From Lacinutrix mariniflava (lineage in GTDB: Bacteria > Bacteroidota > Bacteroidia > Flavobacteriales > Flavobacteriaceae), in the NCBI RefSeq assembly GCF_001418015.1, contig NZ_LIQG01000026.1, positions 1-64,000 on the forward strand: a stretch of DNA of 64,000 nucleotides, in the 5' to 3' direction. The notes beneath the pieces were generated by a model, which did not search any database, was not told where the DNA came from, and saw nothing but the letters and a program-made list of their open reading frames with translations. Of the stretch, positions 1 to 64,000 are shown piece by piece (position 1 is the first letter of the stretch; the number at the start of each line of letters is the position of its first letter). The translations under genes and the position numbers were made by a program.

Positions 1-215
1 AAAGCGGTTTTTTGTATCTATAATTCAAGTGATTCTAAGAGCCCTTTTAGTTCGTTTTTAAAGTACTAAAACGACACTCTTATCCGTATTTATAAATCAG
101 AGTAAGGAAGTCCTTATTAAATAGTAGGTTTTTATGTTATTCTAATCAAATAAATACATTTAAATAAGAATCTAAATTTCTTGAATTGTTTATAAAACCA
201 TAAAATTAGGTTAAT
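1..215. other. Intergenic stretch at the window edge, no gene seen
   Basis: About 300 bases precede the infB stop codon. The first bases (AAAGCGG followed by six T) look like the right arm and U-run of a plus-strand terminator whose left arm lies outside the window. A short TAAGGA/TCCTTA inverted repeat lies near 104-117. I see no coding region, RNA gene or long repeat here; the infB terminator at 216-252 is listed separately. Confidence 0.4.
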
Positions 216-252
216 AAAAAAAGCCGTTTTCAATTACTTGAAAACGGCTTTT
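216..252 (-). terminator. Intrinsic terminator of the rimP-nusA-infB operon
   Basis: A perfect 15-bp inverted repeat (219-233 with 238-252, loop TTAC) has a GCCG core. On the minus strand it is followed by a run of T (216-220 read in reverse). It lies 46 bp past the infB stop codon, as expected for the end of the operon. Confidence 0.9.
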
Positions 253-297
253 AGCTTTATGAACTTTTAGATACTTTTTGTTATCTAATAATTACTT

Positions 298-3108
298 TTA
301 TTTTAATTTCTTTTTAACTTCAACTTCATGGAACGCTTCTATTACATCGCCCTCTTTAATGTCGTTGTAATTTTTAACCTGCATACCACAATCGTATCCT
401 TTACCAACTTCCTTAACATCATCTTTAAATCGCTTTAAAGAAGCTAATTCACCTGTATAGACTACAACTCCATCACGTACTAAACGTATTTGCGAGTTTC
501 TGTATATTTTACCATTCATTACCATACAACCAGCAATGCTTCCAATTTTAGTAACCTTAAAGATTTCTCTAATTTCAGCTGTACCAGTAATCTCTTCTTT
601 AAGCTCTGGAGATAACATACCTTCCATTGCATCTTTAAGATCATTAATTGCATCGTAGATAATTGAGTATGTTCTAATATCAACTTCCTCTCTATCTGCT
701 ATCACTCTAGCATTTCCTACAGGACGCACATTAAATCCGATAATAATAGCATCAGATGCTGTTGCTAATAATACATCACTCTCAGTAATTGCTCCAACTC
801 CTTTGTGTAAGATATTGACTTGAATTTCTTCTGTAGATAGTTTTTGGAAAGAATCTGTTAATGCTTCAACAGAACCATCAACATCACCTTTAAGAATAAT
901 ATTTAACTCTTTAAATGTACCTAATGCAATACGACGACCGATTTCTGCTAACGTTAATGTTTTTGTAGTACGAACATCTTGTTCACGTTGTAATTGCATA
1001 CGTTTTGTTGCAATTTGTTTCGCTTCACGCTCATCTGCAAATACATTAAACTTATCACCTGCTTGTGGTGCTCCATCTAATCCTAATATCGATACTGGAG
1101 TAGAAGGACCTGCAGATTGAACATCATGACCACGTTCATCTTGCATTGCTTTAATCTTTCCACTGTTTTTACCAGCTAATACATAATCACCGACTTTTAG
1201 TGTACCTGCTTGTACTAATATTGTTGATACATAACCACGACCTTTGTCTAAGAATGCTTCAACTACAGTTCCTACTGCAGGTTTATTTGGATTTGCTTTA
1301 AGTTCAAGTAATTCTGCTTCAAGTAAAACCTTTTCTAATAATTCTTTTACACCAGTTCCTACTTTTGCCGAGATATCATGAGATTGAATTTTCCCTCCCC
1401 AATCTTCAACTAAAAGATTCATTTGTGCTAAACCTTCTTTAATTTTTTCAGGATTAGAGTCTGGTTTATCAATTTTGTTAATTGCAAATACAATTGGTAC
1501 TCCTGCTGCTTGTGCATGAGAAATTGCTTCTTTTGTTTGCGGCATGATGTCATCATCTGCTGCTGCAACAATAATTGCTATATCTGTTACTTGAGCACCA
1601 CGTGCACGCATGGCTGTAAAGGCCTCGTGACCTGGAGTATCTAGAAATGCTATTTTCTGACCATTTTCTAATTCTACACCGTAAGCTCCAATATGCTGTG
1701 TTATCCCACCAGATTCTCCTGCAATTACGTTTTCTTGACGAATGTAATCTAGAAGTGATGTTTTACCATGATCAACATGTCCCATAACTGTTACAATAGG
1801 CGCACGTTCAACTAAATCTTCTGGTTTATCTTCAACTTCAACAATTGATTCCTCAATGTCTGTTGTTACAAATTCTACTTTATATCCAAATTCTTCTGCT
1901 ACAATAGTTAATGTTTCAGCATCTAAACGCTGATTCATTGTAACCATCATACCTAAAGACATACATGCAGATATAATTTGAGTAACTTGAACATCCATCA
2001 TCGTAGCAACTTCACTTGAAGTAACAAATTCTGTTACCTTAAGTATTTTACTTTCTGCTGCTTCGATTTGCTCATCGATTTCAGTCTGTTCTCTATGCTT
2101 ATCTCTTTTATCTCTTCTATTTTTAGCACCTCTACCTTTGCTAGATTTTCCTTGTAATTTCTCAAGCGTTTCTCTTACTTGTTTCTTTACATCTTCCTCA
2201 CTAGGTTCTGCTTTTACGATAGGAGCACGACGACCTTGTCCTGGCTTACCTTTAAATCTATCGTTTCCACCACGAGTATTCCCACCTCTATTTCCTCCTG
2301 TACTAGGTCTATTGTCTCCAGGTTTAGAAATACGACGACGCTTTTTCTTATTAGCATCATCAACTTTTTTAACAACCTTTTTCTTAGGCTTATTAAATTG
2401 AGATAAATCAATTTTTTCACCTGCGATTTTTGGTCCTGAAAGTTTTTGGTATTTTGTTTCTACTGTTTCTGGCACATTGCTTTCCTCTGCAGGAGCAGCT
2501 TCTTCAGTAGTGGCTTTTTTATCGACAATTTTAGAATCCGCTTTTGGCGCTTCAACCTTAGGAGTTTCTACTTTTGGAATTTCGGCTTTTGGAGTTTCGG
2601 CTTTTTTAGGTGTAGATTCTTTTTTAACTTCAACTACAACTGGAGCTTTAACTTCAACTTTTTCTTCCTTCTTAGGAGTTTCAGCTTTAACCTCTTTAAC
2701 GTCCTTCTCTTCAGCTTTAGGAGCTTTCTTTTTAGGATCTAAATCAATTTTACCTACTTTTTTAGGTCCAGCGAGTGTTTTAGATGCTTTCACAACTTCT
2801 TCAGCTTTCGCTTTAGCTATAGCTGCTTTAGCTTCCTCATCTTTTCGCTTAGCTTCCAATTCTTGTTCACGTTTTAGACGTAAATCTTCCTTTTCTTTAA
2901 GCTTAGCTTCACTAACCGCTTGAGACTTTACCTTCTTACCAGCATCTGTTTGAAATTCATCTGAAAGCATTTTATAAGTTGCTTCAGAAATTTTCGTAGT
3001 CGGACGCTTCTCTACCTTGACACCTTTGGAATCTAAAAATTCCACAGCGCGATCTAGAGAGATGTTAAGCTCACGTAGTACCTTATTTATTCTAATCGTT
3101 TCAGCCAT
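298..3108 (-). CDS. infB: Translation initiation factor IF-2
   Basis: This GTPase delivers initiator fMet-tRNA to the 30S subunit and promotes 50S joining in the cytoplasm. The 936-residue product has a long, charged, Lys/Glu/Pro-rich N-terminal extension with PKxE-type repeats around residues 165-195. A basic Arg/Gly/Lys-rich linker follows near 260-350. The G domain has its P-loop GHVDHGKT at residues 443-450, then the switch motif DTPGHEAF and the NKID base-recognition motif. The C-terminal domains II-IV bind fMet-tRNA. Length and order fit Bacteroidota IF-2. It is the last gene of the rimP-nusA-infB operon, 35 bp after nusA, and a strong terminator follows. Identification is secure; only the repetitive N-terminus is lineage-specific. 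Confidence 0.98.
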
Positions 3109-3143
3109 AAATTGCCTTTACCTTAATTTTACTCAAATATATG

Positions 3144-4376
3144 TTAATCTTCGAATTCTTCCTTAAGAATTCTTATAACATCTAATATTGTTTCTTCTTC
3201 TAAGTCTGTTCTCTTAACTAAATCTGCAACATCTTGTTCTAAAATACTTTTTGCTGTATCTAAACCTGCCTTGCTAAATTCTTTAATTACCCAACCTTCA
3301 ATTTCATCTTTGAATTCTCTCAATTCAACATCTTCCTCTGCTCCTTCTCTAAACACATCAATCTCATAACCCGTAAGTTGTCCAGCTAAACGAATATTGT
3401 GACCACCACGACCAATCGCTTTACTTACTTCTTCTGGTTTCAAGATAGCCTCAGCACGTTTGTTTTCTTCATCAATTTTAATTGATGTAACACGCGCAGG
3501 ACTTAATGCTCTTGTAATATATAATTGTAAGTTATTAGTATAATTAATAACATCTATATTCTCATTTCCTAATTCACGTACAATACCATGAATTCTTGAA
3601 CCTTTCATACCAACACAAGCTCCAACAGGATCTATTCTATCATCATATGAATCCACAGCAACTTTTGCTTTTTCACCAGGAATTCTTACTACGTTTTTAA
3701 TAGTAATTAAACCATCAAACACCTCTGGTATTTCAGATTCAAATAATTTTTCTAAAAACTTAGGCGATGTACGCGACATAATAATCGCAGGCTTATTACC
3801 TTTAAGTTCAACACTATCAATAATACCTCTTACATTATCTCCTTTACGGAAGAAATCTGAAGGTATCTGCTTATCTTTTGGTAAAATTATTTCATTTCCT
3901 TCATCGTCCAATAAAATAACTGCTCTGTGACGAATATGATGAACTTCGGCTGTATACAAAGTTCCTTCAAGCTCTTTAAACTGCTTAAATATATTTGTAT
4001 TATCGTGTTCGTGAATTTTAGAAATTAAATTTTGGCGTAGCGCTAAAATAGCACGACGACCAAGATCGATAAGCTTAACTTCTTGCGAAACATCTTCACC
4101 AACTTCAAAATCTGGTTCAATTTTTCTAGCTGCAGTTAAAGAAATCTCTTGATTTGGTTCCTCTACCTCACCATCTGCGACAACGATTCTATTTCTCCAA
4201 ATCTCTAAATCTCCTTTATCTGGATTTATAATAATATCGAAGTTATCATCATCACCAAACTTCTTCTTTAATGCATTTCTAAATACATCCTCTAAAATCG
4301 CCATTAGCGTAACACGATCGATTAATTTATCGTCTTTAAATTCTGAAAATGACTCAATTAACGCTATATTTTCCAT
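3144..4376 (-). CDS. nusA: Transcription termination/antitermination factor NusA
   Basis: NusA binds RNA polymerase and nascent RNA and modulates pausing, termination and antitermination. The 410-residue product has the N-terminal polymerase-binding domain, an S1 domain (around residues 130-200, with the stretch HHIRHRAVILLDDEG) and two KH domains, including GACVGMKGSRIHGIV and EVSKAIGRGGHNIRLA. It ends soon after the KH core in an acidic helical tail, without the two extra acidic repeats of E. coli NusA, as is usual in this phylum. It starts 12 bp after rimP and precedes infB, the widely conserved gene order. The terminator-like hairpin in the rimP leader could let NusA regulate its own operon; that is inference. 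Confidence 0.97.
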   Translation of the reverse strand: MENIALIESFSEFKDDKLIDRVTLMAILEDVFRNALKKKFGDDDNFDIIINPDKGDLEIWRNRIVVADGEVEEPNQEISLTAARKIEPDFEVGEDVSQEVKLIDLGRRAILALRQNLISKIHEHDNTNIFKQFKELEGTLYTAEVHHIRHRAVILLDDEGNEIILPKDKQIPSDFFRKGDNVRGIIDSVELKGNKPAIIMSRTSPKFLEKLFESEIPEVFDGLITIKNVVRIPGEKAKVAVDSYDDRIDPVGACVGMKGSRIHGIVRELGNENIDVINYTNNLQLYITRALSPARVTSIKIDEENKRAEAILKPEEVSKAIGRGGHNIRLAGQLTGYEIDVFREGAEEDVELREFKDEIEGWVIKEFSKAGLDTAKSILEQDVADLVKRTDLEEETILDVIRILKEEFED

Positions 4377-4388
4377 TATTCTACTGAA

Positions 4389-4850
4389 TTAAAATTTTAT
4401 CACAACTTTTGCTTCTACAATATCGTTGAAAGCTATTTTTGCATTTTTTTGCACCGTTACCTTTCCTTTTCCAACAGGTTTTGGCTCTCTAGCTTTCCAT
4501 GTTAATTCTATACCTTCCTCTGAAACATCTATTAATTCTGCTTCAATGTTTTCGGTTTGTGTTTTAACCTCTAAGGTTCTACCAATATTTCTTTTAAATT
4601 GTCTTGGCAACGTTAAAGGTGCTGCTGCTCCAGCTGAAGCTACTTCTAAAGAAAAATCATATTCTTCTCTATCAATATTGTGTTCAATTGCTCTACTTAT
4701 AAACATGCAATCTTCCACCTTAACTCCATTATCACCATCGATAATAATGCTTACTACTTGCTCACCCGAAATTGTGAAATCGATTAAAAATAAATCGCTT
4801 CTTTCCTCTAGAGCTTCGTTTAATAAATTTTCTACTGTGGCGTTAAACAT
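4389..4850 (-). CDS. rimP: Ribosome maturation factor RimP
   Basis: RimP assists late maturation of the 30S subunit. I place the start at the ATG ending at 4850 (protein begins MFNATVENLL; 153 residues). The reading frame stays open upstream to 4940, but that extra stretch overlaps a promoter -7 box and a terminator hairpin and does not resemble the family. Family features include FLIDFTISGEQ with the following VSIIIDGDNGV, the CMFISRAIE segment, and the YDFSLEVASAGA motif, with Ala where many homologues have SPG. The C-terminal SH3-like domain ends in EAKVVIKF. It is the first gene of the operon with nusA and infB. Confidence 0.93.
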   Translation of the reverse strand: MFNATVENLLNEALEERSDLFLIDFTISGEQVVSIIIDGDNGVKVEDCMFISRAIEHNIDREEYDFSLEVASAGAAAPLTLPRQFKRNIGRTLEVKTQTENIEAELIDVSEEGIELTWKAREPKPVGKGKVTVQKNAKIAFNDIVEAKVVIKF

Positions 4851-4860
4851 TTTCAAGTAT

Positions 4861-4886
4861 AAAAAGAGCGGACTTTTCGTCCGCTC
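4861..4886 (-). terminator. Terminator-like hairpin in the rimP-nusA-infB leader
   Basis: Read on the minus strand, this is GAGCGGAC, loop GAAAA, GTCCGCTC, then TTTTT: a perfect 8-bp GC-rich stem with a U-run. It lies between the predicted promoter (-7 box at 4911-4918) and the rimP start codon, only 10 bp before the ATG. It therefore has the form of an attenuator that must be read through for operon expression. Whether it terminates in vivo is not visible from the sequence. Confidence 0.75.
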
Positions 4887-4910
4887 ACATTCATTTTTCT
4901 TACAACGGTG

Positions 4911-4918
4911 CAAATATA
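4911..4918 (-). promoter_or_regulatory. Promoter -7 box for rimP-nusA-infB
   Basis: The minus strand reads TATATTTG followed by CACC, matching the Bacteroidota -7 consensus TAnnTTTG. No good TTG -33 element stands at the usual spacing. The predicted start of transcription near 4905 gives a leader of about 55 nt that contains the terminator-like hairpin. Confidence 0.6.
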
Positions 4919-5152
4919 CATAGATTTTATTAATTTTCATAGAAAACTAAAGCAGACTTTTACTTTTGATAAAAAAAATGCAATTATGAGTCAAATCGTC
5001 TAGTATAACGTAATTCCATCTCCATAAAATTAAACATACAAGTGTACTCATAAAGGTAAAGCTTTTGCTTTTAATCTGCAAAGTATTATAGTATTGGTTT
5101 TTACAAGTCCTTTTTTTTGTTAAATTTAAGTACTTCTTAAACACATCTAACT

Positions 5153-5974
5153 ATGAAAAAAATTCTTGTACCAACAGATTTTTCAACTGAAGCAGAAAAT
5201 GCGATTAAAGTAGCTGCTCAACTATCTAAAAAACATAATTGCGAGCTTATCTTACTACATATGCTAGACTTACCACTATCAAGCATTGGTGAAAACACAC
5301 CTTCAGAATTACCCGAAGCGCTTTATTTTATGAAATTAGCACACAAGCAATTTGAAGACGTTATGTCGAAAGATTACCTAAGTGACGTTACAGTAACAGA
5401 AATGGTAGATTTTCATGATATCTCTACAGGCATCTTAGAAACTTGCAAAACTCACGACATTGATTTAATCGTTATGGGATCTCATGGCTCTAGCGGACTT
5501 AAAGAAATGTTTATTGGTTCTAATGCTGAAAAAATAGTGCGAACATCTGAAAAACCTGTATTGGTTATAAAAAACGAGCATGACAATTTTAATATTGAAG
5601 AATTTGTTTTCGCATCAGATTTCGAGAACGACAATAAGGAAACCTACAAGCAAGCAGTAAAATTAGCTGAAGCATTTAATGCGAAAATTCATTTACTAAT
5701 GGTAAACACCGTATCTAATTTTAAAACAACTGCTAGCGCAAAGGTGAAAATTAGTGAGTTTATTGAAGGTACAAATTTCACAAATTTTACAACAAACATT
5801 TATAATGATGAAACTGTAGAGAAAGGTATCTTAAATTTTTCGCATATTATAGATGCAGATCTTATAGGTATTAGTACGCATGGAAGGCAAGGTATTGCCC
5901 ATTTTCTAAATGGAAGTTTAAGTGAAGACCTTGTAAATCACGCTAAGAGACCAGTGATTACATTCAAAATCTAA
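5153..5974 (+). CDS. Universal stress protein, tandem UspA domains
   Basis: This cytoplasmic protein of 273 residues carries two Usp domains in tandem. The first runs from the start (KILVPTDFS) to about residue 140 and ends with the nucleotide-binding signature GSHGSSGLKEMFIGS. The second, from about 150, ends with GISTHGRQGIAHFLNGS. Both keep the G-x2-G-x9-G-S/T pattern of ATP-binding Usp proteins. Tandem Usp proteins are common in Bacteroidota and are linked in general to stress and growth arrest; the specific trigger here is unknown. It is monocistronic between the rimP operon and tRNA-Gln, both divergent or convergent to it. Family assignment is firm. Confidence 0.92.
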   Translation: MKKILVPTDFSTEAENAIKVAAQLSKKHNCELILLHMLDLPLSSIGENTPSELPEALYFMKLAHKQFEDVMSKDYLSDVTVTEMVDFHDISTGILETCKTHDIDLIVMGSHGSSGLKEMFIGSNAEKIVRTSEKPVLVIKNEHDNFNIEEFVFASDFENDNKETYKQAVKLAEAFNAKIHLLMVNTVSNFKTTASAKVKISEFIEGTNFTNFTTNIYNDETVEKGILNFSHIIDADLIGISTHGRQGIAHFLNGSLSEDLVNHAKRPVITFKI

Positions 5975-6111
5975 TCTAAAAACATATCACTTAAAAAAAC
6001 TCTAGAGATAGAGCTTATTTTAAAGGTTACAACATTACACTAAACGTAAAAAAACTTACAACCATATAAAACCAAAAAATCCTAACACATAAATGCGTTA
6101 GGATTACTTTG
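5975..6111. other. Intergenic region between usp and tRNA-Gln
   Basis: Between the stress protein gene and the tRNA there is a weak CTCTA/TAGAG hairpin (6000-6013) followed by a short T-rich stretch, possibly a poor plus-strand terminator. The clear tRNA terminator lies at 6073-6105. I see no coding sequence. Confidence 0.4.
6073..6105 (-). terminator. Intrinsic terminator of tRNA-Gln
   Basis: The inverted repeat AATCCTAAC (6078-6086) / GTTAGGATT (6097-6105) extends inward with CAT/ATG pairing. On the minus strand it is followed by a T-run. It lies just past the 3' end of the tRNA. Confidence 0.85.
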
Positions 6112-6184
6112 TTGGCCCACTAGGTCTCGAACCTAGACTCTTCAGTACCAAAAACTGACGTGTTACCAGTTACACCATAGGCCA
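6112..6184 (-). tRNA. tRNA-Gln (anticodon TTG)
   Basis: The 73-nt sequence folds as a complete cloverleaf on the minus strand. The acceptor stem is TGGCCTA/TGGGCCA with discriminator A. The D arm contains AACTGGTAA. The anticodon stem TCAGT/ACTGA encloses the loop TTTTGGT, giving anticodon TTG for glutamine CAA codons. The T arm is CTAGG-TTCGAGA-CCTAG. CCA is not encoded. It stands alone, not in a tRNA cluster, and has its own terminator. Confidence 0.96.
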
Positions 6185-6394
6185 ATACTTTTGTAACAGG
6201 CTGCAAATTTAAAAGAAAGTTTTATTTGCGCAAACATTTTAAGGTAATTTTTTTTTATTTTTTCATCTTTTTTTCTAAAAAATAGTTAACAACCTCATAA
6301 TGACCTATTTTATATAAATTGTCTTAGGAAAACTTTATCATTCTCATTTGATAATAATTAGTAAATTCGCCATAAAATTAAATAAACCACGTGT
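6185..6394. other. Intergenic region upstream of the DUF2723 gene
   Basis: This AT-rich stretch separates tRNA-Gln (minus) from the DUF2723 gene (plus), so it should hold both promoters. A TAAATTCG octamer near 6362-6369 is an imperfect -7 box for the plus-strand gene. I find no convincing -33 element and no gene. Confidence 0.35.
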
Positions 6395-9300
6395 ATGACG
6401 TCTTCAAACTTTAAAAAATGGAACAATATCTTAGGATGGTTCGCTTTTTTAATTGCTTTAATAACTTATAGTTTAACAGTAGAACCAACCGTTAGTTATT
6501 GGGATGCTGGTGAATATATTTTAACATCAGCGAAACTTCAGGTTGGTCATCCACCTGGAGCTCCATTATTTCAAATGCTTGGAGCCTTTTTCTCAACTTT
6601 TGCAATGTCTCCAGAAAACATTGGATTGATGCTTAATATGCTGAGTGCAGTTTCTAGTGCGTTTACTATTTTGTTTATGTTTTGGAGTATTTCTTTATTA
6701 CTTCAAAAAATGATTTCTTCTGAAACATTCTCGACAAGCAAAGGCTATGCCATCTTAGGAAGTGCTTTAGTTGGTAGTTTAACGTTTACGTTTACAGACT
6801 CTTTTTGGTTTAATGCTGTAGAGACCGAAGTATATGCAATGGCTACCTTAATAATGGCTATTTTATTTTACTGTGCTTTACGTTGGGATTTCGATATGCA
6901 TAATCCAAGAGGTAACCGTTGGTTAATTCTTATTGCTTTCATTATTGGATTGTCTTTTGGTGTTCACTTTATGGGATTATTAACGATTCCTGCTATTGGA
7001 TTAATTTATTATTTCAAAAATTATAAGACTGTTACAATCAAGAATTTCATAATAGCTAATGTAGCTTCAGTCGCAATTTTACTTTTTATCTTTAAATTAT
7101 TAGCTCCAAACATTCTAAGATTCTTTAGTGTTCTAGAGATATTCTTTGTTAACACTGTCGGTTTACCTTTTAATTCGGGATCAATTATCGCAGGTATACT
7201 ATTGGTAGCTATAATATATTTCAGTTTAAAATACACAAGAGAAAAAGGACACAGACATATTAACACTTCTATTCTCTGTGTAACTTTTGTAATTATTGGC
7301 TTTTCTTCTTGGTTAATGTTACCAATTCGTGCGAATGCAAATGTGGTTATTAACGAAAACAATCCATCGAGCGCAAGAGAACTTTTAGCATACTACAATT
7401 TAGAACAGTACCCAAAAACACACTTGTTTTATGGCCCATTATTTACAGATCAATATGCCGCATTAAATGGTAATAAAGATGATGCCTACACAGACGATAA
7501 ACCTAAGTATGAAAAAGATTTAGAACAAGGTAAATATGTTGTTGTTAACGATTGGGAAAACTCTTTACAGAACTACAATTACGACCACGCAGCTTTCTTA
7601 CCAAGGATGTGGAGTGGAGAAAATGCAGAGAATTATATGTTGTTCTCAGGTTTTTTAGATTACACAATCAAAGAACAATTTAATGTTGATCCTTTAACTC
7701 AGAAAAAAATTGAAATTTTCATTGAAAAATATCAAAAAAGTCAATTAACAGAGTCAGAATATGATGAATTTATGTCGATTTACGGCGATAAATTAAATAC
7801 TGCCTTAAGTCCAAGAATACAAAAAGATGTTGCTTTCATTAATCAGTTTAAAAATGAGGTTGCAAAAGGAAATGTAGACTACGAAGGTTACCATAAATTT
7901 TTAAAACAATATGGACAAGAATATTTAGATATCGAAAAACCATCGTTTTTAGCTACGACAACCTATTTATTTCAATACCAATTAGGTTATATGTATTGGC
8001 GTTACTTTATGTGGAATTTCACAGGAAGACAAGACGATATTCAAGGTGAATATAACAATCATGGAAATTGGATAAGTGGTATCGACGCAATCGATGCTTG
8101 GCACTTAGGACAGTCTCAAGATAATTTACCAGGAGATGTAAAGAATAATAAGGCTAGGAACACTTACTTCTTCCTTCCGTTAATTTTAGGGCTTATTGGT
8201 CTGTTTTTCTTATTCAATAAAGACAAAAAAACCTTTTGGGTACTCTTAGTGTTCTTCCTCTTTACCGGAATTGCAATACAAGTATATACCAATGTAAGAC
8301 CATTTGAACCTCGAGAACGTGATTACTCTGTAGTTGGTTCGTTTTACGTGTTTGCTATTTGGATAGGTTTTAGTGTGTATGGTATTTTCGAATTCTTTAA
8401 AAACAAAGTAAAAACCACTGCCTTACCATTAACAATTACTGGAATTTGCTTATTAATTGCTCCATTAATTTTAGCCGTAAATAATTGGGACGACCATGAT
8501 AGATCTGGAAAATACACAGCTTTATCTATGGCTAAAAAATATCTGGATTCCTGCGGAGAAAATGCAATATTATTCTCTATTGGAGATAATGACACATTCG
8601 CGCTTTGGTATGCTCAAGAAATTGAAAACTATAGAACAGATGTTCGTGTTATTAACACTAGCTTATTTCAAACCGATTGGTATATAGACCAAATGAAGCG
8701 CAAGGCTTACGAGAGTGATCCTATTCCATCTCAATTAACGCATGACCAATACAAACTTGGCACACGAGATTATATAATGAAGCGTACGTATTATGTAGAT
8801 CCTAAAACGGAAGAAGCTAAACCGACTTCAACTCGAGATACTTTGATGATAAAAGAGTTTATGGATTTTGTATCTAGTGATAACCCAAAAACAAAATTCA
8901 AGTACATTGTTCAAAAACAGGATGAAGATCTTTCGCAATATCCATCTCAATATTTAAACACTAACTATTTTCCTGTAGAAAATATTCGTATTCCTGTAAA
9001 TAAAGCGAATGCTATTAAATATGGAATTGTTAAGCAAAAAGATGCAGATTCTATAGTTGATTTTATAGATATAAAAATAAAAGAAAGTACTATTTACAAA
9101 CAACGTTTGTTAATGCTTGACATTGTTGCGAATAACGACTGGAAACGCCCTATTAACTTTACAGGTGGTGCTTTTGGCGAAGATGATTATATCTGGATGA
9201 AGGATTACCTACAACTCGATGGAATGGTTTACAAGCTAGTACCAATTAAAACACCAACAGATCGTGCTAATCCTTTTGATATGGGACGTGTTGACAGTGA

Positions 9301-9886
9301 GTTTATGTACAATAAGGTTAAAGCTTGGGATTGGGGAAATAGTGGTAGTGATGACATTTACCATGATCCGGAAACACGTAAAAACTCTATTACTTATAGA
9401 GGTAATCTTGCGCGTTTAATGGAAAAACTTATTCAAGAAAAGAAACTAGATAAAGCAGAAAACATTGCAGACATTGCCATGGAGAATATGCCCGTGGACA
9501 AATTTGGATATTATACTTTATTAGAACCTTATATAAGTGGTTATTATGAAGTTGGGTCTAAAGACAAAGCAAGACAGTTGTTTCAAGATGTTGCCGTAAA
9601 ATATCAAGAAAATCTAACCTATTATAGCGAACTAACTCGTGATAATCAATTTAAAAATGCTCAAGAAATTTTTACAGATATCGAACGCTATAGAGCACTT
9701 ATAGTTGTTTTAGCCAAATATGACGAAGACTTTGCTGAAAAAGAGTTTATGACTTTTGATAATTATCAAAACTTGTTTGAAAAAACATTTCCAAGTGAAC
9801 GCCCTCAACTAAGAGAAGAACGCGATATTAATAGAGATAGTAGCATTCCTAATATCGAACCAATTGCTATTGATACAGAAGAATAA
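6395..9886 (+). CDS. DUF2723 / GT117-type membrane glycosyltransferase
   Basis: The 1163-residue integral membrane protein belongs to the DUF2723 family (glycosyltransferase family 117 in CAZy), which is abundant in Bacteroidota. The N-terminal domain has about a dozen hydrophobic segments. Its first extracytoplasmic loop carries VSYWDAGEYI, with the paired acidic residues typical of GT-C enzymes, followed by LQVGHPPGAPLFQ. More membrane segments follow a large loop (about 320-590). A soluble C-terminal part (about 690 on) looks helical and TPR-like near the end. GT-C enzymes use lipid-linked sugars at the outer face of the inner membrane; the acceptor here is unknown. The next gene, a polysaccharide deacetylase, follows after only 2 bp, so the two are probably co-transcribed. 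Confidence 0.88.
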   Translation: MTSSNFKKWNNILGWFAFLIALITYSLTVEPTVSYWDAGEYILTSAKLQVGHPPGAPLFQMLGAFFSTFAMSPENIGLMLNMLSAVSSAFTILFMFWSISLLLQKMISSETFSTSKGYAILGSALVGSLTFTFTDSFWFNAVETEVYAMATLIMAILFYCALRWDFDMHNPRGNRWLILIAFIIGLSFGVHFMGLLTIPAIGLIYYFKNYKTVTIKNFIIANVASVAILLFIFKLLAPNILRFFSVLEIFFVNTVGLPFNSGSIIAGILLVAIIYFSLKYTREKGHRHINTSILCVTFVIIGFSSWLMLPIRANANVVINENNPSSARELLAYYNLEQYPKTHLFYGPLFTDQYAALNGNKDDAYTDDKPKYEKDLEQGKYVVVNDWENSLQNYNYDHAAFLPRMWSGENAENYMLFSGFLDYTIKEQFNVDPLTQKKIEIFIEKYQKSQLTESEYDEFMSIYGDKLNTALSPRIQKDVAFINQFKNEVAKGNVDYEGYHKFLKQYGQEYLDIEKPSFLATTTYLFQYQLGYMYWRYFMWNFTGRQDDIQGEYNNHGNWISGIDAIDAWHLGQSQDNLPGDVKNNKARNTYFFLPLILGLIGLFFLFNKDKKTFWVLLVFFLFTGIAIQVYTNVRPFEPRERDYSVVGSFYVFAIWIGFSVYGIFEFFKNKVKTTALPLTITGICLLIAPLILAVNNWDDHDRSGKYTALSMAKKYLDSCGENAILFSIGDNDTFALWYAQEIENYRTDVRVINTSLFQTDWYIDQMKRKAYESDPIPSQLTHDQYKLGTRDYIMKRTYYVDPKTEEAKPTSTRDTLMIKEFMDFVSSDNPKTKFKYIVQKQDEDLSQYPSQYLNTNYFPVENIRIPVNKANAIKYGIVKQKDADSIVDFIDIKIKESTIYKQRLLMLDIVANNDWKRPINFTGGAFGEDDYIWMKDYLQLDGMVYKLVPIKTPTDRANPFDMGRVDSEFMYNKVKAWDWGNSGSDDIYHDPETRKNSITYRGNLARLMEKLIQEKKLDKAENIADIAMENMPVDKFGYYTLLEPYISGYYEVGSKDKARQLFQDVAVKYQENLTYYSELTRDNQFKNAQEIFTDIERYRALIVVLAKYDEDFAEKEFMTFDNYQNLFEKTFPSERPQLREERDINRDSSIPNIEPIAIDTEE

Positions 9887-9888
9887 CC

Positions 9889-10545
9889 ATGCAATTTGTT
9901 CCTGCTAAAATACCGCAATTTATAAAACGAATATTCCCAAACTATGTTTGGGATTTTTCGTCTAGAGATAAGGTTTTATATCTTACTTTCGATGATGGTC
10001 CTACACCAGAGATAACCCAATGGACTCTAAATACTCTAAAGCAATATAATGCTAAAGCAACTTTCTTCTGTATTGGAAATAATGTTGCTAAACATCCTGA
10101 AATTTTTCATGCAATTTTAAATGAAGGCCATAGTATTGGTAACCATACACAAGATCATGTAAAAGGATGGGATACCACAACAAGTAAATATTTAGAAAAC
10201 GTAGCAGAAGCAGACACTATAATTACCAAGGAATTAGAAAACACCAAAATAAAGTTAAACTTGTTTAGACCTCCCTTTGGACAATTAAAGAATAAGCAAG
10301 GCAAAGCAATAATCCAGTTAGGTTACAAAATAGTGATGTGGAGTGTTGTTGCCTTCGATTGGGAACAAAAGGTACCGAAAGAACAATGTTTAAAAAACGT
10401 AATTAATAAGGCGTCTATAAAAAACAACATAATAGTTTTTCACGATAGCGTAAAAGCATCAAGAAATATGATGTATGCACTCCCAAAAGTACTGGAGCAT
10501 TTTAGTAAAAAAGGCTATACTTTTAAAGCAATTAGCTTTAAATAA
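9889..10545 (+). CDS. Polysaccharide deacetylase family protein (NodB domain)
   Basis: This 218-residue carbohydrate esterase (CE4/NodB fold) should remove acetyl groups from N-acetylated sugars in a metal-dependent way. Motif 1 is TFDDGPTPE, with the catalytic base and metal Asp. Motif 2, GNHTQDH, carries the metal His pair. Motif 3 is FRPPFGQ, and the C-terminal HDS supplies the catalytic His. No clear signal peptide is present, so it may act in the cytoplasm or be held at the membrane by its partner. It starts 2 bp after the DUF2723 gene and overlaps the convergent thioredoxin-like gene by 8 bp. The context suggests glycan modification; the substrate is unknown. Confidence 0.9.
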   Translation: MQFVPAKIPQFIKRIFPNYVWDFSSRDKVLYLTFDDGPTPEITQWTLNTLKQYNAKATFFCIGNNVAKHPEIFHAILNEGHSIGNHTQDHVKGWDTTTSKYLENVAEADTIITKELENTKIKLNLFRPPFGQLKNKQGKAIIQLGYKIVMWSVVAFDWEQKVPKEQCLKNVINKASIKNNIIVFHDSVKASRNMMYALPKVLEHFSKKGYTFKAISFK

Positions 10546-10834
10546 AGTCTTGGACTAATGCAATTAATGTATTTACATCCTGCTCACCACTTTGCCTCCA
10601 TTTCATCTCTCCATCTTTGTAAAGAATTAGAGTTGGCAAACTTTTAACTCGTAAAGCTTCAGATAGCTCTTTATTTTTTTCTACATCAATCTTAATCACT
10701 CTAGCCTTATCACCAAGTGCAGCTGCAACATCCCGAAGCACAGGATGCATAGCTGTTGATTGTTCATTCCACTCTGTAAAAAAATCTAGTAAAACTGGAA
10801 TTTCTACATCAATTAGTTCTCCAAATTTTGACAT
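10538..10834 (-). CDS. Thioredoxin-fold protein lacking all cysteines
   Basis: The 98-residue product has the full thioredoxin layout: a VLLDFFTEW strand, the helix with HPVLRDVAAALGD, IKIDVEKN, and the cis-proline loop SLPTLILYKDGE. At the site where thioredoxins have WCGPC it reads W-N-E-Q-S (residues 22-26). The whole protein contains no cysteine, so it cannot do dithiol redox chemistry. It may serve as a binding or scaffold protein. The fold and the cis-Pro are conserved, so this is more likely a repurposed family member than decay. It is convergent with the deacetylase gene (8-bp overlap at the 3' ends). Confidence 0.85.
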   Translation of the reverse strand: MSKFGELIDVEIPVLLDFFTEWNEQSTAMHPVLRDVAAALGDKARVIKIDVEKNKELSEALRVKSLPTLILYKDGEMKWRQSGEQDVNTLIALVQDFI

Positions 10835-11082
10835 TTCTGTAAAGTTTTAGTTTTTAACATCTAGATAAACTCTATAATTATAGACACAAATTTGTTTATT
10901 TTTTCCTATTATTTCAACCCAAAATAAAACACACTATAATCTGTTCTAATTATTGAGCCTGATTATAATAAAAAATAATATGCTTTTACTATCAGCTTTA
11001 TAAATTAATTTGACATCTCGTTATTGTAAATCTACAATTTTTTAACAACTTATAGATTTATCCCTTTTTATTTAAGATAACT

Positions 11083-12384
11083 TTAAGCTGCCTTCGCACC
11101 TTTTTTAAGCGTAATCACGGTAATTTCGGGCCAAATACCAATACGCCCAGGAAACGCTAAATACCCAAAACCTCTATTTACATGGAGAAACTTTCCAGCG
11201 ACCTCGTACATTCCTGCCCATTTTGGATAACGGTACTTAACGGGACTCCATTTTATACCTAAAGATGGTACTTCTATTCCAAACTGCATACCATGAGTAT
11301 GTCCTGCTAGAGTTAAATGAATGTGCTTTTCGAAATTTACAATGTTAGTCTCGTCCGTAATCACATCATGCTTGTTTTGGTCCGTTTTATTAAGTTCCAT
11401 TGCGGCATAATCAAAATGCGAAGGATCATGAGACATTAAAACATTAAAATCATTTTCTCCAATTGTTTTGGTTGCTTCTTTTAAGCTTCCGCGTTTCGGA
11501 AAATGTTTTGATGCTCCCCAATTTTCAACACCAAGAAGGTTTATAGATTGTCCATTACGTTCAATTTTTCTGTTGTCGTTCATTATCAAATCGAAACCTA
11601 ATTTACGATGAACTTCCTCTAATTGACGTTGATTCTCATCGTTTAAAGCTTTATCATTTCCGTAGGCATAATATCCATAATCATGATTTCCCATAACGGC
11701 AAACTTTCCATCTTTGGCTTTTAATTTACCAAAAACATCAATCCAATTATTCATTTCTTCGGCTTTTGTATTTACTAGATCTCCAGTAAATAAAATAGTA
11801 TCGCTCTCTTGTTCATTAATTAAATCTATTCCATAAGATATCTTCTCTTTACTCTCCAAACTCCCTGAATGTATATCGCTAATTTGCGTAATGGTATAAC
11901 CATCGAAAGCCTCAGGTAGGGCTTCAAAATATAGTACATGTTTAATTACTTTATAATTATACTTGCCTTTAAAAACACCGTAGAGAATAGACGTAAACGG
12001 AATCGCCGCTAAGCCCAAAGCTATTTTAGACACAAAACCACGTCTACTAGTAGAATACGCTATGTCTTCTGGACTAGATTTTGAGGTTCTATTTATTAAA
12101 TTTAATACTGCTCTCACAATATCTTCTCCAAACATAAATAGTATTAAAATAAGTTTAGGAATAAAGAGCATAAACAAGAAAGCTACCGCATAACCATGCT
12201 CATGCGTAAAGCTTTCTCCACGAACAAAATTAGAATAACGATAAACAAAGTTACCAACAACATATGCGCTCGCTAACCAGTAAACAACATAAACTATATA
12301 GTTTCTAGTAAGCGTTCTAATAGCTTGAAAAGCATAGAAGTCTAAAACCAAAATAATTAAAACGAGAACAATCCAACGCAACAT
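11083..12384 (-). CDS. Membrane-anchored metallophosphoesterase (YkuE-like)
   Basis: This 433-residue protein has three or four N-terminal hydrophobic segments within the first 95 residues and another near 115-135. A calcineurin-like phosphoesterase domain follows. All dimetal motifs are visible: QISDIHSGS (D-x-H), FTGDLVN (GD), VMGNHDYGYY (GNHD), SHDP and LAGHTHGMQFG (GHTH). The arrangement resembles YkuE/YaeI-type enzymes that act near the membrane, some on lipid or nucleotide diphosphates; the substrate cannot be read from the sequence. It stands alone on the minus strand, divergent from the GH92 gene. The 248-bp gap downstream holds only a weak AT-rich inverted repeat (10935-10967). Confidence 0.88.
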   Translation of the reverse strand: MLRWIVLVLIILVLDFYAFQAIRTLTRNYIVYVVYWLASAYVVGNFVYRYSNFVRGESFTHEHGYAVAFLFMLFIPKLILILFMFGEDIVRAVLNLINRTSKSSPEDIAYSTSRRGFVSKIALGLAAIPFTSILYGVFKGKYNYKVIKHVLYFEALPEAFDGYTITQISDIHSGSLESKEKISYGIDLINEQESDTILFTGDLVNTKAEEMNNWIDVFGKLKAKDGKFAVMGNHDYGYYAYGNDKALNDENQRQLEEVHRKLGFDLIMNDNRKIERNGQSINLLGVENWGASKHFPKRGSLKEATKTIGENDFNVLMSHDPSHFDYAAMELNKTDQNKHDVITDETNIVNFEKHIHLTLAGHTHGMQFGIEVPSLGIKWSPVKYRYPKWAGMYEVAGKFLHVNRGFGYLAFPGRIGIWPEITVITLKKGAKAA

Positions 12385-12567
12385 AAAGTTTTTTTTGTGT
12401 AAAGATATTAATTGTGAAACTGAGATATCTTACTAATTTGTTAAACGTTTGAATTTGAATAAAAACACTCAGCTTACCCAAACAATAAAAGAAAAAGTCT
12501 TAACGGTTTTGCGAATTTCATTTTAGTATATTAGGTGCTATAAATTTAGTAATCTATTTTTTTTAAA

Positions 12568-15504
12568 ATGAAAATCGCAATTGCCCTACTCTTAAGCTTA
12601 TTCCTTGTATTATCAAGCTGCAAGAATGAAGTAAATAATATTAAGAAGACAAAAGACAAACCTTTACTTTCATACGTCAATCCGTTTATTGGCACAGGTG
12701 GACATGGACATACGTATCCAGGAGCAACAATGCCTTTTGGAATGATGCAATTAAGTCCAGACACACGTTTAGATGGCTGGGATGGTTGTTCTGGTTATCA
12801 CTACAGCGATAATGAAATTTACGGATTTTCCCACACGCACCTAAGTGGAACTGGAGTTAGCGATTATGGCGATATTTTAATAATGCCAACAAACGAACAG
12901 GTTTTTAATAATGGAGCAGATGGCAAAAAAGGTTACAAATCTAAATTCTCACACGATAATGAAATTGCACAACCTGGTTTCTACAAAGTACATTTAGACA
13001 ATACAAATATTGATGTAGAATTAACTGTTTCTAAACGTAGCGGTGTGCATAAATATAAATTCCCTTCTGCTGAAAACCAATTCGCCATTGTAGATTTAAT
13101 ACACAGAGATAAGGTTTTAGATGCTAAAATTGAAAAAATCTCTGAAACCGAAATTACTGGCTACCGTTTTTCTGATGCTTGGGCAAAAGACCAACGTCTC
13201 TATTTTGTAATAAAAACATCGCATCCTTTTAACGATGTGTTACAGTCTCCTCCAAAAACAGGAATGCCAGGAGCGCAAAAAATTGCTTTAAAATTTAAAA
13301 ACCCAAATAATGAGCCTGTTTATATTAAAATAGGAATTAGTGCAGTAGATATTGATGGCGCAAGAAAGAATCTAAAAGGTGAAATTGGAGACCAAACCTT
13401 TGAGCAAGTAAAAAAAATAGCACAAGATTTCTGGGAAAAGCAACTAGAAAAAATAGTAGTAGAGACTAACAATATCGACAATAAAACCAATTTCTATTCC
13501 TCAATGTATCACGTCGCATTGGCTCCAAACCTGTATCAAGATGTGGATGGCAGATATCGAGGTATGGATTTAGAAATTCATAAATCTAAAAATTTCGATT
13601 ATTACACCGTGTTCTCCCTTTGGGACACCTATCGCGCTGCTCATCCTCTGTATACTATAATAGAACAAGATAAAACCAACGATTTTATAAATACCTTTTT
13701 AGCAAAATACGACGAAGGTGGTATTATGCCAATCTGGGATTTAAGTGCAAATTACACAGGTTGCATGATTGGGTATCATGCCGTGCCAGTAATTGCAGAT
13801 GCCTATTTAAAAGGTATTCGTGGTTACGATAATAACAAAGCACTAAAAGCAATGATGCATAGTGCTACACGAGATAAATTAGGATTAAAAAGCTATAAAG
13901 CATTTGGATTTATTCCTGTGGAAGAAGAAAGTGAATCGGTTTCTAAAACTTTAGAATATGCCTACGATGATTGGACGATTGCACAAATGGCAAAAGCCAT
14001 GAATAAAAACGACATTTATAAAGACTATACTCAAAGAGCACAGAATTACAAAAACGTTTTCGATCCAGAAACACAATTTATGCGAGGTCGTTTTCGTAAT
14101 ACTTGGTTTGCACCTTTCGATCCTTACGAAGTAAATTTTAATTACACCGAAGCTAATGCTTGGCAATACAGTTTCTATGTACCTCAAGACATTTCTGGTT
14201 TTATCTCGCTATTAGGCGGAAAAGACAAACTAGAAGAAAATCTCGACAAACTATTTTTAGCCGAAGATCAAACTTCTGGCAGCCATCAAGTAGACATTAC
14301 AGGCCTAATTGGACAATATGCGCATGGAAACGAACCGAGTCATCACATGGCATATTTGTATAATTTTGTAAATAAACCACACAAAACGCAAGAGAAAGTA
14401 CACCAAATTTTAACCGAATTATACACCAACACTCCCGATGGCATTTCAGGAAATGAAGATTGCGGACAAATGAGCGCATGGTATATTTTTAGTTCCATCG
14501 GTTTTTATCCAGTTACGCCTGGAAGCAATCAATATATTATAGGAACACCACTATTCGAGAAAGCTACTTTTAATTTAGAAAGCGGAAAAACGTTTACTGT
14601 TTCCACTGAAAATTTAAGTAACACAAATATCTATATAGCGTCTGCTACCCTAAACGGAAAACCATACAATCTCTCTTATATTTCTCATGACGCTATAATG
14701 AATGGTGGAACACTTCATTTTAATATGAAAGGCCACCCAACAGATTGGGCTACAAAAAACAGCGAAATACCAGAAACTAAAATAGAAGATTATAATATTA
14801 CAACGCCTCCATTTATTACAAAAGGCGACATCGCTTTTAATGGTGAAACCGAAGTGGCATTACAAAGCAACACAAAAGGAGCTTCAATTTATTATTCTGA
14901 AAACGATTCTGAATTCAAAACATACATAAAGCCATTTACTATTTCTGAAGCTGAAACATTAAAGGTCTATTCAGAATTAAACGGTAAAAAGAGTAAAACA
15001 ATAGCTACAAATTTCTTTAAAATAGATCCTAATTTATCCATTATACTAGATTCAGAATATGCAAATCAATATAACGCAGGCGGAAAAGAGGCTTTAATCG
15101 ATGGTATTTTAGGTACACAAGATTTTAGAACTGGTACATGGCAAGGTTATTTTGATACTGATTTAGTTGCGACTGTAGACTTAGGAAGTAGCAAATCTAT
15201 AAATTTGATTGAAGTGAATTTTTTACAAGACCAACGCTCCTGGATTTTTTGGCCAACTGAGGTTTCATGTTTAGGCTCTAATGATGGTATTAATTTTTCT
15301 ATTATTGATGGATTAAAAAAAATGAATAATAGAACAGCATCAGAAAACGTTGAAATTAAAACTGCATATTTTAAACAAGTGCCTAAAAAATACCGTTTTA
15401 TAAAAGTAATTGCTAAAAAACTAGGTAAACTTCCAGAATGGCATTTAGGTTATAAAGACGATGGAAGAAGCTGGCTGTTTGTAGACGAGATTATAATAAA
15501 ATAA
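12568..15504 (+). CDS. GH92 family alpha-mannosidase lipoprotein
   Basis: The 978-residue protein starts with a lipoprotein signal (hydrophobic stretch, then LSSC near residue 18), so it is membrane-attached and probably surface-exposed or periplasmic. The GH92 core begins with YVNPFIGTGGHGHTYPGA and SPDTRLDGWDGCSGYHY. It continues through the (alpha/alpha)6 barrel, with FSLWDTYRAAHPLY and GNEPSHHMAYLYN, to about residue 740. GH92 enzymes are calcium-dependent exo-alpha-mannosidases, mostly acting on eukaryotic high-mannose N-glycans. The C-terminus adds a chitobiase-type beta domain (about 750-825) and an F5/8 type C-like carbohydrate-binding domain (about 830-978). It leads a plus-strand set with a sugar transporter and glycosylasparaginase. 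Confidence 0.94.
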   Translation: MKIAIALLLSLFLVLSSCKNEVNNIKKTKDKPLLSYVNPFIGTGGHGHTYPGATMPFGMMQLSPDTRLDGWDGCSGYHYSDNEIYGFSHTHLSGTGVSDYGDILIMPTNEQVFNNGADGKKGYKSKFSHDNEIAQPGFYKVHLDNTNIDVELTVSKRSGVHKYKFPSAENQFAIVDLIHRDKVLDAKIEKISETEITGYRFSDAWAKDQRLYFVIKTSHPFNDVLQSPPKTGMPGAQKIALKFKNPNNEPVYIKIGISAVDIDGARKNLKGEIGDQTFEQVKKIAQDFWEKQLEKIVVETNNIDNKTNFYSSMYHVALAPNLYQDVDGRYRGMDLEIHKSKNFDYYTVFSLWDTYRAAHPLYTIIEQDKTNDFINTFLAKYDEGGIMPIWDLSANYTGCMIGYHAVPVIADAYLKGIRGYDNNKALKAMMHSATRDKLGLKSYKAFGFIPVEEESESVSKTLEYAYDDWTIAQMAKAMNKNDIYKDYTQRAQNYKNVFDPETQFMRGRFRNTWFAPFDPYEVNFNYTEANAWQYSFYVPQDISGFISLLGGKDKLEENLDKLFLAEDQTSGSHQVDITGLIGQYAHGNEPSHHMAYLYNFVNKPHKTQEKVHQILTELYTNTPDGISGNEDCGQMSAWYIFSSIGFYPVTPGSNQYIIGTPLFEKATFNLESGKTFTVSTENLSNTNIYIASATLNGKPYNLSYISHDAIMNGGTLHFNMKGHPTDWATKNSEIPETKIEDYNITTPPFITKGDIAFNGETEVALQSNTKGASIYYSENDSEFKTYIKPFTISEAETLKVYSELNGKKSKTIATNFFKIDPNLSIILDSEYANQYNAGGKEALIDGILGTQDFRTGTWQGYFDTDLVATVDLGSSKSINLIEVNFLQDQRSWIFWPTEVSCLGSNDGINFSIIDGLKKMNNRTASENVEIKTAYFKQVPKKYRFIKVIAKKLGKLPEWHLGYKDDGRSWLFVDEIIIK

Positions 15505-15575
15505 CAATACACAAAGCTTAAACAGAAATTCAATAACATATTTTAATTACATTTAGACAAACTAAAAACTAACTA

Positions 15576-17252
15576 ATGAAAGACCAAAACAACAAATCTG
15601 CTTTAACTACCTTAGTTACAGTATTCTTTTTTTGGGGATTTATTGCTGCATCCAACAGTGTATTCATCCCATTCTGTAAAACGTATTTCGAAATTGATCA
15701 ATTTCAATCTCAACTTGTAGAATTTGCTTTTTATGGTGCTTATTTTATTGGAGCGCTATCACTTTTTATAGTCTCTAGTTCAATTAAAAAAGACATTATT
15801 AATTCTTGGGGATACAAAAAAGGAATTATCTACGGCTTACTACTCTCTGCTGTTGGTGCATTTATTATGTATCCAGCAACTGCAGGAGCTGTGCAAGGAG
15901 ACACTAGCGTTTTTTACCTTGTACTAGTTGCTTTATTTATTGTTGGCTTAGGTTTTTCTTTACAACAAACAACAGCCAATCCTTTTGCTATAGCACTTGG
16001 CGACCCTAAAACAGGTTCGCATCGTTTAAATTTAGCAGGAGGTATTAATTCTTTAGGAACCACTATAGGACCAATAGTGGTAGCACTAATTATTTTTGGA
16101 ACCTCATCTGTAAGTCCAGAAGAATTGGTGAGAATGATTAAAAATAATGAAATCACCTTAACCACAATACAAATGCTTTATCTAGGAGTAGGTGTTCTAT
16201 TTTTATTAGCAGCAGCCCTATTTCATTTTTCTAAAAAGTTACCAGCACTAAAATCTGAAACAGTTTTTGAACCAGCAAATAAAGCAAGAAATTTACTCAT
16301 CTTATTAACTATCGTTATTCTTGGTTGTTTCGGTTATATTTTCAGTACTTATTCAGGAGCGGCAGTCGCAACCGAAAACTTAGAAAAAACACGTTTAATT
16401 CTATTATTTGTCGCATTATTCGCGGTAATTGCCACCATATTTATTGCCAATACTAGTGCTTCTAAAAAAGCAGAAGGTTGGGGAGCAATGAAATATCCAC
16501 AATTAGTTTTAGGTATGCTAGCCATCTTCACCTACGTAGGAGTAGAAGTAACCATAGGTAGTAATTTAGGAGAACTATTAAAACAAGTAGCAGACACAGT
16601 TACCAATACAAACTCTTTAGGGTTACCCGTACTTAACGATGCAGGAATAGCGCCATTTGTATCACTGTATTGGGGCGGATTAATGATTGGTCGTTGGGTT
16701 GGTGCCATTACCGTTTTTAATCCAAGCAAAGGCTTAAAAAAATGGCTATTAATTATTGTGCCTTATGTTGCATTTGGAGTGGTTTTATTATTTAATGGTA
16801 TTGCAGGAAAAGTATTTTCTACAAACGAAATCTTATTTTTTGCTATTTGTGTAGCTGTTCAAATTGGAGGTTTCTTTTTAGCAAAAGATGAACCTGTAAA
16901 AACGTTAAAAATATTCGCTTCCTTAGGTGTAATTGCTATGTTAGTTGGCTTATTCACAACTGGAAATGTTGCTTTATTCGCCTTTTTATCTGGAGGATTA
17001 TTTTGCTCTATAATGTGGCCATGTATTTTTACGTTAAGTATTGCTGGTTTAGGAAAATATACATCTCAAGGTTCTGCCTTTTTAATAATGATGATTTTGG
17101 GTGGTGCAATTATACCACCATTGCAAGGAAAGTTAGCAGATGTCTTTAGTATCCAGTCGTCGTATTGGATGGCAGTAATCTGTTTTGCTTATTTACTATT
17201 CTATGCGTTTAGAACCAAAGCGGTATTAGACAAACAAGGCGTAGACTATTAA
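15576..17252 (+). CDS. FucP-like sugar MFS transporter
   Basis: This 558-residue multi-pass inner-membrane protein resembles the FucP/NagP-type sugar:proton symporters of the major facilitator superfamily. Supporting features are the N-terminal [16 protein letters not shown] helix, the [14 protein letters not shown] segment, and the late [19 protein letters not shown] and [14 protein letters not shown] helices. It is longer than E. coli FucP because of an extended central region (about residues 215-330), as in other Bacteroidota members. It lies 71 bp after the GH92 mannosidase and 54 bp before glycosylasparaginase, so mannose or N-acetylglucosamine released from glycans is a reasonable cargo. 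The exact sugar is inference. Confidence 0.88.
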
Positions 17253-17269
17253 GATTCAAAATAAAAATG

Positions 17270-17288
17270 TTTTCGCTTTCGCGGAAAT
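17270..17288. repeat. Short dispersed palindrome, copy 1
   Basis: TTTTCGCTTTCGCGGAAAT lies in the gap between the transporter and glycosylasparaginase genes. The reverse complement of 40049-40067 matches it except for the two central bases. A close relative (TTCCGCGGAAGCGA) lies inside polA at 25758-25771. Confidence 0.6.
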
Positions 17289-17306
17289 AATAAAGAACCA
17301 TTTTCT

Positions 17307-18311
17307 ATGAACAGAAGAAAATTCCTAAAAAACGCAACTTTATCTACTGCTGGCTTAGCCGTTGGAAGCACATTAATTAGCTGTGTCGAAGATTCTAAAG
17401 TAGAAAAACCAATCAGTATAATAAAAACACCAGCCTCACTCCCATTAGTTATTGCAACTTGGAATGTTAAAAATGCCACCGAAGCTGCTTATAAAGTTTT
17501 AGAAAAAGGAGGAAACGCCTTAGACGCTGTCGAAGCGGGTTGTCGAATTGAAGAAGCTAACGAAAAAGATCAATCTGTTGGAAAAGGAGGCTTACCAGAC
17601 AGAGATGGAAACGTGACTTTAGATGCTTGTATTATGGATAAAAACGGAAACTGTGGCTCTGTAGTTTATCTTCAAAATGTAACACACGCAATCTCTGTTG
17701 CACGAAGTGTTATGGAAAACACACCACATGTTATGCTAGCTGGAAAAGGAGCCGAAGATTACGCTTACTCCATTGGTTTAAAAAAAGAAAACCTATTAAC
17801 CGAAGCTTCAAAAAAAGCTTGGGAAACATGGAAAGTAGAAGCAAAATACAAACCAATTATTAATATAGAAAACCACGATACTATTGGTATGATTGCTATC
17901 GATAAAAATGGTGATATATCTGGCGCTTGTACAACAAGCGGATTAGCCTATAAAATGGGAGGACGCGTTGGCGATTCTCCAATTATTGGAGCTGGACTAT
18001 TTATCGATAACGAAGTTGGTGGTTGCGTAGCTACAGGACTTGGAGAAGAAGTTGTAAAAACTGTTGGCAGCTTTTTGGTTGTAGAACTTATGCGACAAGG
18101 TAAAACACCTCAAGAAGCTTGCGAAGAAGCTATTGCCAGAATAGTAAACAAACCAAATAGCAACTTTAAAAATTTTCAAGTTGGTTATGTCGCTGTTAAC
18201 AAACAAGGTGAAACTGGTAGTTATGGCATTCACCAATGGTTTAGCACGACCAAATATCAAGATGGTGTGAATGAAAATATTCAATCTGAATTTATGGTAA
18301 AGGCTGTTTAA
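17307..18311 (+). CDS. Glycosylasparaginase (N4-(beta-GlcNAc)-L-asparaginase)
   Basis: This Ntn hydrolase of 334 residues cleaves the GlcNAc-Asn bond of N-linked glycopeptides, giving aspartate and aminoglucose. The N-terminus NRRKFLKNATLSTAGLAVG followed by a Cys near residue 26 looks like a twin-arginine-type lipoprotein signal, so it acts outside the cytoplasm. The autoprocessing site is visible as NHDTIGMIAID. Thr192 becomes the N-terminal nucleophile of the beta subunit. Downstream GRVGDSPIIGAGLF and CVATGLGE match the substrate-binding segments of the family. It closes the GH92-transporter set and is followed by a bidirectional terminator. Together these genes point to N-glycoprotein scavenging; no endo-beta-GlcNAcase is in the window. 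Confidence 0.93.
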   Translation: MNRRKFLKNATLSTAGLAVGSTLISCVEDSKVEKPISIIKTPASLPLVIATWNVKNATEAAYKVLEKGGNALDAVEAGCRIEEANEKDQSVGKGGLPDRDGNVTLDACIMDKNGNCGSVVYLQNVTHAISVARSVMENTPHVMLAGKGAEDYAYSIGLKKENLLTEASKKAWETWKVEAKYKPIINIENHDTIGMIAIDKNGDISGACTTSGLAYKMGGRVGDSPIIGAGLFIDNEVGGCVATGLGEEVVKTVGSFLVVELMRQGKTPQEACEEAIARIVNKPNSNFKNFQVGYVAVNKQGETGSYGIHQWFSTTKYQDGVNENIQSEFMVKAV

Positions 18312-18384
18312 TTAATCGTCTTTAAATAGAGGAAAGAAGAATAAGTCTAAAACTCAAATTATCATAGTTCAAGTTGAAAAATAA

Positions 18385-18410
18385 AAAGCCGAAACTTACG
18401 TTTCGGCTTT
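18385..18410. terminator. Bidirectional terminator between glycosylasparaginase and cphA
   Basis: AAAGCCGAAAC (18385-18395) and GTTTCGGCTTT (18400-18410) form a perfect 11-bp stem with loop TTAC. A- and T-rich flanks allow it to work for both convergent genes. Confidence 0.88.
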
Positions 18411-18430
18411 CATATATAGTAAATTAAAAC

Positions 18431-18455
18431 ATATCGACTGCGCTCAATGCGACAG
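18431..18455. repeat. Dispersed TCGACTGCGCTCA-type repeat, copy 1
   Basis: ATCGACTGCGCTCAATGCGAC lies between the terminator and the cphA stop codon. The same core recurs at 24710-24733 and 54319-54342, always between genes. Confidence 0.55.
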
Positions 18456-18467
18456 CCAACATTTTAA

Positions 18468-21110
18468 TTAATCAGCAAAATTTAATTCTCCTTTAGCCTC
18501 TTGTTCTTTAAATTTTTGAACCAATTCTAAAGCATCAGGAATAACATCACTACATAAAATAATTAAAGAACCTTTAACTGCGTTTTTAACAGCATGTGTT
18601 ATCGCTTCTTTTTCCGATGGAATAATGGTTGTCTTCTTACTTGGGTCCTTCATTTTAATACCATCATTTAGCATTTTAATGAGTTCCTCTTCTGTTTTTC
18701 CGCGTAAGCGTTTATCTTGTCTAATAATAATTTCATCAAACATTTCGGCAGCAATACTACCCATTTCGTTATTATCCTCTACTCTTCTATCTCCAATTCC
18801 GGCTATAATACCCACTTTTACAGTTGCATCTAATTCTTCAACAAAATTTTGAAGCGCTCGCATTCCTGCAGGATTATGTGCATAATCTAAAAGAATAGTA
18901 AAGTTCTCGAATTCGAACATATTTAAACGTCCTGGCGTTTGCGATGCCGAAGGAATAAAAGTTTCTAAACCAGCTTTCATATCTTCAATGCTTATGCCTT
19001 GAACGTGAGCAGCAAGTACAGCAGCCAATACATTCTGAATCATAAACTTGGCTTTCCCTCCATAGGTTAATGGAATGCTTTCGGCTTTCATTAAGCGCAT
19101 TTTCCACTCGCCTCTACAAATGGTTACCCATCCGTTTTCGTACACAGCAGTAATACCATTTAAGCGTTGCATTGCTTGTATTCTTGGATTATTCTCATCC
19201 ATAGAAAATAGGGCAACATTACAATCTACATTACGTCGCATATCGTAAACCAAATCATCATCTGCATTTAAAATAGCATAACCATCTGGTAGAACAGTTT
19301 CTGGAACTACAGCTTTTACTTTCGCTAATTGTTCTATAGTATGAATTCCTTTTAAACCTAAATGATCTGCAGCTACATTTGTAACCACGGCAACATCACA
19401 TTTTTTAAAACCTAATCCAGCACGTAATAATCCACCTCTTGCACATTCTAAAACCGCAAAATTTACGGTAGGATCTTTTAGAACAAACTCTGCACTTGCA
19501 GGACCAGTACAATCACCTGTCATTAACAATCTATTTTGAATATAAACACCATCGCTAGTAGTATAACCAACGCGATAACCATTCATTTTTGCAATATGTG
19601 CAATTAAACGTGTCGTCGTTGTTTTTCCGTTGGTACCAGACGTTGCAATAATAGGAATACGTCCTGTTTCTCCTTTTGTTGGAAACAACTTATCGATTAC
19701 AGGAGCAGCAACATTTCTTGGCAATCCAGACGTTGGTGCTAAGTGCATTCTAAAACCTGGTCCAGCATTTACTTCTAAAACAGCACCTCCAGTTTCGGAA
19801 AGTGGTTTAGAAATATCTGTGGTCATAATATCAATTCCGCAGATATCTAAATCTATAATTTTAGAAATACGCTCTGCCATACTAACATTTGCAGGATGTA
19901 TAATATCTGTAATATCTTCGGCTGTTCCACCTGTACTTAAATTTGCAGTGTCTTTTAATATCAGTCTTTCATCTTTAGCAATAACCGATTCTAAAGTATA
20001 ACCTGCCTCTTTTATTATATTTAACGTTAGTTCGTTTGTAGTGATCTTTGTAAGCACATTTTCATGTCCAAAACCACGACGTGTATCGCTATTTACTATA
20101 TCTATTAATTCTTGAACCGTAGATTCTCCATCTCCAATAACATGTGCAGGCGTTCTAATAGCTCCTGCAACTAATCTATTATTAATAACTAAAAGTCTAT
20201 AATCTTGTCCTACAATAAATTTTTCTACTATAATTGCGCCACTTCTTGAACTCTCTTTTGCATGATGAAAAGCCACTAAAGCATCCTCGTAATTTTGTAT
20301 ATCTACAGTAATACCTCTACCATGATTTCCATCTACTGGCTTAATTACCAAAGGATAACCAACATAGTTACAAGCCTCTTCAAGACTGCGTTCTCGTCTA
20401 ATAATATCTCCTCTTGGCACCTCAACCTCAGCCTGTTCTAAAAGATATTTTGTATCCTCTTTGTCGCATGCTATTTCTACACCAATACTGCTGGTTTCGC
20501 TAGTAACAGTCGCTTGAATACGTTTTTGGTTTGCACCATAACCTAATTGGCATAACGAGTATTTATTTAAACGAATCCAAGGAATACCACGTGCTTCGGC
20601 TTCTGCAATAATAGAACCTGTACTTGGTCCTAAACGCGAGCTCTCTCTTAATTCGCGCATTTCCTGAATATCTTCTTCTAAATTATAGTCTTCTCCAATA
20701 ATAAGTGCTTCACAAATTCTAACAGCAGATTTTGCCGCAAAACGACCAACATTTTCCTCCATATAAGAGAATACCACATTGTAAACACCATCCTCTCCAT
20801 AACCACGCGTTCTACCAAAACCAGTATCCATTCCTGCAAGTGTTTGGATTTCTAATGCAATATGCTCTATTACATGTCCCATCCAAGTCCCTTCGTCTAC
20901 ACGCATAAAAAAACCACCTTCGCAACCTTCAGAACAACGATGAGAAAACATAGTTGGAAATAGTGCTTTTAACCGTTCCGGAAAACCATCAATTTTATTA
21001 GACGGTTTCTCTTCCATATCTTCTAAATCTAAAACCATGACAATTAGTTTATGTCTTCTAACAGACCAATAATTTGGTCCTCTCATGGCATTTATCTCGC
21101 GTATATTCAT
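18468..21110 (-). CDS. cphA: Cyanophycin synthetase
   Basis: CphA builds the nitrogen storage polymer cyanophycin (poly-Asp backbone with Arg side chains) from Asp, Arg and ATP, without ribosomes. I choose the ATG at 21110 (protein MNIREINAMRGPNYWS, 880 residues), the usual family start, over an upstream in-frame ATG at 21176. The layout is an N-terminal domain (to about 160), an ATP-grasp domain (about 210-470, with YPLVIKPVDGNHGRGITVD and LEVNAGPGFRMH), and a Mur-ligase-like domain with P-loop TSGTNGKTTTTR near residue 490 and LDYAHNPAG near 770. Length and motifs match CphA1. It is divergent from cyanophycinase with about 258 bp between start codons. Confidence 0.95.
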   Translation of the reverse strand: MNIREINAMRGPNYWSVRRHKLIVMVLDLEDMEEKPSNKIDGFPERLKALFPTMFSHRCSEGCEGGFFMRVDEGTWMGHVIEHIALEIQTLAGMDTGFGRTRGYGEDGVYNVVFSYMEENVGRFAAKSAVRICEALIIGEDYNLEEDIQEMRELRESSRLGPSTGSIIAEAEARGIPWIRLNKYSLCQLGYGANQKRIQATVTSETSSIGVEIACDKEDTKYLLEQAEVEVPRGDIIRRERSLEEACNYVGYPLVIKPVDGNHGRGITVDIQNYEDALVAFHHAKESSRSGAIIVEKFIVGQDYRLLVINNRLVAGAIRTPAHVIGDGESTVQELIDIVNSDTRRGFGHENVLTKITTNELTLNIIKEAGYTLESVIAKDERLILKDTANLSTGGTAEDITDIIHPANVSMAERISKIIDLDICGIDIMTTDISKPLSETGGAVLEVNAGPGFRMHLAPTSGLPRNVAAPVIDKLFPTKGETGRIPIIATSGTNGKTTTTRLIAHIAKMNGYRVGYTTSDGVYIQNRLLMTGDCTGPASAEFVLKDPTVNFAVLECARGGLLRAGLGFKKCDVAVVTNVAADHLGLKGIHTIEQLAKVKAVVPETVLPDGYAILNADDDLVYDMRRNVDCNVALFSMDENNPRIQAMQRLNGITAVYENGWVTICRGEWKMRLMKAESIPLTYGGKAKFMIQNVLAAVLAAHVQGISIEDMKAGLETFIPSASQTPGRLNMFEFENFTILLDYAHNPAGMRALQNFVEELDATVKVGIIAGIGDRRVEDNNEMGSIAAEMFDEIIIRQDKRLRGKTEEELIKMLNDGIKMKDPSKKTTIIPSEKEAITHAVKNAVKGSLIILCSDVIPDALELVQKFKEQEAKGELNFAD

Positions 21111-21330
21111 ATTTTTAGGTTTCGTTAGTTCGTGAGTCTTTTTATAGTTCTTAAAACATGGGTAAAATTCATCCATATTTTGTTCATTTCCCTAGCCTTA
21201 AATAGGCCGAATTCTTTACAAAAAATTCATATAAATTAATTTTTCTCATTTATGCTTAAACACAAAAAAAGAAAGAAGAATTCAATGGAAAGATTATAAA
21301 TATATGCAATTTTCTCTAAAAAATTTAGTT

Positions 21331-21338
21331 TATTTTTG
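21331..21338 (+). promoter_or_regulatory. Promoter -7 box for cyanophycinase
   Basis: TATTTTTG followed by CC fits the Bacteroidota -7 consensus TAnnTTTG. It lies 31 bp before the chosen ATG at 21369, giving a leader of about 24 nt. An alternative start at 21336 would fall inside this promoter. No clear -33 TTG is seen. Confidence 0.5.
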
Positions 21339-21368
21339 CCACATACAAATTATTGCAATCCCAGATTT

Positions 21369-22229
21369 ATGTTGAAGAATAAAGGAACACTAATTCCTAT
21401 TGGTGGAAATGAAGATAAAGGAATAGAAGAAAACGAACAATACACTTTAGAGTTCATTTCCGAAGGCATTCTGTTTCACGTAGTTAGAGAATCAGGTGGA
21501 ATAGATGCAAATATTGTAGTTATTCCTACAGCATCAAGTATCCCTGTAGAAGTAGGCGAAAATTATTTAGAAGCTTTTTCTACTTTAGGTTGCACAAATG
21601 TTACTGTTTTAGATATTAGAAGTAAGGAAGATTCTAATAAACAAGAATCTATAGACTTAATAAAAGCAGCCAATTGCGTTATGTTTTCTGGTGGAGATCA
21701 ATCTAAGATTACCGATAAAATTGGCGGTACCGAAATTCACGAGATTATAAAAAAGCGTTATAAAACCGAAAAAGGTTTTGTTGTCGCAGGTACAAGTGCT
21801 GGAGCCATGATGATGTCTAACGAAATGATTGCTGGCGGAAGCGCAACAGAATCGTTTATAAAAGGCGCAGTTACTATGTACAAAGGCCTAAGTTTAGTCC
21901 CTGGTTTAATTATAGACACACACTTTATAAAACGTGGTCGTTTTGGTCGCGTATCCGAAGCTGTAGCGCAATTTCCAAAACTAATTGGAATTGGTTTAGC
22001 CGAAGACACTGGTATGATTATTAAAAACAGCAAATGTCGCGTCATCGGTTCTGGAATGGTAATTATTTTCGATGGTCGCCGTTTAAGACACAACAAACAT
22101 TCTCTTTTAAAAGAAGGCACACCAATGTCTTTAACCGGAATGCGAACTCACATTTTATCTAATGGAGATTATTTCCATATAGACAAGAAAAAAGTAAAAG
22201 TATTGGCTATCGAAGCTCCCTTTATATAG
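21369..22229 (+). CDS. cphB: Cyanophycinase
   Basis: This serine exopeptidase of the S51 family hydrolyses cyanophycin to beta-Asp-Arg dipeptides. The product (286 residues, starting MLKNKGTLIPIGGNEDKG) carries the nucleophile elbow VAGTSAGAMMM with Ser143, the CVMFSGGDQSKI stretch, and downstream IDTHFIKRGRFGR and GLAEDTGM, all typical of cyanophycinases. It has no signal peptide, so it is the intracellular type used for turnover rather than the secreted type for scavenging. The gene is divergent from cphA, so the pair may be regulated from the shared intergenic region. The repeat island begins within 10 bp of its stop codon. Confidence 0.95.
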   Translation: MLKNKGTLIPIGGNEDKGIEENEQYTLEFISEGILFHVVRESGGIDANIVVIPTASSIPVEVGENYLEAFSTLGCTNVTVLDIRSKEDSNKQESIDLIKAANCVMFSGGDQSKITDKIGGTEIHEIIKKRYKTEKGFVVAGTSAGAMMMSNEMIAGGSATESFIKGAVTMYKGLSLVPGLIIDTHFIKRGRFGRVSEAVAQFPKLIGIGLAEDTGMIIKNSKCRVIGSGMVIIFDGRRLRHNKHSLLKEGTPMSLTGMRTHILSNGDYFHIDKKKVKVLAIEAPFI

Positions 22230-22234
22230 AAATC

Positions 22235-22264
22235 ATTGCGAGAACGCAGGACGTAGCAATCTCA
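22235..22264. repeat. Short palindromic intergenic repeat (ATTGC...GCAAT type)
   Basis: ATTGC (22235-22239) pairs with GCAAT (22256-22260) around GAGAACGCAGGACGTA, immediately after cphB. It resembles short inverted repeats I know from flavobacterial intergenic regions, but only one copy is in this window. Confidence 0.45.
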
Positions 22265-22288
22265 TGAATTAAAGTTTGGTTTTTTTTA

Positions 22289-22363
22289 GGGCGTTACCTA
22301 AAGGTCTGGCTGTACACTATATCTTTTTTTAAGAAAAAAGGATGCCGTTTCCATCCTTAACGC
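22289..22363. repeat. Structured intergenic repeat with GCGTTA/TAACGC ends
   Basis: Terminal arms GCGTTA (22291-22296) and TAACGC (22358-22363) enclose an inner GGATG/CATCC hairpin and a poly-T/poly-A stretch (ATCTTTTTTTAAGAAAAAAGGAT). The segment looks like a known style of flavobacterial intergenic repeat. It is non-coding as far as I can see and has no second copy here. Confidence 0.5.
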
Positions 22364-22396
22364 AGAAGTACAATACGTAACTATTTATTTAGACGG

Positions 22397-22514
22397 TTCT
22401 CGATACAATTTCGATAAAAAAAATCGATATCACTCGAACTGACAACAACTTTCAATTTAGCACCCAACTGTCACTTCGAGTGATTTGTGAGGAACGAGCA
22501 AATTGTATCGAGAA
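22397..22514. repeat. Palindromic array unit 1 (type A)
   Basis: The unit begins TTCTCGATACAATTT and ends AAATTGTATCGAGAA, a perfect 15-bp inverted repeat. Nested inside are TCACTCGAACTGACA and TGTCACTTCGAGTGA (14 of 15 complementary) around a conserved 24-nt centre. Type A units carry a small extra hairpin (TTTCGAT...ATCGAT) between the left arms. A 36-bp spacer separates this unit from unit 2. Confidence 0.9.
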
Positions 22515-22550
22515 GCTTTTAGCTAATAACACAAATTATTTTCAAAATAG

Positions 22551-22663
22551 TTCTCGATAAAATACTCCTATCGTCGCATCACTCGAACTGACAACTACTT
22601 TCAATTTAGCACCCAACTGTCACTTCGAGTGATTTGTGAAGCATGAACAAATTGTATCGAGAA
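22551..22663. repeat. Palindromic array unit 2 (type B)
   Basis: This unit has the same outer and inner arms as unit 1. The left insert is of type B (CTCCTATCGTCGCA) instead of the small hairpin, and the left outer arm reads TTCTCGATAAAAT. It is followed after 28 bp by the GIY-YIG gene. Confidence 0.9.
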
Positions 22664-22691
22664 GCTAAATCATTTTTAGTTACCTTTAGAT

Positions 22692-22985
22692 ATGAAAACT
22701 TACTACGTTTACATATTAGAATGCTCCGACAAAAGCTATTACACTGGCTTCACTTCAAGACTCCACTCAAGAGTTATAGAGCATCAAACAGGCAAATATC
22801 CAGATTGTTATACCTATAAAAGAAGACCAATTAATTTAGTTTTTCATGCTGAATTTACAGATCCAAATCATGCTATCGATTCAGAGAAACAAATTAAAAA
22901 ATGGTCAAGAAAAAAGAAAGAAGCTCTCATAAATAATGAGTTTGAGAAGTTGCCTAACCTTTCAAAAAAGAAATTTAAAGAGTGA
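22692..22985 (+). CDS. Small GIY-YIG nuclease inside a palindromic repeat array
   Basis: The 97-residue protein is a stand-alone GIY-YIG domain (UvrC-N-like / UPF0213 type). Visible motifs are YYVYILECSDKSYYTGFT (the GIY...YIG equivalent), RLHSRVIEHQTGK with the catalytic Arg, and the AIDSEKQIKKWSRKKKEALI helix with the metal-binding Glu. Such proteins are single-strand or structure-selective endonucleases by family, but the function of this short type is unknown. The gene lies between repeat units 2 and 3; unit 3 begins 4 bp past the stop codon. It thus takes the place that a 36-bp spacer has elsewhere in the array. This physical link suggests that the nuclease acts on, or moves with, the palindromes. 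Confidence 0.9.
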   Translation: MKTYYVYILECSDKSYYTGFTSRLHSRVIEHQTGKYPDCYTYKRRPINLVFHAEFTDPNHAIDSEKQIKKWSRKKKEALINNEFEKLPNLSKKKFKE

Positions 22986-22989
22986 TAGG

Positions 22990-23106
22990 TTCTCGATACA
23001 AAATTGCAGAAAAAGCAATTTCACTCGAACTGACAACAAACTTTCAATTTAGCACCCAACTGTCACTTCGAGTGATTTGTGAAGCATGAACAAATTGTAT
23101 CGAGAA
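22990..23106. repeat. Palindromic array unit 3 (type A, variant hairpin)
   Basis: The outer and inner arms are as in the other units. The small left hairpin differs in sequence (AAATTGC...GCAATTT) yet remains perfectly paired. This compensatory pattern suggests that the structure is maintained. A 36-bp spacer follows. Confidence 0.9.
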
Positions 23107-23142
23107 GCTTTCAACTAATAATACAAACTGTTTTTAAAAGAG

Positions 23143-23255
23143 TTCTCGATACAGTGCTCCTATCGTCGCATCACTCGAACTGACAACAACTTTCAATTTA
23201 GAACCCAACTGTCACTTCGAGTGATTTGTGAAGCATGAGCAAATTGTATCGAGAA
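23143..23255. repeat. Palindromic array unit 4 (type B)
   Basis: Type B unit: left arm TTCTCGATACAGTG, insert CTCCTATCGTCGCA, conserved centre, right arm AAATTGTATCGAGAA. A 36-bp spacer follows. Confidence 0.9.
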
Positions 23256-23291
23256 GCTTTTAACGAATAACACAATTTCTTTTCAAAATAG

Positions 23292-23407
23292 TTCTCGATA
23301 CAATTTCGATGAAAAATCGAAATCACTCGAACTGACAACAACTCACAATTTAGCACCCAACTGTCACTTCGAGTGATTTGTGAAGCATGAACAAATTGTA
23401 TCGAGAA
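23292..23407. repeat. Palindromic array unit 5 (type A)
   Basis: Type A unit with a perfect 8-bp small hairpin (ATTTCGAT/ATCGAAAT, loop GAAAA). Outer and inner arms are intact. The 36-bp spacer to unit 6 is similar in sequence to the other spacers. Confidence 0.9.
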
Positions 23408-23443
23408 GCCTTCAACTAATAACACAAATTGTTTTCAAAATAG

Positions 23444-23559
23444 TTCTCGATACAATTTCAATAAAAAATCGAAATCACTCGAACTGACAGCAACTTACAA
23501 TTTAGCACCCAACTGTCACTTCGAGTGATTTGTGAAGCATGAGCAAATTGTATCGAGAA
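23444..23559. repeat. Palindromic array unit 6 (type A)
   Basis: Type A unit with one mismatch in the small hairpin (ATTTCAAT/ATCGAAAT). Outer and inner arms are intact. A shortened 24-bp spacer leads to the partial unit 7. Confidence 0.9.
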
Positions 23560-23583
23560 GCTTTTAACTAATAACACAAATAG

Positions 23584-23626
23584 TTCTCAATATAATGCTC
23601 CTATCGTCGCATCACTCGAACTGACA
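23584..23626. repeat. Palindromic array unit 7 (type B, left half only)
   Basis: Only the left outer arm (degenerate, TTCTCAATATAATG), the type B insert and the left inner arm are present. The unit breaks off at TCACTCGAACTGACA, 14 bp before the stop codon of the beta-aspartyl peptidase gene. Confidence 0.8.
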
Positions 23627-23639
23627 ATCAATTATATTA

Positions 23640-24569
23640 CTATTTATAAATAGAAACTTCCTCAACACCAGTAGAAGATTTACTAGCACGATACATACCT
23701 TCTGTATTAAAAGGCATTGCAATGTTTCCTTTGGTATCTACAGCAATTAAACCACCATCACCTTTAATTTCAAGAATACGTTTGTTTATAACTTCGTTAG
23801 CAGCATCTTCAAGAGACATCTCTTTGTGTTCTATTAAACAAGCCACATCGTAAGCTACAACACCACGAATAAAAAACTCACCACTTCCTGTACAAGAAAT
23901 AGCACAGGTTTTATTGTTAGCGTAATTTCCGGCTCCAATCATTGGGCTATCACCTACGCGTCCCCATTTTTTATTAGTCATTCCTCCTGTTGATGTTGCT
24001 GCAGCAATGTTACCATCTTTATCGCAAGCTACTGCTCCAACGGTTCCAAATTTAGAATCCTTTTTTGTAGCATGATCTAACTGAAAACTATCTGTATCCT
24101 TGATCTCTAACCATTGGTTATGTCTTAATTCATCGTAGAAATACGATTCATTTTCAAGCTTGTAATCTAACTGTTTAGCAAACTGCATTGCACCTTCACC
24201 AGCGAGAAAAACATGCTCGCTTTTTTCCATAACATCACGCGCTAAACTCACCGGATTTTTAATTCCAGTAATTAAACTCACAGCTCCTGCGTTTAATGTT
24301 TTACCATCCATTATAGACGCATCCATTTCATGAGATTCGGTTGCAGTAAATACAGATCCTTTTCCTGCGTTAAACAATGGAGAATCCTCTAAAATAATCA
24401 CTGCTTTTTCAACAGCTTCTGTAGAAGTTCCATTATTTTCTAGTACTTTATATCCTTCATTTAATGCCAACTGTAAAGCCGCTTTATATTTAGCTTCCAA
24501 TTCTGGTGTCATCATTCCTTTTACTAAAGTTCCTGCTCCACCATGTATGGCAATCGAAAATGTATTCAT
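23640..24569 (-). CDS. Isoaspartyl peptidase / plant-type L-asparaginase
   Basis: This Ntn hydrolase (309 residues from the ATG at 24569; an in-frame start at 24590 adds seven untypical residues) belongs to the IaaA family, which cleaves beta-aspartyl dipeptides and asparagine. It begins FSIAIHGGAGTL. It autoprocesses before Thr176 in KFGTVGAVACD, followed by GRVGDSPMIGAGNYAN and CTGSGEFFIRG. No signal peptide is present, so it is cytoplasmic. In cyanophycin users an enzyme of this class splits beta-Asp-Arg, the product of cyanophycinase, into Asp and Arg. The position near cphA and cphB fits that role, although isoaspartyl-protein repair products are also possible substrates. Confidence 0.93.
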   Translation of the reverse strand: MNTFSIAIHGGAGTLVKGMMTPELEAKYKAALQLALNEGYKVLENNGTSTEAVEKAVIILEDSPLFNAGKGSVFTATESHEMDASIMDGKTLNAGAVSLITGIKNPVSLARDVMEKSEHVFLAGEGAMQFAKQLDYKLENESYFYDELRHNQWLEIKDTDSFQLDHATKKDSKFGTVGAVACDKDGNIAAATSTGGMTNKKWGRVGDSPMIGAGNYANNKTCAISCTGSGEFFIRGVVAYDVACLIEHKEMSLEDAANEVINKRILEIKGDGGLIAVDTKGNIAMPFNTEGMYRASKSSTGVEEVSIYK

Positions 24570-24709
24570 CTGTAAAATTATTTTCAGCAAAAATACGTTG
24601 AGATTTTTTAATAACTTTATTAAAAATGAGGTTCTTTAATTTTTAAAGAAATTGTAATTTGCAGATTGCAATTTCAATTAGACTTTTTGTTAGATAGAAT
24701 TAAAAGACT

Positions 24710-24733
24710 CTTCGACTGCGCTCAAAGTGACAT
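24710..24733. repeat. Dispersed TCGACTGCGCTCA-type repeat, copy 2
   Basis: CTTCGACTGCGCTCAAAGTG and the following ACAT lie just upstream of polA. The core matches 18431-18455 and 54319-54342. Confidence 0.6.
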
Positions 24734-24759
24734 CACCTTTCAAATTTAAAACAATTACA

Positions 24760-27606
24760 ATGTCAGATAACAAACGCGTCTTTTTAGTTGATGCTTTCGC
24801 ATTAATTTTCCGTGGCTACTATGCCTTTATAAAAAATCCAAGAATAAACTCTAAAGGAGAAGATACCTCAGCAATTATGGGTTTTATGAACTCATTATTA
24901 GACGTTATTAAACGTGAAAGACCAGACCATTTAGCCGTTTGTTTCGATAAAGGCGGAAGTGCAGACAGAGTAGAGCTATTCGAAGCCTACAAAGCCAACA
25001 GAGACGAAACACCCGAAGGTATTAAAACAGCAATACCTTATATCATGGACATTTTAAAAGCCATGCATATTCCTATTGTAGTAAAAGCAGGTTTCGAAGC
25101 CGATGATATTATTGGAACCTTAGCAAAACAAGCCGAGAAAGAAGGTTACCAAACGTTTATGGTCACACCAGATAAAGATTTTGCGCAGTTAGTAAGCGAA
25201 AACATATTTATGTACAGACCAATGTTTGGTGGTGGTTACGAAACTTGGGGCATACCAGAAGTACAAAAGAAATTTGCAGTTACCGATCCTTTACAAGTCA
25301 TTGACTTTTTAGGCATGATGGGAGACGCAAGTGATAATATCCCAGGACTTCCAGGCGTTGGCGAAAAAACAGCCAAGAAGTTTTTAGCCGCTTATGGTAC
25401 TATGGAAAATCTTTTTGCCAATACGCATGAGCTGAAAGGTAAAATGAAAGAAAAAATAGAAGCCAATCAAGAATTAGGTTTACTATCTAAAAAACTAGCT
25501 ACTATTATGCTAGATGTTCCTGTGACTTTTGATGCTAAAGACTATGAAATGTCTGAACCAGATATTCCAAAAGTGACTGAGATTTTTCAGGAATTAGAGT
25601 TTAGAAGGCTGATAGATAATTTTAATAAAACATTTACCTCTGGTGCTCCTGCAACTGCAACAGCAGACACTTCAGCTAAAAAAGAAGTAAAAGTAACACC
25701 TAAAGAAGCCGAAAGTGCTGGCGCAGGACAATTTAACTTGTTTGGAGGCGAGAGTCCTTCCGCGGAAGCGACAACAGAAAACGCTTCGGCAAGAAAAACC
25801 ATTGCAACCTACGCTCACTTCTACCAAAGTGTAGCACCAGGCATGGGAACCAAACTGTTTATTAAAAACTTAATGAACCAAACGTCTGTGTGTTTCGATA
25901 CGGAAACTACAGGTTTAAATCCATTAACCGCAGAGTTGGTTGGTATTGCCTTTTCATGGGAAGTTGGTAAAGGTTTCTATTTACCATTTCCAGAAGACAA
26001 AGAAGAAGCACAGGCTATTATCGAAGAATTACGATGTTTTTTCGAAGCAGAAAACATTCAGAAAATTGGTCAGAATTTAAAATACGATATTAAAGTATTA
26101 GCAAAATATAACGTGCAAGTAAAAGGACAACTGTTCGATACCATGTTAGCGCATTATTTAATAAATCCAGACATGCGCCATAATATGGATATATTGGCAG
26201 AAACCTACTTAAACTACACACCAGTACCTATTGTAGATTTAATTGGTAAAAAAGGAAAGAATCAATTGTCTATGCGCGATGTTCCGTTAGAGAAACAAAC
26301 CGAATATGCGGTTGAAGATTCGGACATTACCTTACAACTAAAAGAGCATTTTGAAAAAGAATTAGGCGAAGCCAATACTAAAAAACTGTTTACAGACATC
26401 GAAGTGCCTTTAGTACGCGTACTAGCGGCTATGGAATTAGAAGGTATTAATTTAGATGTGCCTTTTTTAAACGCTTTAGCGGAAGACCTAAACAAAGACA
26501 TCGACTCTTTAGTTGCCAAAATTTACGCGGTTGCTGGCGAAGAATTTAATATCGCGTCACCAAAACAATTAGGAATCATCCTTTTCGAAAAACTAAAGCT
26601 TGTAGACAAACCTAAAAAGACCAAAACCGGACAATATAAAACAGGCGAAGATATATTATCCGCCTTAGCCAAAGAGCACGAAATTATTAGAGATATTTTA
26701 GAATATCGTGGCTTAGCAAAACTAAAAAGCACGTATGTGGACGCTTTACCATTACAAGTAGAACCTTCTACAGGTCGTGTACACACAGATTATATGCAAA
26801 CTGTTGCTGCTACTGGTCGTTTAAGTAGTAACAATCCTAACCTGCAAAACATTCCTATTCGTACAGAACGTGGTCGTCAAGTGCGTAAAGCCTTTATTCC
26901 GCGTAGTGACGACTATACTTTATTAGCTGCCGATTACAGTCAAATAGAACTGCGTATTATTGCAGCTTTAAGTGAAGAGGAAACCATGATTGAAGCCTTT
27001 AAAAATGGTGAAGATATTCATGCTTCTACCGCTGCAAAAGTATTTAATGTGCCTTTAGACGAAGTCACTCGAGAGCAACGTAGTAATGCCAAAACCGTAA
27101 ACTTTGGGATTGTGTATGGTGTGTCTGCTTTTGGATTAAGTAACCAAACCGATTTATCGCGTGGTGAAGCCAAAGAGCTTATTGATACTTATTACGAAAC
27201 TTACCCAAAACTGAAACAATACATGAGCGAACAAGTCGATTTTGCACGCGATAATGGTTATGTAAAAACGGTTTTAGATAGAAGGCGTTATCTTAAAGAT
27301 ATTAATAGTGCTAACGCTATTGTGCGTGGTGCTGCAGAGCGTAATGCGGTAAATGCACCTATACAAGGTTCTGCTGCCGATATTATTAAAATTGCCATGA
27401 TTAATATTTATAATAAATTAGAAGCTGGTAATTATAAAACTAAAATGCTACTGCAAGTGCATGATGAATTGGTTTTTGATGTTTATAAGCCTGAATTGGA
27501 AGAAATGAAAACATTGATTAAAACGGAAATGGAGAGTGCTTTTGTAATGGAAGTTCCTTTGGATGTGGAAATGGATATTGGTTTGAATTGGCTGGAGGCT
27601 CATTAA
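24760..27606 (+). CDS. polA: DNA polymerase I
   Basis: PolA fills gaps and removes RNA primers. I start it at the ATG at 24760 (MSDNKRVFLVDAFALIFRGYY, 948 residues); an upstream in-frame start would read through a dispersed repeat. The 5' nuclease domain covers residues 1 to about 290. The 3'-5' proofreading domain looks intact: FDTETTGL (Exo I), GQNLKYD (Exo II) and YAVEDSD (Exo III). The polymerase domain has LAADYSQIELRI (motif A), RSNAKTVNFGIVYG (motif B) and QVHDELVFD (motif C). The Ala/Glu-rich linker between the first two domains (about residues 295-345) contains a short palindrome related to intergenic repeats elsewhere in the window. Confidence 0.98.
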   Translation: MSDNKRVFLVDAFALIFRGYYAFIKNPRINSKGEDTSAIMGFMNSLLDVIKRERPDHLAVCFDKGGSADRVELFEAYKANRDETPEGIKTAIPYIMDILKAMHIPIVVKAGFEADDIIGTLAKQAEKEGYQTFMVTPDKDFAQLVSENIFMYRPMFGGGYETWGIPEVQKKFAVTDPLQVIDFLGMMGDASDNIPGLPGVGEKTAKKFLAAYGTMENLFANTHELKGKMKEKIEANQELGLLSKKLATIMLDVPVTFDAKDYEMSEPDIPKVTEIFQELEFRRLIDNFNKTFTSGAPATATADTSAKKEVKVTPKEAESAGAGQFNLFGGESPSAEATTENASARKTIATYAHFYQSVAPGMGTKLFIKNLMNQTSVCFDTETTGLNPLTAELVGIAFSWEVGKGFYLPFPEDKEEAQAIIEELRCFFEAENIQKIGQNLKYDIKVLAKYNVQVKGQLFDTMLAHYLINPDMRHNMDILAETYLNYTPVPIVDLIGKKGKNQLSMRDVPLEKQTEYAVEDSDITLQLKEHFEKELGEANTKKLFTDIEVPLVRVLAAMELEGINLDVPFLNALAEDLNKDIDSLVAKIYAVAGEEFNIASPKQLGIILFEKLKLVDKPKKTKTGQYKTGEDILSALAKEHEIIRDILEYRGLAKLKSTYVDALPLQVEPSTGRVHTDYMQTVAATGRLSSNNPNLQNIPIRTERGRQVRKAFIPRSDDYTLLAADYSQIELRIIAALSEEETMIEAFKNGEDIHASTAAKVFNVPLDEVTREQRSNAKTVNFGIVYGVSAFGLSNQTDLSRGEAKELIDTYYETYPKLKQYMSEQVDFARDNGYVKTVLDRRRYLKDINSANAIVRGAAERNAVNAPIQGSAADIIKIAMINIYNKLEAGNYKTKMLLQVHDELVFDVYKPELEEMKTLIKTEMESAFVMEVPLDVEMDIGLNWLEAH
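25758..25771. repeat. Short dispersed palindrome-like element within polA
   Basis: TTCCGCGGAAGCGA matches 13 of 14 bases of the element at 17270-17288 (reverse complement). It lies in the variable linker of polA, where an insertion would be tolerated. Chance similarity is possible because the element is short. Confidence 0.35.
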
Positions 27607-27663
27607 TCTTTTTTAAAGAAAAGTAAGTACGGAAAACCGTAATACAATTTAGGAATCGTCTTT

Positions 27664-27671
27664 TATATTTG
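27664..27671 (+). promoter_or_regulatory. Promoter -7 box for the Nudix-helicase pair
   Basis: TATATTTG matches the Bacteroidota -7 consensus. It lies 18 bp before the Nudix start codon, so the leader would be very short. There is no clear -33 TTG. This indicates that the cassette is transcribed independently of polA. Confidence 0.5.
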
Positions 27672-27689
27672 AATTGAAAAGTATTTTGA

Positions 27690-28088
27690 ATGAAAAAAAT
27701 TGAAGTTGTCGCAGCAATAATATATTTTGAAAATGAAATTTTCTGTGTTCAAAGACCAGTAAACAAACTAAGTTATATCTCAGAAAAATTCGAATTTCCT
27801 GGTGGAAAAATTGAAAAAGGAGAATCAAAAGAAGAAGCTTTAAAAAGAGAACTTATTGAGGAATTAGATTTTACTCCAACAAAAATTGAAAGTTTATTTC
27901 TTACTGTCGTACATAAATATCCTGATTTTGAATTAACAATGCATAGTTTTAAATGTCATTCTGAAACTAAAAACATTCAATTAAACGAACATATTTATTC
28001 TCAATGGTTAACAATAAAAGACATTGATAAATTAGATTGGGCTGAAGCTGATATTCCAATAGTTAACAGATTAATTGAAAATGAATAA
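27690..28088 (+). CDS. Nudix (MutT-like) hydrolase
   Basis: This small cytoplasmic pyrophosphohydrolase (132 residues) has the Nudix box at residues 39-61: GGKIEKGESKEEALKRELIEEL, written here as G-x5-E-x7-R-E-L-x-E-E. The usual Gly after the EE pair is replaced by Asp60. The N-terminus VVAAIIYFENEIFCVQRP and the FEFPGG segment resemble MutT-type 8-oxo-dGTP diphosphatases. Its last 8 bp overlap the start of the helicase gene, a sign of translational coupling. It may cleanse or modify nucleotides linked to the helicase/nuclease partner, or act on a nucleotide signal; the true substrate is unknown. Confidence 0.9.
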   Translation: MKKIEVVAAIIYFENEIFCVQRPVNKLSYISEKFEFPGGKIEKGESKEEALKRELIEELDFTPTKIESLFLTVVHKYPDFELTMHSFKCHSETKNIQLNEHIYSQWLTIKDIDKLDWAEADIPIVNRLIENE

Positions 28089-31000
28089 AGCTTTTAATGA
28101 TAATTTTAAAGAGAGTATACTAACAGGATTTATTGATAAATCTTTAGATTCTGATGCATTATATCAACCTGAATTACTTGTAAACAGAAAAATTCCAAGG
28201 AAGAAAGTTCTATCTACGATTATTAAAGAACTAGAAAATTGCGAAAGCTTTTATATATCTGTTGCATTTGTTACAACAAGCGGAGTAGCAACGTTAATAA
28301 ATACTTTTAAAAACTTAGAAGAAAAAGGTGTTAAAGGAAAAATACTTGTTTCTCAATATTTAAACTTTACACAACCTGAAGCTTTAAAAAGACTGTGTCA
28401 ATTTAAAAACATAGAGCTAAAAATAATAACTAAAGAAAACTCGCATTCGAAAGGTTACATTTTTAAACATTCTGGATATTATAATTTAGTTATTGGGAGT
28501 AGTAATTTAACCTCATCTGCACTATCCACAAATAAAGAGTGGAACATGAAAGTTTCCGCAAGAAACTCAAGTTCAATAGTAGATAAAGTAATAACTGAAT
28601 TTCAAGAGGATTTTGAAATAGGTGAAACTGTAAATGAAACTTATATTGAAAAATATGAAGCTATTTATAAAAAACAATTTCTAGTTTATAAAAAGAGTGA
28701 AGAAGAATTATCTAAAGGGCTCAATTTAGAAATAACTCCAAACTCTATGCAAACTGATGCATTAGAGAACTTAAAAAACTTAAGAAAAGAAAATAATAAA
28801 GCGCTTATAATCTCTGCAACCGGAACAGGTAAAACATACCTAGCTGCTTTTGATGCCAAAGCTTTTAATCCTAAAAAACTTCTATTTGTTGTACACCGAT
28901 TAAACATTGCCAAGAAAGCCATGGAGACTTTTAAAACTATTTTTGGAAAGTCTAAAACAATGGGATTGTACTCCGGAAATCAAAGAGAATTAGATAAAGA
29001 CTTTGTATTTTCAACTGTTCAAACAATTTCAAAATCAAATCATTTAGAACAATTTGACAAAGATTTCTTCGACTATATCATTATCGATGAATCCCATCGT
29101 TCCGGAGCTGATTCATATATTAGATTAATAGATTATTTCAACCCAAGGTTTCTTCTTGGTATGACTGCAACACCTGACAGAACAGACGACAAAGACATTT
29201 ATAGTTTGTTTGACCACAATATAGCTTATGAGATTAGATTGAATAAAGCAATGGAAGAGAATATGCTTATTCCATTTCATTATTATGGCGTAACAGACTT
29301 ATCAGTTAATAACGAAATACTTGAAAATGAATCTGACTTCAGACTTTTAACAGCTGAAGAGAGAGTCCATAAAATTATTTCTAAAATTGAGTTTTATGGT
29401 TCGGACAACGGAATTACACGAGGTTTAATTTTTTGTTCTAAAAAAATTGAAGCCAAAGAATTATCCGATAAATTTAACCTAAGAGGATATAAAACTAAAG
29501 CCTTAACTGGAGATAGTTCAGAAGAGGAAAGAACAAAAGCCATAGAGCTATTAGAAAGTGACGATTTATCAATCAAATTAGATTACATTTTCACTGTTGA
29601 TATTTTTAATGAAGGAATTGATATACCAAAAATCAATCAAGTCATTATGATTCGCCCAACCCAATCGGCAATAATATTCATTCAGCAATTAGGACGAGGA
29701 TTAAGAAAAACAGACAACAAGTACTACTTAACTATCATTGATTTTATTGGTAATTATAAAAACAATTATTTAATACCAATCGCTTTATATGGTGACACTT
29801 CTTTCAATAAAGATAAAATACGAAAGTTAATTTCAGAAGGCAGCAGTATGATTCCAGGTGAATCAACTATTAATTTTGATGAAATCACTAAAGAAAGAAT
29901 ATATGCTTCAATTGATTCTGCAAAGATGCAATTGCTAACGGATTTAAAAATAGACTACAATAATTTAAAAAGTAGAATCGGGCGTATTCCAATGATGATG
30001 GATTTTGTGAAAAATGATTCTAGAGACCCTTATTTATATGTTAATCACTCAAAGTCGTACTACAATTTTTTAAATAGAACCGAAAATAATTTTACCGCAG
30101 TTTTAAGCATAAAGCAAATAAAATTATTAGAATTATTTTCAAAAGAAATAAATAATTCTAAACGAATAGAAGAGTCTGTCATACTAAAAGAAACGATTAT
30201 TTCTGGAAGTTTTAATATCGAAAAACTAAAAGCCAAAATCAAAGAAAAGTATAATTATAACATATCAAAAGAAACTATTTCTTCTTGTGTTTCAAATATC
30301 AATTTTGAATTCGTAAGAGAGAAAAAACAAGGAAAACTGGTACCTGTTAGAGATATTTATAATTTGAACATTCTCAAATTAGAAAATGATATATTCTCAT
30401 TGGAAAATGAATTTAAAACACTTTTAAATGATTCTAGTTTTAAAGAATTTTTACTAGACACAATAGAATATTCTCTTTATAATTTCAACAAAAACTTTGA
30501 TGCCAACAAATGGAATGATGGATTTCATTTATATAGAAAGTATTCAAGAAAAGATGTTTTTAGGATTTTAAATTTTTCCGAAAATCCAGTTGCTCAAAAT
30601 GTTGGCGGCTACTTAGTAAGTCCAGACAATAAATATTGCCCAATATTTGTAAATTATCATAAAGAAGAAGATATCTCTGAATCTACTAAATATGAAGACG
30701 AATTCGTAAATCAAAAAGAGTTTGATTGGATGTCGAAATCGAATAGAAAAATAGACAGTAAAGATGTTCAATCTATTCTAGGAAATAATGGTGAAATTCG
30801 CCTTCCTCTATTTATTAAAAAAAACAACGACGAAGGAACTGATTTCTATTATATGGGAGATATTAACCCACAAAAAACTAATGTTGAACAAACAAAAATG
30901 AATAGTGATAGTGGAAAAAAAGTTTCCGTAGTCAAAATTCGTTTTGATTTAGAAAATCCAGTTTCTGACTCCATGTATCAATATTTAGAGGAAAATCCAG

Positions 31001-31536
31001 GTTCAAAAATTAATAAATCAGTTATTACAAAGCTAACAGAAAACAATGCTATTCAACTTGAAATGGATATTCCAGAAACAATAATAGAATCTAATCACAC
31101 GATTCCATTATACAATTTTCATGCAGCAGCAGGTAATTTTAGCGAAATGCAAGATGAAAAAGAATACAACCTAATTCCTGTACAAGAAAGATATGCAACA
31201 GATGATTATTTCGCATGTAGAGTAATAGGCGAGTCAATGAATAAGACTATTCCAAATAACTCCATATGTATATTCAAAAAAAATGTAACAGGCTCTCGTA
31301 GTGGGAAAATTTTATTAATAGAAAATAGAGATTACTTTGACCCTGATTTCAATTCTGCTTTTACTGTAAAAACCTATTCAAGTGAAAAAACAGTTACAGA
31401 AGAAGGTTATCAACATGATTCTATTATGCTGAAACCTAATTCCTATGATAAAAATTTTAAAAATATAATTCTTGACGAAGAGCGTGCTAAAGAAATGAGA
31501 ATTATAGGTGAATTTGTAAAGGTGCTAAGCGCATAA
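28081..31536 (+). CDS. PLD nuclease - SF2 helicase - DUF3427 - S24-like fusion
   Basis: The 1151-residue protein has four parts. A PLD-like nuclease domain (to about 200) has H122-S-K124 and a later GSSNLTSSAL. An SF2 helicase (about 220-600) has Walker A SATGTGKT with K251, D336-E-S-H box, GMTATPDR and QLGRGLRKT. A DUF3427 region (about 620-960) contains YSRKDVFRILNFSENPVAQN and GGYLVSPDNKYCPIFVNYH. A C-terminal S24/LexA-like domain (about 1005-1145) has RVIGESMNK with Ser1052 and FTVKTY with Lys1097, the likely Ser-Lys dyad. I choose the ATG at 28081, which overlaps the Nudix gene by 8 bp. PLD-helicase-DUF3427 proteins occur in phage-defence and restriction-like contexts. The codon use looks more A/T-rich than polA by eye, consistent with acquisition. 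Confidence 0.88.
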   Translation: MNKAFNDNFKESILTGFIDKSLDSDALYQPELLVNRKIPRKKVLSTIIKELENCESFYISVAFVTTSGVATLINTFKNLEEKGVKGKILVSQYLNFTQPEALKRLCQFKNIELKIITKENSHSKGYIFKHSGYYNLVIGSSNLTSSALSTNKEWNMKVSARNSSSIVDKVITEFQEDFEIGETVNETYIEKYEAIYKKQFLVYKKSEEELSKGLNLEITPNSMQTDALENLKNLRKENNKALIISATGTGKTYLAAFDAKAFNPKKLLFVVHRLNIAKKAMETFKTIFGKSKTMGLYSGNQRELDKDFVFSTVQTISKSNHLEQFDKDFFDYIIIDESHRSGADSYIRLIDYFNPRFLLGMTATPDRTDDKDIYSLFDHNIAYEIRLNKAMEENMLIPFHYYGVTDLSVNNEILENESDFRLLTAEERVHKIISKIEFYGSDNGITRGLIFCSKKIEAKELSDKFNLRGYKTKALTGDSSEEERTKAIELLESDDLSIKLDYIFTVDIFNEGIDIPKINQVIMIRPTQSAIIFIQQLGRGLRKTDNKYYLTIIDFIGNYKNNYLIPIALYGDTSFNKDKIRKLISEGSSMIPGESTINFDEITKERIYASIDSAKMQLLTDLKIDYNNLKSRIGRIPMMMDFVKNDSRDPYLYVNHSKSYYNFLNRTENNFTAVLSIKQIKLLELFSKEINNSKRIEESVILKETIISGSFNIEKLKAKIKEKYNYNISKETISSCVSNINFEFVREKKQGKLVPVRDIYNLNILKLENDIFSLENEFKTLLNDSSFKEFLLDTIEYSLYNFNKNFDANKWNDGFHLYRKYSRKDVFRILNFSENPVAQNVGGYLVSPDNKYCPIFVNYHKEEDISESTKYEDEFVNQKEFDWMSKSNRKIDSKDVQSILGNNGEIRLPLFIKKNNDEGTDFYYMGDINPQKTNVEQTKMNSDSGKKVSVVKIRFDLENPVSDSMYQYLEENPGSKINKSVITKLTENNAIQLEMDIPETIIESNHTIPLYNFHAAAGNFSEMQDEKEYNLIPVQERYATDDYFACRVIGESMNKTIPNNSICIFKKNVTGSRSGKILLIENRDYFDPDFNSAFTVKTYSSEKTVTEEGYQHDSIMLKPNSYDKNFKNIILDEERAKEMRIIGEFVKVLSA

Positions 31537-31564
31537 CAAGCTCTAATACTTCTGCTTGAGAGTT

Positions 31565-32368
31565 TTATTTCTCGACCCTAAAATACTCCATACACTTAAT
31601 ACCAGGATTCGTTTCACGGTTTTTAAAAGCATGCGTAAAACTGCTAAGTATTAAAATAACTGCAGCAATTACCGCTGTATACGCTACGGTAGTATTCCCA
31701 TCGCTATTGGCAACATAAATAGCAATTAAAGCCCAAGCACCAACAAGTGCAAATTCGCGCATGTTACGCGTCCAGGTAATAATTAGGTTTATTCCCATGG
31801 CGATACCAATAAGTAAAACGGTCCAAACGGTTGGCGAGAGTCCAAAGCCATCCCAGTTGTATTTCACTAAAACTGCGGAGACGTTTGCTATACTAGCTAC
31901 GGTAATCCAACCACTATAAATTACAAAAGGCCACCATAAAAAAAGAATAACAGAAATGGGCTCGTCTACCAATTCCATGCTGTTTTTAAGCACTATTTGT
32001 ATTAATGAGACTAGTAGTATAAAAATAAAGACAGAAGACAATAGCGTGTAACCATAAATCCAGCTTACAATCCATAATATATTAGCAATACAAGACAGTA
32101 AAAACCACCAACCTGTTTTAAGCACAAAAGCATCGTCTCTTACGGTTACAAAAAGGCTACGTCCTTGGTAAATAACAAATCCTAAAACCATTAAATATAT
32201 GATTCCCCAAATAGAAAACGCATAACCTGCTGGTGTAAATAAAGTGTTATACTCTTTAGACACTTCACCAATAGTGGTGTTATTTAATAAACCTGTGTTG
32301 GATAAATAGTTCATTACAATAACACAAACAAAAGCAAAAGCATTAATTATTTGAAGTCGTTTTTTCAT
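31565..32368 (-). CDS. TspO/MBR-like tryptophan-rich membrane protein
   Basis: The 267-residue inner-membrane protein has seven or eight hydrophobic segments and many Trp residues in or near them (GWWFLLSC, LWIVSWIYG, LFLWWPFVIYSGW, YNWDGFGLSPTVWTV). The segment TPAGYAFSIWGIIYLM is typical of the extended bacterial tryptophan-rich sensory (TspO-related) family. Canonical TspO proteins bind porphyrins and are about 160 residues long with five helices, so this is a distant, longer relative and function is uncertain. It is monocistronic on the minus strand, convergent with the helicase gene. Confidence 0.75.
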   Translation of the reverse strand: MKKRLQIINAFAFVCVIVMNYLSNTGLLNNTTIGEVSKEYNTLFTPAGYAFSIWGIIYLMVLGFVIYQGRSLFVTVRDDAFVLKTGWWFLLSCIANILWIVSWIYGYTLLSSVFIFILLVSLIQIVLKNSMELVDEPISVILFLWWPFVIYSGWITVASIANVSAVLVKYNWDGFGLSPTVWTVLLIGIAMGINLIITWTRNMREFALVGAWALIAIYVANSDGNTTVAYTAVIAAVILILSSFTHAFKNRETNPGIKCMEYFRVEK

Positions 32369-32488
32369 AGCATTAAAAATATTGAATTAAAATGTAATCA
32401 AAATTATCTACATAAAAAACTAAAAGTCTCTGCTACTTTATTTTTTTAGCACTAGCCTGTGCTTAATTAAAAATGAACAACTTTAGGT

Positions 32489-33556
32489 TTAAGCATTAAC
32501 CAATTCCCAAAGCTCCACTTCTTCTTCAGCACGCCAATTTTGATCACGCTTTGTTTTATCTGAAGCCAGTTTTACTTTTCGTGTTAAGCAGTTTTCTAAT
32601 TTAAAACGACCACCTTCAGCCAATTCCTTTTTAATAGGATGTTCACTTTCAACATCGGTAATTTCAGCCATATTAGAAAATATAACAACAAGCTTTCCTT
32701 CTGGTAGTAATCGTTTTTTAGCTTCCGCAAAAAACTCAGGAAACAAGGTCTCGTTATAATAAATAGCTTCGTCGTTTTTATCTAAATCGTGAGACGCAGG
32801 TAACCAAGGCGGATTAAAAACAATAAGTTCGGTTTGCTTTTCAAACTTACCAAAAAGAGATGCATAATCGAGTTCTATTTTACGAGACATTTTTGTATCT
32901 CCCATAGACTTCGTTAAACCAACAATAGCATTTGGATTGGTATCTGTACCAAACACTTTCTGGAAACCATGCTTTACCATTTGAAACGATAATACACCAC
33001 TACCGATACCAACATCTATTGCAGATTTTTTAGGACCTTCATATCTTTTTAACCAATTATCGAACAGTATTAAATGATCGAAACGTGTTGGAAAATACAC
33101 ACCGTAATACGGATGAATTTTATTTCTTAACACAGGTAAAATAATGCCGTTTTTATGCCATTGCCAAGCACTATTAAGTCCTTGTACTTTAGTAAATGGT
33201 AATAAAAAGTTAGTATCCTCTGGATATAATTCTTCTAACCAACCAATAGCTGGTGCTTTTTTAACCGTTAATTTATGATCTACAATTTTTATATAAATAA
33301 GCTTCGCCAATTCTTTATAAGCCAAACGATACTCGCGCTGCTCCTGGAAAGTCTCGTTAGGATACTTACCTTGTAGATGCTTATGTAACGCTTTAAGCAA
33401 GTCTAGCCCATTACTGTAAAATTCTGTTATCATTACAGGTTTACCAGCTTCTAATCCTTTAATCGTACGATTAAGGTTTATAGAGCGATTAAACTGCACT
33501 AAAGGCTGTTCTGGTAAAAAAGGTGCTGGTTTGTTTATAATTATATCAGAAATCAT
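32489..33556 (-). CDS. Class I SAM-dependent methyltransferase (NPPW motif)
   Basis: This 355-residue cytoplasmic protein carries a Rossmann methyltransferase domain in its centre (about residues 170-300). SAM-binding motif I is IDVGIGSGVLSFQ, followed by GTDTNPNAI with the ribose-binding Asp. The catalytic-type motif IVFNPPWLPAS is found in enzymes that methylate amino groups of bases or glutamines (HemK/PrmC, RsmC-like). The N-terminal 160 residues do not match a domain I recognise. No signal or membrane segment is seen. The substrate could be rRNA, DNA or a protein glutamine; the sequence alone does not decide. It is 82 bp upstream of ygiQ in the other direction of reading and may be transcribed separately. 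Confidence 0.8.
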   Translation of the reverse strand: MISDIIINKPAPFLPEQPLVQFNRSINLNRTIKGLEAGKPVMITEFYSNGLDLLKALHKHLQGKYPNETFQEQREYRLAYKELAKLIYIKIVDHKLTVKKAPAIGWLEELYPEDTNFLLPFTKVQGLNSAWQWHKNGIILPVLRNKIHPYYGVYFPTRFDHLILFDNWLKRYEGPKKSAIDVGIGSGVLSFQMVKHGFQKVFGTDTNPNAIVGLTKSMGDTKMSRKIELDYASLFGKFEKQTELIVFNPPWLPASHDLDKNDEAIYYNETLFPEFFAEAKKRLLPEGKLVVIFSNMAEITDVESEHPIKKELAEGGRFKLENCLTRKVKLASDKTKRDQNWRAEEEVELWELVNA

Positions 33557-33638
33557 AGGTATGTATGCGTTAAATTGAATTGCATAATAATGGTATTAGC
33601 AAAACGTACTATTAGATTATTTTGTTGAAATGTAGAGA

Positions 33639-35600
33639 TTAACGTCTCTTATTTTTAGACTTAAACTTAGCTTTATTCTGCCTTTGATTAAAAGGAACAT
33701 TAGGCACAGCATCGTTAAAGGTGTTTTTAGCATCACCTTTAGGTTTGTTTTTACGCCATTTATCGTCTTTATCCGGAAGTAGTACTTTTAGTAAATCTTC
33801 ACGACCTAATCTATTTAGAGTCTTTTTTATCCACGCTTTATTTTCGTCTTTATACCAGAAGAAAAAACGATGTTGTTCGTCTTTCTCTTTTTGCGAAATT
33901 GGTGTATTTACTTTTTTAAGCGTGTAAGGATGGTAACCACTATAATATATTACAGTCGCCACCGTCATTGGTGTTGGTGTAAAACCTTGCACTTGCTCTA
34001 ACTGAAAACCAAGATCTTTAGTTTCAGCAGCTAGGTTGGCCATATCTTCAACCTCACATGCAGGATGATTAGATATAAAGTATGGTATTAACTGAAGCTT
34101 TAATTTCTTAGCGACATTAATTTTATCGAAACGTTCTTTAAACTTATGGAAGTATTTAAAAGAAGGCTTACGCATTAACTTTAAAACAGGATCACTAGTA
34201 TGCTCTGGTGCTACTTTTAGTCTCCCAGAAACGTGCTTAGTCATTACTTCTTCAGTATAAGCATCTAATTCTTTAGGATCTGCATTTTTATTAAATTCTG
34301 GCACTAACATATCATGTCTAATACCTGAACCTATAAACGATTTTTTAACTTTTGGATGCTTATCAACCGCTTGATACAATTCGGTTAATGGTTTGTGCGA
34401 CGTATCTAAGTTACTACAGATTACTGGTGAAATACAAGAAGGTGCCACACACTTATCGCAAATAGACTGTACTTTACCTTTCATTTGATACATGTTGGCA
34501 CTTGGTCCACCAATATCAGACAAATAGCCTTTAAAATCTGGCATATTAGCCACAGTATCTACTTCTTTTAAAATAGATTCTTGACTACGAGACGCAATAA
34601 ATTTTCCTTGGTGTGCCGAAATGGTACAAAAGCTACAACCACCAAAACAACCTCTATGAATGTTAATGGAGAACTTTATCATCTCGAACGCAGGAATTGG
34701 TCCACGCTTATTATATTTTGGATGCGGTAATCTTGTATATGGTAAATCGAAAGATGCATCAATTTCGGCTTCCGTCATCGTTGGATAAGGCGGATTTATC
34801 ATCAAGGTTTTATCACCTACTTTCTGAAAAATACGTCTTGCTGCCAATTTATTAGACTCCTGCTCGATTACTTTAAAGTTAGAAGCATATTTCTTCTTGT
34901 CCTTTAAACATACTTCATGCGATACAATTTCTACATCTTCCCAATTTGCATTTTTAGGTATTGCTTCGTCTTTACCTAAAAGAACAGCCGTTTGTAATAC
35001 TGTGTTTATGCTACTAAAAGGCACTCCTCTTTCTAATAAACGTACAACTTCCCGTAAAGGTTGCTCACCCATACCGTAAACTAGCATATCTGCTTTAGAA
35101 GTTTCTAAAATAGAAGGCATTAATTTATCGCTCCAGAAATCGTAATGTGTTACACGACGCAACGAGGCTTCAATACCACCAATTAAAACTGGAGTATCTG
35201 GCCATTTCTCTTTTAATATCTTAGAATATACAGAAGTGGCATAATCTGGTCTAAACCCAATATCTCCATTTGGAGTATAAGCATCTTTATCTCGTTTCTT
35301 TTTATTAGCATTATAATTACTAATCATAGGATCCATGCAACCACCTGTAACACCAAAAAATAATTTTGGTTTACCAAGCTTAACAAAATCCTGAAGGTTG
35401 TCCTTTACATTAGGTTGTGGTACTATGGCAACACGCAGACCAAAACTTTCTAGCATACGACCAATAACCGCAGGCCCAAATGTTGGGTGATCTACATAAG
35501 CGTCTCCACTAAATAGGATAACATCTAGTGCTTCCCATCCACGTATTTTGACCTCTTTGTTTGTGGTAGGTAACCAATCTGATAGTTGTAATTCTCGCAT
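33639..35600 (-). CDS. YgiQ family radical SAM protein
   Basis: The 653-residue protein matches the YgiQ family. The N-terminal domain includes WLPTTNKEV, LFSGDAYVDHPTFG and the conserved GGIEASLRR segment. The radical SAM core holds the 4Fe-4S motif CFGGCSFC (C318, C322, C325), followed by SISAHQGK-like residues and HVSGRLKVAPEHTS. A second Cys-rich stretch (about 380-395: CDKCVAPSCISPVIC) may bind another cluster. The C-terminus is basic (KFKSKNKRR). The family is widespread in bacteria and its substrate is not established. The gene follows a 207-bp intergenic region opposite the outer-membrane protein gene. Confidence 0.93.
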   Translation of the reverse strand: MRELQLSDWLPTTNKEVKIRGWEALDVILFSGDAYVDHPTFGPAVIGRMLESFGLRVAIVPQPNVKDNLQDFVKLGKPKLFFGVTGGCMDPMISNYNANKKKRDKDAYTPNGDIGFRPDYATSVYSKILKEKWPDTPVLIGGIEASLRRVTHYDFWSDKLMPSILETSKADMLVYGMGEQPLREVVRLLERGVPFSSINTVLQTAVLLGKDEAIPKNANWEDVEIVSHEVCLKDKKKYASNFKVIEQESNKLAARRIFQKVGDKTLMINPPYPTMTEAEIDASFDLPYTRLPHPKYNKRGPIPAFEMIKFSINIHRGCFGGCSFCTISAHQGKFIASRSQESILKEVDTVANMPDFKGYLSDIGGPSANMYQMKGKVQSICDKCVAPSCISPVICSNLDTSHKPLTELYQAVDKHPKVKKSFIGSGIRHDMLVPEFNKNADPKELDAYTEEVMTKHVSGRLKVAPEHTSDPVLKLMRKPSFKYFHKFKERFDKINVAKKLKLQLIPYFISNHPACEVEDMANLAAETKDLGFQLEQVQGFTPTPMTVATVIYYSGYHPYTLKKVNTPISQKEKDEQHRFFFWYKDENKAWIKKTLNRLGREDLLKVLLPDKDDKWRKNKPKGDAKNTFNDAVPNVPFNQRQNKAKFKSKNKRR

Positions 35601-35807
35601 ATTGCTGCAAAAATAGACAAAAAATGACTCTTTATAGCTAAATATATAGAATCCTATTAATATATGTTATCCCATATAATTAAAAAACCTCGTAATAAAA
35701 CTGAATTATTAATATCTAGAAATCAATCATTTAAAAAATAAAATAAAAATTAAGTTATTTATAACATTTCGAAACGACCAAGATGAAAATTAAAATAAAA
35801 AACGAAA

Positions 35808-36719
35808 ATGAAAAACTCAATTAAAATTAGCCTAGTATTAGCTGCAATTCTTTTTACTTCTTTCTACCAAGTAAATGCTCAAGGACTTGTTGATGGTTTC
35901 TTTACTAAAAAGGGAGACGCAAATTTCTCTCTATCTTATTCCTATAGCGAATTCGACGGTTTCTATATAGGACCAGACAAGGTTGATGGCGTTCCCGCTC
36001 ACAACGAAATAACACAAAACATCTACAACTTTTATGCTAATTATGGTATTACGGATAGACTTACAGCAATTGTAAACTTACCTTATATATCTGCTGAAGG
36101 AAATGGTGTTGCTGATCCTGTTAATGGAGAAACGGAACAATCTGGATTACAAGATATCAGTATTGCATTAAAATATTCTCTTTTAAAAGAAGAACTAAAA
36201 AATGCCAGCATGACTTATTTCACAGCTGTAAGCGGATCTTATGCACTTGATTACGAACCAAACGGTATTTTATCTATTGGTAACGGAGCACCTAGCGTTG
36301 ATGGGAAATTAGGAATGCACTACAAAAATAACAATGGTTTCTTTGGAACTGTAGCTTTAGGGTATACAATAAGAGGAAAAGCAGACAACAATTTTAATGT
36401 AGGTAATGGTGATGATTTTGATGCACCAAATAGTGCTAATGCTTTAATTAAATTAGGTTATGCATCTAGTAAAATATATGTAGATGGTTGGTTCGATGCA
36501 CAAACCTCTTCTGATAAAGGCGGAGACATAGGAAGTAGCACATTTGTTGGAAACTTTCCTGAAACTAGAGTTAACTATTCTCGTGTAGGAGCAAATGTAT
36601 ACGTACCATTAACAAAGGCAATTGGTTTAAATGCAGGTATAAACACAACTGTAGACGGAAGAAACCTTGGAGACTCTACAACATACACAGGAGGTCTTAT
36701 TTATAGTTTAAAAAACTAA
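35808..36719 (+). CDS. Predicted outer-membrane beta-barrel protein
   Basis: The 303-residue protein begins with a Sec signal peptide (NSIKISLVLAAILFTSFYQVNAQ, cleavage near VNA-Q, residue 24). The mature part consists of alternating aromatic/hydrophobic beta strands separated by Asn/Asp/Gly-rich loops, for example FSLSYSYSEFDGFY and NFYANYGITDRLTAIVNLPYI. It ends in a barrel-like strand, GGLIYSLKN. The pattern resembles the meta-pathway (MetA) transporter-like barrels of Bacteroidota. Specific function is unknown. It is monocistronic with a strong terminator after it. Confidence 0.75.
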   Translation: MKNSIKISLVLAAILFTSFYQVNAQGLVDGFFTKKGDANFSLSYSYSEFDGFYIGPDKVDGVPAHNEITQNIYNFYANYGITDRLTAIVNLPYISAEGNGVADPVNGETEQSGLQDISIALKYSLLKEELKNASMTYFTAVSGSYALDYEPNGILSIGNGAPSVDGKLGMHYKNNNGFFGTVALGYTIRGKADNNFNVGNGDDFDAPNSANALIKLGYASSKIYVDGWFDAQTSSDKGGDIGSSTFVGNFPETRVNYSRVGANVYVPLTKAIGLNAGINTTVDGRNLGDSTTYTGGLIYSLKN

Positions 36720-36758
36720 AAAAAACACATCTTTAAGTAAAAGATTAAATTTCACCTG

Positions 36759-36820
36759 AAAGTCCTCTTAAATCCAATTTAACATATTTGCGTTAAATAT
36801 TAGGTTTAAGAGGACTTTGT
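36759..36820 (+). terminator. Long-stem terminator after the beta-barrel gene
   Basis: AAAGTCCTCTTAAA (36759-36772) pairs perfectly with TTTAAGAGGACTTT (36805-36818) around a 32-nt loop. A short T-rich tail (GTTTATT) follows. Confidence 0.75.
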
Positions 36821-36894
36821 TTATTCTCTAGAATCAAGTTCTATAACTAACACTCACGCATAATCTTACCACATAAAATAAACACACTTCACAT

Positions 36895-36924
36895 TTGGTA
36901 ATCAAATATATAATCGTACATTTG
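36895..36924 (+). promoter_or_regulatory. Promoter of rplM-rpsI (TTG-N19-TAnnTTTG)
   Basis: TTG at 36895-36897 and TACATTTG at 36917-36924, spaced 19 bp apart, make the best full match to the Bacteroidota housekeeping promoter in the window. The leader to the rplM start is about 42 nt. Confidence 0.8.
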
Positions 36925-36972
36925 CAAACTCTTTTTAAGAGAGGAATGTTTAATAAATAAAATTTAAAAATT

Positions 36973-37428
36973 GTGGATACAATAAGCTACAAAACCATTT
37001 CAGCCAATAAAGCTACTGTCGATAAGCAGTGGGTTTTAATTGATGCTGATGGTCAAACTTTAGGGCGTATGTGCTCTCAAGTCGCAAGACTTTTAAGAGG
37101 TAAGCACAAGCCAAGCTTCACACCTCACGTTGATTGTGGAGATAACGTAATCGTTATCAATGCAGAAAAAATCATCTTAACTGGAAACAAGTGGAATGAC
37201 AAATCGTACATTCGTCACACAGGTTATCCAGGTGGTCAAAGAAGTTTAACTGCTACTGAATTGTTCGGAAAAGATCCGTCAAGATTAGTAGAGAAATCTG
37301 TAAAAGGAATGTTACCTAAGAACAAATTAGGAGCAGTACTTTTCAGAAATTTAACTGTTGTTACAGGAACTAAGCACGCTCACGAAGCGCAAAAGCCTAC
37401 AGTAATTAACTTAAACGAATTCAAGTAA
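36973..37428 (+). CDS. rplM: 50S ribosomal protein L13
   Basis: L13 is an early-assembling 50S protein. The 151-residue product starts at a GTG (protein [14 protein letters not shown]). No ATG gives the full conserved N-terminus, so GTG is the only reasonable start. Family motifs include [27 protein letters not shown] and [23 protein letters not shown]. It is transcribed with rpsI, whose ATG overlaps the TAA stop by one base (TAATG). This gene pair is conserved across bacteria. Confidence 0.98.
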
Positions 37429-37814
37429 TGGAAGTATTACACAAAATTGGTCGTCGTAAAACGGCAGTTGCTCGTGTTTACCTTAAAGAAGGTAAAGGAC
37501 AAATCACGATTAACAAAAAAGACATTAAAGACTACTTCGATACAGCAACGTTACAATACAAAGTAAACCAGCCGTTAGTATTAACTGACAACGCGGAGAC
37601 TTTTGACATTAACGTAAATGTATTTGGTGGTGGTATTACTGGTCAAGCAGAAGCTATCCGTTTAGCAATATCTCGTGCAATGTGCGAAATAAATCCTGAA
37701 CATAGATTAGTGCTTAAGCCAGAAGGTTTATTAACTAGAGATCCAAGAATGGTGGAACGTAAGAAATTCGGTCAGAAGAAAGCCCGTAAGAAATTCCAAT
37801 TCTCTAAACGTTAA
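37428..37814 (+). CDS. rpsI: 30S ribosomal protein S9
   Basis: S9 is a 30S head protein whose C-terminal tail reaches the P-site tRNA. The 128-residue product has IGRRKTAVARVYLKEGKGQITIN, VFGGGITGQAEAIRLAISRA and the basic C-terminus ending in QFSKR, as in all S9 proteins. Its start codon overlaps the rplM stop by one base, implying translational coupling. A perfect 11-bp hairpin follows within 11 bp of its stop codon. Confidence 0.98.
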   Translation: MEVLHKIGRRKTAVARVYLKEGKGQITINKKDIKDYFDTATLQYKVNQPLVLTDNAETFDINVNVFGGGITGQAEAIRLAISRAMCEINPEHRLVLKPEGLLTRDPRMVERKKFGQKKARKKFQFSKR

Positions 37815-37824
37815 TATTATCCTT

Positions 37825-37851
37825 CAACAGTATTGTTTATCAATACTGTTG
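37825..37851 (+). other. Perfect 11-bp hairpin between rpsI and rpsB
   Basis: CAACAGTATTG / CAATACTGTTG with loop TTTAT. No U-run follows on the plus strand, so this is a poor intrinsic terminator. It may stabilise the rplM-rpsI mRNA end or form part of the rpsB leader. A second stem, TTCTTTTT/AAAAAGGAA, lies at about 37893-37909. No clear rpsB promoter was found. Confidence 0.55.
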
Positions 37852-38002
37852 AGACAAAACAAAAAATTAAAACAGTTATTGTTGTCCTAGTATTCTTTTT
37901 AAAAAGGAACAGGATTTAGTATAGCATCTAAATAATTAAGGCGAATTTTTATAATGACCACTTAATTATTGCTAATTCAACAGAACGTAAACTAATTACA
38001 AA

Positions 38003-38806
38003 ATGGCAGTAGAAGTAAAAGAATTACTTGAAGCAGGTGTACACTTCGGTCACCTTACACGTAAGTGGGATCCAAACATGGCTCCTTACGTATATATGGA
38101 GCGTAATGGTATCCATATTATCAATTTATATAAAACAGCAGCTAAGATGGACGAAGCTGGAGATGCGTTAGCAAAAATCGCAGCTTCTGGTCGTAAAATC
38201 TTATTTGTAGCTACAAAAAAACAAGCAAAAGACATCGTCGCTGAAAAAGCGGGAGGTATTAATATGCCTTTTATCACAGAAAGATGGCCTGGTGGAATGT
38301 TAACTAACTTTATTACTATTAGAAAAGCGATCAAAAAGATGGCTACTATTGATAGAATGAAGAAAGATGGAACATTTTTAACTTTATCTAAAAAAGAACG
38401 TTTACAAGTTGACCGTTTAAGAGCTAAGTTAGAAAAGAATTTAGGTTCTATTGTTGACATGACTCGTCTTCCAGCAGCTTTGTTTGTTGTAGATATTAAA
38501 CGTGAGCATATCGCGATTAAAGAAGCACAGAAATTAAACATTCCAATATTTGCAATGGTAGATACTAACTCTGATCCACGTCAAGTAGATTACGTTATAC
38601 CATCAAATGATGATGCTTCTAAATCGATCGATAAAATTTTAACGCATGTTACTGAAGCTATTACTGGTGGATTAAACGCGCGTAAAGCTGAAAAAGATGC
38701 GAAAGCAGAAGGTAAAACTGAAGCTAAAGCAGAACCAGCAAAGAAGGCTGAAAAAGCAGCTCCAGCTAAAACTGAAGAAAAAGCAGCAGCTAACGAAGAA
38801 GAATAA
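38003..38806 (+). CDS. rpsB: 30S ribosomal protein S2
   Basis: The 267-residue protein shows the S2 core: ELLEAGVHFGHLTRKWDPNM, YMERNGIHIINLYKT, FITERWPGGMLTNFITIRKAI and VDTNSDPRQVDYVIPSNDDA. After about residue 225 a Lys/Ala/Glu-rich low-complexity tail follows, which is lineage-typical and probably disordered. rpsB-tsf is a conserved pair. A 188-bp leader with hairpins lies upstream, a candidate site for autogenous control as known for S2 in other bacteria. A terminator-like stem separates it from tsf. Confidence 0.98.
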   Translation: MAVEVKELLEAGVHFGHLTRKWDPNMAPYVYMERNGIHIINLYKTAAKMDEAGDALAKIAASGRKILFVATKKQAKDIVAEKAGGINMPFITERWPGGMLTNFITIRKAIKKMATIDRMKKDGTFLTLSKKERLQVDRLRAKLEKNLGSIVDMTRLPAALFVVDIKREHIAIKEAQKLNIPIFAMVDTNSDPRQVDYVIPSNDDASKSIDKILTHVTEAITGGLNARKAEKDAKAEGKTEAKAEPAKKAEKAAPAKTEEKAAANEEE

Positions 38807-38827
38807 GACAATAAAATTATTACAAAT

Positions 38828-38876
38828 AAAGTCGTTTAGTTCTTTCCTAACAGAAATTAATTAAACGACTTTTTTA
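38828..38876 (+). terminator. Terminator-like stem between rpsB and tsf
   Basis: AAAGTCGTTTA (38828-38838) pairs with TAAACGACTTT (38862-38872) around a 23-nt loop, with T-run continuing to 38875. It sits within the 83-bp rpsB-tsf gap. It may adjust the S2 to EF-Ts ratio by partial termination; tsf would then need read-through or its own promoter. Confidence 0.7.
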
Positions 38877-38889
38877 AATTATATTTACT

Positions 38890-39849
38890 ATGAGTGATGT
38901 AAAAATTTCAGCAGCAGAAGTAAACAAGTTAAGAAAAGCTACTGGTGCAGGTATGATGGATTGTAAAAAAGCCTTAGTGGAAGCTAAAGGTGATTTTGAT
39001 GCAGCAATCGATGTATTACGTAAAAAAGGACAAAAAGTAGCAGCAAAAAGAGCAGATAGAGATTCTTCTGAAGGTGCTGCTGTTACAAGAATTAATGCAG
39101 ACAACACTGTTGGTGTTGCCATTGTATTAGGATGTGAAACAGATTTCGTTGGTAAAAACGAATCTTTCTTAGCATTAGCTGGACAATTTGCAGATATCGC
39201 GATCAACTTTGATAACAAAGAAGATTTCTTAGCTGCTGACTTTGGTGGTATGACAGTTGCCGAAAAATTAATTGAGCAAACTGGTGTTGTTGGTGAGAAA
39301 TTAGAAATCAATGCATTCGAGAGATTAGAAGCTCCTTACGTTGGTACTTATGTTCACATTAACAAAATTGGTGCATTAGTTGGTTTATCTCAAGCTGAGG
39401 AGACTGTTGCTAAAGATGTAGCTATGCAAGTAGCTTCTATGGGAGCAACTTCTTTATCTTACAAAGGTTTTGAAGCTTCTTATGTAGCAAACGAAACTGA
39501 AGCAAGAATTGCAGTTATCGAGAAAGATAATATCGAGTTAGGTCGTTTAGGTAAAACACTTAAAAACGTACCTCAATATATTTCTATGGCACAATTAACT
39601 CCAGAAGTTATGGCTAAAGCAGAAGAAGATGCTAAAGCACAATTAGCTGCTGAAGGAAAACCAGAAAAAATCTGGGGAAACATTTTACCAGGAAAAATGG
39701 ATCGTTTTGTAAGCGATAATACAACTTTAGATCAAGAACAATGTTTACTTGACCAAAGATTTATTAAAGATGAGAAGCAAACTGTTGAAGCATACGTAGC
39801 GTCTAAAAACGTTGAAGTAACTGCTTTTAAACGTGTGTCTTTAGGATAG
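38890..39849 (+). CDS. tsf: Elongation factor Ts
   Basis: EF-Ts recycles EF-Tu by nucleotide exchange. The 319-residue protein begins with the UBA-like domain (ISAAEVNKLRKATGAGMMDCKKALVEAKGD). The core follows with the signature IVLGCETDFVGKNESF containing the TDF motif that contacts EF-Tu, then PYVGTYVHINKIGALV. Length and layout are normal for Bacteroidota. It follows rpsB after a terminator-like stem and has its own strong terminator. Confidence 0.98.
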   Translation: MSDVKISAAEVNKLRKATGAGMMDCKKALVEAKGDFDAAIDVLRKKGQKVAAKRADRDSSEGAAVTRINADNTVGVAIVLGCETDFVGKNESFLALAGQFADIAINFDNKEDFLAADFGGMTVAEKLIEQTGVVGEKLEINAFERLEAPYVGTYVHINKIGALVGLSQAEETVAKDVAMQVASMGATSLSYKGFEASYVANETEARIAVIEKDNIELGRLGKTLKNVPQYISMAQLTPEVMAKAEEDAKAQLAAEGKPEKIWGNILPGKMDRFVSDNTTLDQEQCLLDQRFIKDEKQTVEAYVASKNVEVTAFKRVSLG

Positions 39850-39911
39850 AAAACTCCCGTTTTGTAACCTTCAGCGCAATCGAAAGGTTTCAACAACAAA
39901 ATTATAATATA

Positions 39912-39948
39912 AAACCACTCCTCTATTTTTAGAGCTAGTGGTTTTTTT
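39912..39948 (+). terminator. Terminator of tsf
   Basis: AAACCACT...AGTGGTTT stem with an internal CTCT/AGAG extension, loop ATTTTT, followed by a T-run. Confidence 0.88.
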
Positions 39949-40030
39949 GTGCTTCAGCTTCAGCTAAAACCCATCATTTAAAAAAATTTGATTTCACCAT
40001 CTTTATAATTTCAAAAATAAAAATTTTATG

Positions 40031-40038
40031 TAATTTTG
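40031..40038 (+). promoter_or_regulatory. Promoter -7 box for pyrH
   Basis: TAATTTTG followed by CA matches TAnnTTTG. It is 51 bp before the pyrH ATG. A palindromic element (40049-40067) lies in the predicted leader. No convincing -33 TTG is seen. Confidence 0.5.
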
Positions 40039-40048
40039 CATAACTCAT

Positions 40049-40067
40049 ATTTCCGCTTAAGCGAAAA
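40049..40067. repeat. Short dispersed palindrome, copy 2
   Basis: ATTTCCGCTTAAGCGAAAA is the reverse complement of the 17270-17288 element except for the two central bases. It falls in the predicted pyrH leader, where it can form a short hairpin (CGCTT/AAGCG). Confidence 0.6.
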
Positions 40068-40088
40068 TAATACTCAGCTACATTCAAC

Positions 40089-40814
40089 ATGAAATATAAA
40101 AGAATACTACTAAAACTATCTGGTGAAGCCTTAATGGGAAATCGCCAATATGGTATTGATCCAGAACGTCTAGCAGAATATGCGCAAGACATAAAAGCCG
40201 TAACAGAAAAAGGTATTGAAGTTGCCATAGTTATTGGTGGTGGAAATATTTTTAGAGGTGTTGCAGGAGCTATGAATGGTATGGATCGTGTTCAAGGCGA
40301 CCATATGGGAATGTTAGCTACTGTTATTAATGGTCTTGCTTTACAACAAGCTTTAGAAGATGCCGATGTTAAAACAAGATTACAAACTGCAATAAAAATT
40401 AACGAAGTTGCTGAACCTTTTATTAGAAGAAAAGCAATGAGTCACTTACGAAAAGGACGTGTTGTTATTTTTGGAGGAGGAACAGGAAACCCTTATTTTA
40501 CTACCGATTCTGCAGCAGTTTTAAGAGCTATTGAAATTGAAGCCGATGTGATATTAAAAGGAACTCGTGTAGATGGCATTTACAATGCAGATCCAGAAAA
40601 AGACAGTACCGCTATTAAGTTCGACCATATTACTTTTGACGATGTCTTACGTAAAGGCTTAAAAGTTATGGATACAACTGCTTTTACATTAAGTCAAGAA
40701 AACGATTTACCAATTATTGTTTTTGATATGAATACAAGAGGAAACTTAATGAAAGTTGTTACAGGAGAAAATATTGGAACTCAAGTAAGCTTATTACCAA
40801 AACCTACTAAGTAA
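40089..40814 (+). CDS. pyrH: Uridylate kinase (UMP kinase)
   Basis: PyrH phosphorylates UMP to UDP in pyrimidine nucleotide synthesis, and belongs to the amino-acid kinase superfamily. The 241-residue product shows [12 protein letters not shown] at the start, [10 protein letters not shown], the [18 protein letters not shown] motif, and [18 protein letters not shown], all conserved in bacterial hexameric UMP kinases. Gene order tsf-pyrH-frr is widely conserved. A 154-bp gap with two small hairpins separates it from frr. Confidence 0.98.
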
Positions 40815-40968
40815 TTTTTTTGGAATTGATAAATTTGTATCAGTTTCTAAAATTGTTTACTTTAGTATTTGAATTAAAATATGCGCTACGACTGTACTGA
40901 GTTTAACAGTCTAAATAAATTATGGCTTAATTCTTGAATTAAGTATAGTAGTAATAAAAATTTCAACA

Positions 40969-41526
40969 ATGAACGAAGACATTCAATTTATAATAGATAG
41001 CACAAAAGAGTCGATGGACAATGCTATCCAACACCTTATTAAACAATTCTCTAACATACGTGCTGGTAAAGCTAGTCCTGCAATGTTAGGAAGTGTAATG
41101 GTAGATTATTATGGTTCTCAAACACCATTAGCACAGGTTGCAAACGTTAACACTCCAGATGGTAGAACTATTACTGTACAACCATGGGAAAAAAACATGA
41201 TTCAACCCATTGAGAAAGCTATTCAAGTAGCTAACCTAGGTTTCAACCCTATGAATAATGGTGAAATACTTATTATTAGTGTTCCTCCTTTAACCGAAGA
41301 GCGTAGACGTGATCTTGGAAAGCAAGCAAAATCTGAAGCTGAAGATGCTAAAATTGGTGTTCGTAATGCTAGAAAAGAGGCTAATAACGATATTAAGAAA
41401 GTTGATGGCGTATCTGAAGATTTACAGAAAAATGCTGAAGCAGATATACAAACACTTACAGATTCGTGCTCTAAACGTATAGAGGAAATTTTAGCTAATA
41501 AGGACAAAGAAATAATGACGGTTTAA
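40969..41526 (+). CDS. frr: Ribosome recycling factor
   Basis: RRF splits the post-termination ribosome together with EF-G. The 185-residue protein begins with a three-helix bundle segment containing FSNIRAGKASPAMLGSVMVDYYGS, followed by the DGRTITVQPWEK and PPLTEERRRDLGKQAK motifs of domain II/I. Both length and motifs are typical. The leader (40815-40968) holds hairpins GACTGT/ACAGTC and CTTAATTC/GAATTAAG. A compact intrinsic terminator follows the gene. Confidence 0.98.
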   Translation: MNEDIQFIIDSTKESMDNAIQHLIKQFSNIRAGKASPAMLGSVMVDYYGSQTPLAQVANVNTPDGRTITVQPWEKNMIQPIEKAIQVANLGFNPMNNGEILIISVPPLTEERRRDLGKQAKSEAEDAKIGVRNARKEANNDIKKVDGVSEDLQKNAEADIQTLTDSCSKRIEEILANKDKEIMTV

Positions 41527-41532
41527 ACGTTA

Positions 41533-41558
41533 AAAGCGACTTAATTGTCGCTTTTTTT
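41533..41558 (+). terminator. Terminator of frr
   Basis: AAAGCGAC (41533-41540) / GTCGCTTT (41547-41554), loop TTAATT, then more T. It lies 6 bp after the frr stop codon. Confidence 0.9.
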
Positions 41559-41594
41559 TATACCAAGTCTATTAACTTTATCGTTTATATAATT

Positions 41595-42335
41595 ATGCGC
41601 TATATTAAATTCACTTTATCTCTGTGTGCCCTTTTGTTTTCCACAATAAGCTTTGCGCAAGATTACAAGTTCATTCCTGAGAACCAACACTTACTATCTA
41701 GTGAGCAAGTGAAAACGATGCAGATAATGATTACTCCAGATATTATGCTTTTTAATGAGCAAGGCAAAATTTTGCCAACCTCTAAAATGGAACTCATGGC
41801 AAATACGGATTATAAACCTTTGTTTTATGCTGATGCTGATGAGAAAATAAAATCTATAGTCTTTCAGAAAAAAAGTAATCATCCTGTTTTAATTAAAAAA
41901 AATCCTGAAGCAAACTATACTAAAGGTGAAAAAGCACTAGATTTTATTACTACCGACATGGATGGTAATACTATTAAGCTTTCTGAGCTACAAGGTAAAG
42001 TTGTTGTTCTTAACTTTTGGTTTACAAAATGCGGTCCTTGTATTGTTGAAATGCCAAAACTAAACGAACTTGTAAAAGAATTTGAAGATAAAGATGTCGT
42101 TTTTTTAGCAATTACTTTTAATAAAAAGGGAGTTGTAGATAATTTTTTATTTGATACCGCATTCGATTATACAATAGCTCCAAATGCTAACGACGTTATT
42201 ACAACCTATGGTGTACAAAGCTACCCAACAAGTATCGTTATTAATAAAAAAGGAAAAATAGCACTTAAAGAAATTGGATATAGAACAAATATTAAAAGTG
42301 TTCTTTCCAAGTCTATTAACACACAATTAAAATAG
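41595..42335 (+). CDS. TlpA-like thioredoxin/redoxin with signal peptide
   Basis: This 246-residue protein has an N-terminal signal (IKFTLSLCALLFSTISFAQ) for export to the periplasm. It contains a C-terminal thioredoxin-like domain (about residues 110-246). The active site FTKCGPCIVEMP has Cys146 and Cys149, and the cis-Pro loop reads SYPTSIVINKKGKI. Residues 20-105 form a separate beta-rich segment I do not recognise. TlpA/ResA-type proteins reduce disulfides or supply electrons for cytochrome or envelope-protein maturation. It sits 3 bp before an outer-membrane barrel gene, so the two are probably one operon and might be functionally linked. Confidence 0.9.
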   Translation: MRYIKFTLSLCALLFSTISFAQDYKFIPENQHLLSSEQVKTMQIMITPDIMLFNEQGKILPTSKMELMANTDYKPLFYADADEKIKSIVFQKKSNHPVLIKKNPEANYTKGEKALDFITTDMDGNTIKLSELQGKVVVLNFWFTKCGPCIVEMPKLNELVKEFEDKDVVFLAITFNKKGVVDNFLFDTAFDYTIAPNANDVITTYGVQSYPTSIVINKKGKIALKEIGYRTNIKSVLSKSINTQLK

Positions 42336-42338
42336 TTT

Positions 42339-43607
42339 ATGCGCAACCTTTGGTTATATACTCTATTCTTTTGTACTGCATTAGCACTAAATGCGCAAAC
42401 ACCAGAAAAAGACACCGAAAAGCCTATAGATTCTATAAGTTCTAATATGCTATTAAAGCAAATTGGAAATGGATTCTTTCCTACTAAATTATGGAATTTC
42501 GATTTACGTTATCTTGTAAAATTCAATCAATATGAAGGATTTAGAACAGGATTAGGAGGCGTAACTAACGATAGTTTTTCAAAAAAATTCAGAATAGATT
42601 CCTATGGTGTCTACGGTTTTAGGGATCATAGATTTAAGTATAAACTTGGTGGTGGAATTCTTTTAAATGAACAAACAAAAAGCTGGCTTAACATCTCGTA
42701 CATCGACGATTTAATGGAAACCGGAAGTTCTAATTTCATGACAGATGGACGTACATTTTCATTTTTCGAACCACGTTTACTAAATATTAGTTTGTTTCAT
42801 AAACACATAACTTCTGCCATATCTCTAGAGCACGAAATAAACCCTAAGCTTATTACCGAAACAGAGGTGGCTATTAGTAACATTCGCCCAACATACGATT
42901 ATCAGTATGTTCTCGACAATACTCCTTTTGGTTCTTTTGAAACTACAATTGCTAAAATTGCAGTGCAATGGAACCCATTTGTAGAATATGAAACCAAAGA
43001 CGGCAAAACAGAAACTACTGTAGATGGTTATCCTAAATTTACAATGCAATACAGTAAGAGTTTTAGAAATGTTTTAAATGCCGATTTTAATTTTTCGAAG
43101 TTAGATTTTAGAGCCATACACAAAATTAATCATAATAAAGAATCGCACACTATAGGAACTTTATCTTTAGGTTTAGCCCATGGAGACACACCGCTTACGC
43201 ATTTATATCATGCTTACCCAAACAATATTAACAAAGAAACTATTTTAAACCGATTCTCCGTAGCTGGAATTAATAGTTTTGAAACTATGTTTTTTAACGA
43301 ATTCTTTTCAGATCGATTTGCAACTTTAGTAGTTAAACATTACATAAAACCATTTCATATTACTAGTTATTTCAACCCACAATTAGTATTAATTACACGC
43401 TATGCCGTTGGTAATATGAATAATATTTCTAGACACCAAAGCGTTAATTTTAGCACTCTAAAAAGCGGCTATACAGAATCTGGCTTAGAGATAAACAAAC
43501 TCTTATTAGGTTTTGGATTAAGCTTTACCTACCGATATGGTGCGTATCACCTCCCTAACGAGGAAGATAATCTTGCACTTAAATTCACTTTTAATATTAC
43601 ATTATAA
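42339..43607 (+). CDS. Outer-membrane beta-barrel protein resembling the DUF5686 barrel
   Basis: The 422-residue protein has a signal peptide (LWLYTLFFCTALALNAQ). The rest reads like the membrane barrel found in DUF5686-type Bacteroidota proteins: FFEPRLLNISLFHKH, the IRPTYDYQYV segment, DGYPKFTMQYSKSF, and a C-terminal strand ALKFTFNITL ending in an apolar residue. The usual N-terminal carboxypeptidase-like regulatory domain of that family is absent, so this is a shorter relative. It starts 3 bp after the TlpA-like gene. Function is unknown; the DUF5686 assignment rests on visual resemblance. Confidence 0.65.
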   Translation: MRNLWLYTLFFCTALALNAQTPEKDTEKPIDSISSNMLLKQIGNGFFPTKLWNFDLRYLVKFNQYEGFRTGLGGVTNDSFSKKFRIDSYGVYGFRDHRFKYKLGGGILLNEQTKSWLNISYIDDLMETGSSNFMTDGRTFSFFEPRLLNISLFHKHITSAISLEHEINPKLITETEVAISNIRPTYDYQYVLDNTPFGSFETTIAKIAVQWNPFVEYETKDGKTETTVDGYPKFTMQYSKSFRNVLNADFNFSKLDFRAIHKINHNKESHTIGTLSLGLAHGDTPLTHLYHAYPNNINKETILNRFSVAGINSFETMFFNEFFSDRFATLVVKHYIKPFHITSYFNPQLVLITRYAVGNMNNISRHQSVNFSTLKSGYTESGLEINKLLLGFGLSFTYRYGAYHLPNEEDNLALKFTFNITL

Positions 43608-43684
43608 TTACTACACCATTTCTGTTTTGAAATGCTATAAAATCTATAGGTTTTCCATACCTTTGATGCTTCTTTTAAAGCATC

Positions 43685-46099
43685 ATGGCTAAACAAAAAA
43701 AATCGAAATTTTGGGACATAGTGGCTAGGCTAATTTTACGTAATAAAATTGGTATACTTCTAGGCATTATAGTTATTACAATATTATTTAGTACACAATG
43801 GAAATACATGCGCTTCACCTACACAGAAGCGAATCTATTACCAGACGATCACGAAGTAAATATTGAATACAACAACTTCTTAGACATATTTGGAGAAGAA
43901 GGAAACCTAATTGTTTTAGGTGTTAAAGATTCTACTCTATTTACAGTTGAAAAACTAAACGCATGGAATGCGCTCTCAGATAGTTTTAGAACGGCAAACG
44001 AGATTGAAAGCGTTGTATCTATTAAAGATTTACAGAAGCTTGTAAAAAACACTGAAGAAGAGAAATTTGATTTAGAACCTTTTATTAAAGATTCTGTTAA
44101 AAGTCTAGCAGAAATAAAAGTACTCGAAGACGATCTTTTTAATAAATATCCTTTTTACGACAACTTCCTCTTTAATAAAAACACAAGAACAGTAAGAACT
44201 GCTATTTACCTAAAAAAAGAATTGGTAAATACCTCTGCTAGAAAAGATTTTGTTGTTGAAACTTTAATGAAAGAAGTAAAGGTTTTCGAGGACAAGTACA
44301 ATCTTGATGTTCGTATTTCAGGAATGCCTTACATAAGAACTTTAAATGCTCAAAATATTGTAGACGAAATCGGTCTTTTTGTTTTAGCTGCACTAGGAAT
44401 TACATCATTTATATTCTTTTTATTTTTCCGTTCTTTTCGCGCTACTTTTATTTCTCTAATTGTAGTTTGTATTGGTGTAATGTGGACCTTAGGAATACTT
44501 GGTCTTTTAAGATATGAAATCACAGTTTTAACGGCCTTAATTCCACCACTTATTATTGTAATTGGTATCCCTAATTGTATTTTCCTAATTAACAAATACC
44601 AACACGAAGTAAAATTACATGGTAATAAAGTAAAGTCACTTCAACGTGTTATTACAAAAGTTGGTAATGCCACATTAATGACGAATGTTACAACGGCTTC
44701 TGGATTTGCTACTTTTATTATTACAGAAAGTAAATTATTAAAAGAATTTGGTGTCGTAGCCTCACTAAGTATTTTAGCCATATTTATTTTGTGCTTGCTT
44801 ATTATTCCAATTTTATATACGTTTTTACCTTACCCAAAAGAACGCCATTTAGAACATTTAAACAAACGATGGATTGGTGGTTTTGTAGACTGGACTGTGC
44901 GTATGGTAAAAGAAAAACGTATCGCTATTTACAGCACTACTTTAGGTCTAATTATTGTTTGTATTATAGGTATTTATAAAATTAAAGTTTCAGGAAGCTT
45001 AATAGAAGACATGCCTAAGAATGCGGAATTCTTTAGTGATATTCGCTTTTTTGAAGAAGAATTCAATGGTATTATGCCAATGGAAATAATGGTGGATACT
45101 AAGCGTAAAAAAGGAGTCATGAAATCGACTACCCTAAAACGTATGAATCAATTGGAGGATTTAATTATTGAAACTCCAGAATTATCACGACCTATTTCCG
45201 TGGTTAGTTTAGTAAAATATTCTAAACAGGCATATTATAATGGTAACCCAAAATATTACCAACTCCCTACAAAACAAGAGGAAGCCTTCATATTACCTTA
45301 TGCTAAAAATTCAACTTCGGGAGAAGAAACAAATCTTTTAAACAACTTTGTAGATTCTACTGGACAGTATGCTCGAATAACGACGTTCATGAAAGATATT
45401 GGTACCGATAAAATGGAACGTATCGAAGAGAACCTTGTTACTAAAATAAACAATGTTTTTCCTAAAGAAAAATATAATGTTACTATAACCGGAAAAGCTT
45501 TAGTTTTTCAAAAAGGCACAAAATATCTTGTTAAAAATTTAGCACTTTCTCTGTCTTTAGCTGTTGTACTAATTTCGCTATTTATGGCTTATATGTTCCG
45601 CTCTTTTAGAATGATTATTGTTTCACTAATACCAAATCTATTACCACTAGTTGTAACAGCTGGATTAATGGGTTATTTAGGTGTCCCAATAAAACCATCC
45701 ACTATATTAGTCTTTAGTATTGCCTTTGGAATTTCAGTAGATGATACCATTCACTTTTTAGCAAAATATAGACAAGAATTACAAGCTAATAACTGGAAGA
45801 TAAAAAAATCTGTATACGCAGCTTTACGTGAAACTGGTGTAAGTATGTTCTATACTTCTATTGTTTTATTCTTTGGATTCTCAGTCTTTACAATTTCAAG
45901 TTTTGGAGGAACAGTTGCACTTGGTGCATTAGTTTCGGTAACATTGTTATTTGCAATGTTATCCAACTTATTATTATTACCCTCTTTACTACTATCTTTA
46001 GAGCGCAGTATTGCTAATAAAGAAACACTAAAAAAACCTACAATAAACATTATTCCAATTGATAATGAATCTGAGGAGAAACCTGAAGAATTGGAATAA
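43685..46099 (+). CDS. RND/MMPL family exporter (HAE3 type)
   Basis: The 804-residue inner-membrane protein has two halves, each with one helix, a large extracytoplasmic domain and a block of five helices, as in MMPL/HAE3 transporters. Helix blocks lie around residues 225-370 and 620-780. Conserved features include ALIPPLIIVIGIPNCIFLINKY in the first half and FSIAFGISVDDTIHFLAKY in the second, with the paired Asp residues of RND helix 4 that carry protons. HAE3 members move lipids, hopanoids or other hydrophobic molecules; the cargo here is not evident. It lies 77 bp after the barrel gene and 45 bp before asnS. Confidence 0.9.
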   Translation: MAKQKKSKFWDIVARLILRNKIGILLGIIVITILFSTQWKYMRFTYTEANLLPDDHEVNIEYNNFLDIFGEEGNLIVLGVKDSTLFTVEKLNAWNALSDSFRTANEIESVVSIKDLQKLVKNTEEEKFDLEPFIKDSVKSLAEIKVLEDDLFNKYPFYDNFLFNKNTRTVRTAIYLKKELVNTSARKDFVVETLMKEVKVFEDKYNLDVRISGMPYIRTLNAQNIVDEIGLFVLAALGITSFIFFLFFRSFRATFISLIVVCIGVMWTLGILGLLRYEITVLTALIPPLIIVIGIPNCIFLINKYQHEVKLHGNKVKSLQRVITKVGNATLMTNVTTASGFATFIITESKLLKEFGVVASLSILAIFILCLLIIPILYTFLPYPKERHLEHLNKRWIGGFVDWTVRMVKEKRIAIYSTTLGLIIVCIIGIYKIKVSGSLIEDMPKNAEFFSDIRFFEEEFNGIMPMEIMVDTKRKKGVMKSTTLKRMNQLEDLIIETPELSRPISVVSLVKYSKQAYYNGNPKYYQLPTKQEEAFILPYAKNSTSGEETNLLNNFVDSTGQYARITTFMKDIGTDKMERIEENLVTKINNVFPKEKYNVTITGKALVFQKGTKYLVKNLALSLSLAVVLISLFMAYMFRSFRMIIVSLIPNLLPLVVTAGLMGYLGVPIKPSTILVFSIAFGISVDDTIHFLAKYRQELQANNWKIKKSVYAALRETGVSMFYTSIVLFFGFSVFTISSFGGTVALGALVSVTLLFAMLSNLLLLPSLLLSLERSIANKETLKKPTINIIPIDNESEEKPEELE

Positions 46100-46117
46100 T
46101 AAAACGACGTAAAAATT

Positions 46118-46125
46118 TATATTTG
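46118..46125 (+). promoter_or_regulatory. Promoter -7 box for asnS
   Basis: TATATTTG followed by C matches the consensus, 19 bp before the asnS ATG. The nearest upstream TTG is 24 bp away, longer than usual. Confidence 0.5.
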
Positions 46126-46144
46126 CTATCTAATAAATACAAAA

Positions 46145-47575
46145 ATGACAAGATTAACAATTGCACAGTTATTAAAAGAAACAAAACTACAGGAAGTAGA
46201 AGCAAAAGGTTGGGTTCGTACCTTTAGAGCTAAAAGATTTATCGCTTTAAATGATGGTTCTACACTTAATAATATTCAATGTGTTGTTGATTTCGAGAAT
46301 ACAGATGAAGACACTTTAAAACGAATTACAACTGGTGCTGCTGTTCATATTAAAGGAGAACTAGTAGAAAGCCAAGGTAAAGGACAAAGTGTTGAAATAG
46401 TTGTCTCTTCAATTGAAATTTTAGGAGATAGCGATCCAGAAACATACCCTATTCAACCTAAAAAACACTCGTTTGAGTTTTTAAGAGAGAATGCACATTT
46501 ACGTACACGTACAAATACTTTTAGTGCTGTTATGCGCTTACGTTCGGCATTATCTTTTGCAGTTCACAAATACTTTAACGAGAATGGCTTTAACTATATG
46601 CATACTCCAATTATTACAGGAAGTGATGCTGAAGGTGCAGGAGAAATGTTTCGTGTAAGTACTTTAGATCAAAAAAATCCACCATTAACAGAAGATGGAG
46701 CAATAGACCACTCTAAAAACTTTTTTGGAAAAGACACAAATCTTACGGTTTCTGGACAATTAGAGGCAGAAACTTACGCTATGTCTCTTGGTAAAGTTTA
46801 TACTTTCGGACCTACATTTAGAGCTGAAAACTCTAATACTTCTCGTCATTTATCAGAATTTTGGATGATTGAACCAGAAGTTGCGTTCATGGATTTAGCG
46901 GGAAACATGGACTTAGCTGAAGATTTTATGAAATCTGTTATCACTTATGTTTTAGAGCATAATAAAGAGGATTTAGAGTTTTTAGATCAACGTCTATTTG
47001 ATGAAGAAAAAACAAAACCGCAAGCTGAACGTAGTGATTTACGCTTAATTGAAAAGTTAAAATTTGTAACCGATAATAACTTTAAACGTGTTAGCTATAC
47101 AGAAGCTATAGATATTCTTAAAAATTCTAAGCCCAATAAAAAGAAAAAATTCAATTATATAATTGAAGAATGGGGAGCCGACTTACAGTCTGAACATGAG
47201 CGTTTCCTTGTAGAGAAACACTTTAAATGTCCAGTAATTTTATTTGATTACCCAGCAAACATAAAAGCCTTTTACATGCGTTTAAACGAAGACGGTAAAA
47301 CAGTTCGCGCTATGGACATCCTTTTCCCAGGTATTGGTGAGATGGTTGGAGGCTCGCAACGTGAAGAGCGTTTAGATGTATTAAAAGAAAAAATGGCTGT
47401 TTTAGATATTTCTGAAGAAGAATTATGGTGGTACCTAGATTTACGTAAATATGGAACTGCTGTACATTCAGGATTTGGTTTAGGTTTCGAACGTTTGGTG
47501 ATGTTTGCAACTGGAATGGGCAACATTAGAGACGTAATACCTTACCCTAGAACACCTCAAAATGCTGAATTTTAA
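46145..47575 (+). CDS. asnS: Asparaginyl-tRNA synthetase
   Basis: This class II aminoacyl-tRNA synthetase charges tRNA-Asn. The 476-residue protein has an N-terminal OB-fold anticodon-binding domain (VEAKGWVRTFRAKRFIALNDGS). The catalytic core has motif 1 near FNYMHTPIITGSDAEGAGEMF, SGQLEAETYA, motif 2 FGPTFRAENSNTSRHLSEFWM and motif 3 GFGLGFERLVMF. Since AsnRS is direct, the organism need not make Asn-tRNA by amidation. It is followed by a terminator that overlaps the region before rpoN. Confidence 0.98.
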   Translation: MTRLTIAQLLKETKLQEVEAKGWVRTFRAKRFIALNDGSTLNNIQCVVDFENTDEDTLKRITTGAAVHIKGELVESQGKGQSVEIVVSSIEILGDSDPETYPIQPKKHSFEFLRENAHLRTRTNTFSAVMRLRSALSFAVHKYFNENGFNYMHTPIITGSDAEGAGEMFRVSTLDQKNPPLTEDGAIDHSKNFFGKDTNLTVSGQLEAETYAMSLGKVYTFGPTFRAENSNTSRHLSEFWMIEPEVAFMDLAGNMDLAEDFMKSVITYVLEHNKEDLEFLDQRLFDEEKTKPQAERSDLRLIEKLKFVTDNNFKRVSYTEAIDILKNSKPNKKKKFNYIIEEWGADLQSEHERFLVEKHFKCPVILFDYPANIKAFYMRLNEDGKTVRAMDILFPGIGEMVGGSQREERLDVLKEKMAVLDISEEELWWYLDLRKYGTAVHSGFGLGFERLVMFATGMGNIRDVIPYPRTPQNAEF

Positions 47576-47603
47576 AAAGCATACAACATAAATAAATATT
47601 AAA

Positions 47604-47640
47604 ACAATCTACGAATATCCATAATGTAGATTGTTTTTTT
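47604..47640 (+). terminator. Terminator of asnS
   Basis: ACAATCTAC (47604-47612) / GTAGATTGT (47626-47634) with a 13-nt loop, then a long T-run. The rpoN start lies 36 bp after its end. Confidence 0.85.
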
Positions 47641-47669
47641 TATTTTTATACATATTCCTAATCAATATT

Positions 47670-49127
47670 ATGCTTAAACAATATTTACAGTTCAAATTAT
47701 CGCAGAAATTGTCTCCGCAACAAATTCAATTAATGAAATTGATACAGTTGCCTACACAAGCTTTTGAGCAGCGTTTAAAGCAAGAATTGGAAGAAAATCC
47801 TGCTTTAGATACTGGTAAAGAAGAAAAAGAAGACGAGTATGAAGACATGGATAATACTCAAGATGACTTCGAGGACAGCGAAACTATTGAAGCTGATGAT
47901 ATAAATATTGACGACTATCTAAGTGATGATGAAATTCCTGATTACAGAACAAGCGTAAATAACTACAGCGCAGATGATGACGAAAAAAGTATTCCTTATG
48001 CTTCTGGAACTTCTTTTACCCAACATTTAAAAACACAATTAAATACGTATCGCTTAAGCGATGAAGAACGTGATATCGCAGAATTTTTAGTAGGAAGTGT
48101 TGATGAAAGCGGTTACATACGTCGTGAATTAAGCGATATTATGGACGATTTAGCCTTCACGCAAAATGTATACACAACCGAGGATAAAATTGAATACGTA
48201 CTTAAAATAGTGCATCAATTAGATCCTGCTGGTGTTGGTGCTCGTAATTTACAAGAATGTTTAAGTATTCAACTTAAAAGAAAGGAACAAGTTCCAGATG
48301 TTGCACTAGCAGCAGATATTATAAATAACGCATTCGAGCAATTCACTAAAAAGCATTACAAAAAGTTAATGTCTAAATTCGACATCACAGAGGTTCAACT
48401 TAAAGATGCTGTTCATGAAATAGAACGTTTAAATCCTAAACCGGGAGGAAGTTATTCTGGAAATACCAGAATGATAGAACATGTTATCCCTGATTTTGCT
48501 ATAAAAATTGTTAATAGCGAGTTAGAGTTGACGTTAAATGGTAGAAATGCTCCAGAACTACATGTATCTCGCGAGTATAATAATATGCTTAAAGGCTATA
48601 AAGAATCGAAAGAGAAATCTAAGTCACAAAAAGATGCCGTTATGTTTATCAAGCAGAAACTTGATGCTGCAAAATGGTTTATCGAGGCTATAAAACAGCG
48701 TCAGCAAACTTTATTCGTAACTATGAGTTCTATTATGCATTACCAAAAAGAATACTTCTTAACAGGTGATGAGCGCAATTTAAGACCTATGATCTTAAAA
48801 GACATTGCAGACGAAATTGAAATGGATGTTTCTACTGTATCACGTGTTGCTAATAGTAAATATGTAGATACGCCTTATGGCACAAAATTGATTAAAGAAT
48901 TCTTTTCTGAATCTATGACTAATGACCAAGGAGAAGAAGTTTCAACTAGAGAAATTAAGAAAATTTTAGAAACAGTAATAGAAGAAGAAAACAAAAAGAA
49001 ACCTTTTACAGATGAAGCTTTAGCTAAAATTTTAAAAGAAAAAGGCTATCCAATTGCAAGAAGAACGGTTGCTAAATATCGTGAACAATTAGATATTTCT
49101 GTTGCACGACTACGAAAGGAATTATAA
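47670..49127 (+). CDS. rpoN: RNA polymerase sigma-54 factor
   Basis: RpoN directs polymerase to -24/-12 promoters and needs AAA+ activators. I start it at the ATG at 47670 (MLKQYLQFKLSQKLSPQQIQ, 485 residues). An in-frame start at 47631 lies within the asnS terminator and adds an untypical hydrophobic stretch. Region I is the Gln/Leu-rich SPQQIQLMKLIQLPTQAFEQ. Region II is acidic (about 50-110). Region III holds the core-binding and HTH parts (KDIADEIEMDVSTVSRVANSKY). The RpoN box is intact as ARRTVAKYRE near the C-terminus. It is followed after 24 bp by a membrane protein gene. Confidence 0.97.
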   Translation: MLKQYLQFKLSQKLSPQQIQLMKLIQLPTQAFEQRLKQELEENPALDTGKEEKEDEYEDMDNTQDDFEDSETIEADDINIDDYLSDDEIPDYRTSVNNYSADDDEKSIPYASGTSFTQHLKTQLNTYRLSDEERDIAEFLVGSVDESGYIRRELSDIMDDLAFTQNVYTTEDKIEYVLKIVHQLDPAGVGARNLQECLSIQLKRKEQVPDVALAADIINNAFEQFTKKHYKKLMSKFDITEVQLKDAVHEIERLNPKPGGSYSGNTRMIEHVIPDFAIKIVNSELELTLNGRNAPELHVSREYNNMLKGYKESKEKSKSQKDAVMFIKQKLDAAKWFIEAIKQRQQTLFVTMSSIMHYQKEYFLTGDERNLRPMILKDIADEIEMDVSTVSRVANSKYVDTPYGTKLIKEFFSESMTNDQGEEVSTREIKKILETVIEEENKKKPFTDEALAKILKEKGYPIARRTVAKYREQLDISVARLRKEL

Positions 49128-49151
49128 GGTTAACCTACACAATACTAAATA

Positions 49152-49757
49152 ATGAATTGGTTACTAAAAAGTATTTCCTTCGTGTTTCATCCTATTATAA
49201 TGCCTCTCTTAGGTGTTATTTTCTATTTTTCAAAATCACCTAGATTTATTCCTAGAGACGTTATTGAAGCCAAAATTATTTCTCTCACCATACTTACAAT
49301 CATACTTCCTATACTACTGTATTTCTTATTAAAAACGATAGGAAAAACGAAATCTATATACCTTAAAACCACTAAAGAACGTATTATTCCTTTATTGTTA
49401 AATATTATTATTTGTATTTTAATAGTAATACGTGTGCTACCTTCAAATCAAATAATAGAATTATACTTTTTTTTTATTGGAATATTAATTTCAAATATTG
49501 TTTGTTTAGTATTGGCCATGCTAAAGTTTAAAGCCAGTATACATATGATTGCCATTGCCGGAATAATAATGTTTGCTCTTAGTATCTCTCTTCATTTCGG
49601 AAAAAACTTAAATGGTTCTTTAGCGTTGCTTTTCTTAATTGCAGGTGCAATTGCAACATCTAGATTACACTTGAAGGCACATACCAATGTCGAGTTAATT
49701 TTTGGGTTTTGTATTGGCCTATTTCCTCAGCTATTAGTATTAAGCTATTGGCTATAA
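49152..49757 (+). CDS. PAP2-like integral membrane protein
   Basis: The 201-residue protein has six hydrophobic segments. Two short polar stretches resemble PAP2-type phosphatase motifs: KFKASIHMIAIAG (second motif, with His) and SRLHLKAHTNVELIFGFCIG (third motif, S-R-x5-H-x4). The first motif is weak: KTTKERIIPLL. It might be a lipid phosphate phosphatase of a divergent type or a non-catalytic relative. It is probably co-transcribed with rpoN (24-bp gap). Its last six bases overlap the convergent outer-membrane protein gene. Confidence 0.65.
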   Translation: MNWLLKSISFVFHPIIMPLLGVIFYFSKSPRFIPRDVIEAKIISLTILTIILPILLYFLLKTIGKTKSIYLKTTKERIIPLLLNIIICILIVIRVLPSNQIIELYFFFIGILISNIVCLVLAMLKFKASIHMIAIAGIIMFALSISLHFGKNLNGSLALLFLIAGAIATSRLHLKAHTNVELIFGFCIGLFPQLLVLSYWL

Positions 49758-50456
49758 AATATAAAACATAAGACCAATTTTAATAGCATTAGCATCGATT
49801 ACCTCTCCATTTATTTTTGATGAACTATTAAAAATAGGATTTAAAGCATAATACAAATAGAAATTCCACGTATTATATCCTGCTCCCAAAGTTAAGCCGT
49901 ATTGCAACTTGTTGATGGTATCAATATTCTTAAGATTAATGCTTTCTGGAGCGCCTTCAAACTTAGAGCTATTAGCTAATACATAACCTAATTTAAATCC
50001 TGAATAAATACGCCAAAACTTGTAATCCACGGCTGTAGATGTTCTCCATCTAAATTCGATAGGCATTTCTACGACATAAGTTGTAAATTTATTTTTAGAG
50101 ACACTAATTTCAGTCTCATCTATAATTTCAAATAAAGCATCTCCTTTAGAATCCTCTGTAATTAATATATTTTGATTAAAAGAGTTTAACGATAAACCTA
50201 AACCCACACCAATAGCCTTATTACGCTTTTTATTAATCGGCATGTCTTTAGTATAACCAAAGTGAAAACCACCAGAAAACCCGCTCTGTGATAAGCCACT
50301 AGGCTTTTTACCAATAAGATTATACGTAAGACCAAAATAAAACTGATCTTCTTTATATAACGAATCTACTTCTTCAACACCTATACTTAATTCTTCTTGT
50401 GCGAATGAATAGGATGTAAAAAAACAAAGGCAAAAGAATAGTACTATCGATTTCAT
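49752..50456 (-). CDS. Predicted outer-membrane beta-barrel protein
   Basis: The 234-residue protein begins with a Sec signal (KSIVLFFCLCFFTSYSFAQ; cleavage after FAQ region). The mature protein has repeated amphipathic strands (YFGLTYNLIG, GFSGGFHFGYT, AIGVGLGLSL, YGLTLGAGYNTWNFYLYYAL) and a C-terminal strand ending in FYIL. This is the usual layout of small porin-like or PorT-type barrels in Bacteroidota. Function is unknown. It follows the ExbBD operon on the same strand but is separated from it by 176 bp including a terminator. Confidence 0.75.
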   Translation of the reverse strand: MKSIVLFFCLCFFTSYSFAQEELSIGVEEVDSLYKEDQFYFGLTYNLIGKKPSGLSQSGFSGGFHFGYTKDMPINKKRNKAIGVGLGLSLNSFNQNILITEDSKGDALFEIIDETEISVSKNKFTTYVVEMPIEFRWRTSTAVDYKFWRIYSGFKLGYVLANSSKFEGAPESINLKNIDTINKLQYGLTLGAGYNTWNFYLYYALNPIFNSSSKINGEVIDANAIKIGLMFYIL

Positions 50457-50577
50457 GTAAATATATTTAGCGTTGTTTTATAACCGCTCGATTTTGAACA
50501 TTTCTGTATCCAAATAAATCATTAAAACTCTCATTCCATGACTACAAGATAATAAAACAGGAAGGTTTAAAACAAAT

Positions 50578-50610
50578 AAAAGGCGTTTTGAAATTTCAAA
50601 ACGCCTTTTT
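50578..50610 (-). terminator. Perfect palindromic terminator after the exbD genes
   Basis: AAAAGGCGTTTTGAAA (50578-50593) and TTTCAAAACGCCTTTT (50594-50609) form a 16-bp perfect palindrome with A/T-rich flanks. It ends the ExbB-ExbD operon and is symmetric enough to act in both directions. Confidence 0.85.
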
Positions 50611-50632
50611 ATAAAATTAAGAATGTGTGCTA

Positions 50633-51109
50633 CTAATTATCAAGTGCATCACCTTTTTTGGTAGTATAATTAATTTTAAGCGCATTAGTTTTACGTAATT
50701 CTTGCTTAACATCTGTTAAAACTCCCATTTTTGCGTCTTTATCAACCTTTAGAGAAACCGTTAGTGTTGGAACCAACTCTTCTGCTAAAGCAGCACGTTC
50801 AGCAGCAATAAATGCTTGAACTTGCTCTACACTCTGCAACTTATCGTTTAATTGTATTCTATCCTCTGTACCATAAGTATCGATATAGTTAGCACTTGGC
50901 TTTCCAATATAGATATAACTTATAGGCTTCTTTTTATCCAATTTCTCAATTTGGTTTGCTTTAGGTAATTTATTTTGGATTATTAGATTATCCTCTTTAA
51001 TTACTGTGGCTACCATAAAGAAAAACAGAAGCATAAATACAATGTCTGGTAAAGATGCTGTAGAAATTGGAGGTAAACCTCCATCTTTTTTCTTTTTAAA
51101 TTTAGACAT
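50633..51109 (-). CDS. ExbD-like biopolymer transport protein (second copy)
   Basis: This 158-residue protein has a short cytoplasmic N-terminus, one membrane helix with the conserved Asp (STASLPDIVFMLLFFFMVATV), and a periplasmic domain. ExbD, with ExbB, turns the proton gradient into energy for TonB-dependent outer-membrane transport; the helix Asp is the proton carrier. The periplasmic part is longer than in the minimal E. coli protein. It is the last gene of a four-gene operon, 18 bp after the first exbD. Two different ExbD paralogues in one operon are usual in Bacteroidota. Confidence 0.93.
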   Translation of the reverse strand: MSKFKKKKDGGLPPISTASLPDIVFMLLFFFMVATVIKEDNLIIQNKLPKANQIEKLDKKKPISYIYIGKPSANYIDTYGTEDRIQLNDKLQSVEQVQAFIAAERAALAEELVPTLTVSLKVDKDAKMGVLTDVKQELRKTNALKINYTTKKGDALDN

Positions 51110-51127
51110 AGTTTATATGTTAACTTG

Positions 51128-51763
51128 TTAGTTTCTTTTTGTTTCTGCTTCAGAGAACTTTTGAGGTACAATTTCCTTAATTGTTTCTAACTTCTCTTTC
51201 AAACTCTCACGCACTTTAAGCTCTGTTGAAGGATCCTGATACATTTCTGTAGCTTGAACAAAATTCATTTCAGAACTAGGATAATCCTTTTTAAACTCAC
51301 GATTTCTAATAACATTATATGCTGCTAAAATTTCATTTTGTACAGCGATGTAAGTTTTATAATCCGTTAGTCTATCATTTGCTAAAGAAATAACTGCTTT
51401 TTGAAAGTTATCAGATGATTCTGGATTCTTTTCTCCTTTACATCTTTTACAAACATCTTTATCTTTTCCTCCTCCATTATCAAGAAATTTTACCGCTTGA
51501 TCTTTTAATTCGTTCAATGGAACAATTTCCGAATCTCCTCCAGAAGTTAATAAGATTTCGTTTTTACTATTTAAAGTTAAAGCGAAAATATTCTTTTCTT
51601 TAATAATAACAGGTACATCTGTTGGTGGCTCCCATGGTGGTAACTTTCTACTTAAACCAGAATCTGTTGCGATATCTGTTGTTACTAGAAAGAAAATAAG
51701 TAATAAGAAGGCAATGTCAGCCATAGAGCCTGCATTAACTTCTGGTGCTGATCTTTTTGCCAT
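51128..51763 (-). CDS. ExbD-like biopolymer transport protein (first copy, extended)
   Basis: The 211-residue protein begins APEVNAGSMADIAFLLLIFFLVTTD, the ExbD transmembrane segment with the proton-relay Asp16. The first part of the periplasmic domain follows the normal pattern. A second half then carries a CKRC pair (near residue 100) and a helical region with ENEILAAY-like heptads, which the second ExbD copy lacks. The CxxC could form a disulfide or bind metal in the periplasm. It sits 2 bp after the 157-residue membrane protein gene. Confidence 0.92.
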   Translation of the reverse strand: MAKRSAPEVNAGSMADIAFLLLIFFLVTTDIATDSGLSRKLPPWEPPTDVPVIIKEKNIFALTLNSKNEILLTSGGDSEIVPLNELKDQAVKFLDNGGGKDKDVCKRCKGEKNPESSDNFQKAVISLANDRLTDYKTYIAVQNEILAAYNVIRNREFKKDYPSSEMNFVQATEMYQDPSTELKVRESLKEKLETIKEIVPQKFSEAETKRN

Positions 51764-51765
51764 AA

Positions 51766-52239
51766 TTATTTAATTAATTTTTTAACTCCTGAGAATACCA
51801 TTGCTAATATAGCAACAAAACTTAATATGTAAAAGGATACTAGTCCACCTCCTACTAATCTAGACTCACCTTCTGTTGCAAAAACACCATCGTAAGCATA
51901 TACTTTACCTACTACTGGCCATTCTTGACCTACTAAAGGATCTCCTCCTGATACTAAGTAACCTATAATTAATACAGCTAAAAAAGCACCTGCACCTATT
52001 AAAGTATTTTTAATGTTCCCTCCACCTGTAAACAGGTTTTTAAATACGAAGAATACTACTAATGCTAGCGTTATAGCCAATACTATGTATGCTACCGTAG
52101 ACATTGTCTCAAACAAAACTCCATTACCTGAAGAAATGACAGCTTTCGCTTCCTCTTCACCTTTCATTATAATACGAGCAAGTCCAATAATACCTACTAA
52201 ACTTAGTACTGCCACAACTATTTTTAAAATCTTATGCAT
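51766..52239 (-). CDS. Membrane protein of the ExbB-ExbD operon, function unknown
   Basis: The 157-residue protein has about four hydrophobic segments (KILKIVVAVLSLVGIIGLA; MSTVAYIVLAITLALVVFFVF; LIGAGAFLAVLIIGYLV; LVSFYILSFVAILAMVFSGV). A periplasmic-type loop lies near residues 105-130 (GGDPLVGQEWPVVGKVYAYDG). I do not recognise a named domain. Its place between exbB (30-bp gap) and exbD (2-bp gap) suggests that it is a fixed fourth subunit of the motor complex or an assembly factor. This is inferred from context only. Confidence 0.8.
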   Translation of the reverse strand: MHKILKIVVAVLSLVGIIGLARIIMKGEEEAKAVISSGNGVLFETMSTVAYIVLAITLALVVFFVFKNLFTGGGNIKNTLIGAGAFLAVLIIGYLVSGGDPLVGQEWPVVGKVYAYDGVFATEGESRLVGGGLVSFYILSFVAILAMVFSGVKKLIK

Positions 52240-52269
52240 AATCTTATGTTTTTAAAATTAGTTAATAGC

Positions 52270-53037
52270 TTATTTTTTATATCTCGATAACATATCCATT
52301 AAAGTAATAGAAGAATCTTCCATATCGTTTACAATACCATCAATTTTAGCAATAATATAGTTGTAAAAAACTTGTAAGATAATTGCTACTACAAGACCGA
52401 ATACAGTTGTTAATAAGGCTACTTTAATACCACCTGCTACTAACGTTGCATCCATTCCACCTGCAGACTGAATTTTATCAAAGGCTTGAATCATACCTAT
52501 TACTGTTCCCATGAACCCTAACATTGGTGCTAACGAGATAAATAATGATATCCAAGATACGTTTTTCTCTAATTGTCCCATTTGAACTCCACCGTAAGCT
52601 ACAACCGCTTTTTCAGCAGACTCTAAGCTATCGTCAGCTCTATCTAAACCTTGATAGAAAATAGATGCTACAGGACCTTTTGTGTTTCTACATACCTCTT
52701 TTGCTGCTTCAATACCACCTGATTGTAGTGCATCTTCAACATTTTGAGTTAATTTCTTCGTGTTTGTAGAAGATAAGTTTAAAAAGATAATTCTTTCAAT
52801 AGCAATTGCTAAACCTAGAATTAAACATAATAATACAATACCCATAAAACCTGGTCCACCTTCAATAAAACGTTTTTTAAGTTCTTGGTGGAATGTTAAT
52901 TCTTCTGCTGCATCATCAGTTGCTGCATCTTGAGTAGTTGCAACAGTCGTAGCAATAGTTGCTGCGTTCGTAGTTGCATTAGCTGTGCCAAATGCCATTA
53001 AAAATACTATGGCTAGGATAGAAAATAATCTTTTCAT
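52270..53037 (-). CDS. exbB: MotA/TolQ/ExbB proton channel family protein
   Basis: The 255-residue protein is an ExbB-type motor subunit. It has an N-terminal signal-like helix followed by an Ala/Thr-rich segment (residues 21-45). The first family helix is GFMGIVLLCLILGLAIAIERIIFL. A large cytoplasmic part follows, then two more helices: ISLAPMLGFMGTVIGMIQAF with the typical GTV-GM pattern, and VALLTTVFGLVVAIILQVFYNYI. Together with the two ExbD proteins it should power TonB-dependent uptake across the outer membrane. The signal-like N-terminal extension is common in this phylum. It is the first gene of the operon. Confidence 0.93.
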   Translation of the reverse strand: MKRLFSILAIVFLMAFGTANATTNAATIATTVATTQDAATDDAAEELTFHQELKKRFIEGGPGFMGIVLLCLILGLAIAIERIIFLNLSSTNTKKLTQNVEDALQSGGIEAAKEVCRNTKGPVASIFYQGLDRADDSLESAEKAVVAYGGVQMGQLEKNVSWISLFISLAPMLGFMGTVIGMIQAFDKIQSAGGMDATLVAGGIKVALLTTVFGLVVAIILQVFYNYIIAKIDGIVNDMEDSSITLMDMLSRYKK

Positions 53038-53219
53038 GTTTTTGATCTTAATTTTATTAATTAGTTAAAGTGTTAAAGATATAAAAAAAAAGGAAGTAAA
53101 AAATAAAATAACACTAGAGCTTTTATAAAATGCTTATAAAAGTCCCATCACTATTCTAAATATTTCCGATTTCAAATTAAACGAAAAAAAACTTAAGGCT
53201 CAAATTTTAAATGATAATT

Positions 53220-54251
53220 TTAAGCCATTTCTCCTCTTAAAGCTGTTTCGTAGATGGTTTTGAACAAGTTAGGAGCCACATTTTGTCCTAACAAATACAT
53301 CAATTTACTAACAGCAGCTTCGGTTGTGATGTCTTTTCCCGAAATTAAACCTATTTTTTTTAGTTTTTCACTAGTTTCATACTGTCCCATCATGACACTT
53401 CCACCAGAACATTGCGTAATATTAATAATATGGATACCTTTTTTAACGGTTTCCTTTAATAAGGAGATAAACCAATCTTCTGTTGTACAATTTCCGGCAC
53501 CATAGGTTTCTATAATAACGCCTTTAAGATTAGGTGTACTAAAAATACAACCCAATAATTGTTCCGAAATACCAGGAAACAACTTTACTAAGGCTATATT
53601 TTTATCCAAATTCTTATGTACAACCAAGCTTTTTCTAGCATTAGGCTTAAACAAAGCACTATTATTTATTTTTAAATGTACACCAGATTCTGCTAAATCT
53701 GGATAATTTAAACTCGCAAAGGCTTCAAAATGCTCAGCATTTATTTTTGTTGTTCTGTTTGCTCTATATAACTTATATTCAAAATATAAACACACCTCTT
53801 TAATTACTGGCTTACTATAATGCTGCAACGAAGCAACTTGAATAGAGGTTATTAAATTCTCTTTAGCATCTGTACGTAGATCTCCAATTGGCAATTGCGA
53901 ACCTGTAAATATCACTGGTTTTGCTAAATGCTCTAACATAAAACTTAATGCAGATGCCGTATAACTCATAGTATCACTTCCATGCAACACCACAAAACCA
54001 TCGAAAGCCTCATAGTTTTGTTCAACAACCTCCGCAATTTCAACCCAATATTTAGGTTCCATATTACTAGAATCTATTGGAACATCAAACGAAAACGTTT
54101 CAATATTGCAATCTAAAAGCTTCAACTCCGGAATGCGAACCAATAAATTATCGAAATCGAAAGCACGTAAAGCTCCCGTTTCTGGGTCTTTTATCATACC
54201 AATAGTTCCACCGGTATATATAAGGAGTATGTTTGGGATTGTTTTTGTCAA
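53220..54251 (-). CDS. ansA: Type I L-asparaginase
   Basis: This 343-residue cytoplasmic enzyme hydrolyses asparagine to aspartate and ammonia. Both catalytic Thr motifs are present: LLIYTGGTIGMIKDP at the N-terminus and VLHGSDTMSYTASALSFML near residue 95, followed by a conserved GSQLPIGDLRTDAKENL. The lack of a signal peptide fits the low-affinity type I enzyme. It is the third asparagine/aspartyl-amide hydrolase in the window, besides glycosylasparaginase and the isoaspartyl peptidase, but belongs to an unrelated fold. The gene upstream on the same strand is tatD, separated by an inverted repeat. Confidence 0.94.
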   Translation of the reverse strand: MTKTIPNILLIYTGGTIGMIKDPETGALRAFDFDNLLVRIPELKLLDCNIETFSFDVPIDSSNMEPKYWVEIAEVVEQNYEAFDGFVVLHGSDTMSYTASALSFMLEHLAKPVIFTGSQLPIGDLRTDAKENLITSIQVASLQHYSKPVIKEVCLYFEYKLYRANRTTKINAEHFEAFASLNYPDLAESGVHLKINNSALFKPNARKSLVVHKNLDKNIALVKLFPGISEQLLGCIFSTPNLKGVIIETYGAGNCTTEDWFISLLKETVKKGIHIINITQCSGGSVMMGQYETSEKLKKIGLISGKDITTEAAVSKLMYLLGQNVAPNLFKTIYETALRGEMA

Positions 54252-54270
54252 GTTTAATTTTTATTTCTTT

Positions 54271-54342
54271 GTCATACTGAGTGCAAACGAAGCAAATTTA
54301 CATCTATTTTCATTAGTACTTCGACTGCGTTCAGTATGACAT
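54271..54342. repeat. Imperfect inverted repeat including TCGACTGCGTTCA core, copy 3
   Basis: GTCATACTGAGTGCAAACGAAG (54271-54292, written to 20 bases: GTCATACTGAGTGCAAACGA) is largely complementary to CTTCGACTGCGTTCAGTATG at 54319-54338. The right arm shares its core with 18431-18455 and 24710-24733, where the left arm is missing. It lies between tatD and ansA. Confidence 0.7.
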
Positions 54343-54352
54343 TTAGATTGGA

Positions 54353-55120
54353 TTATACTCCAAAAATGGCTTTAGAATTCTCTGTTGTAATATCGGCAAT
54401 ATTTTCTTCGGAAGTATTATAAATTTCTGAAAGCTTCTCCACCACCTTTAATATATAGCTGCTTTCGTTTCTTTTTCCACGGAAAGGCTTCGGTGCTAAA
54501 TAAGGAGAATCGGTTTCCAAAACAATATGCTTTAAATCTATTTCGTTTAAAAACTGATCTATTTTGCCATTTTTAAAAGTCGCTACACCGCCAATTCCTA
54601 ACTTCATATTATAAGAAATAGCCTGATGTGCTTGTTCTAATGTTCCTGTAAAACAATGAAAAATCCCGTAAAGATCGTTTCCTTTTTCTTCTTCTAAAAT
54701 TTCAAAAATCTCATCGAAAGCTTCACGACAATGTATAACTATAGGTAATTGATGTTGTTTCGCTAATTTTATTTGTTGCCTAAAAGCATCTTGTTGTATT
54801 GCTAGAGTGCTTTTATCCCAATATAAATCGATACCAATTTCACCAACCGCATAAAATTTATGTTTATCTAACATTTCTACTACGTGAGCAAGTTCTTCTT
54901 TATAATTATCTTTTACGTGTGTTGGATGTAAACCCATCATTAAAAAAACATGTTCAGGATAGTCTTTTTCTAACTGAAGCATTGAAGCCGTGTAAGTAGA
55001 ATCTATTGCTGGAATAAATAATCTTGAAACATTTGCGTCTAAGGTGCGTTGCATCATTTCTGCTCTGTCTTCATCGAAAGCTTCACTATATAAATGTGTA
55101 TGTGTATCTGTAATAATCAT
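54353..55120 (-). CDS. TatD family metal-dependent hydrolase
   Basis: This 255-residue TIM-barrel protein is a TatD-type deoxyribonuclease of the amidohydrolase superfamily. Metal ligands are visible as DTHTHLYSEAFDED (H-x-H at the start), AVGEIGIDLYWD (Glu), LPIVIHCREAFDE (His), FHCFTG (His) and LETDSPYLAPKPFRGKRN (Asp). Family members degrade DNA in quality control or repair; some may act on D-aminoacyl-tRNA. It is probably co-transcribed with ansA downstream, with a 101-bp gap holding an inverted repeat. Confidence 0.94.
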   Translation of the reverse strand: MIITDTHTHLYSEAFDEDRAEMMQRTLDANVSRLFIPAIDSTYTASMLQLEKDYPEHVFLMMGLHPTHVKDNYKEELAHVVEMLDKHKFYAVGEIGIDLYWDKSTLAIQQDAFRQQIKLAKQHQLPIVIHCREAFDEIFEILEEEKGNDLYGIFHCFTGTLEQAHQAISYNMKLGIGGVATFKNGKIDQFLNEIDLKHIVLETDSPYLAPKPFRGKRNESSYILKVVEKLSEIYNTSEENIADITTENSKAIFGV

Positions 55121-55131
55121 CTTGTAAAAAT

Positions 55132-55162
55132 AAAAAAGTCATCTGTTTAAAGATGACTTTTT
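55132..55162 (-). terminator. Terminator of the sigma/anti-sigma operon
   Basis: AAAAAGTCATCT (55133-55144) / AGATGACTTTTT (55151-55162) forms a 12-bp perfect stem with loop GTTTAA. It sits between the anti-sigma-like gene and tatD on the minus strand and carries T-runs on both sides. Confidence 0.88.
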
Positions 55163-55208
55163 AGTTATTATTTATCTTGCAACGCTAAAGAAACCTTGCT
55201 GTATATAA

Positions 55209-55958
55209 TTACTCAAGCTTATCTAATAACTTTTGTGCTTCTTTATAATCGTCTGCTTCTTCTGTAATTTGTTTTAAAAGCACAATGGTAGCATCAATAT
55301 TTTTTTGCTTCAACCTACTTAATGCTGAATACCACAAAGCTCTATCTTTATAAGCGGATGCTCCATTTATTAATTTATTTAATTCTTTATCCGCTACTTT
55401 AAAATTATCTAATTCGATATTAGTAATAGCATAATATAATTGTAGTTCACTATTATCTGGATCGTTTTCAAGTACATTCTTTAATAATATATTGGCTTTT
55501 TCGTATTCCTTATTATTAAAGGCTTTTGTTGCCTGTATTAAATCTTTCACATTACCCCTAACAATCGTCATTGGTTCATGAGAATTAAAATCTGAATACG
55601 AAGGCTCACCACCAAACTGATTAAAAGCAAAAACACCAAATAACAACGCTATACACGCTGCAACTAGATACTTTACTAGAGTAAATGGCTTCGTTTTAGT
55701 TTCAACACTAGTAGTCGATTTTACTTTATCCTGACTAAAATAATCTTTAGAAATAGTCTCTAAATTCTTTTTAAAGTCATTAGTTTCATCTTCATTTCTA
55801 ATAGAGTTTTGCAAAAAGATAGTAGTCTCTAAATACAAGTTAAAACTATTAGCAAACACTAAGTCTTTATCCATTCTTTCTTCAAAAGCCGAAATTTCGT
55901 CTTCAGACAATTCGTTATTAATATAGTTATCGAATAAAATGTAATCTTGATCTTCCAT
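55209..55958 (-). CDS. Anti-sigma-like membrane protein with TPR domain
   Basis: The 249-residue protein has a cytoplasmic N-terminal part (about 1-100) starting DYILFDNYINNELSEDEISAFE, which resembles the N-terminal helices of anti-sigma factors but lacks the zinc His/Cys cluster. A single membrane helix follows (LVKYLVAACIALLFGVFAF, about residues 98-116). The periplasmic part (about 140-249) contains two or three TPR-like repeats, for example NKEYEKANILLKNVLENDPDN. It starts 5 bp after the sigma factor gene, so the two are one operon. I infer that it holds the sigma factor at the membrane and senses an envelope partner through its TPRs. Confidence 0.75.
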   Translation of the reverse strand: MEDQDYILFDNYINNELSEDEISAFEERMDKDLVFANSFNLYLETTIFLQNSIRNEDETNDFKKNLETISKDYFSQDKVKSTTSVETKTKPFTLVKYLVAACIALLFGVFAFNQFGGEPSYSDFNSHEPMTIVRGNVKDLIQATKAFNNKEYEKANILLKNVLENDPDNSELQLYYAITNIELDNFKVADKELNKLINGASAYKDRALWYSALSRLKQKNIDATIVLLKQITEEADDYKEAQKLLDKLE

Positions 55959-55963
55959 GTCAA

Positions 55964-56545
55964 TTAGTAATTAAGTTGATTAAATTTTGGCGACTCTTGA
56001 ACCAACTTTGTTAATTGCCCAATGCATAAAGATTTCTTTTTTCTAGCGTAACCATAAGTAACACCTAAACTTGCTGCAACCTCTTCCATAGAATTTATTT
56101 TAAAGGTCGCTTTTATTAAATCTTTACACGCTTTGCCTAATTTTTGAAACATCTCGTTAAACAAGGCTTGTTTTTCATCAAATAACTCTGTTTCAAACGC
56201 TAGTTCATGTGCGTCGTCATCTTTAGATAAAACTTCTTCATTAATTGTTACCTCCTTATTTTTATTTTTTTTGAGTGCGTTTAGCCACTTACGTTTACAG
56301 AGTAAAAAAAAGTAAGCATCGAAAGGACAGGTAAGTTCTAGTCCTTTTTCTTTTGCTTGATTATATATAGTGACTATGGTTTCTTGTATAATGTCTTGTG
56401 CTTGGTCTGCATCTCCACTATTCTGTTTTATATAATTCACCACTTTAGGCACGAACTTATCGTAAATGGCTTGTATAATAAAGGAGTTATTATTTAAAAG
56501 ACCTTCTACGTACTTTTGATCTTCGTGAACTTTTTTTTCACTCAT
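55964..56545 (-). CDS. Sigma-70 family (ECF-like) RNA polymerase sigma factor
   Basis: The 193-residue protein has sigma region 2 (about 20-95), including DADQAQDIIQETIVTIYNQA and the FDAYFFLLCKRKWLNALKK segment. Region 4 (about 130-185) holds a helix-turn-helix with MEEVAASLGVTYGYARKKKSLCI. There is no region 1 or 3, so it is ECF-like. It heads the operon with the anti-sigma-like gene and is divergent from a secreted protein gene. Two plus-strand genes next to it share a GGTAACAA-N16-ATATAA element that may be its target. Its own promoter may include TAAATTCG (minus strand, 56574-56581), an imperfect -7 box. Confidence 0.9.
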   Translation of the reverse strand: MSEKKVHEDQKYVEGLLNNNSFIIQAIYDKFVPKVVNYIKQNSGDADQAQDIIQETIVTIYNQAKEKGLELTCPFDAYFFLLCKRKWLNALKKNKNKEVTINEEVLSKDDDAHELAFETELFDEKQALFNEMFQKLGKACKDLIKATFKINSMEEVAASLGVTYGYARKKKSLCIGQLTKLVQESPKFNQLNY

Positions 56546-56601
56546 AAGTCCTTGTTTTTCGGTTAGTTTCCAACGAATTTAAAAAAAAATTAAATAATAG
56601 A

Positions 56602-56633
56602 GGTAACAATTTTTAAATGCTTTTGATATAAGG
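56602..56633 (+). promoter_or_regulatory. Candidate alternative-sigma promoter 1
   Basis: The 32-bp stretch starts GGTAACAA and ends GATATAAGG. It aligns without gaps to 57151-57182: the first eight bases are identical and the downstream part shares TT, ATATAA and a final G. It precedes the 145-residue secreted protein gene by 63 bp and lies beside the divergent sigma gene. Confidence 0.5.
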
Positions 56634-56696
56634 TTGTAAAAGGCAAAACGCCAATAACAATAAAACAAAATTATTAAACTATAACATTTAGAAATT

Positions 56697-57134
56697 ATGA
56701 AAAATTCAATTTTAATTATCGCAACAGTAGTCTTTAGCTTTTTAAACGTAAACGCTAAAACTGTAAAAACAACCCTTAACACTGAAACACGTTTGGAAAT
56801 TGCAAGAGATGAAATAGTACAAATATTCGATTGGTCGGTTAAAACAACTACTGGAGATTTTTCAGGAACAGCATCAACCTTATTGGATGCTAAAAGAAGA
56901 GCTAATATGGTTGGACAAGGTGCTATAGTATTGGAACAAAAAATCACGAACTACTTCGTATTAAAAAGCGACATAAAATCTCAAGCAAAAAGAGTTTATT
57001 ATTGGGAAGTAAAAAGTGAGAGAGGTTATGCAAAAGGATATTCTACAAATGAGTTTTCTGCCAAAAAGATGATGCATTTAGTAGCAAAAGGAGAAATAGT
57101 GTCTTACAGAATAATAGAAAGTAAAAACATGTAA
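56697..57134 (+). CDS. Small secreted protein with an internal duplication
   Basis: The 145-residue protein has a signal peptide (NSILIIATVVFSFLNVNAK; cleavage near residue 20). The mature part contains two similar halves. The first has IFDWSVKTTTGDFSGTAS followed by DAKRRANMVGQGAIVLEQ. The second has VYYWEVKSERGYAKGYSTN followed by SAKKMMHLVAKGEIVSYR. Each half follows the pattern W-x-V-K-x3-G-x3-G with a later AK and a G. I do not recognise the family. It is probably a periplasmic protein controlled together with the next gene, which has a similar upstream element and the same AGAAATTATGA context at the start codon. Confidence 0.75.
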   Translation: MKNSILIIATVVFSFLNVNAKTVKTTLNTETRLEIARDEIVQIFDWSVKTTTGDFSGTASTLLDAKRRANMVGQGAIVLEQKITNYFVLKSDIKSQAKRVYYWEVKSERGYAKGYSTNEFSAKKMMHLVAKGEIVSYRIIESKNM

Positions 57135-57150
57135 AAAACATCTAAAACTA

Positions 57151-57182
57151 GGTAACAAAATGGTTACTCCGTTTATATAAAG
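57151..57182 (+). promoter_or_regulatory. Candidate alternative-sigma promoter 2
   Basis: Begins GGTAACAA and ends TTTATATAAAG. It aligns with the element at 56602-56633. Here GTAAC (57152-57156) and GTTAC (57162-57166) form a small inverted repeat, and CCGTTTATA resembles an ECF -10. The lipoprotein gene starts 29 bp downstream. Confidence 0.5.
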
Positions 57183-57211
57183 ATGTATAAACAATTAAAA
57201 CATTAGAAATT

Positions 57212-58186
57212 ATGAGAAATTTAAAAACAGTACTTGCAAGTTTATTTATCACATCGTTAACCTTATTTACAAGTTGTGATCCAGATGATAACGGAGAAAC
57301 AATTGACATACCAGAGGTTTTAGAATACAATAATATTCAAGGTTTTTTTGAAACTAATGGCGTACAAGACCAAGATTTTACATTAGATGCCGTTACAGGT
57401 GGAAATATAATTGGTGAAAACGGCACTATTATTACTTTCCCAGCTAACGCGTTTGTAGATGGAAGTAATAATCCAGTAACCGGAATCGTGGATGTAGCTA
57501 TAAAAGAAATTTTTAAGCCTAGTGAAATGATTTTATCTAACAAACCAACAAACGCTTTAAGTTTTTCGAACCAAAACACTTTTCTTTTATCTGAAGGTGA
57601 AACAGAGGTGAGGATTTCTCAAAACGGAAACACTTTGCAACTTGCAAATGGTATTAACTATCAAATATCGGTACCTTCTGCTGGTGGTTTAGATTACGAA
57701 ATGTTGCCTTTTGCAGGAACAACTTCAGATGCCGAAGGTATTGTATGGGATCCTACAAGTGATGTTGGTGTAACGAGTAGTGGAATGCAATATGTAACAG
57801 CTCCTACATCTTATATCTACGACGTTTTTAATACCGGATGGTCTAATTGCGATAAATTTTACAATTATCCTGGAGCACAAACAACCAACTATATTAATTT
57901 ATCAAATAGTCCTAATGCCTCTGAAACAGCAATATTTTTAATCTTTGAAGAAAACAATTTACCAGCAGTTGTTAAGTTCTCAACAACTTACGCTAATGGA
58001 ATACAGAGTTATATAGATATGCTTCCAGAAGGTTTAGCTGTAACCTATGTAGCCATTACCGTAGAAAACAACCAGCAATACTTAGCTATGGAAGATGTAA
58101 CTATTTCTGACGAAGAAGAGTTAACTCTAAACTTTGAAGTAAAATCAACACAAGAAATTCTTGATGCCTTATCTCTTTTAGATTAA
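57212..58186 (+). CDS. Predicted lipoprotein of unknown function
   Basis: The 324-residue protein has a lipoprotein signal (LASLFITSLTLFTSC, Cys near residue 23) followed by an acidic segment DPDDNGE that often marks surface-exposed lipoproteins in Bacteroidota. A beta-rich region at about 65-110 contains NIIGENGTIITFPANAFVDG and PVTGIVDVAIKEIFKPSEM. This pattern recurs in many secreted Bacteroidota proteins. The C-terminal half has no motif I can name. It follows the small secreted protein gene and is preceded by the same promoter-like element. A strong terminator comes after it. Confidence 0.8.
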   Translation: MRNLKTVLASLFITSLTLFTSCDPDDNGETIDIPEVLEYNNIQGFFETNGVQDQDFTLDAVTGGNIIGENGTIITFPANAFVDGSNNPVTGIVDVAIKEIFKPSEMILSNKPTNALSFSNQNTFLLSEGETEVRISQNGNTLQLANGINYQISVPSAGGLDYEMLPFAGTTSDAEGIVWDPTSDVGVTSSGMQYVTAPTSYIYDVFNTGWSNCDKFYNYPGAQTTNYINLSNSPNASETAIFLIFEENNLPAVVKFSTTYANGIQSYIDMLPEGLAVTYVAITVENNQQYLAMEDVTISDEEELTLNFEVKSTQEILDALSLLD

Positions 58187-58205
58187 AACTTTTATAACAC
58201 TAAAA

Positions 58206-58238
58206 AAAAGACCAGAAATTAAATTTTCTGGTCTTTTT
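58206..58238 (+). terminator. Terminator after the lipoprotein gene
   Basis: AAAAGACCAGAAA (58206-58218) / TTTCTGGTCTTTT (58225-58237) is a 13-bp perfect stem with a short loop and T-run. Confidence 0.9.
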
Positions 58239-58372
58239 ACATAACACAGACGCTACAGTTAATTAACTCAAAACAACAAGTAATAGAATACACTTAAGAA
58301 ATTAACAGGTTTTGAATTAACTTTGAAATTACAGTTTTTGTATCTTTAAAATCTAAACCAACCAATGCTATT

Positions 58373-60331
58373 ATGAAAAACTTGATAACCCTTTTCATTA
58401 TTCTTTTTATTTCGCAAAATGCACTGAGTCAAGAAGCTCAAGTAATAGATACTACAAGAAGAGTTGCTAATATTACATACACAAAAAACGGAAACGCCGT
58501 TAAATTTACACCAGAAACACCTCCTTTAACTCAAATAGCAGGAGCTCCAACAGCATTCTACAAACACTTTTGGGAACTTGGAGATGGTGACTACAGTAAC
58601 GAAGAAACACCTACAAAACAATATAGAAAAGAAGGTGAATACGAGGTAAAATACTGGGCAACCAATGTTTACGACAACGGAAAACCACCAACATCAAGGC
58701 CTAAAAAAATTAAAATAGATGATGCTAATGATTCGGCAGAAGCTGCTTCTTCTATGGTAGACGATCTTTCATTAATTCGCAATAGAGAACCAATGCCTAG
58801 TGAAGAAATGGTTGTAGTTATGAGTTATAAAAACTATAAAGATTATGCTACTAGTGGGACGCTTCACCTGTATTTTAATGAACAAAAATATAAAGCCGAT
58901 AATTTTGAATTAGCAGATACAAGACTTTATAACAACGAAAGACAAATTGAAAGTGAAGATCTTGTTTTCTCTAATGAAGTTAATGATGAGCGCAGCTTTT
59001 ATGCCTCGTCAAAAAACGAAATAAACTTACTTCGCGCGCGTTTTCAAGATTCTACAGAGAAAGAAGATCTTGAGCTTACACTTATGGAAACGAAAGCAAC
59101 CTATAAAAAATCAAGTACCATTGCTTTTGAAAATATGAAGCCTAACGAAGAACGTAATATTTTCTACACTTTTAAAACAACTCCAGAAATGCTTAAGGAC
59201 ACAAGTGCTATCATTTCGGTGAGAAGTATTTATATTCCAGACAACAATTACAAAACACACAAAGTAAAAGATATGGAAATGGAGATTGTAACCTCTCACG
59301 ATCCTAACAAAATGTCGTCTAATTCCACCTTTTTAAACTATAGATTAGTCCGTTTTAAAAGACCAAAATTTAAAATTAGATTCCAAAATAATGGTGAAGG
59401 CCCAGCAAGTACTATTCGTTTAGAAACAGATGTTCCAGACATGTTCGATAAAGCTACCATTCGTGTGGAAGACATGTATCCTAAAGTTAAAATTTGCCCT
59501 AAAAGTGAAGTTAACTACAGTTGTTTAGACACGACTTATACAAATAAACAAGCCATTTTTACTTTCAAAAATATTTACCTTCCTGGAAGTGAACAAAAAA
59601 ACGTGAAGGATTACGATTCTACACAAGGTTTTGTAAAATACAGTTTAAAGTTTAGCAAAGATTTTCATAAGCAAAAAACAAAATCAAGAACGGCTATAAT
59701 TTTCGATAAAAACGAACCAATAATCACCAATTACTCTACAACTCGTTTTTTACCAGGTATTTCTATTGGTGCAAAAACTGGATACAACTCGTTTAGCGAC
59801 CTTGAAGATTCTAAAAGCTACTTTGTTGGTGCTACCATTTCACCTTACAAATCATACAAATGGTATTGGCAAGTAGAATTATTAAATAGTTTTCATAAAT
59901 ACAACGATAATAAAACAGTTACAATAGAAACGATTGACACGCCTACTTTTATTGGCACACAACGCACAACAACAACCAACAGTTTTAACAATGTCGATTG
60001 GGAACTACCAGTTTTAGCCAGATACAACATTAACAATTACATTGGCCTAGGCGCAGGTTTACAAGGCATGATTTCTATAAGCAAAAAAAGCACAGAAGAA
60101 ATAACAATAGAACAAGCCGAAAATTTAAATGGAGGAGATATTGGGCAATATTCTCAAATTAGCAAAACATCAACCAGTACAAGTAATTCTTTTGCTAATT
60201 TTAGAACTGGTTTTCTAGTAGAAGCTACTGCTGGATTTGCAAGAATTGGTCCTAGTCTTGGTGCACGCTATGTACTTAATTTTAAAGAAAATTATAACTA
60301 CATGCAATTCTACGCCATCTGGAAATTCTAG
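58373..60331 (+). CDS. PKD-domain outer-membrane protein
   Basis: The 652-residue protein begins with a signal peptide (LITLFIILFISQNALSQ). A PKD/Ig-like domain lies at about 35-115 (HFWELGDGDYSNEETPTKQY, then GEYEVKYWATN). A middle part (about 140-450) has long beta-rich segments with three or four Cys residues (ICPKSEVNYSCLD). The last 200 residues look like an outer-membrane beta barrel (ISIGAKTGYNSF, YIGLGAGLQGMIS, GPSLGARYVLNF, FYAIWKF). It may present a binding domain at the surface or in the periplasm. It precedes the CHAT protease gene by 72 bp, so they may share a transcript. Confidence 0.8.
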   Translation: MKNLITLFIILFISQNALSQEAQVIDTTRRVANITYTKNGNAVKFTPETPPLTQIAGAPTAFYKHFWELGDGDYSNEETPTKQYRKEGEYEVKYWATNVYDNGKPPTSRPKKIKIDDANDSAEAASSMVDDLSLIRNREPMPSEEMVVVMSYKNYKDYATSGTLHLYFNEQKYKADNFELADTRLYNNERQIESEDLVFSNEVNDERSFYASSKNEINLLRARFQDSTEKEDLELTLMETKATYKKSSTIAFENMKPNEERNIFYTFKTTPEMLKDTSAIISVRSIYIPDNNYKTHKVKDMEMEIVTSHDPNKMSSNSTFLNYRLVRFKRPKFKIRFQNNGEGPASTIRLETDVPDMFDKATIRVEDMYPKVKICPKSEVNYSCLDTTYTNKQAIFTFKNIYLPGSEQKNVKDYDSTQGFVKYSLKFSKDFHKQKTKSRTAIIFDKNEPIITNYSTTRFLPGISIGAKTGYNSFSDLEDSKSYFVGATISPYKSYKWYWQVELLNSFHKYNDNKTVTIETIDTPTFIGTQRTTTTNSFNNVDWELPVLARYNINNYIGLGAGLQGMISISKKSTEEITIEQAENLNGGDIGQYSQISKTSTSTSNSFANFRTGFLVEATAGFARIGPSLGARYVLNFKENYNYMQFYAIWKF

Positions 60332-60403
60332 GCCTAAGGCCTATTTGGTAAACCATTGTTGTGTCGTTTATGATTAGGATTCATTTTATTTTTTAATATT
60401 TAT

Positions 60404-62998
60404 ATGAAAAACAACTTACTCGTTCTCTGTTTTCTATGCTTCGGAAGTGTGTTTTCGCAAACCTTAGAAGATAAAATCTATGAAGCTACAGATACTTTTA
60501 ATAACCTAAAATCTGCTGAAGCATTAGCGACGCAAAATAAAACGATTTTAACCTTTGAAACACAATTATCTACCACAGACGATTATTTCGCGTTTGTAAA
60601 TCTACTCGTTAACAAAGCACATTACTTAAAAACTAATAATAAAAATACAGAAGCTATTAAAGGTTACGAAAAAGCCTACAAAATTTATAATGATAAAGTT
60701 GCATCTGTTTACAAATACAATATTGTCGATTATTGTTTAATTCCGTTAGGTGTGCTTTATAATGAAATTGGTGACTACACGGCTACCGAAAACACAATAA
60801 AAACCTACATCGCAATAGCCGAAAAGGATAAAAACAACACACAACGTGTTGCAGGAGCAATAAACTTATCGCGTTTATACCAAACCATTGGAAGACAACA
60901 ACTCGCAATTGATATTGCTAATTATGGCCTCAATATAAAACAAGCCAGTACAGAGCAAAAAGTTAAATTAAAGCTTATAAAATCGAGAAGTGAAACAAGG
61001 TTAAACAAAAAAGTAAAATTTACAGATAACAGAGGTATTGTTATCAACTATAAAACACAATCTATAGAAACACTAGAATTGGCTTACGACATGGCTATTC
61101 AGAAAAAAGATTATGTTTTAGCTTTAAAAATATTCAAAAACTTAAAACCGCTCAAAACTAATCAACTATCGTCAGTAAATAGTTTGTCTAAAATTTACAT
61201 TGAAGAAGCTCAACTTTACTTACTACTTAAGCAGCCCAAAAACACTAAAGAGAGTTTAAATTCTGCTTTAAAGTTATTGATTCCTAATTACAATTCTAAT
61301 ATTCTTCCTGCAGAATCAGACTTATATCCGGAGAATGCCTTTATTGGAATTTTCGATTTATTTGCAGAAATAGAAACCGATCCTAAAAAAGCAATTGAAT
61401 ATTACAATTTAAGTTTTTATGTTAGCGACTTACTCACTGAAAATATTACTACACAAGAAGGAAAACTTATAGTATTAAATGAAAAACGCAAACGAAGCGA
61501 ACAAAGCTTGAACATACTATATTATCTTCAAAATAACAGTGACGATACTAAATACATCTTTGAAGCATTACAACTTTCCGAGCGCTATAAAGCTTCAGTG
61601 CTAAAAGAAACCATTAGTAAAAAAAACTTATTAAAAGAGCATCCAAATGATTCTCTTTTAATAATACAGCAAAAGCTTTTAAATAATCAAGAACAGCTCA
61701 TTAATAAACTAACAAGAGCGCCTTTTTCTAATTTTAATGAAGACCAAAAACTAGAACTTAGAGAACAGTTAACTTCAATAAATATTGAATTAAAGGATCT
61801 CAGAACTATAATTGATAAAAAGCACGTTGCTAATCCAAAAACTTCATTAAACGTATCAAAACTTAATATTAAACTAATAGAAGATCAATCTACATTAGTA
61901 AATTACTTTTATGGTAAAGAAGCCATATATCAGATTATTGTTTCTGATAAAACAACTGCTTTTAATAAGATTCTTTTAAATGATGTAAACACTAAAGTTA
62001 TTAAAACCTTTATTAAGTATTTTGATAGTCCTTCTGCTATAAACAATAACATCTCTAAATATACCGAAGACGCACATTCACTTTACACCTTATTAAAATT
62101 AAATGAAGTAAAAGACAAAAAAAATCTCATCATTATTCCTGATGGTTTTTTAAACTTCATTCCTTTTGATGCGCTTTTAACTACAAAAACAGAAAGTAAA
62201 GTTTTCGAAAAAATGTCGTTTTTAGTAAAATCTCATAATGCTGTTTTCAACTCTAATGTTTCGTTATATATAAAAGACAATACATCAAAAAAAGAACAAC
62301 GCGTTTTAGGTGTTTTCCCTGTATTTAAAGACACATCGCAAGAGCTTGTTTATTCTATAGATGAAGCAGAAAACATTAAAAAAGAAATAGAAACCACATT
62401 ATTGATGAATAAAAATGCTACAAAAAGTAATTTTTTAAGTCAAGCCAAAAACTATTCTATTTTACATTTATCTACACATGGAACGAGTGGTGATTTTTTT
62501 GAACCCGCTCAAATAGCATTTACAGACCAACCAATTTCTACTAACGAACTTTATAGCATTAACCTTAATACGGAACTCGTTGTTTTAAGTGCATGCGAAA
62601 CTGGAGTTGGAGAAATAAAGCGTGGTGAAGGTGCTTTAAGTATTGCAAGAGGTTTTCAATATGCAGGAGCAAAAAAGGTATTGTATTCGCTTTGGCAAAT
62701 TAGCGACTTGTCTACTTCCCAAATTATGACATCGTTTTATATGCATCTAGATAATAGTAAATCTATAAGTTACGCAAACCAACAGTCTAAGCTTGACTAC
62801 TTATATAATGAAGACATAAAGAACTTAAAAAAATCACCATACTATTGGGGTGCTTTTACACTTTACGGTAGTTTTGACAAAGTTGAAGACAACAATTATT
62901 TGTGGTTAATTATTGGCGTTTCAATAGCAATTATACTACTTTTACTATGCCTATTTAAACGAAAAAATGGAAAACGCACTTTGGGAATTTCTACTTGA
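60404..62998 (+). CDS. TPR-CHAT caspase-like protease, secreted and membrane-anchored
   Basis: The 864-residue protein starts with a signal peptide (LLVLCFLCFGSVFSQ). TPR-type helical repeats follow (about 60-450). The CHAT protease domain (about 560-825) has both catalytic motifs: ILHLSTHGTSGDF with His692 and LVVLSACETGVGEIKRGEGA with Cys731, followed by SIARGFQYAGAKKVLYSLW. A membrane helix (LWLIIGVSIAIILLLLCLF) and a basic tail close the protein. So the protease should face the periplasm with its tail in the cytoplasm. CHAT proteases are caspase relatives used in regulated proteolysis. Its 3' end overlaps a retropepsin-like gene by 32 bp. Confidence 0.92.
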   Translation: MKNNLLVLCFLCFGSVFSQTLEDKIYEATDTFNNLKSAEALATQNKTILTFETQLSTTDDYFAFVNLLVNKAHYLKTNNKNTEAIKGYEKAYKIYNDKVASVYKYNIVDYCLIPLGVLYNEIGDYTATENTIKTYIAIAEKDKNNTQRVAGAINLSRLYQTIGRQQLAIDIANYGLNIKQASTEQKVKLKLIKSRSETRLNKKVKFTDNRGIVINYKTQSIETLELAYDMAIQKKDYVLALKIFKNLKPLKTNQLSSVNSLSKIYIEEAQLYLLLKQPKNTKESLNSALKLLIPNYNSNILPAESDLYPENAFIGIFDLFAEIETDPKKAIEYYNLSFYVSDLLTENITTQEGKLIVLNEKRKRSEQSLNILYYLQNNSDDTKYIFEALQLSERYKASVLKETISKKNLLKEHPNDSLLIIQQKLLNNQEQLINKLTRAPFSNFNEDQKLELREQLTSINIELKDLRTIIDKKHVANPKTSLNVSKLNIKLIEDQSTLVNYFYGKEAIYQIIVSDKTTAFNKILLNDVNTKVIKTFIKYFDSPSAINNNISKYTEDAHSLYTLLKLNEVKDKKNLIIIPDGFLNFIPFDALLTTKTESKVFEKMSFLVKSHNAVFNSNVSLYIKDNTSKKEQRVLGVFPVFKDTSQELVYSIDEAENIKKEIETTLLMNKNATKSNFLSQAKNYSILHLSTHGTSGDFFEPAQIAFTDQPISTNELYSINLNTELVVLSACETGVGEIKRGEGALSIARGFQYAGAKKVLYSLWQISDLSTSQIMTSFYMHLDNSKSISYANQQSKLDYLYNEDIKNLKKSPYYWGAFTLYGSFDKVEDNNYLWLIIGVSIAIILLLLCLFKRKNGKRTLGIST

Positions 62999-63413
62999 AA
63001 AAGAATACAAAAAGATAAAATTAAAACTTACAAAAACTAATCATTTTGAAGTTAAAGCTACAATTAATGGTGTAAAGGGTCTGTTTATACTTGACACAGG
63101 AGCATCAAATAGTTGCATTGGTTTTGAGGATGTTACTTTATTCAATCTTAATGCAAAAGCATCCAACATTAAAGCCGCAGGAGCAGGAGCAATAGATATG
63201 CTAACACAAACAGCATCTAAAAACACTATTAAAATTGGTCGCTGGAAAAGCTCTAATGCTACTTTTGTTCTTTTCGATTTAACACATGTAAATACAGCCC
63301 TAACTATGCATAATGCAAAACCAGTAAATGGAATTATTGGAGCAGATGTACTAAAAAAAGGAAAAGCAATTATAGATTACAACAAGAAATACCTATATTT
63401 AAAAACGTTATAA
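62967..63413 (+). CDS. Retropepsin-like aspartic protease
   Basis: The 148-residue protein has the clan AA fold. The catalytic motif is LFILDTGASNS with Asp43, and a downstream GIIGADVLKKGKAIIDY takes the place of the usual hydrophobic-hydrophobic-Gly motif. Like retroviral proteases it would work as a dimer, each chain giving one Asp. It has no signal peptide or membrane helix; the ATG at 62967 lies inside the CHAT gene (32-bp overlap), implying translational coupling. The two proteases may act on opposite faces of the inner membrane, or this one may cut the cytoplasmic tail of the CHAT protein; both ideas are inference. Confidence 0.88.
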   Translation: MENALWEFLLEKEYKKIKLKLTKTNHFEVKATINGVKGLFILDTGASNSCIGFEDVTLFNLNAKASNIKAAGAGAIDMLTQTASKNTIKIGRWKSSNATFVLFDLTHVNTALTMHNAKPVNGIIGADVLKKGKAIIDYNKKYLYLKTL

Positions 63414-63434
63414 AGTAAAAAATTCCCTTTAATT

Positions 63435-64000
63435 ATGAGTACCTCTATTGTTATTGCAGACGACCATCCATTAATGCTACGTGGTTTAAGTGATTTTTTA
63501 TCTTCAAAAGGTTATAATATTTTAGGCAAAGCTGAAGATGGTCAAGTTGCATACAACCTTATTATTAAGCATAAGCCGGACATTGCCGTACTAGATATAA
63601 GAATGCCCTATTTAACAGGTTTAGATGTTGCGGAACAATGTCAAAAACATGAGTTAAACACAAAAGTAATTTTAATTACTTTCGATAATGAAGAAGAACT
63701 CTTTGATAAAGCTAGAGCCTTTAATGTTTATGGTTATATTCTAAAAGAATTTGCAATTGAAGAAATTGAAATATGCATTGGTCATGTAATAAAAAATGAA
63801 AAATATTTTAGTGAAGAAATAGCTTCTTATTTAAACTCCAAAATAAAATACTCTAATGCTCACATTAAAGATTTACTTACTAAAACGGAGCTGAAAATTG
63901 TTAGATTATTATCTAAAAACAAATCTAATCAAGAAATTTCAGACACTTTACAAAGCTCTATACGCACAATAGAAAAACACAGAAGTAATATTGTAAAGAA
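63435..64000 (+). CDS. LuxR/NarL-type response regulator (3' end outside window)
   Basis: The visible 188 residues begin MSTSIVIADDHPLMLRGL. A receiver domain (1 to about 120) has the acidic pair Asp9/Asp10, the phosphorylation site Asp54 in VLDIRMP, and a conserved Lys in YILKEF. From about residue 145 a LuxR-type helix-turn-helix starts (LTKTELKIVRLLSKNKSNQEISDTL, given here in part: LTKTELKIVRLL), with IRTIEKHRSNI at the recognition helix. The reading frame is open at the window end. It follows the retropepsin gene by 21 bp, so it probably belongs to the same transcript. A partner histidine kinase may lie beyond the window. Confidence 0.93.
   Translation, partial: MSTSIVIADDHPLMLRGLSDFLSSKGYNILGKAEDGQVAYNLIIKHKPDIAVLDIRMPYLTGLDVAEQCQKHELNTKVILITFDNEEELFDKARAFNVYGYILKEFAIEEIEICIGHVIKNEKYFSEEIASYLNSKIKYSNAHIKDLLTKTELKIVRLLSKNKSNQEISDTLQSSIRTIEKHRSNIVK

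Follow-up and report, generated by a model that had tools for sequence, protein, structure and literature searches.

GIY-YIG nuclease genes flanked by CGTC/TGTC-tagged palindromes: candidate enzymes for a second class of REP elements

The first 64,000 nucleotides of contig NZ_LIQG01000026.1 of Lacinutrix mariniflava (assembly GCF_001418015.1; this whole stretch is called the window in the following) contain a small gene of the GIY-YIG nuclease family, which stands in the middle of an array of nested palindromes. This locus raises the question whether the nuclease belongs to the palindromes and might even be the enzyme that spreads them. An initial annotation had counted six full units and one partial unit, had given the spacers as exactly 36 bp in the four cases where no gene intervenes, and had placed a stand-alone GIY-YIG gene in the position of one further spacer. 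All three statements were borne out when the units were mapped at 22397-23626 and the open reading frame was matched to Pfam PF01541. The features are:

21336..22229, + strand: neighbour gene, which we take to be cyanophycinase-like; it adjoins the other neighbour gene in the related genome G010, which is without the array
22397..22514, + strand: REP dimer unit 1 (two inverted TGTC-tagged hairpins)
22551..22663, + strand: REP dimer unit 2, which immediately precedes the nuclease gene and whose right half has its tag facing away from the gene
22692..22985, + strand: stand-alone GIY-YIG nuclease of 97 aa (open reading frame, Pfam match, invariant residues, dN/dS)
22990..23106, + strand: REP dimer unit 3, 4 bp past the stop codon of the nuclease frame
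23143..23255, + strand: REP dimer unit 4
23292..23407, + strand: REP dimer unit 5
23444..23559, + strand: REP dimer unit 6
23584..23626, + strand: partial unit, left half only
23640..24590, - strand: neighbour gene, presumably isoaspartyl peptidase/asparaginase-like; query for the empty and occupied orthologous sites

The full units are 113-118 bp long. All four gaps between full units that are free of a gene measure 36 bp (the unit start was set at TTCTC; one base earlier, the gaps would be 35 bp), the fifth gap of 326 bp houses the frame 22692-22985, and 24 bp lie between unit 6 and the partial unit. A repeat search of the window returned a period of about 150 bp with six copies. For the inner arm TGTCACTTCGAGTGA, 16 matches with at most 3 mismatches were found versus 0.96 expected, and for the outer arm 15 versus 5.5 expected; none of 100 shuffles reached either number. 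The halves of the nested palindrome are inverted copies of one hairpin, TGTCA(G/C)TTCGAGTGA...TCGAGAA, and the left and right halves of unit 5, folded singly, each gave a hairpin with an unpaired TGTCA end. Thus, the natural element is the half unit, a TGTC-tagged REP hairpin, and the full unit is a REP dimer. The tags on both sides of the nuclease gene face outward, which is the arrangement of an inverted REP dimer with a gene in place of the spacer. Compared with typical CGTC-tagged REPs, the stem in the window is longer and interrupted, and the CCA tail is absent. A reading of the array as non-coding RNA was rejected: the Rfam match over unit 4 is a miRNA family that scores under the gathering threshold, which we took as a hairpin artefact. 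Within an E-value of 1, Rfam also reports Flavo-1 next door (E 5e-8).

The nuclease matches PF01541 with 53.7 bits (cut-off 22.6). Positions for Tyr, Tyr, Gly, Arg, His, and Glu are invariant across three alignments of 19-24 members each; an Asn is invariant in one alignment of 20 rows only and is absent from the invariant lists of the other two. We take these residues, including the Asn, to be the catalytic ones of a GIY-YIG nuclease. The protein is under purifying selection, as dN/dS is 0.04-0.11 in 12 of 16 nuclease pairs, namely those for which dS could be computed. The predicted structure has a mean pLDDT of 86.5; its best PDB matches are UPF0213 proteins (E 1e-5 and 7e-4), followed by Slx1 as a weak match (E 0.013 and above), and the sequence profile retrieves UPF0213, UvrC, and one SLX1 homologue. 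Group I intron endonucleases (TIGR01453, cut-off 56) are matched weakly: the nuclease L001 scores 26 bits, and two other nucleases score 17 each. L001 also shows a weak similarity to a family of phage homing endonucleases (E 9e-4). A role in defence was considered and dropped, the PADLOC matches being weak and limited to one of three proteins. In a tree of 164 GIY-YIG proteins (98 columns, poorly resolved and with many forks left open), the tRNA-associated genes lie on one branch, and the YhbQ-like genes likewise share one.

Across the source genome, PF01541 was found at nine places. Three of these are stand-alone genes flanked by palindromes, with a different palindrome at each: the one of the window, TGTCATTGCGAGG...GCAATCT at C30, and TGTCACACTGAGCGCAGTCGAAG at C28. 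The other places comprise two tRNA-type genes and L009 (a weak match), the rest lying within larger frames. The outer arm of the window occurs 59 times in this genome with at most one mismatch, versus 2 occurrences of the reversed pattern, and a query made of unit plus spacer gave 66 matches. A profile search for Y1_Tnp (PF01797; RAYT or IS200-type) found no match in this genome, which is 99.97% complete, so that a RAYT was rejected as the mobiliser there. This result bears on the idea that a RAYT or some other transposase mobilises the repeats, with the GIY-YIG gene as a passenger. The RAYT-type REPs are a known precedent for such a scheme, and some genomes described below carry repeats and no GIY-YIG gene. 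Nevertheless, we regard it as very improbable: PF01797, the sole transposase family searched, is not matched, and the match between nuclease types and repeat types reported in the next paragraph would be left unexplained. Moreover, CGTC-tagged REPs apparently have no dedicated transposase, and the available parts of Di Nocera et al. 2013 (PMC3733652) record no transposase gene, and specifically no tyrosine transposase gene, that is flanked by CGTC repeats.

A survey of 40 genomes of the flavobacterial order, the source genome included, gave at least 72 stand-alone GIY-YIG genes. The genomes often have several, and some of the genes contain stops; 72 were examined, three of them from the source genome, and ten further small GIY-YIG places, several of them tRNA-type or at contig ends, were kept outside this set. 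A repeat common to both flanks (score at least 18) was found for 45 of the 72 genes versus 2 of 220 control genes from the same stretches; among the 45 are six genes of the tRNA type, in which part of a tRNA makes up the common flank, and another six that are tandem copies of three genes. For a pairwise comparison of 66 of the 72 genes (75-160 aa), we counted pairs from different genomes with unrelated outer flanks and regarded a flanking repeat as shared at a score of at least 16. The fraction of sharing pairs was 14/16 at 70-100% nuclease identity, 10/37 at 60-70%, 40/299 at 50-60%, 16/824 at 40-50%, 2/757 at 30-40%, and 4/88 below 30%; note that these pairs overlap in their members and hence are not independent. 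Two of the four sharing pairs below 30% are listed, and both are between tRNA-type genes. Within one genome, only 2 of 70 pairs with less than 60% nuclease identity share a flanking repeat, one of them being adjacent genes. The type of the flanking palindrome thus tracks the type of the nuclease in flavobacterial genomes. Since the repeat type follows nuclease identity at unrelated loci, recognition of a cognate hairpin by each nuclease would be the simplest reading of this pairing.

Repeat hits were also mapped in the same 40 genomes. Two other REP types cluster around the listed stand-alone genes: 20 of 89 hits of one type and 38 of 99 of the other are no more than 2 kb away, versus 0.4 expected for each, and the counts are 11 of 70 and 10 of 61 if hits are merged to 3-kb clusters. 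The patterns of both types had been derived from such gene flanks. Arms of the window type are present in the five genomes with a window-type nuclease (59 in G000, 33 in G001, 55 in G002, 11 in G003, and 15 in G018). Contrary to what one would simply expect, they are also plentiful in G036, with 72 arms, where the GIY-YIG domains belong to a frame of UvrC size, another large frame, and a tRNA-type fragment. Further arms occur in G006 (29), G012 (18), G015 (16), G005 (14), and G010 (13), with no intact window-type gene among those read; some of these assemblies are incomplete.

The association extends far beyond flavobacteria. A protein search of plasmid records gave 33 records with such nucleases, from Rhizobiaceae, Sphingomonadaceae, Azospirillum, Neisseria, Aeromonas, Photobacterium, Planktothrix, Spirosoma, and two further groups. 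Of these, 16 were inspected by eye, and all 16 have a tagged hairpin within 250 bp on at least one side of the gene; the tag is CCTC in L081 and L084. A scan of genome contigs confirmed at least 570 loci, of which the best 80 were analysed; this sample is therefore close to the Neisseria-type query. The 80 loci stem from several classes of proteobacteria, Myxococcota, Nitrospirota, Planctomycetota, Anaerolineae, Chloroflexi, Ignavibacteria, Atribacteria, and Chitinophaga, and include three (L137, L146, L160) whose open frames comprise only 40-52 aa as read. With a strict detector, a CGTC/TGTC-tagged hairpin was found within 300 bp of the gene at 72 of these best 80 of at least 570 loci, and on both sides at 43. 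Visual inspection of the eight misses revealed a related hairpin in each or a relic (L156); L155 has inverted copies on both sides. One degenerate REP pattern matches 20 of 23 genomes or records that bear such a gene (1-327 hits), and the reversed control gave 0 hits in each. The three records that lack the pattern are from Rhizobiaceae, and the repeats at their genes differ from it in the stem or the tag.

Spacers rich in repeats are a frequent location of small genes, and one might suspect that chance or a bias of intergenic position brings the two together; indeed, 55 of 357 control intergenic regions also contain a tagged hairpin. Against these same controls from the same loci, however, the intergenic regions adjoining the nuclease are strongly enriched (108 of 146; Fisher 3e-36), and matching repeats occur on both sides of the gene: a repeat common to both flanks was found for 49 of the 80 genes versus 24 of 614 controls (score at least 18). 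The distances to the start and stop codon also recur. In 21 of 41 cases where the nearest upstream repeat is on the + strand, 12-20 bp separate the end of its stem from the start codon; in 12 of 29 cases where the nearest downstream repeat is on the - strand, it begins 4-7 bp beyond the stop codon. In addition, two other GIY-YIG types are without the CGTC pattern. Consequently, we find an explanation by chance or position scarcely credible. With respect to their form, the hairpins in many of the 80 loci have a stem of 8-9 bp, a loop of 4-5, and a CCA tail. Among 432 4-mers before strong hairpins in the flanks, CGTC occurs 153 times and its other end CTGG 124 times; GTAG is not among the 12 commonest. 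The tags point outward at 16 of the 43 two-sided loci, inward at 11, and one way at 16.

If gene and repeats form a unit, orthologous sites should tell whether they come and go together, and the initial annotation had suggested a comparison of empty and occupied sites. Orthologues of the neighbour gene of the window are 96% identical in G002, 92% in G001, and 87% in G010. As judged by eye, the site is occupied in G002 by an array with one GIY-YIG gene and in G001 by an array with two, whereas in G010 the ends of the two neighbour genes abut, and neither array nor nuclease is present. A second case is Azospirillum lipoferum 4B (L070), whose 617-bp gap between sufB and sufC is occupied by the nuclease gene with a dimer on each side; the corresponding gap measures 91 bp in A. 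ramasamyi, 87 bp in A. oryzae, and 129 bp in strain B510, and contains no tagged hairpin in any of them. All four empty alleles are thus without the gene and without the repeats, which means that both were gained or lost together at the resolution available. With a divergence of 6.5-8% in DNA for Azospirillum and 13% in the neighbour protein for G010, neither the order of arrival nor a target-site duplication can be read from these alleles. A comparison of about 200 kb between G004 and G008 (84% identity) gave no REP indel; nine simple indels are listed, none with a tagged hairpin. Searches of plasmids for similar sequence around L077 and L079 gave no clean empty site. L252, considered as the empty counterpart of L069 (84% identity), lacks the gene, but its neighbouring frames differ, and it was not counted.

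These sites are also informative on the main rival explanation, according to which the nuclease is a free-standing homing endonuclease, the REP is its site, and the repeats are made by something else. The position of the window gene in place of a dimer spacer, the close and recurring distances between gene and repeat elsewhere, and the weak matches to TIGR01453 and, in the case of L001, to phage homing endonucleases would all suit a homing enzyme, and a repeat type that tracks the nuclease type would be expected here, too. The alleles of G010 and the three Azospirillum strains, however, lack the repeats as well as the gene; at these sites, therefore, the nuclease gene did not enter an old repeat common to the relatives. 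Furthermore, homing offers no enzyme for the dispersal of the repeats in the source genome, where no Y1 transposase was detected. We therefore rate homing as unlikely, although it deserves to be taken seriously; a variant, in which the repeats came first and the gene second within one lineage, may apply.

The presence and absence of gene and repeat were also recorded for 140 genomes of the class of Neisseria gonorrhoeae, including that species (G040), by means of one REP pattern and by counting the nuclease at E values up to 5e-29, which left out six weaker matches. A strong match to the nuclease type is present in 27 of the 140 genomes and at least one REP of the pattern in 42. The gene occurs in 21 of the 42 REP-bearing genomes versus 6 of the 98 others (Fisher 1e-8, a value that ignores relatedness). 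Among the 17 genomes with ten or more REP hits, 10 have the nuclease type and 7 do not. A PF01541 search of these seven identified in six a small GIY-YIG type (in G127 inside an open frame of 390 aa), which we take to be YhbQ-like; the seventh, G115, has only a frame of UvrC size and a GIY-YIG frame of 249 aa. No CGTC hairpin lies within 300 bp of any of the six YhbQ-like genes, one of which has an unrelated TGTC hairpin. Hence, a different small GIY-YIG type exists in the same REP-rich genomes without the repeat association.

This observation is relevant to a further alternative, namely a host nuclease that clears or resolves hairpins and stays near the repeats through control of their numbers. 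Such a role would agree with a fold related to UPF0213 and, weakly, to Slx1, and with the purifying selection. Yet its natural candidate would be the YhbQ-like type, and none of the six is accompanied by CGTC hairpins in REP-rich genomes. Moreover, a genome may contain several repeat-bearing types, each with its own repeat, and their positions differ between relatives. In sum, we consider a host function distinctly improbable.

The REP-rich genomes of this class without the nuclease, together with G036, G005, G006, G010, G012, and G015, indicate that the repeats outlive or lack the nuclease gene in some genomes. The initial annotation had named two observations that would count against a link between gene and palindromes, namely arrays that occur broadly without any GIY-YIG gene and homologues of this type without such palindromes. 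On this point the outcome is divided: the association turned out to be wide, but the gene type is missing from 7 of the 17 REP-rich class genomes and from G036 with its 72 arms, and no intact copy is among the genes read in five genomes with 13-29 arms. The likeness to REP elements with an enzyme of their own, which the initial annotation had also proposed, is upheld by the association over controls, the tracking of types, the genome-wide copies, the empty sites, and the lack of a Y1 match.

On balance, we think it probable that the nuclease gene and its flanking dimers constitute a REPtron-like element, in which a GIY-YIG protein acts in the role of RAYT for CGTC/TGTC-tagged hairpins by putative recognition and repair-mediated spread. 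Besides the genomes with repeats and no gene, points that speak against it are the mixed orientation of the tags at two-sided loci, the nuclease in 6 of 98 class genomes that lack the REP pattern, and the lack of a REP indel between G004 and G008. In the proposed mechanism, the single-domain GIY-YIG nuclease would fill the role that RAYT has for GTAG-tagged REPs and would recognise its own family of CGTC/TGTC-tagged hairpins. The hairpin might extrude where DNA is single-stranded at the replication fork, or else in the form of a cruciform, and the nuclease would cut it at or near the tag. Host repair might then copy or rejoin the repeat, or the block of repeat, gene, and repeat, at a new place, and could also even out tandem arrays; the non-autonomous dimers would be copies that have spread elsewhere in the genome. 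The rejoining would fall to host repair because GIY-YIG enzymes are hydrolytic cutters and, to our knowledge, do not rejoin ends; strand-transfer chemistry is not expected of them. A more general proposal, towards which we lean slightly, is that the CGTC/TGTC-tagged REP superfamily as a whole, across its range from flavobacteria and Neisseria to Chloroflexi and planctomycetes, is mobilised by single-domain GIY-YIG nucleases dedicated to this task. Such nucleases would define a second REP class that is non-homologous to the RAYT system and in which cutting and repair replace the strand transfer of HuH enzymes.

If the repeats owe their spread to the nuclease, the dispersal of REPs has evolved twice in bacteria with unrelated enzymes. 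One of the two enzymes would not be expected to rejoin DNA alone, which would make host repair a part of the mechanism, and a gene annotated just as 'GIY-YIG nuclease family protein' would receive a function. As far as the accessible text of PMC3733652 tells, the superfamily-wide proposal, if true, would answer a question open since 2013, and GIY-YIG nucleases are candidates for the missing enzyme of CGTC-tagged REPs. With a nuclease type that matches the repeat type in many phyla, this enzyme question becomes directly accessible to tests on a short hairpin and a protein of about 95 residues.

A literature search, which left preprints aside and covered few subscription papers, listed no match whose title or beginning of the abstract links GIY-YIG genes and REPs; no paper was returned for GIY-YIG combined with 'repetitive extragenic palindromic' or with dRS3. 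In a word search, GIY did not occur in the main text, so far as provided, of two later REP papers (PMC12306157 and PMC6006769), and a word search of the portion at hand of PMC5082802 found no nuclease near Bradyrhizobium REPs.

A comparison with known systems helps to place the element. With free-standing GIY-YIG homing endonucleases it has in common the catalytic domain and a small, putatively mobile gene. Those enzymes sit in a conserved target gene, whereas the proteins described here comprise about 95 residues in one domain and lie within repeats. UPF0213/YhbQ proteins and Slx1 are closest by sequence profile and by model among the solved structures, and Slx1 is structure-selective; however, YhbQ-like genes are not flanked by CGTC repeats (0 of 6), and Slx1 is eukaryotic and has Slx4 as its partner.

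The resemblance to the REPtron, i.e. RAYT/TnpA-REP with GTAG-tagged REPs or REPINs, consists of a small gene with inverted tagged hairpins on its flanks, of dimers and single hairpins scattered elsewhere, of several types within one genome that each have a repeat of their own, and of an enzyme and a repeat that co-evolve; for RAYT, the sections of PMC8266576 at hand report such co-evolution from in vitro assays. Cognate palindromes at the gene and elsewhere in the genome were found here as well. The differences concern the enzyme, which is a HuH Y1 transposase (PF01797) in the REPtron and a GIY-YIG nuclease here, and the tag, which is GTAG there and CGTC/TGTC here; neither a Y1 gene nor a GTAG tag belongs to the present element. 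The CGTC-tagged REPs were defined in five phyla and include dRS3 of Neisseria and RPE-4/RPE-6 of Rickettsia, according to the available text of PMC3733652. The repeats described here agree with this superfamily in the CGTC/TGTC tag (CCTC in some), the stem directly after it, the short loop, the inverted dimers, and, in many loci but not in the window, the CCA tail; A. lipoferum, S. meliloti, N. aromaticivorans, and Neisseria are common to the set of PMC3733652, as far as accessible, and to the nuclease loci. The unpaired tag beside the stem was found at 72 of the 80 loci, and the half units of the window begin with TGTCA. In contrast to the same source, whose text at hand associates no transposase with these REPs, the elements presented here contain a nuclease gene that is flanked by them.

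The nuclease gene and its repeats are found as tandem, near-identical copies (98-99%) at loci L195/L223 in G001, L171 in G010 and L182 in G012. Tandem duplication thus appears to involve whole blocks of gene plus repeats. The positions of one such pair and of further features considered here are:

Contig C31 of G001, 88,400-90,100: tandem nuclease copies L195/L223
Contig C1 of G028, around 2,022,000: GIY-YIG gene L168 within long direct repeats, shared-flank score 93
Window 22299-22373, minus strand: Flavo-1 RNA (RF01705), 45.9 bits, gathering threshold 42
Contig C26 of the own genome, approximately 389,150-390,000: tRNA-type GIY-YIG gene L227, adjoining tRNA-Asn

The direct repeats that enclose L168 contain GATGCCTGAGGCTCTCGA. 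Within the window, the Flavo-1 RNA immediately adjoins the REP array.

Window-type arms, i.e. the outer arms of the TGTC-tagged REP dimer, are abundant (n = 72) in G036, a genome from another family of the same order (loci L225 and L226). The GIY-YIG matches in this genome number three: two large frames and one tRNA-type fragment.

Further GIY-YIG types are flanked by palindromes outside the design of the tag detector, for example TTTCCGCACTTGATGCGGAA and GATTCCCGTTTTCACGGGAACAC; these loci are L198 and L052 (G022) as well as L040, L042, L044 and L166 (G009, G004, G008, G010). Another stand-alone GIY-YIG type lies immediately 3' of tRNA genes (L227, L181, L067, L056, L179, L068, L224). The partner is tRNA-Asn in the own genome and tRNA-Val, tRNA-Arg or tRNA-His at other loci; downstream of the nuclease gene, a tRNA 3' piece is repeated together with its terminator, and at several loci the gene copies stand in tandem. 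These loci display the same theme of hairpin plus nuclease, with the REP replaced by a tRNA.
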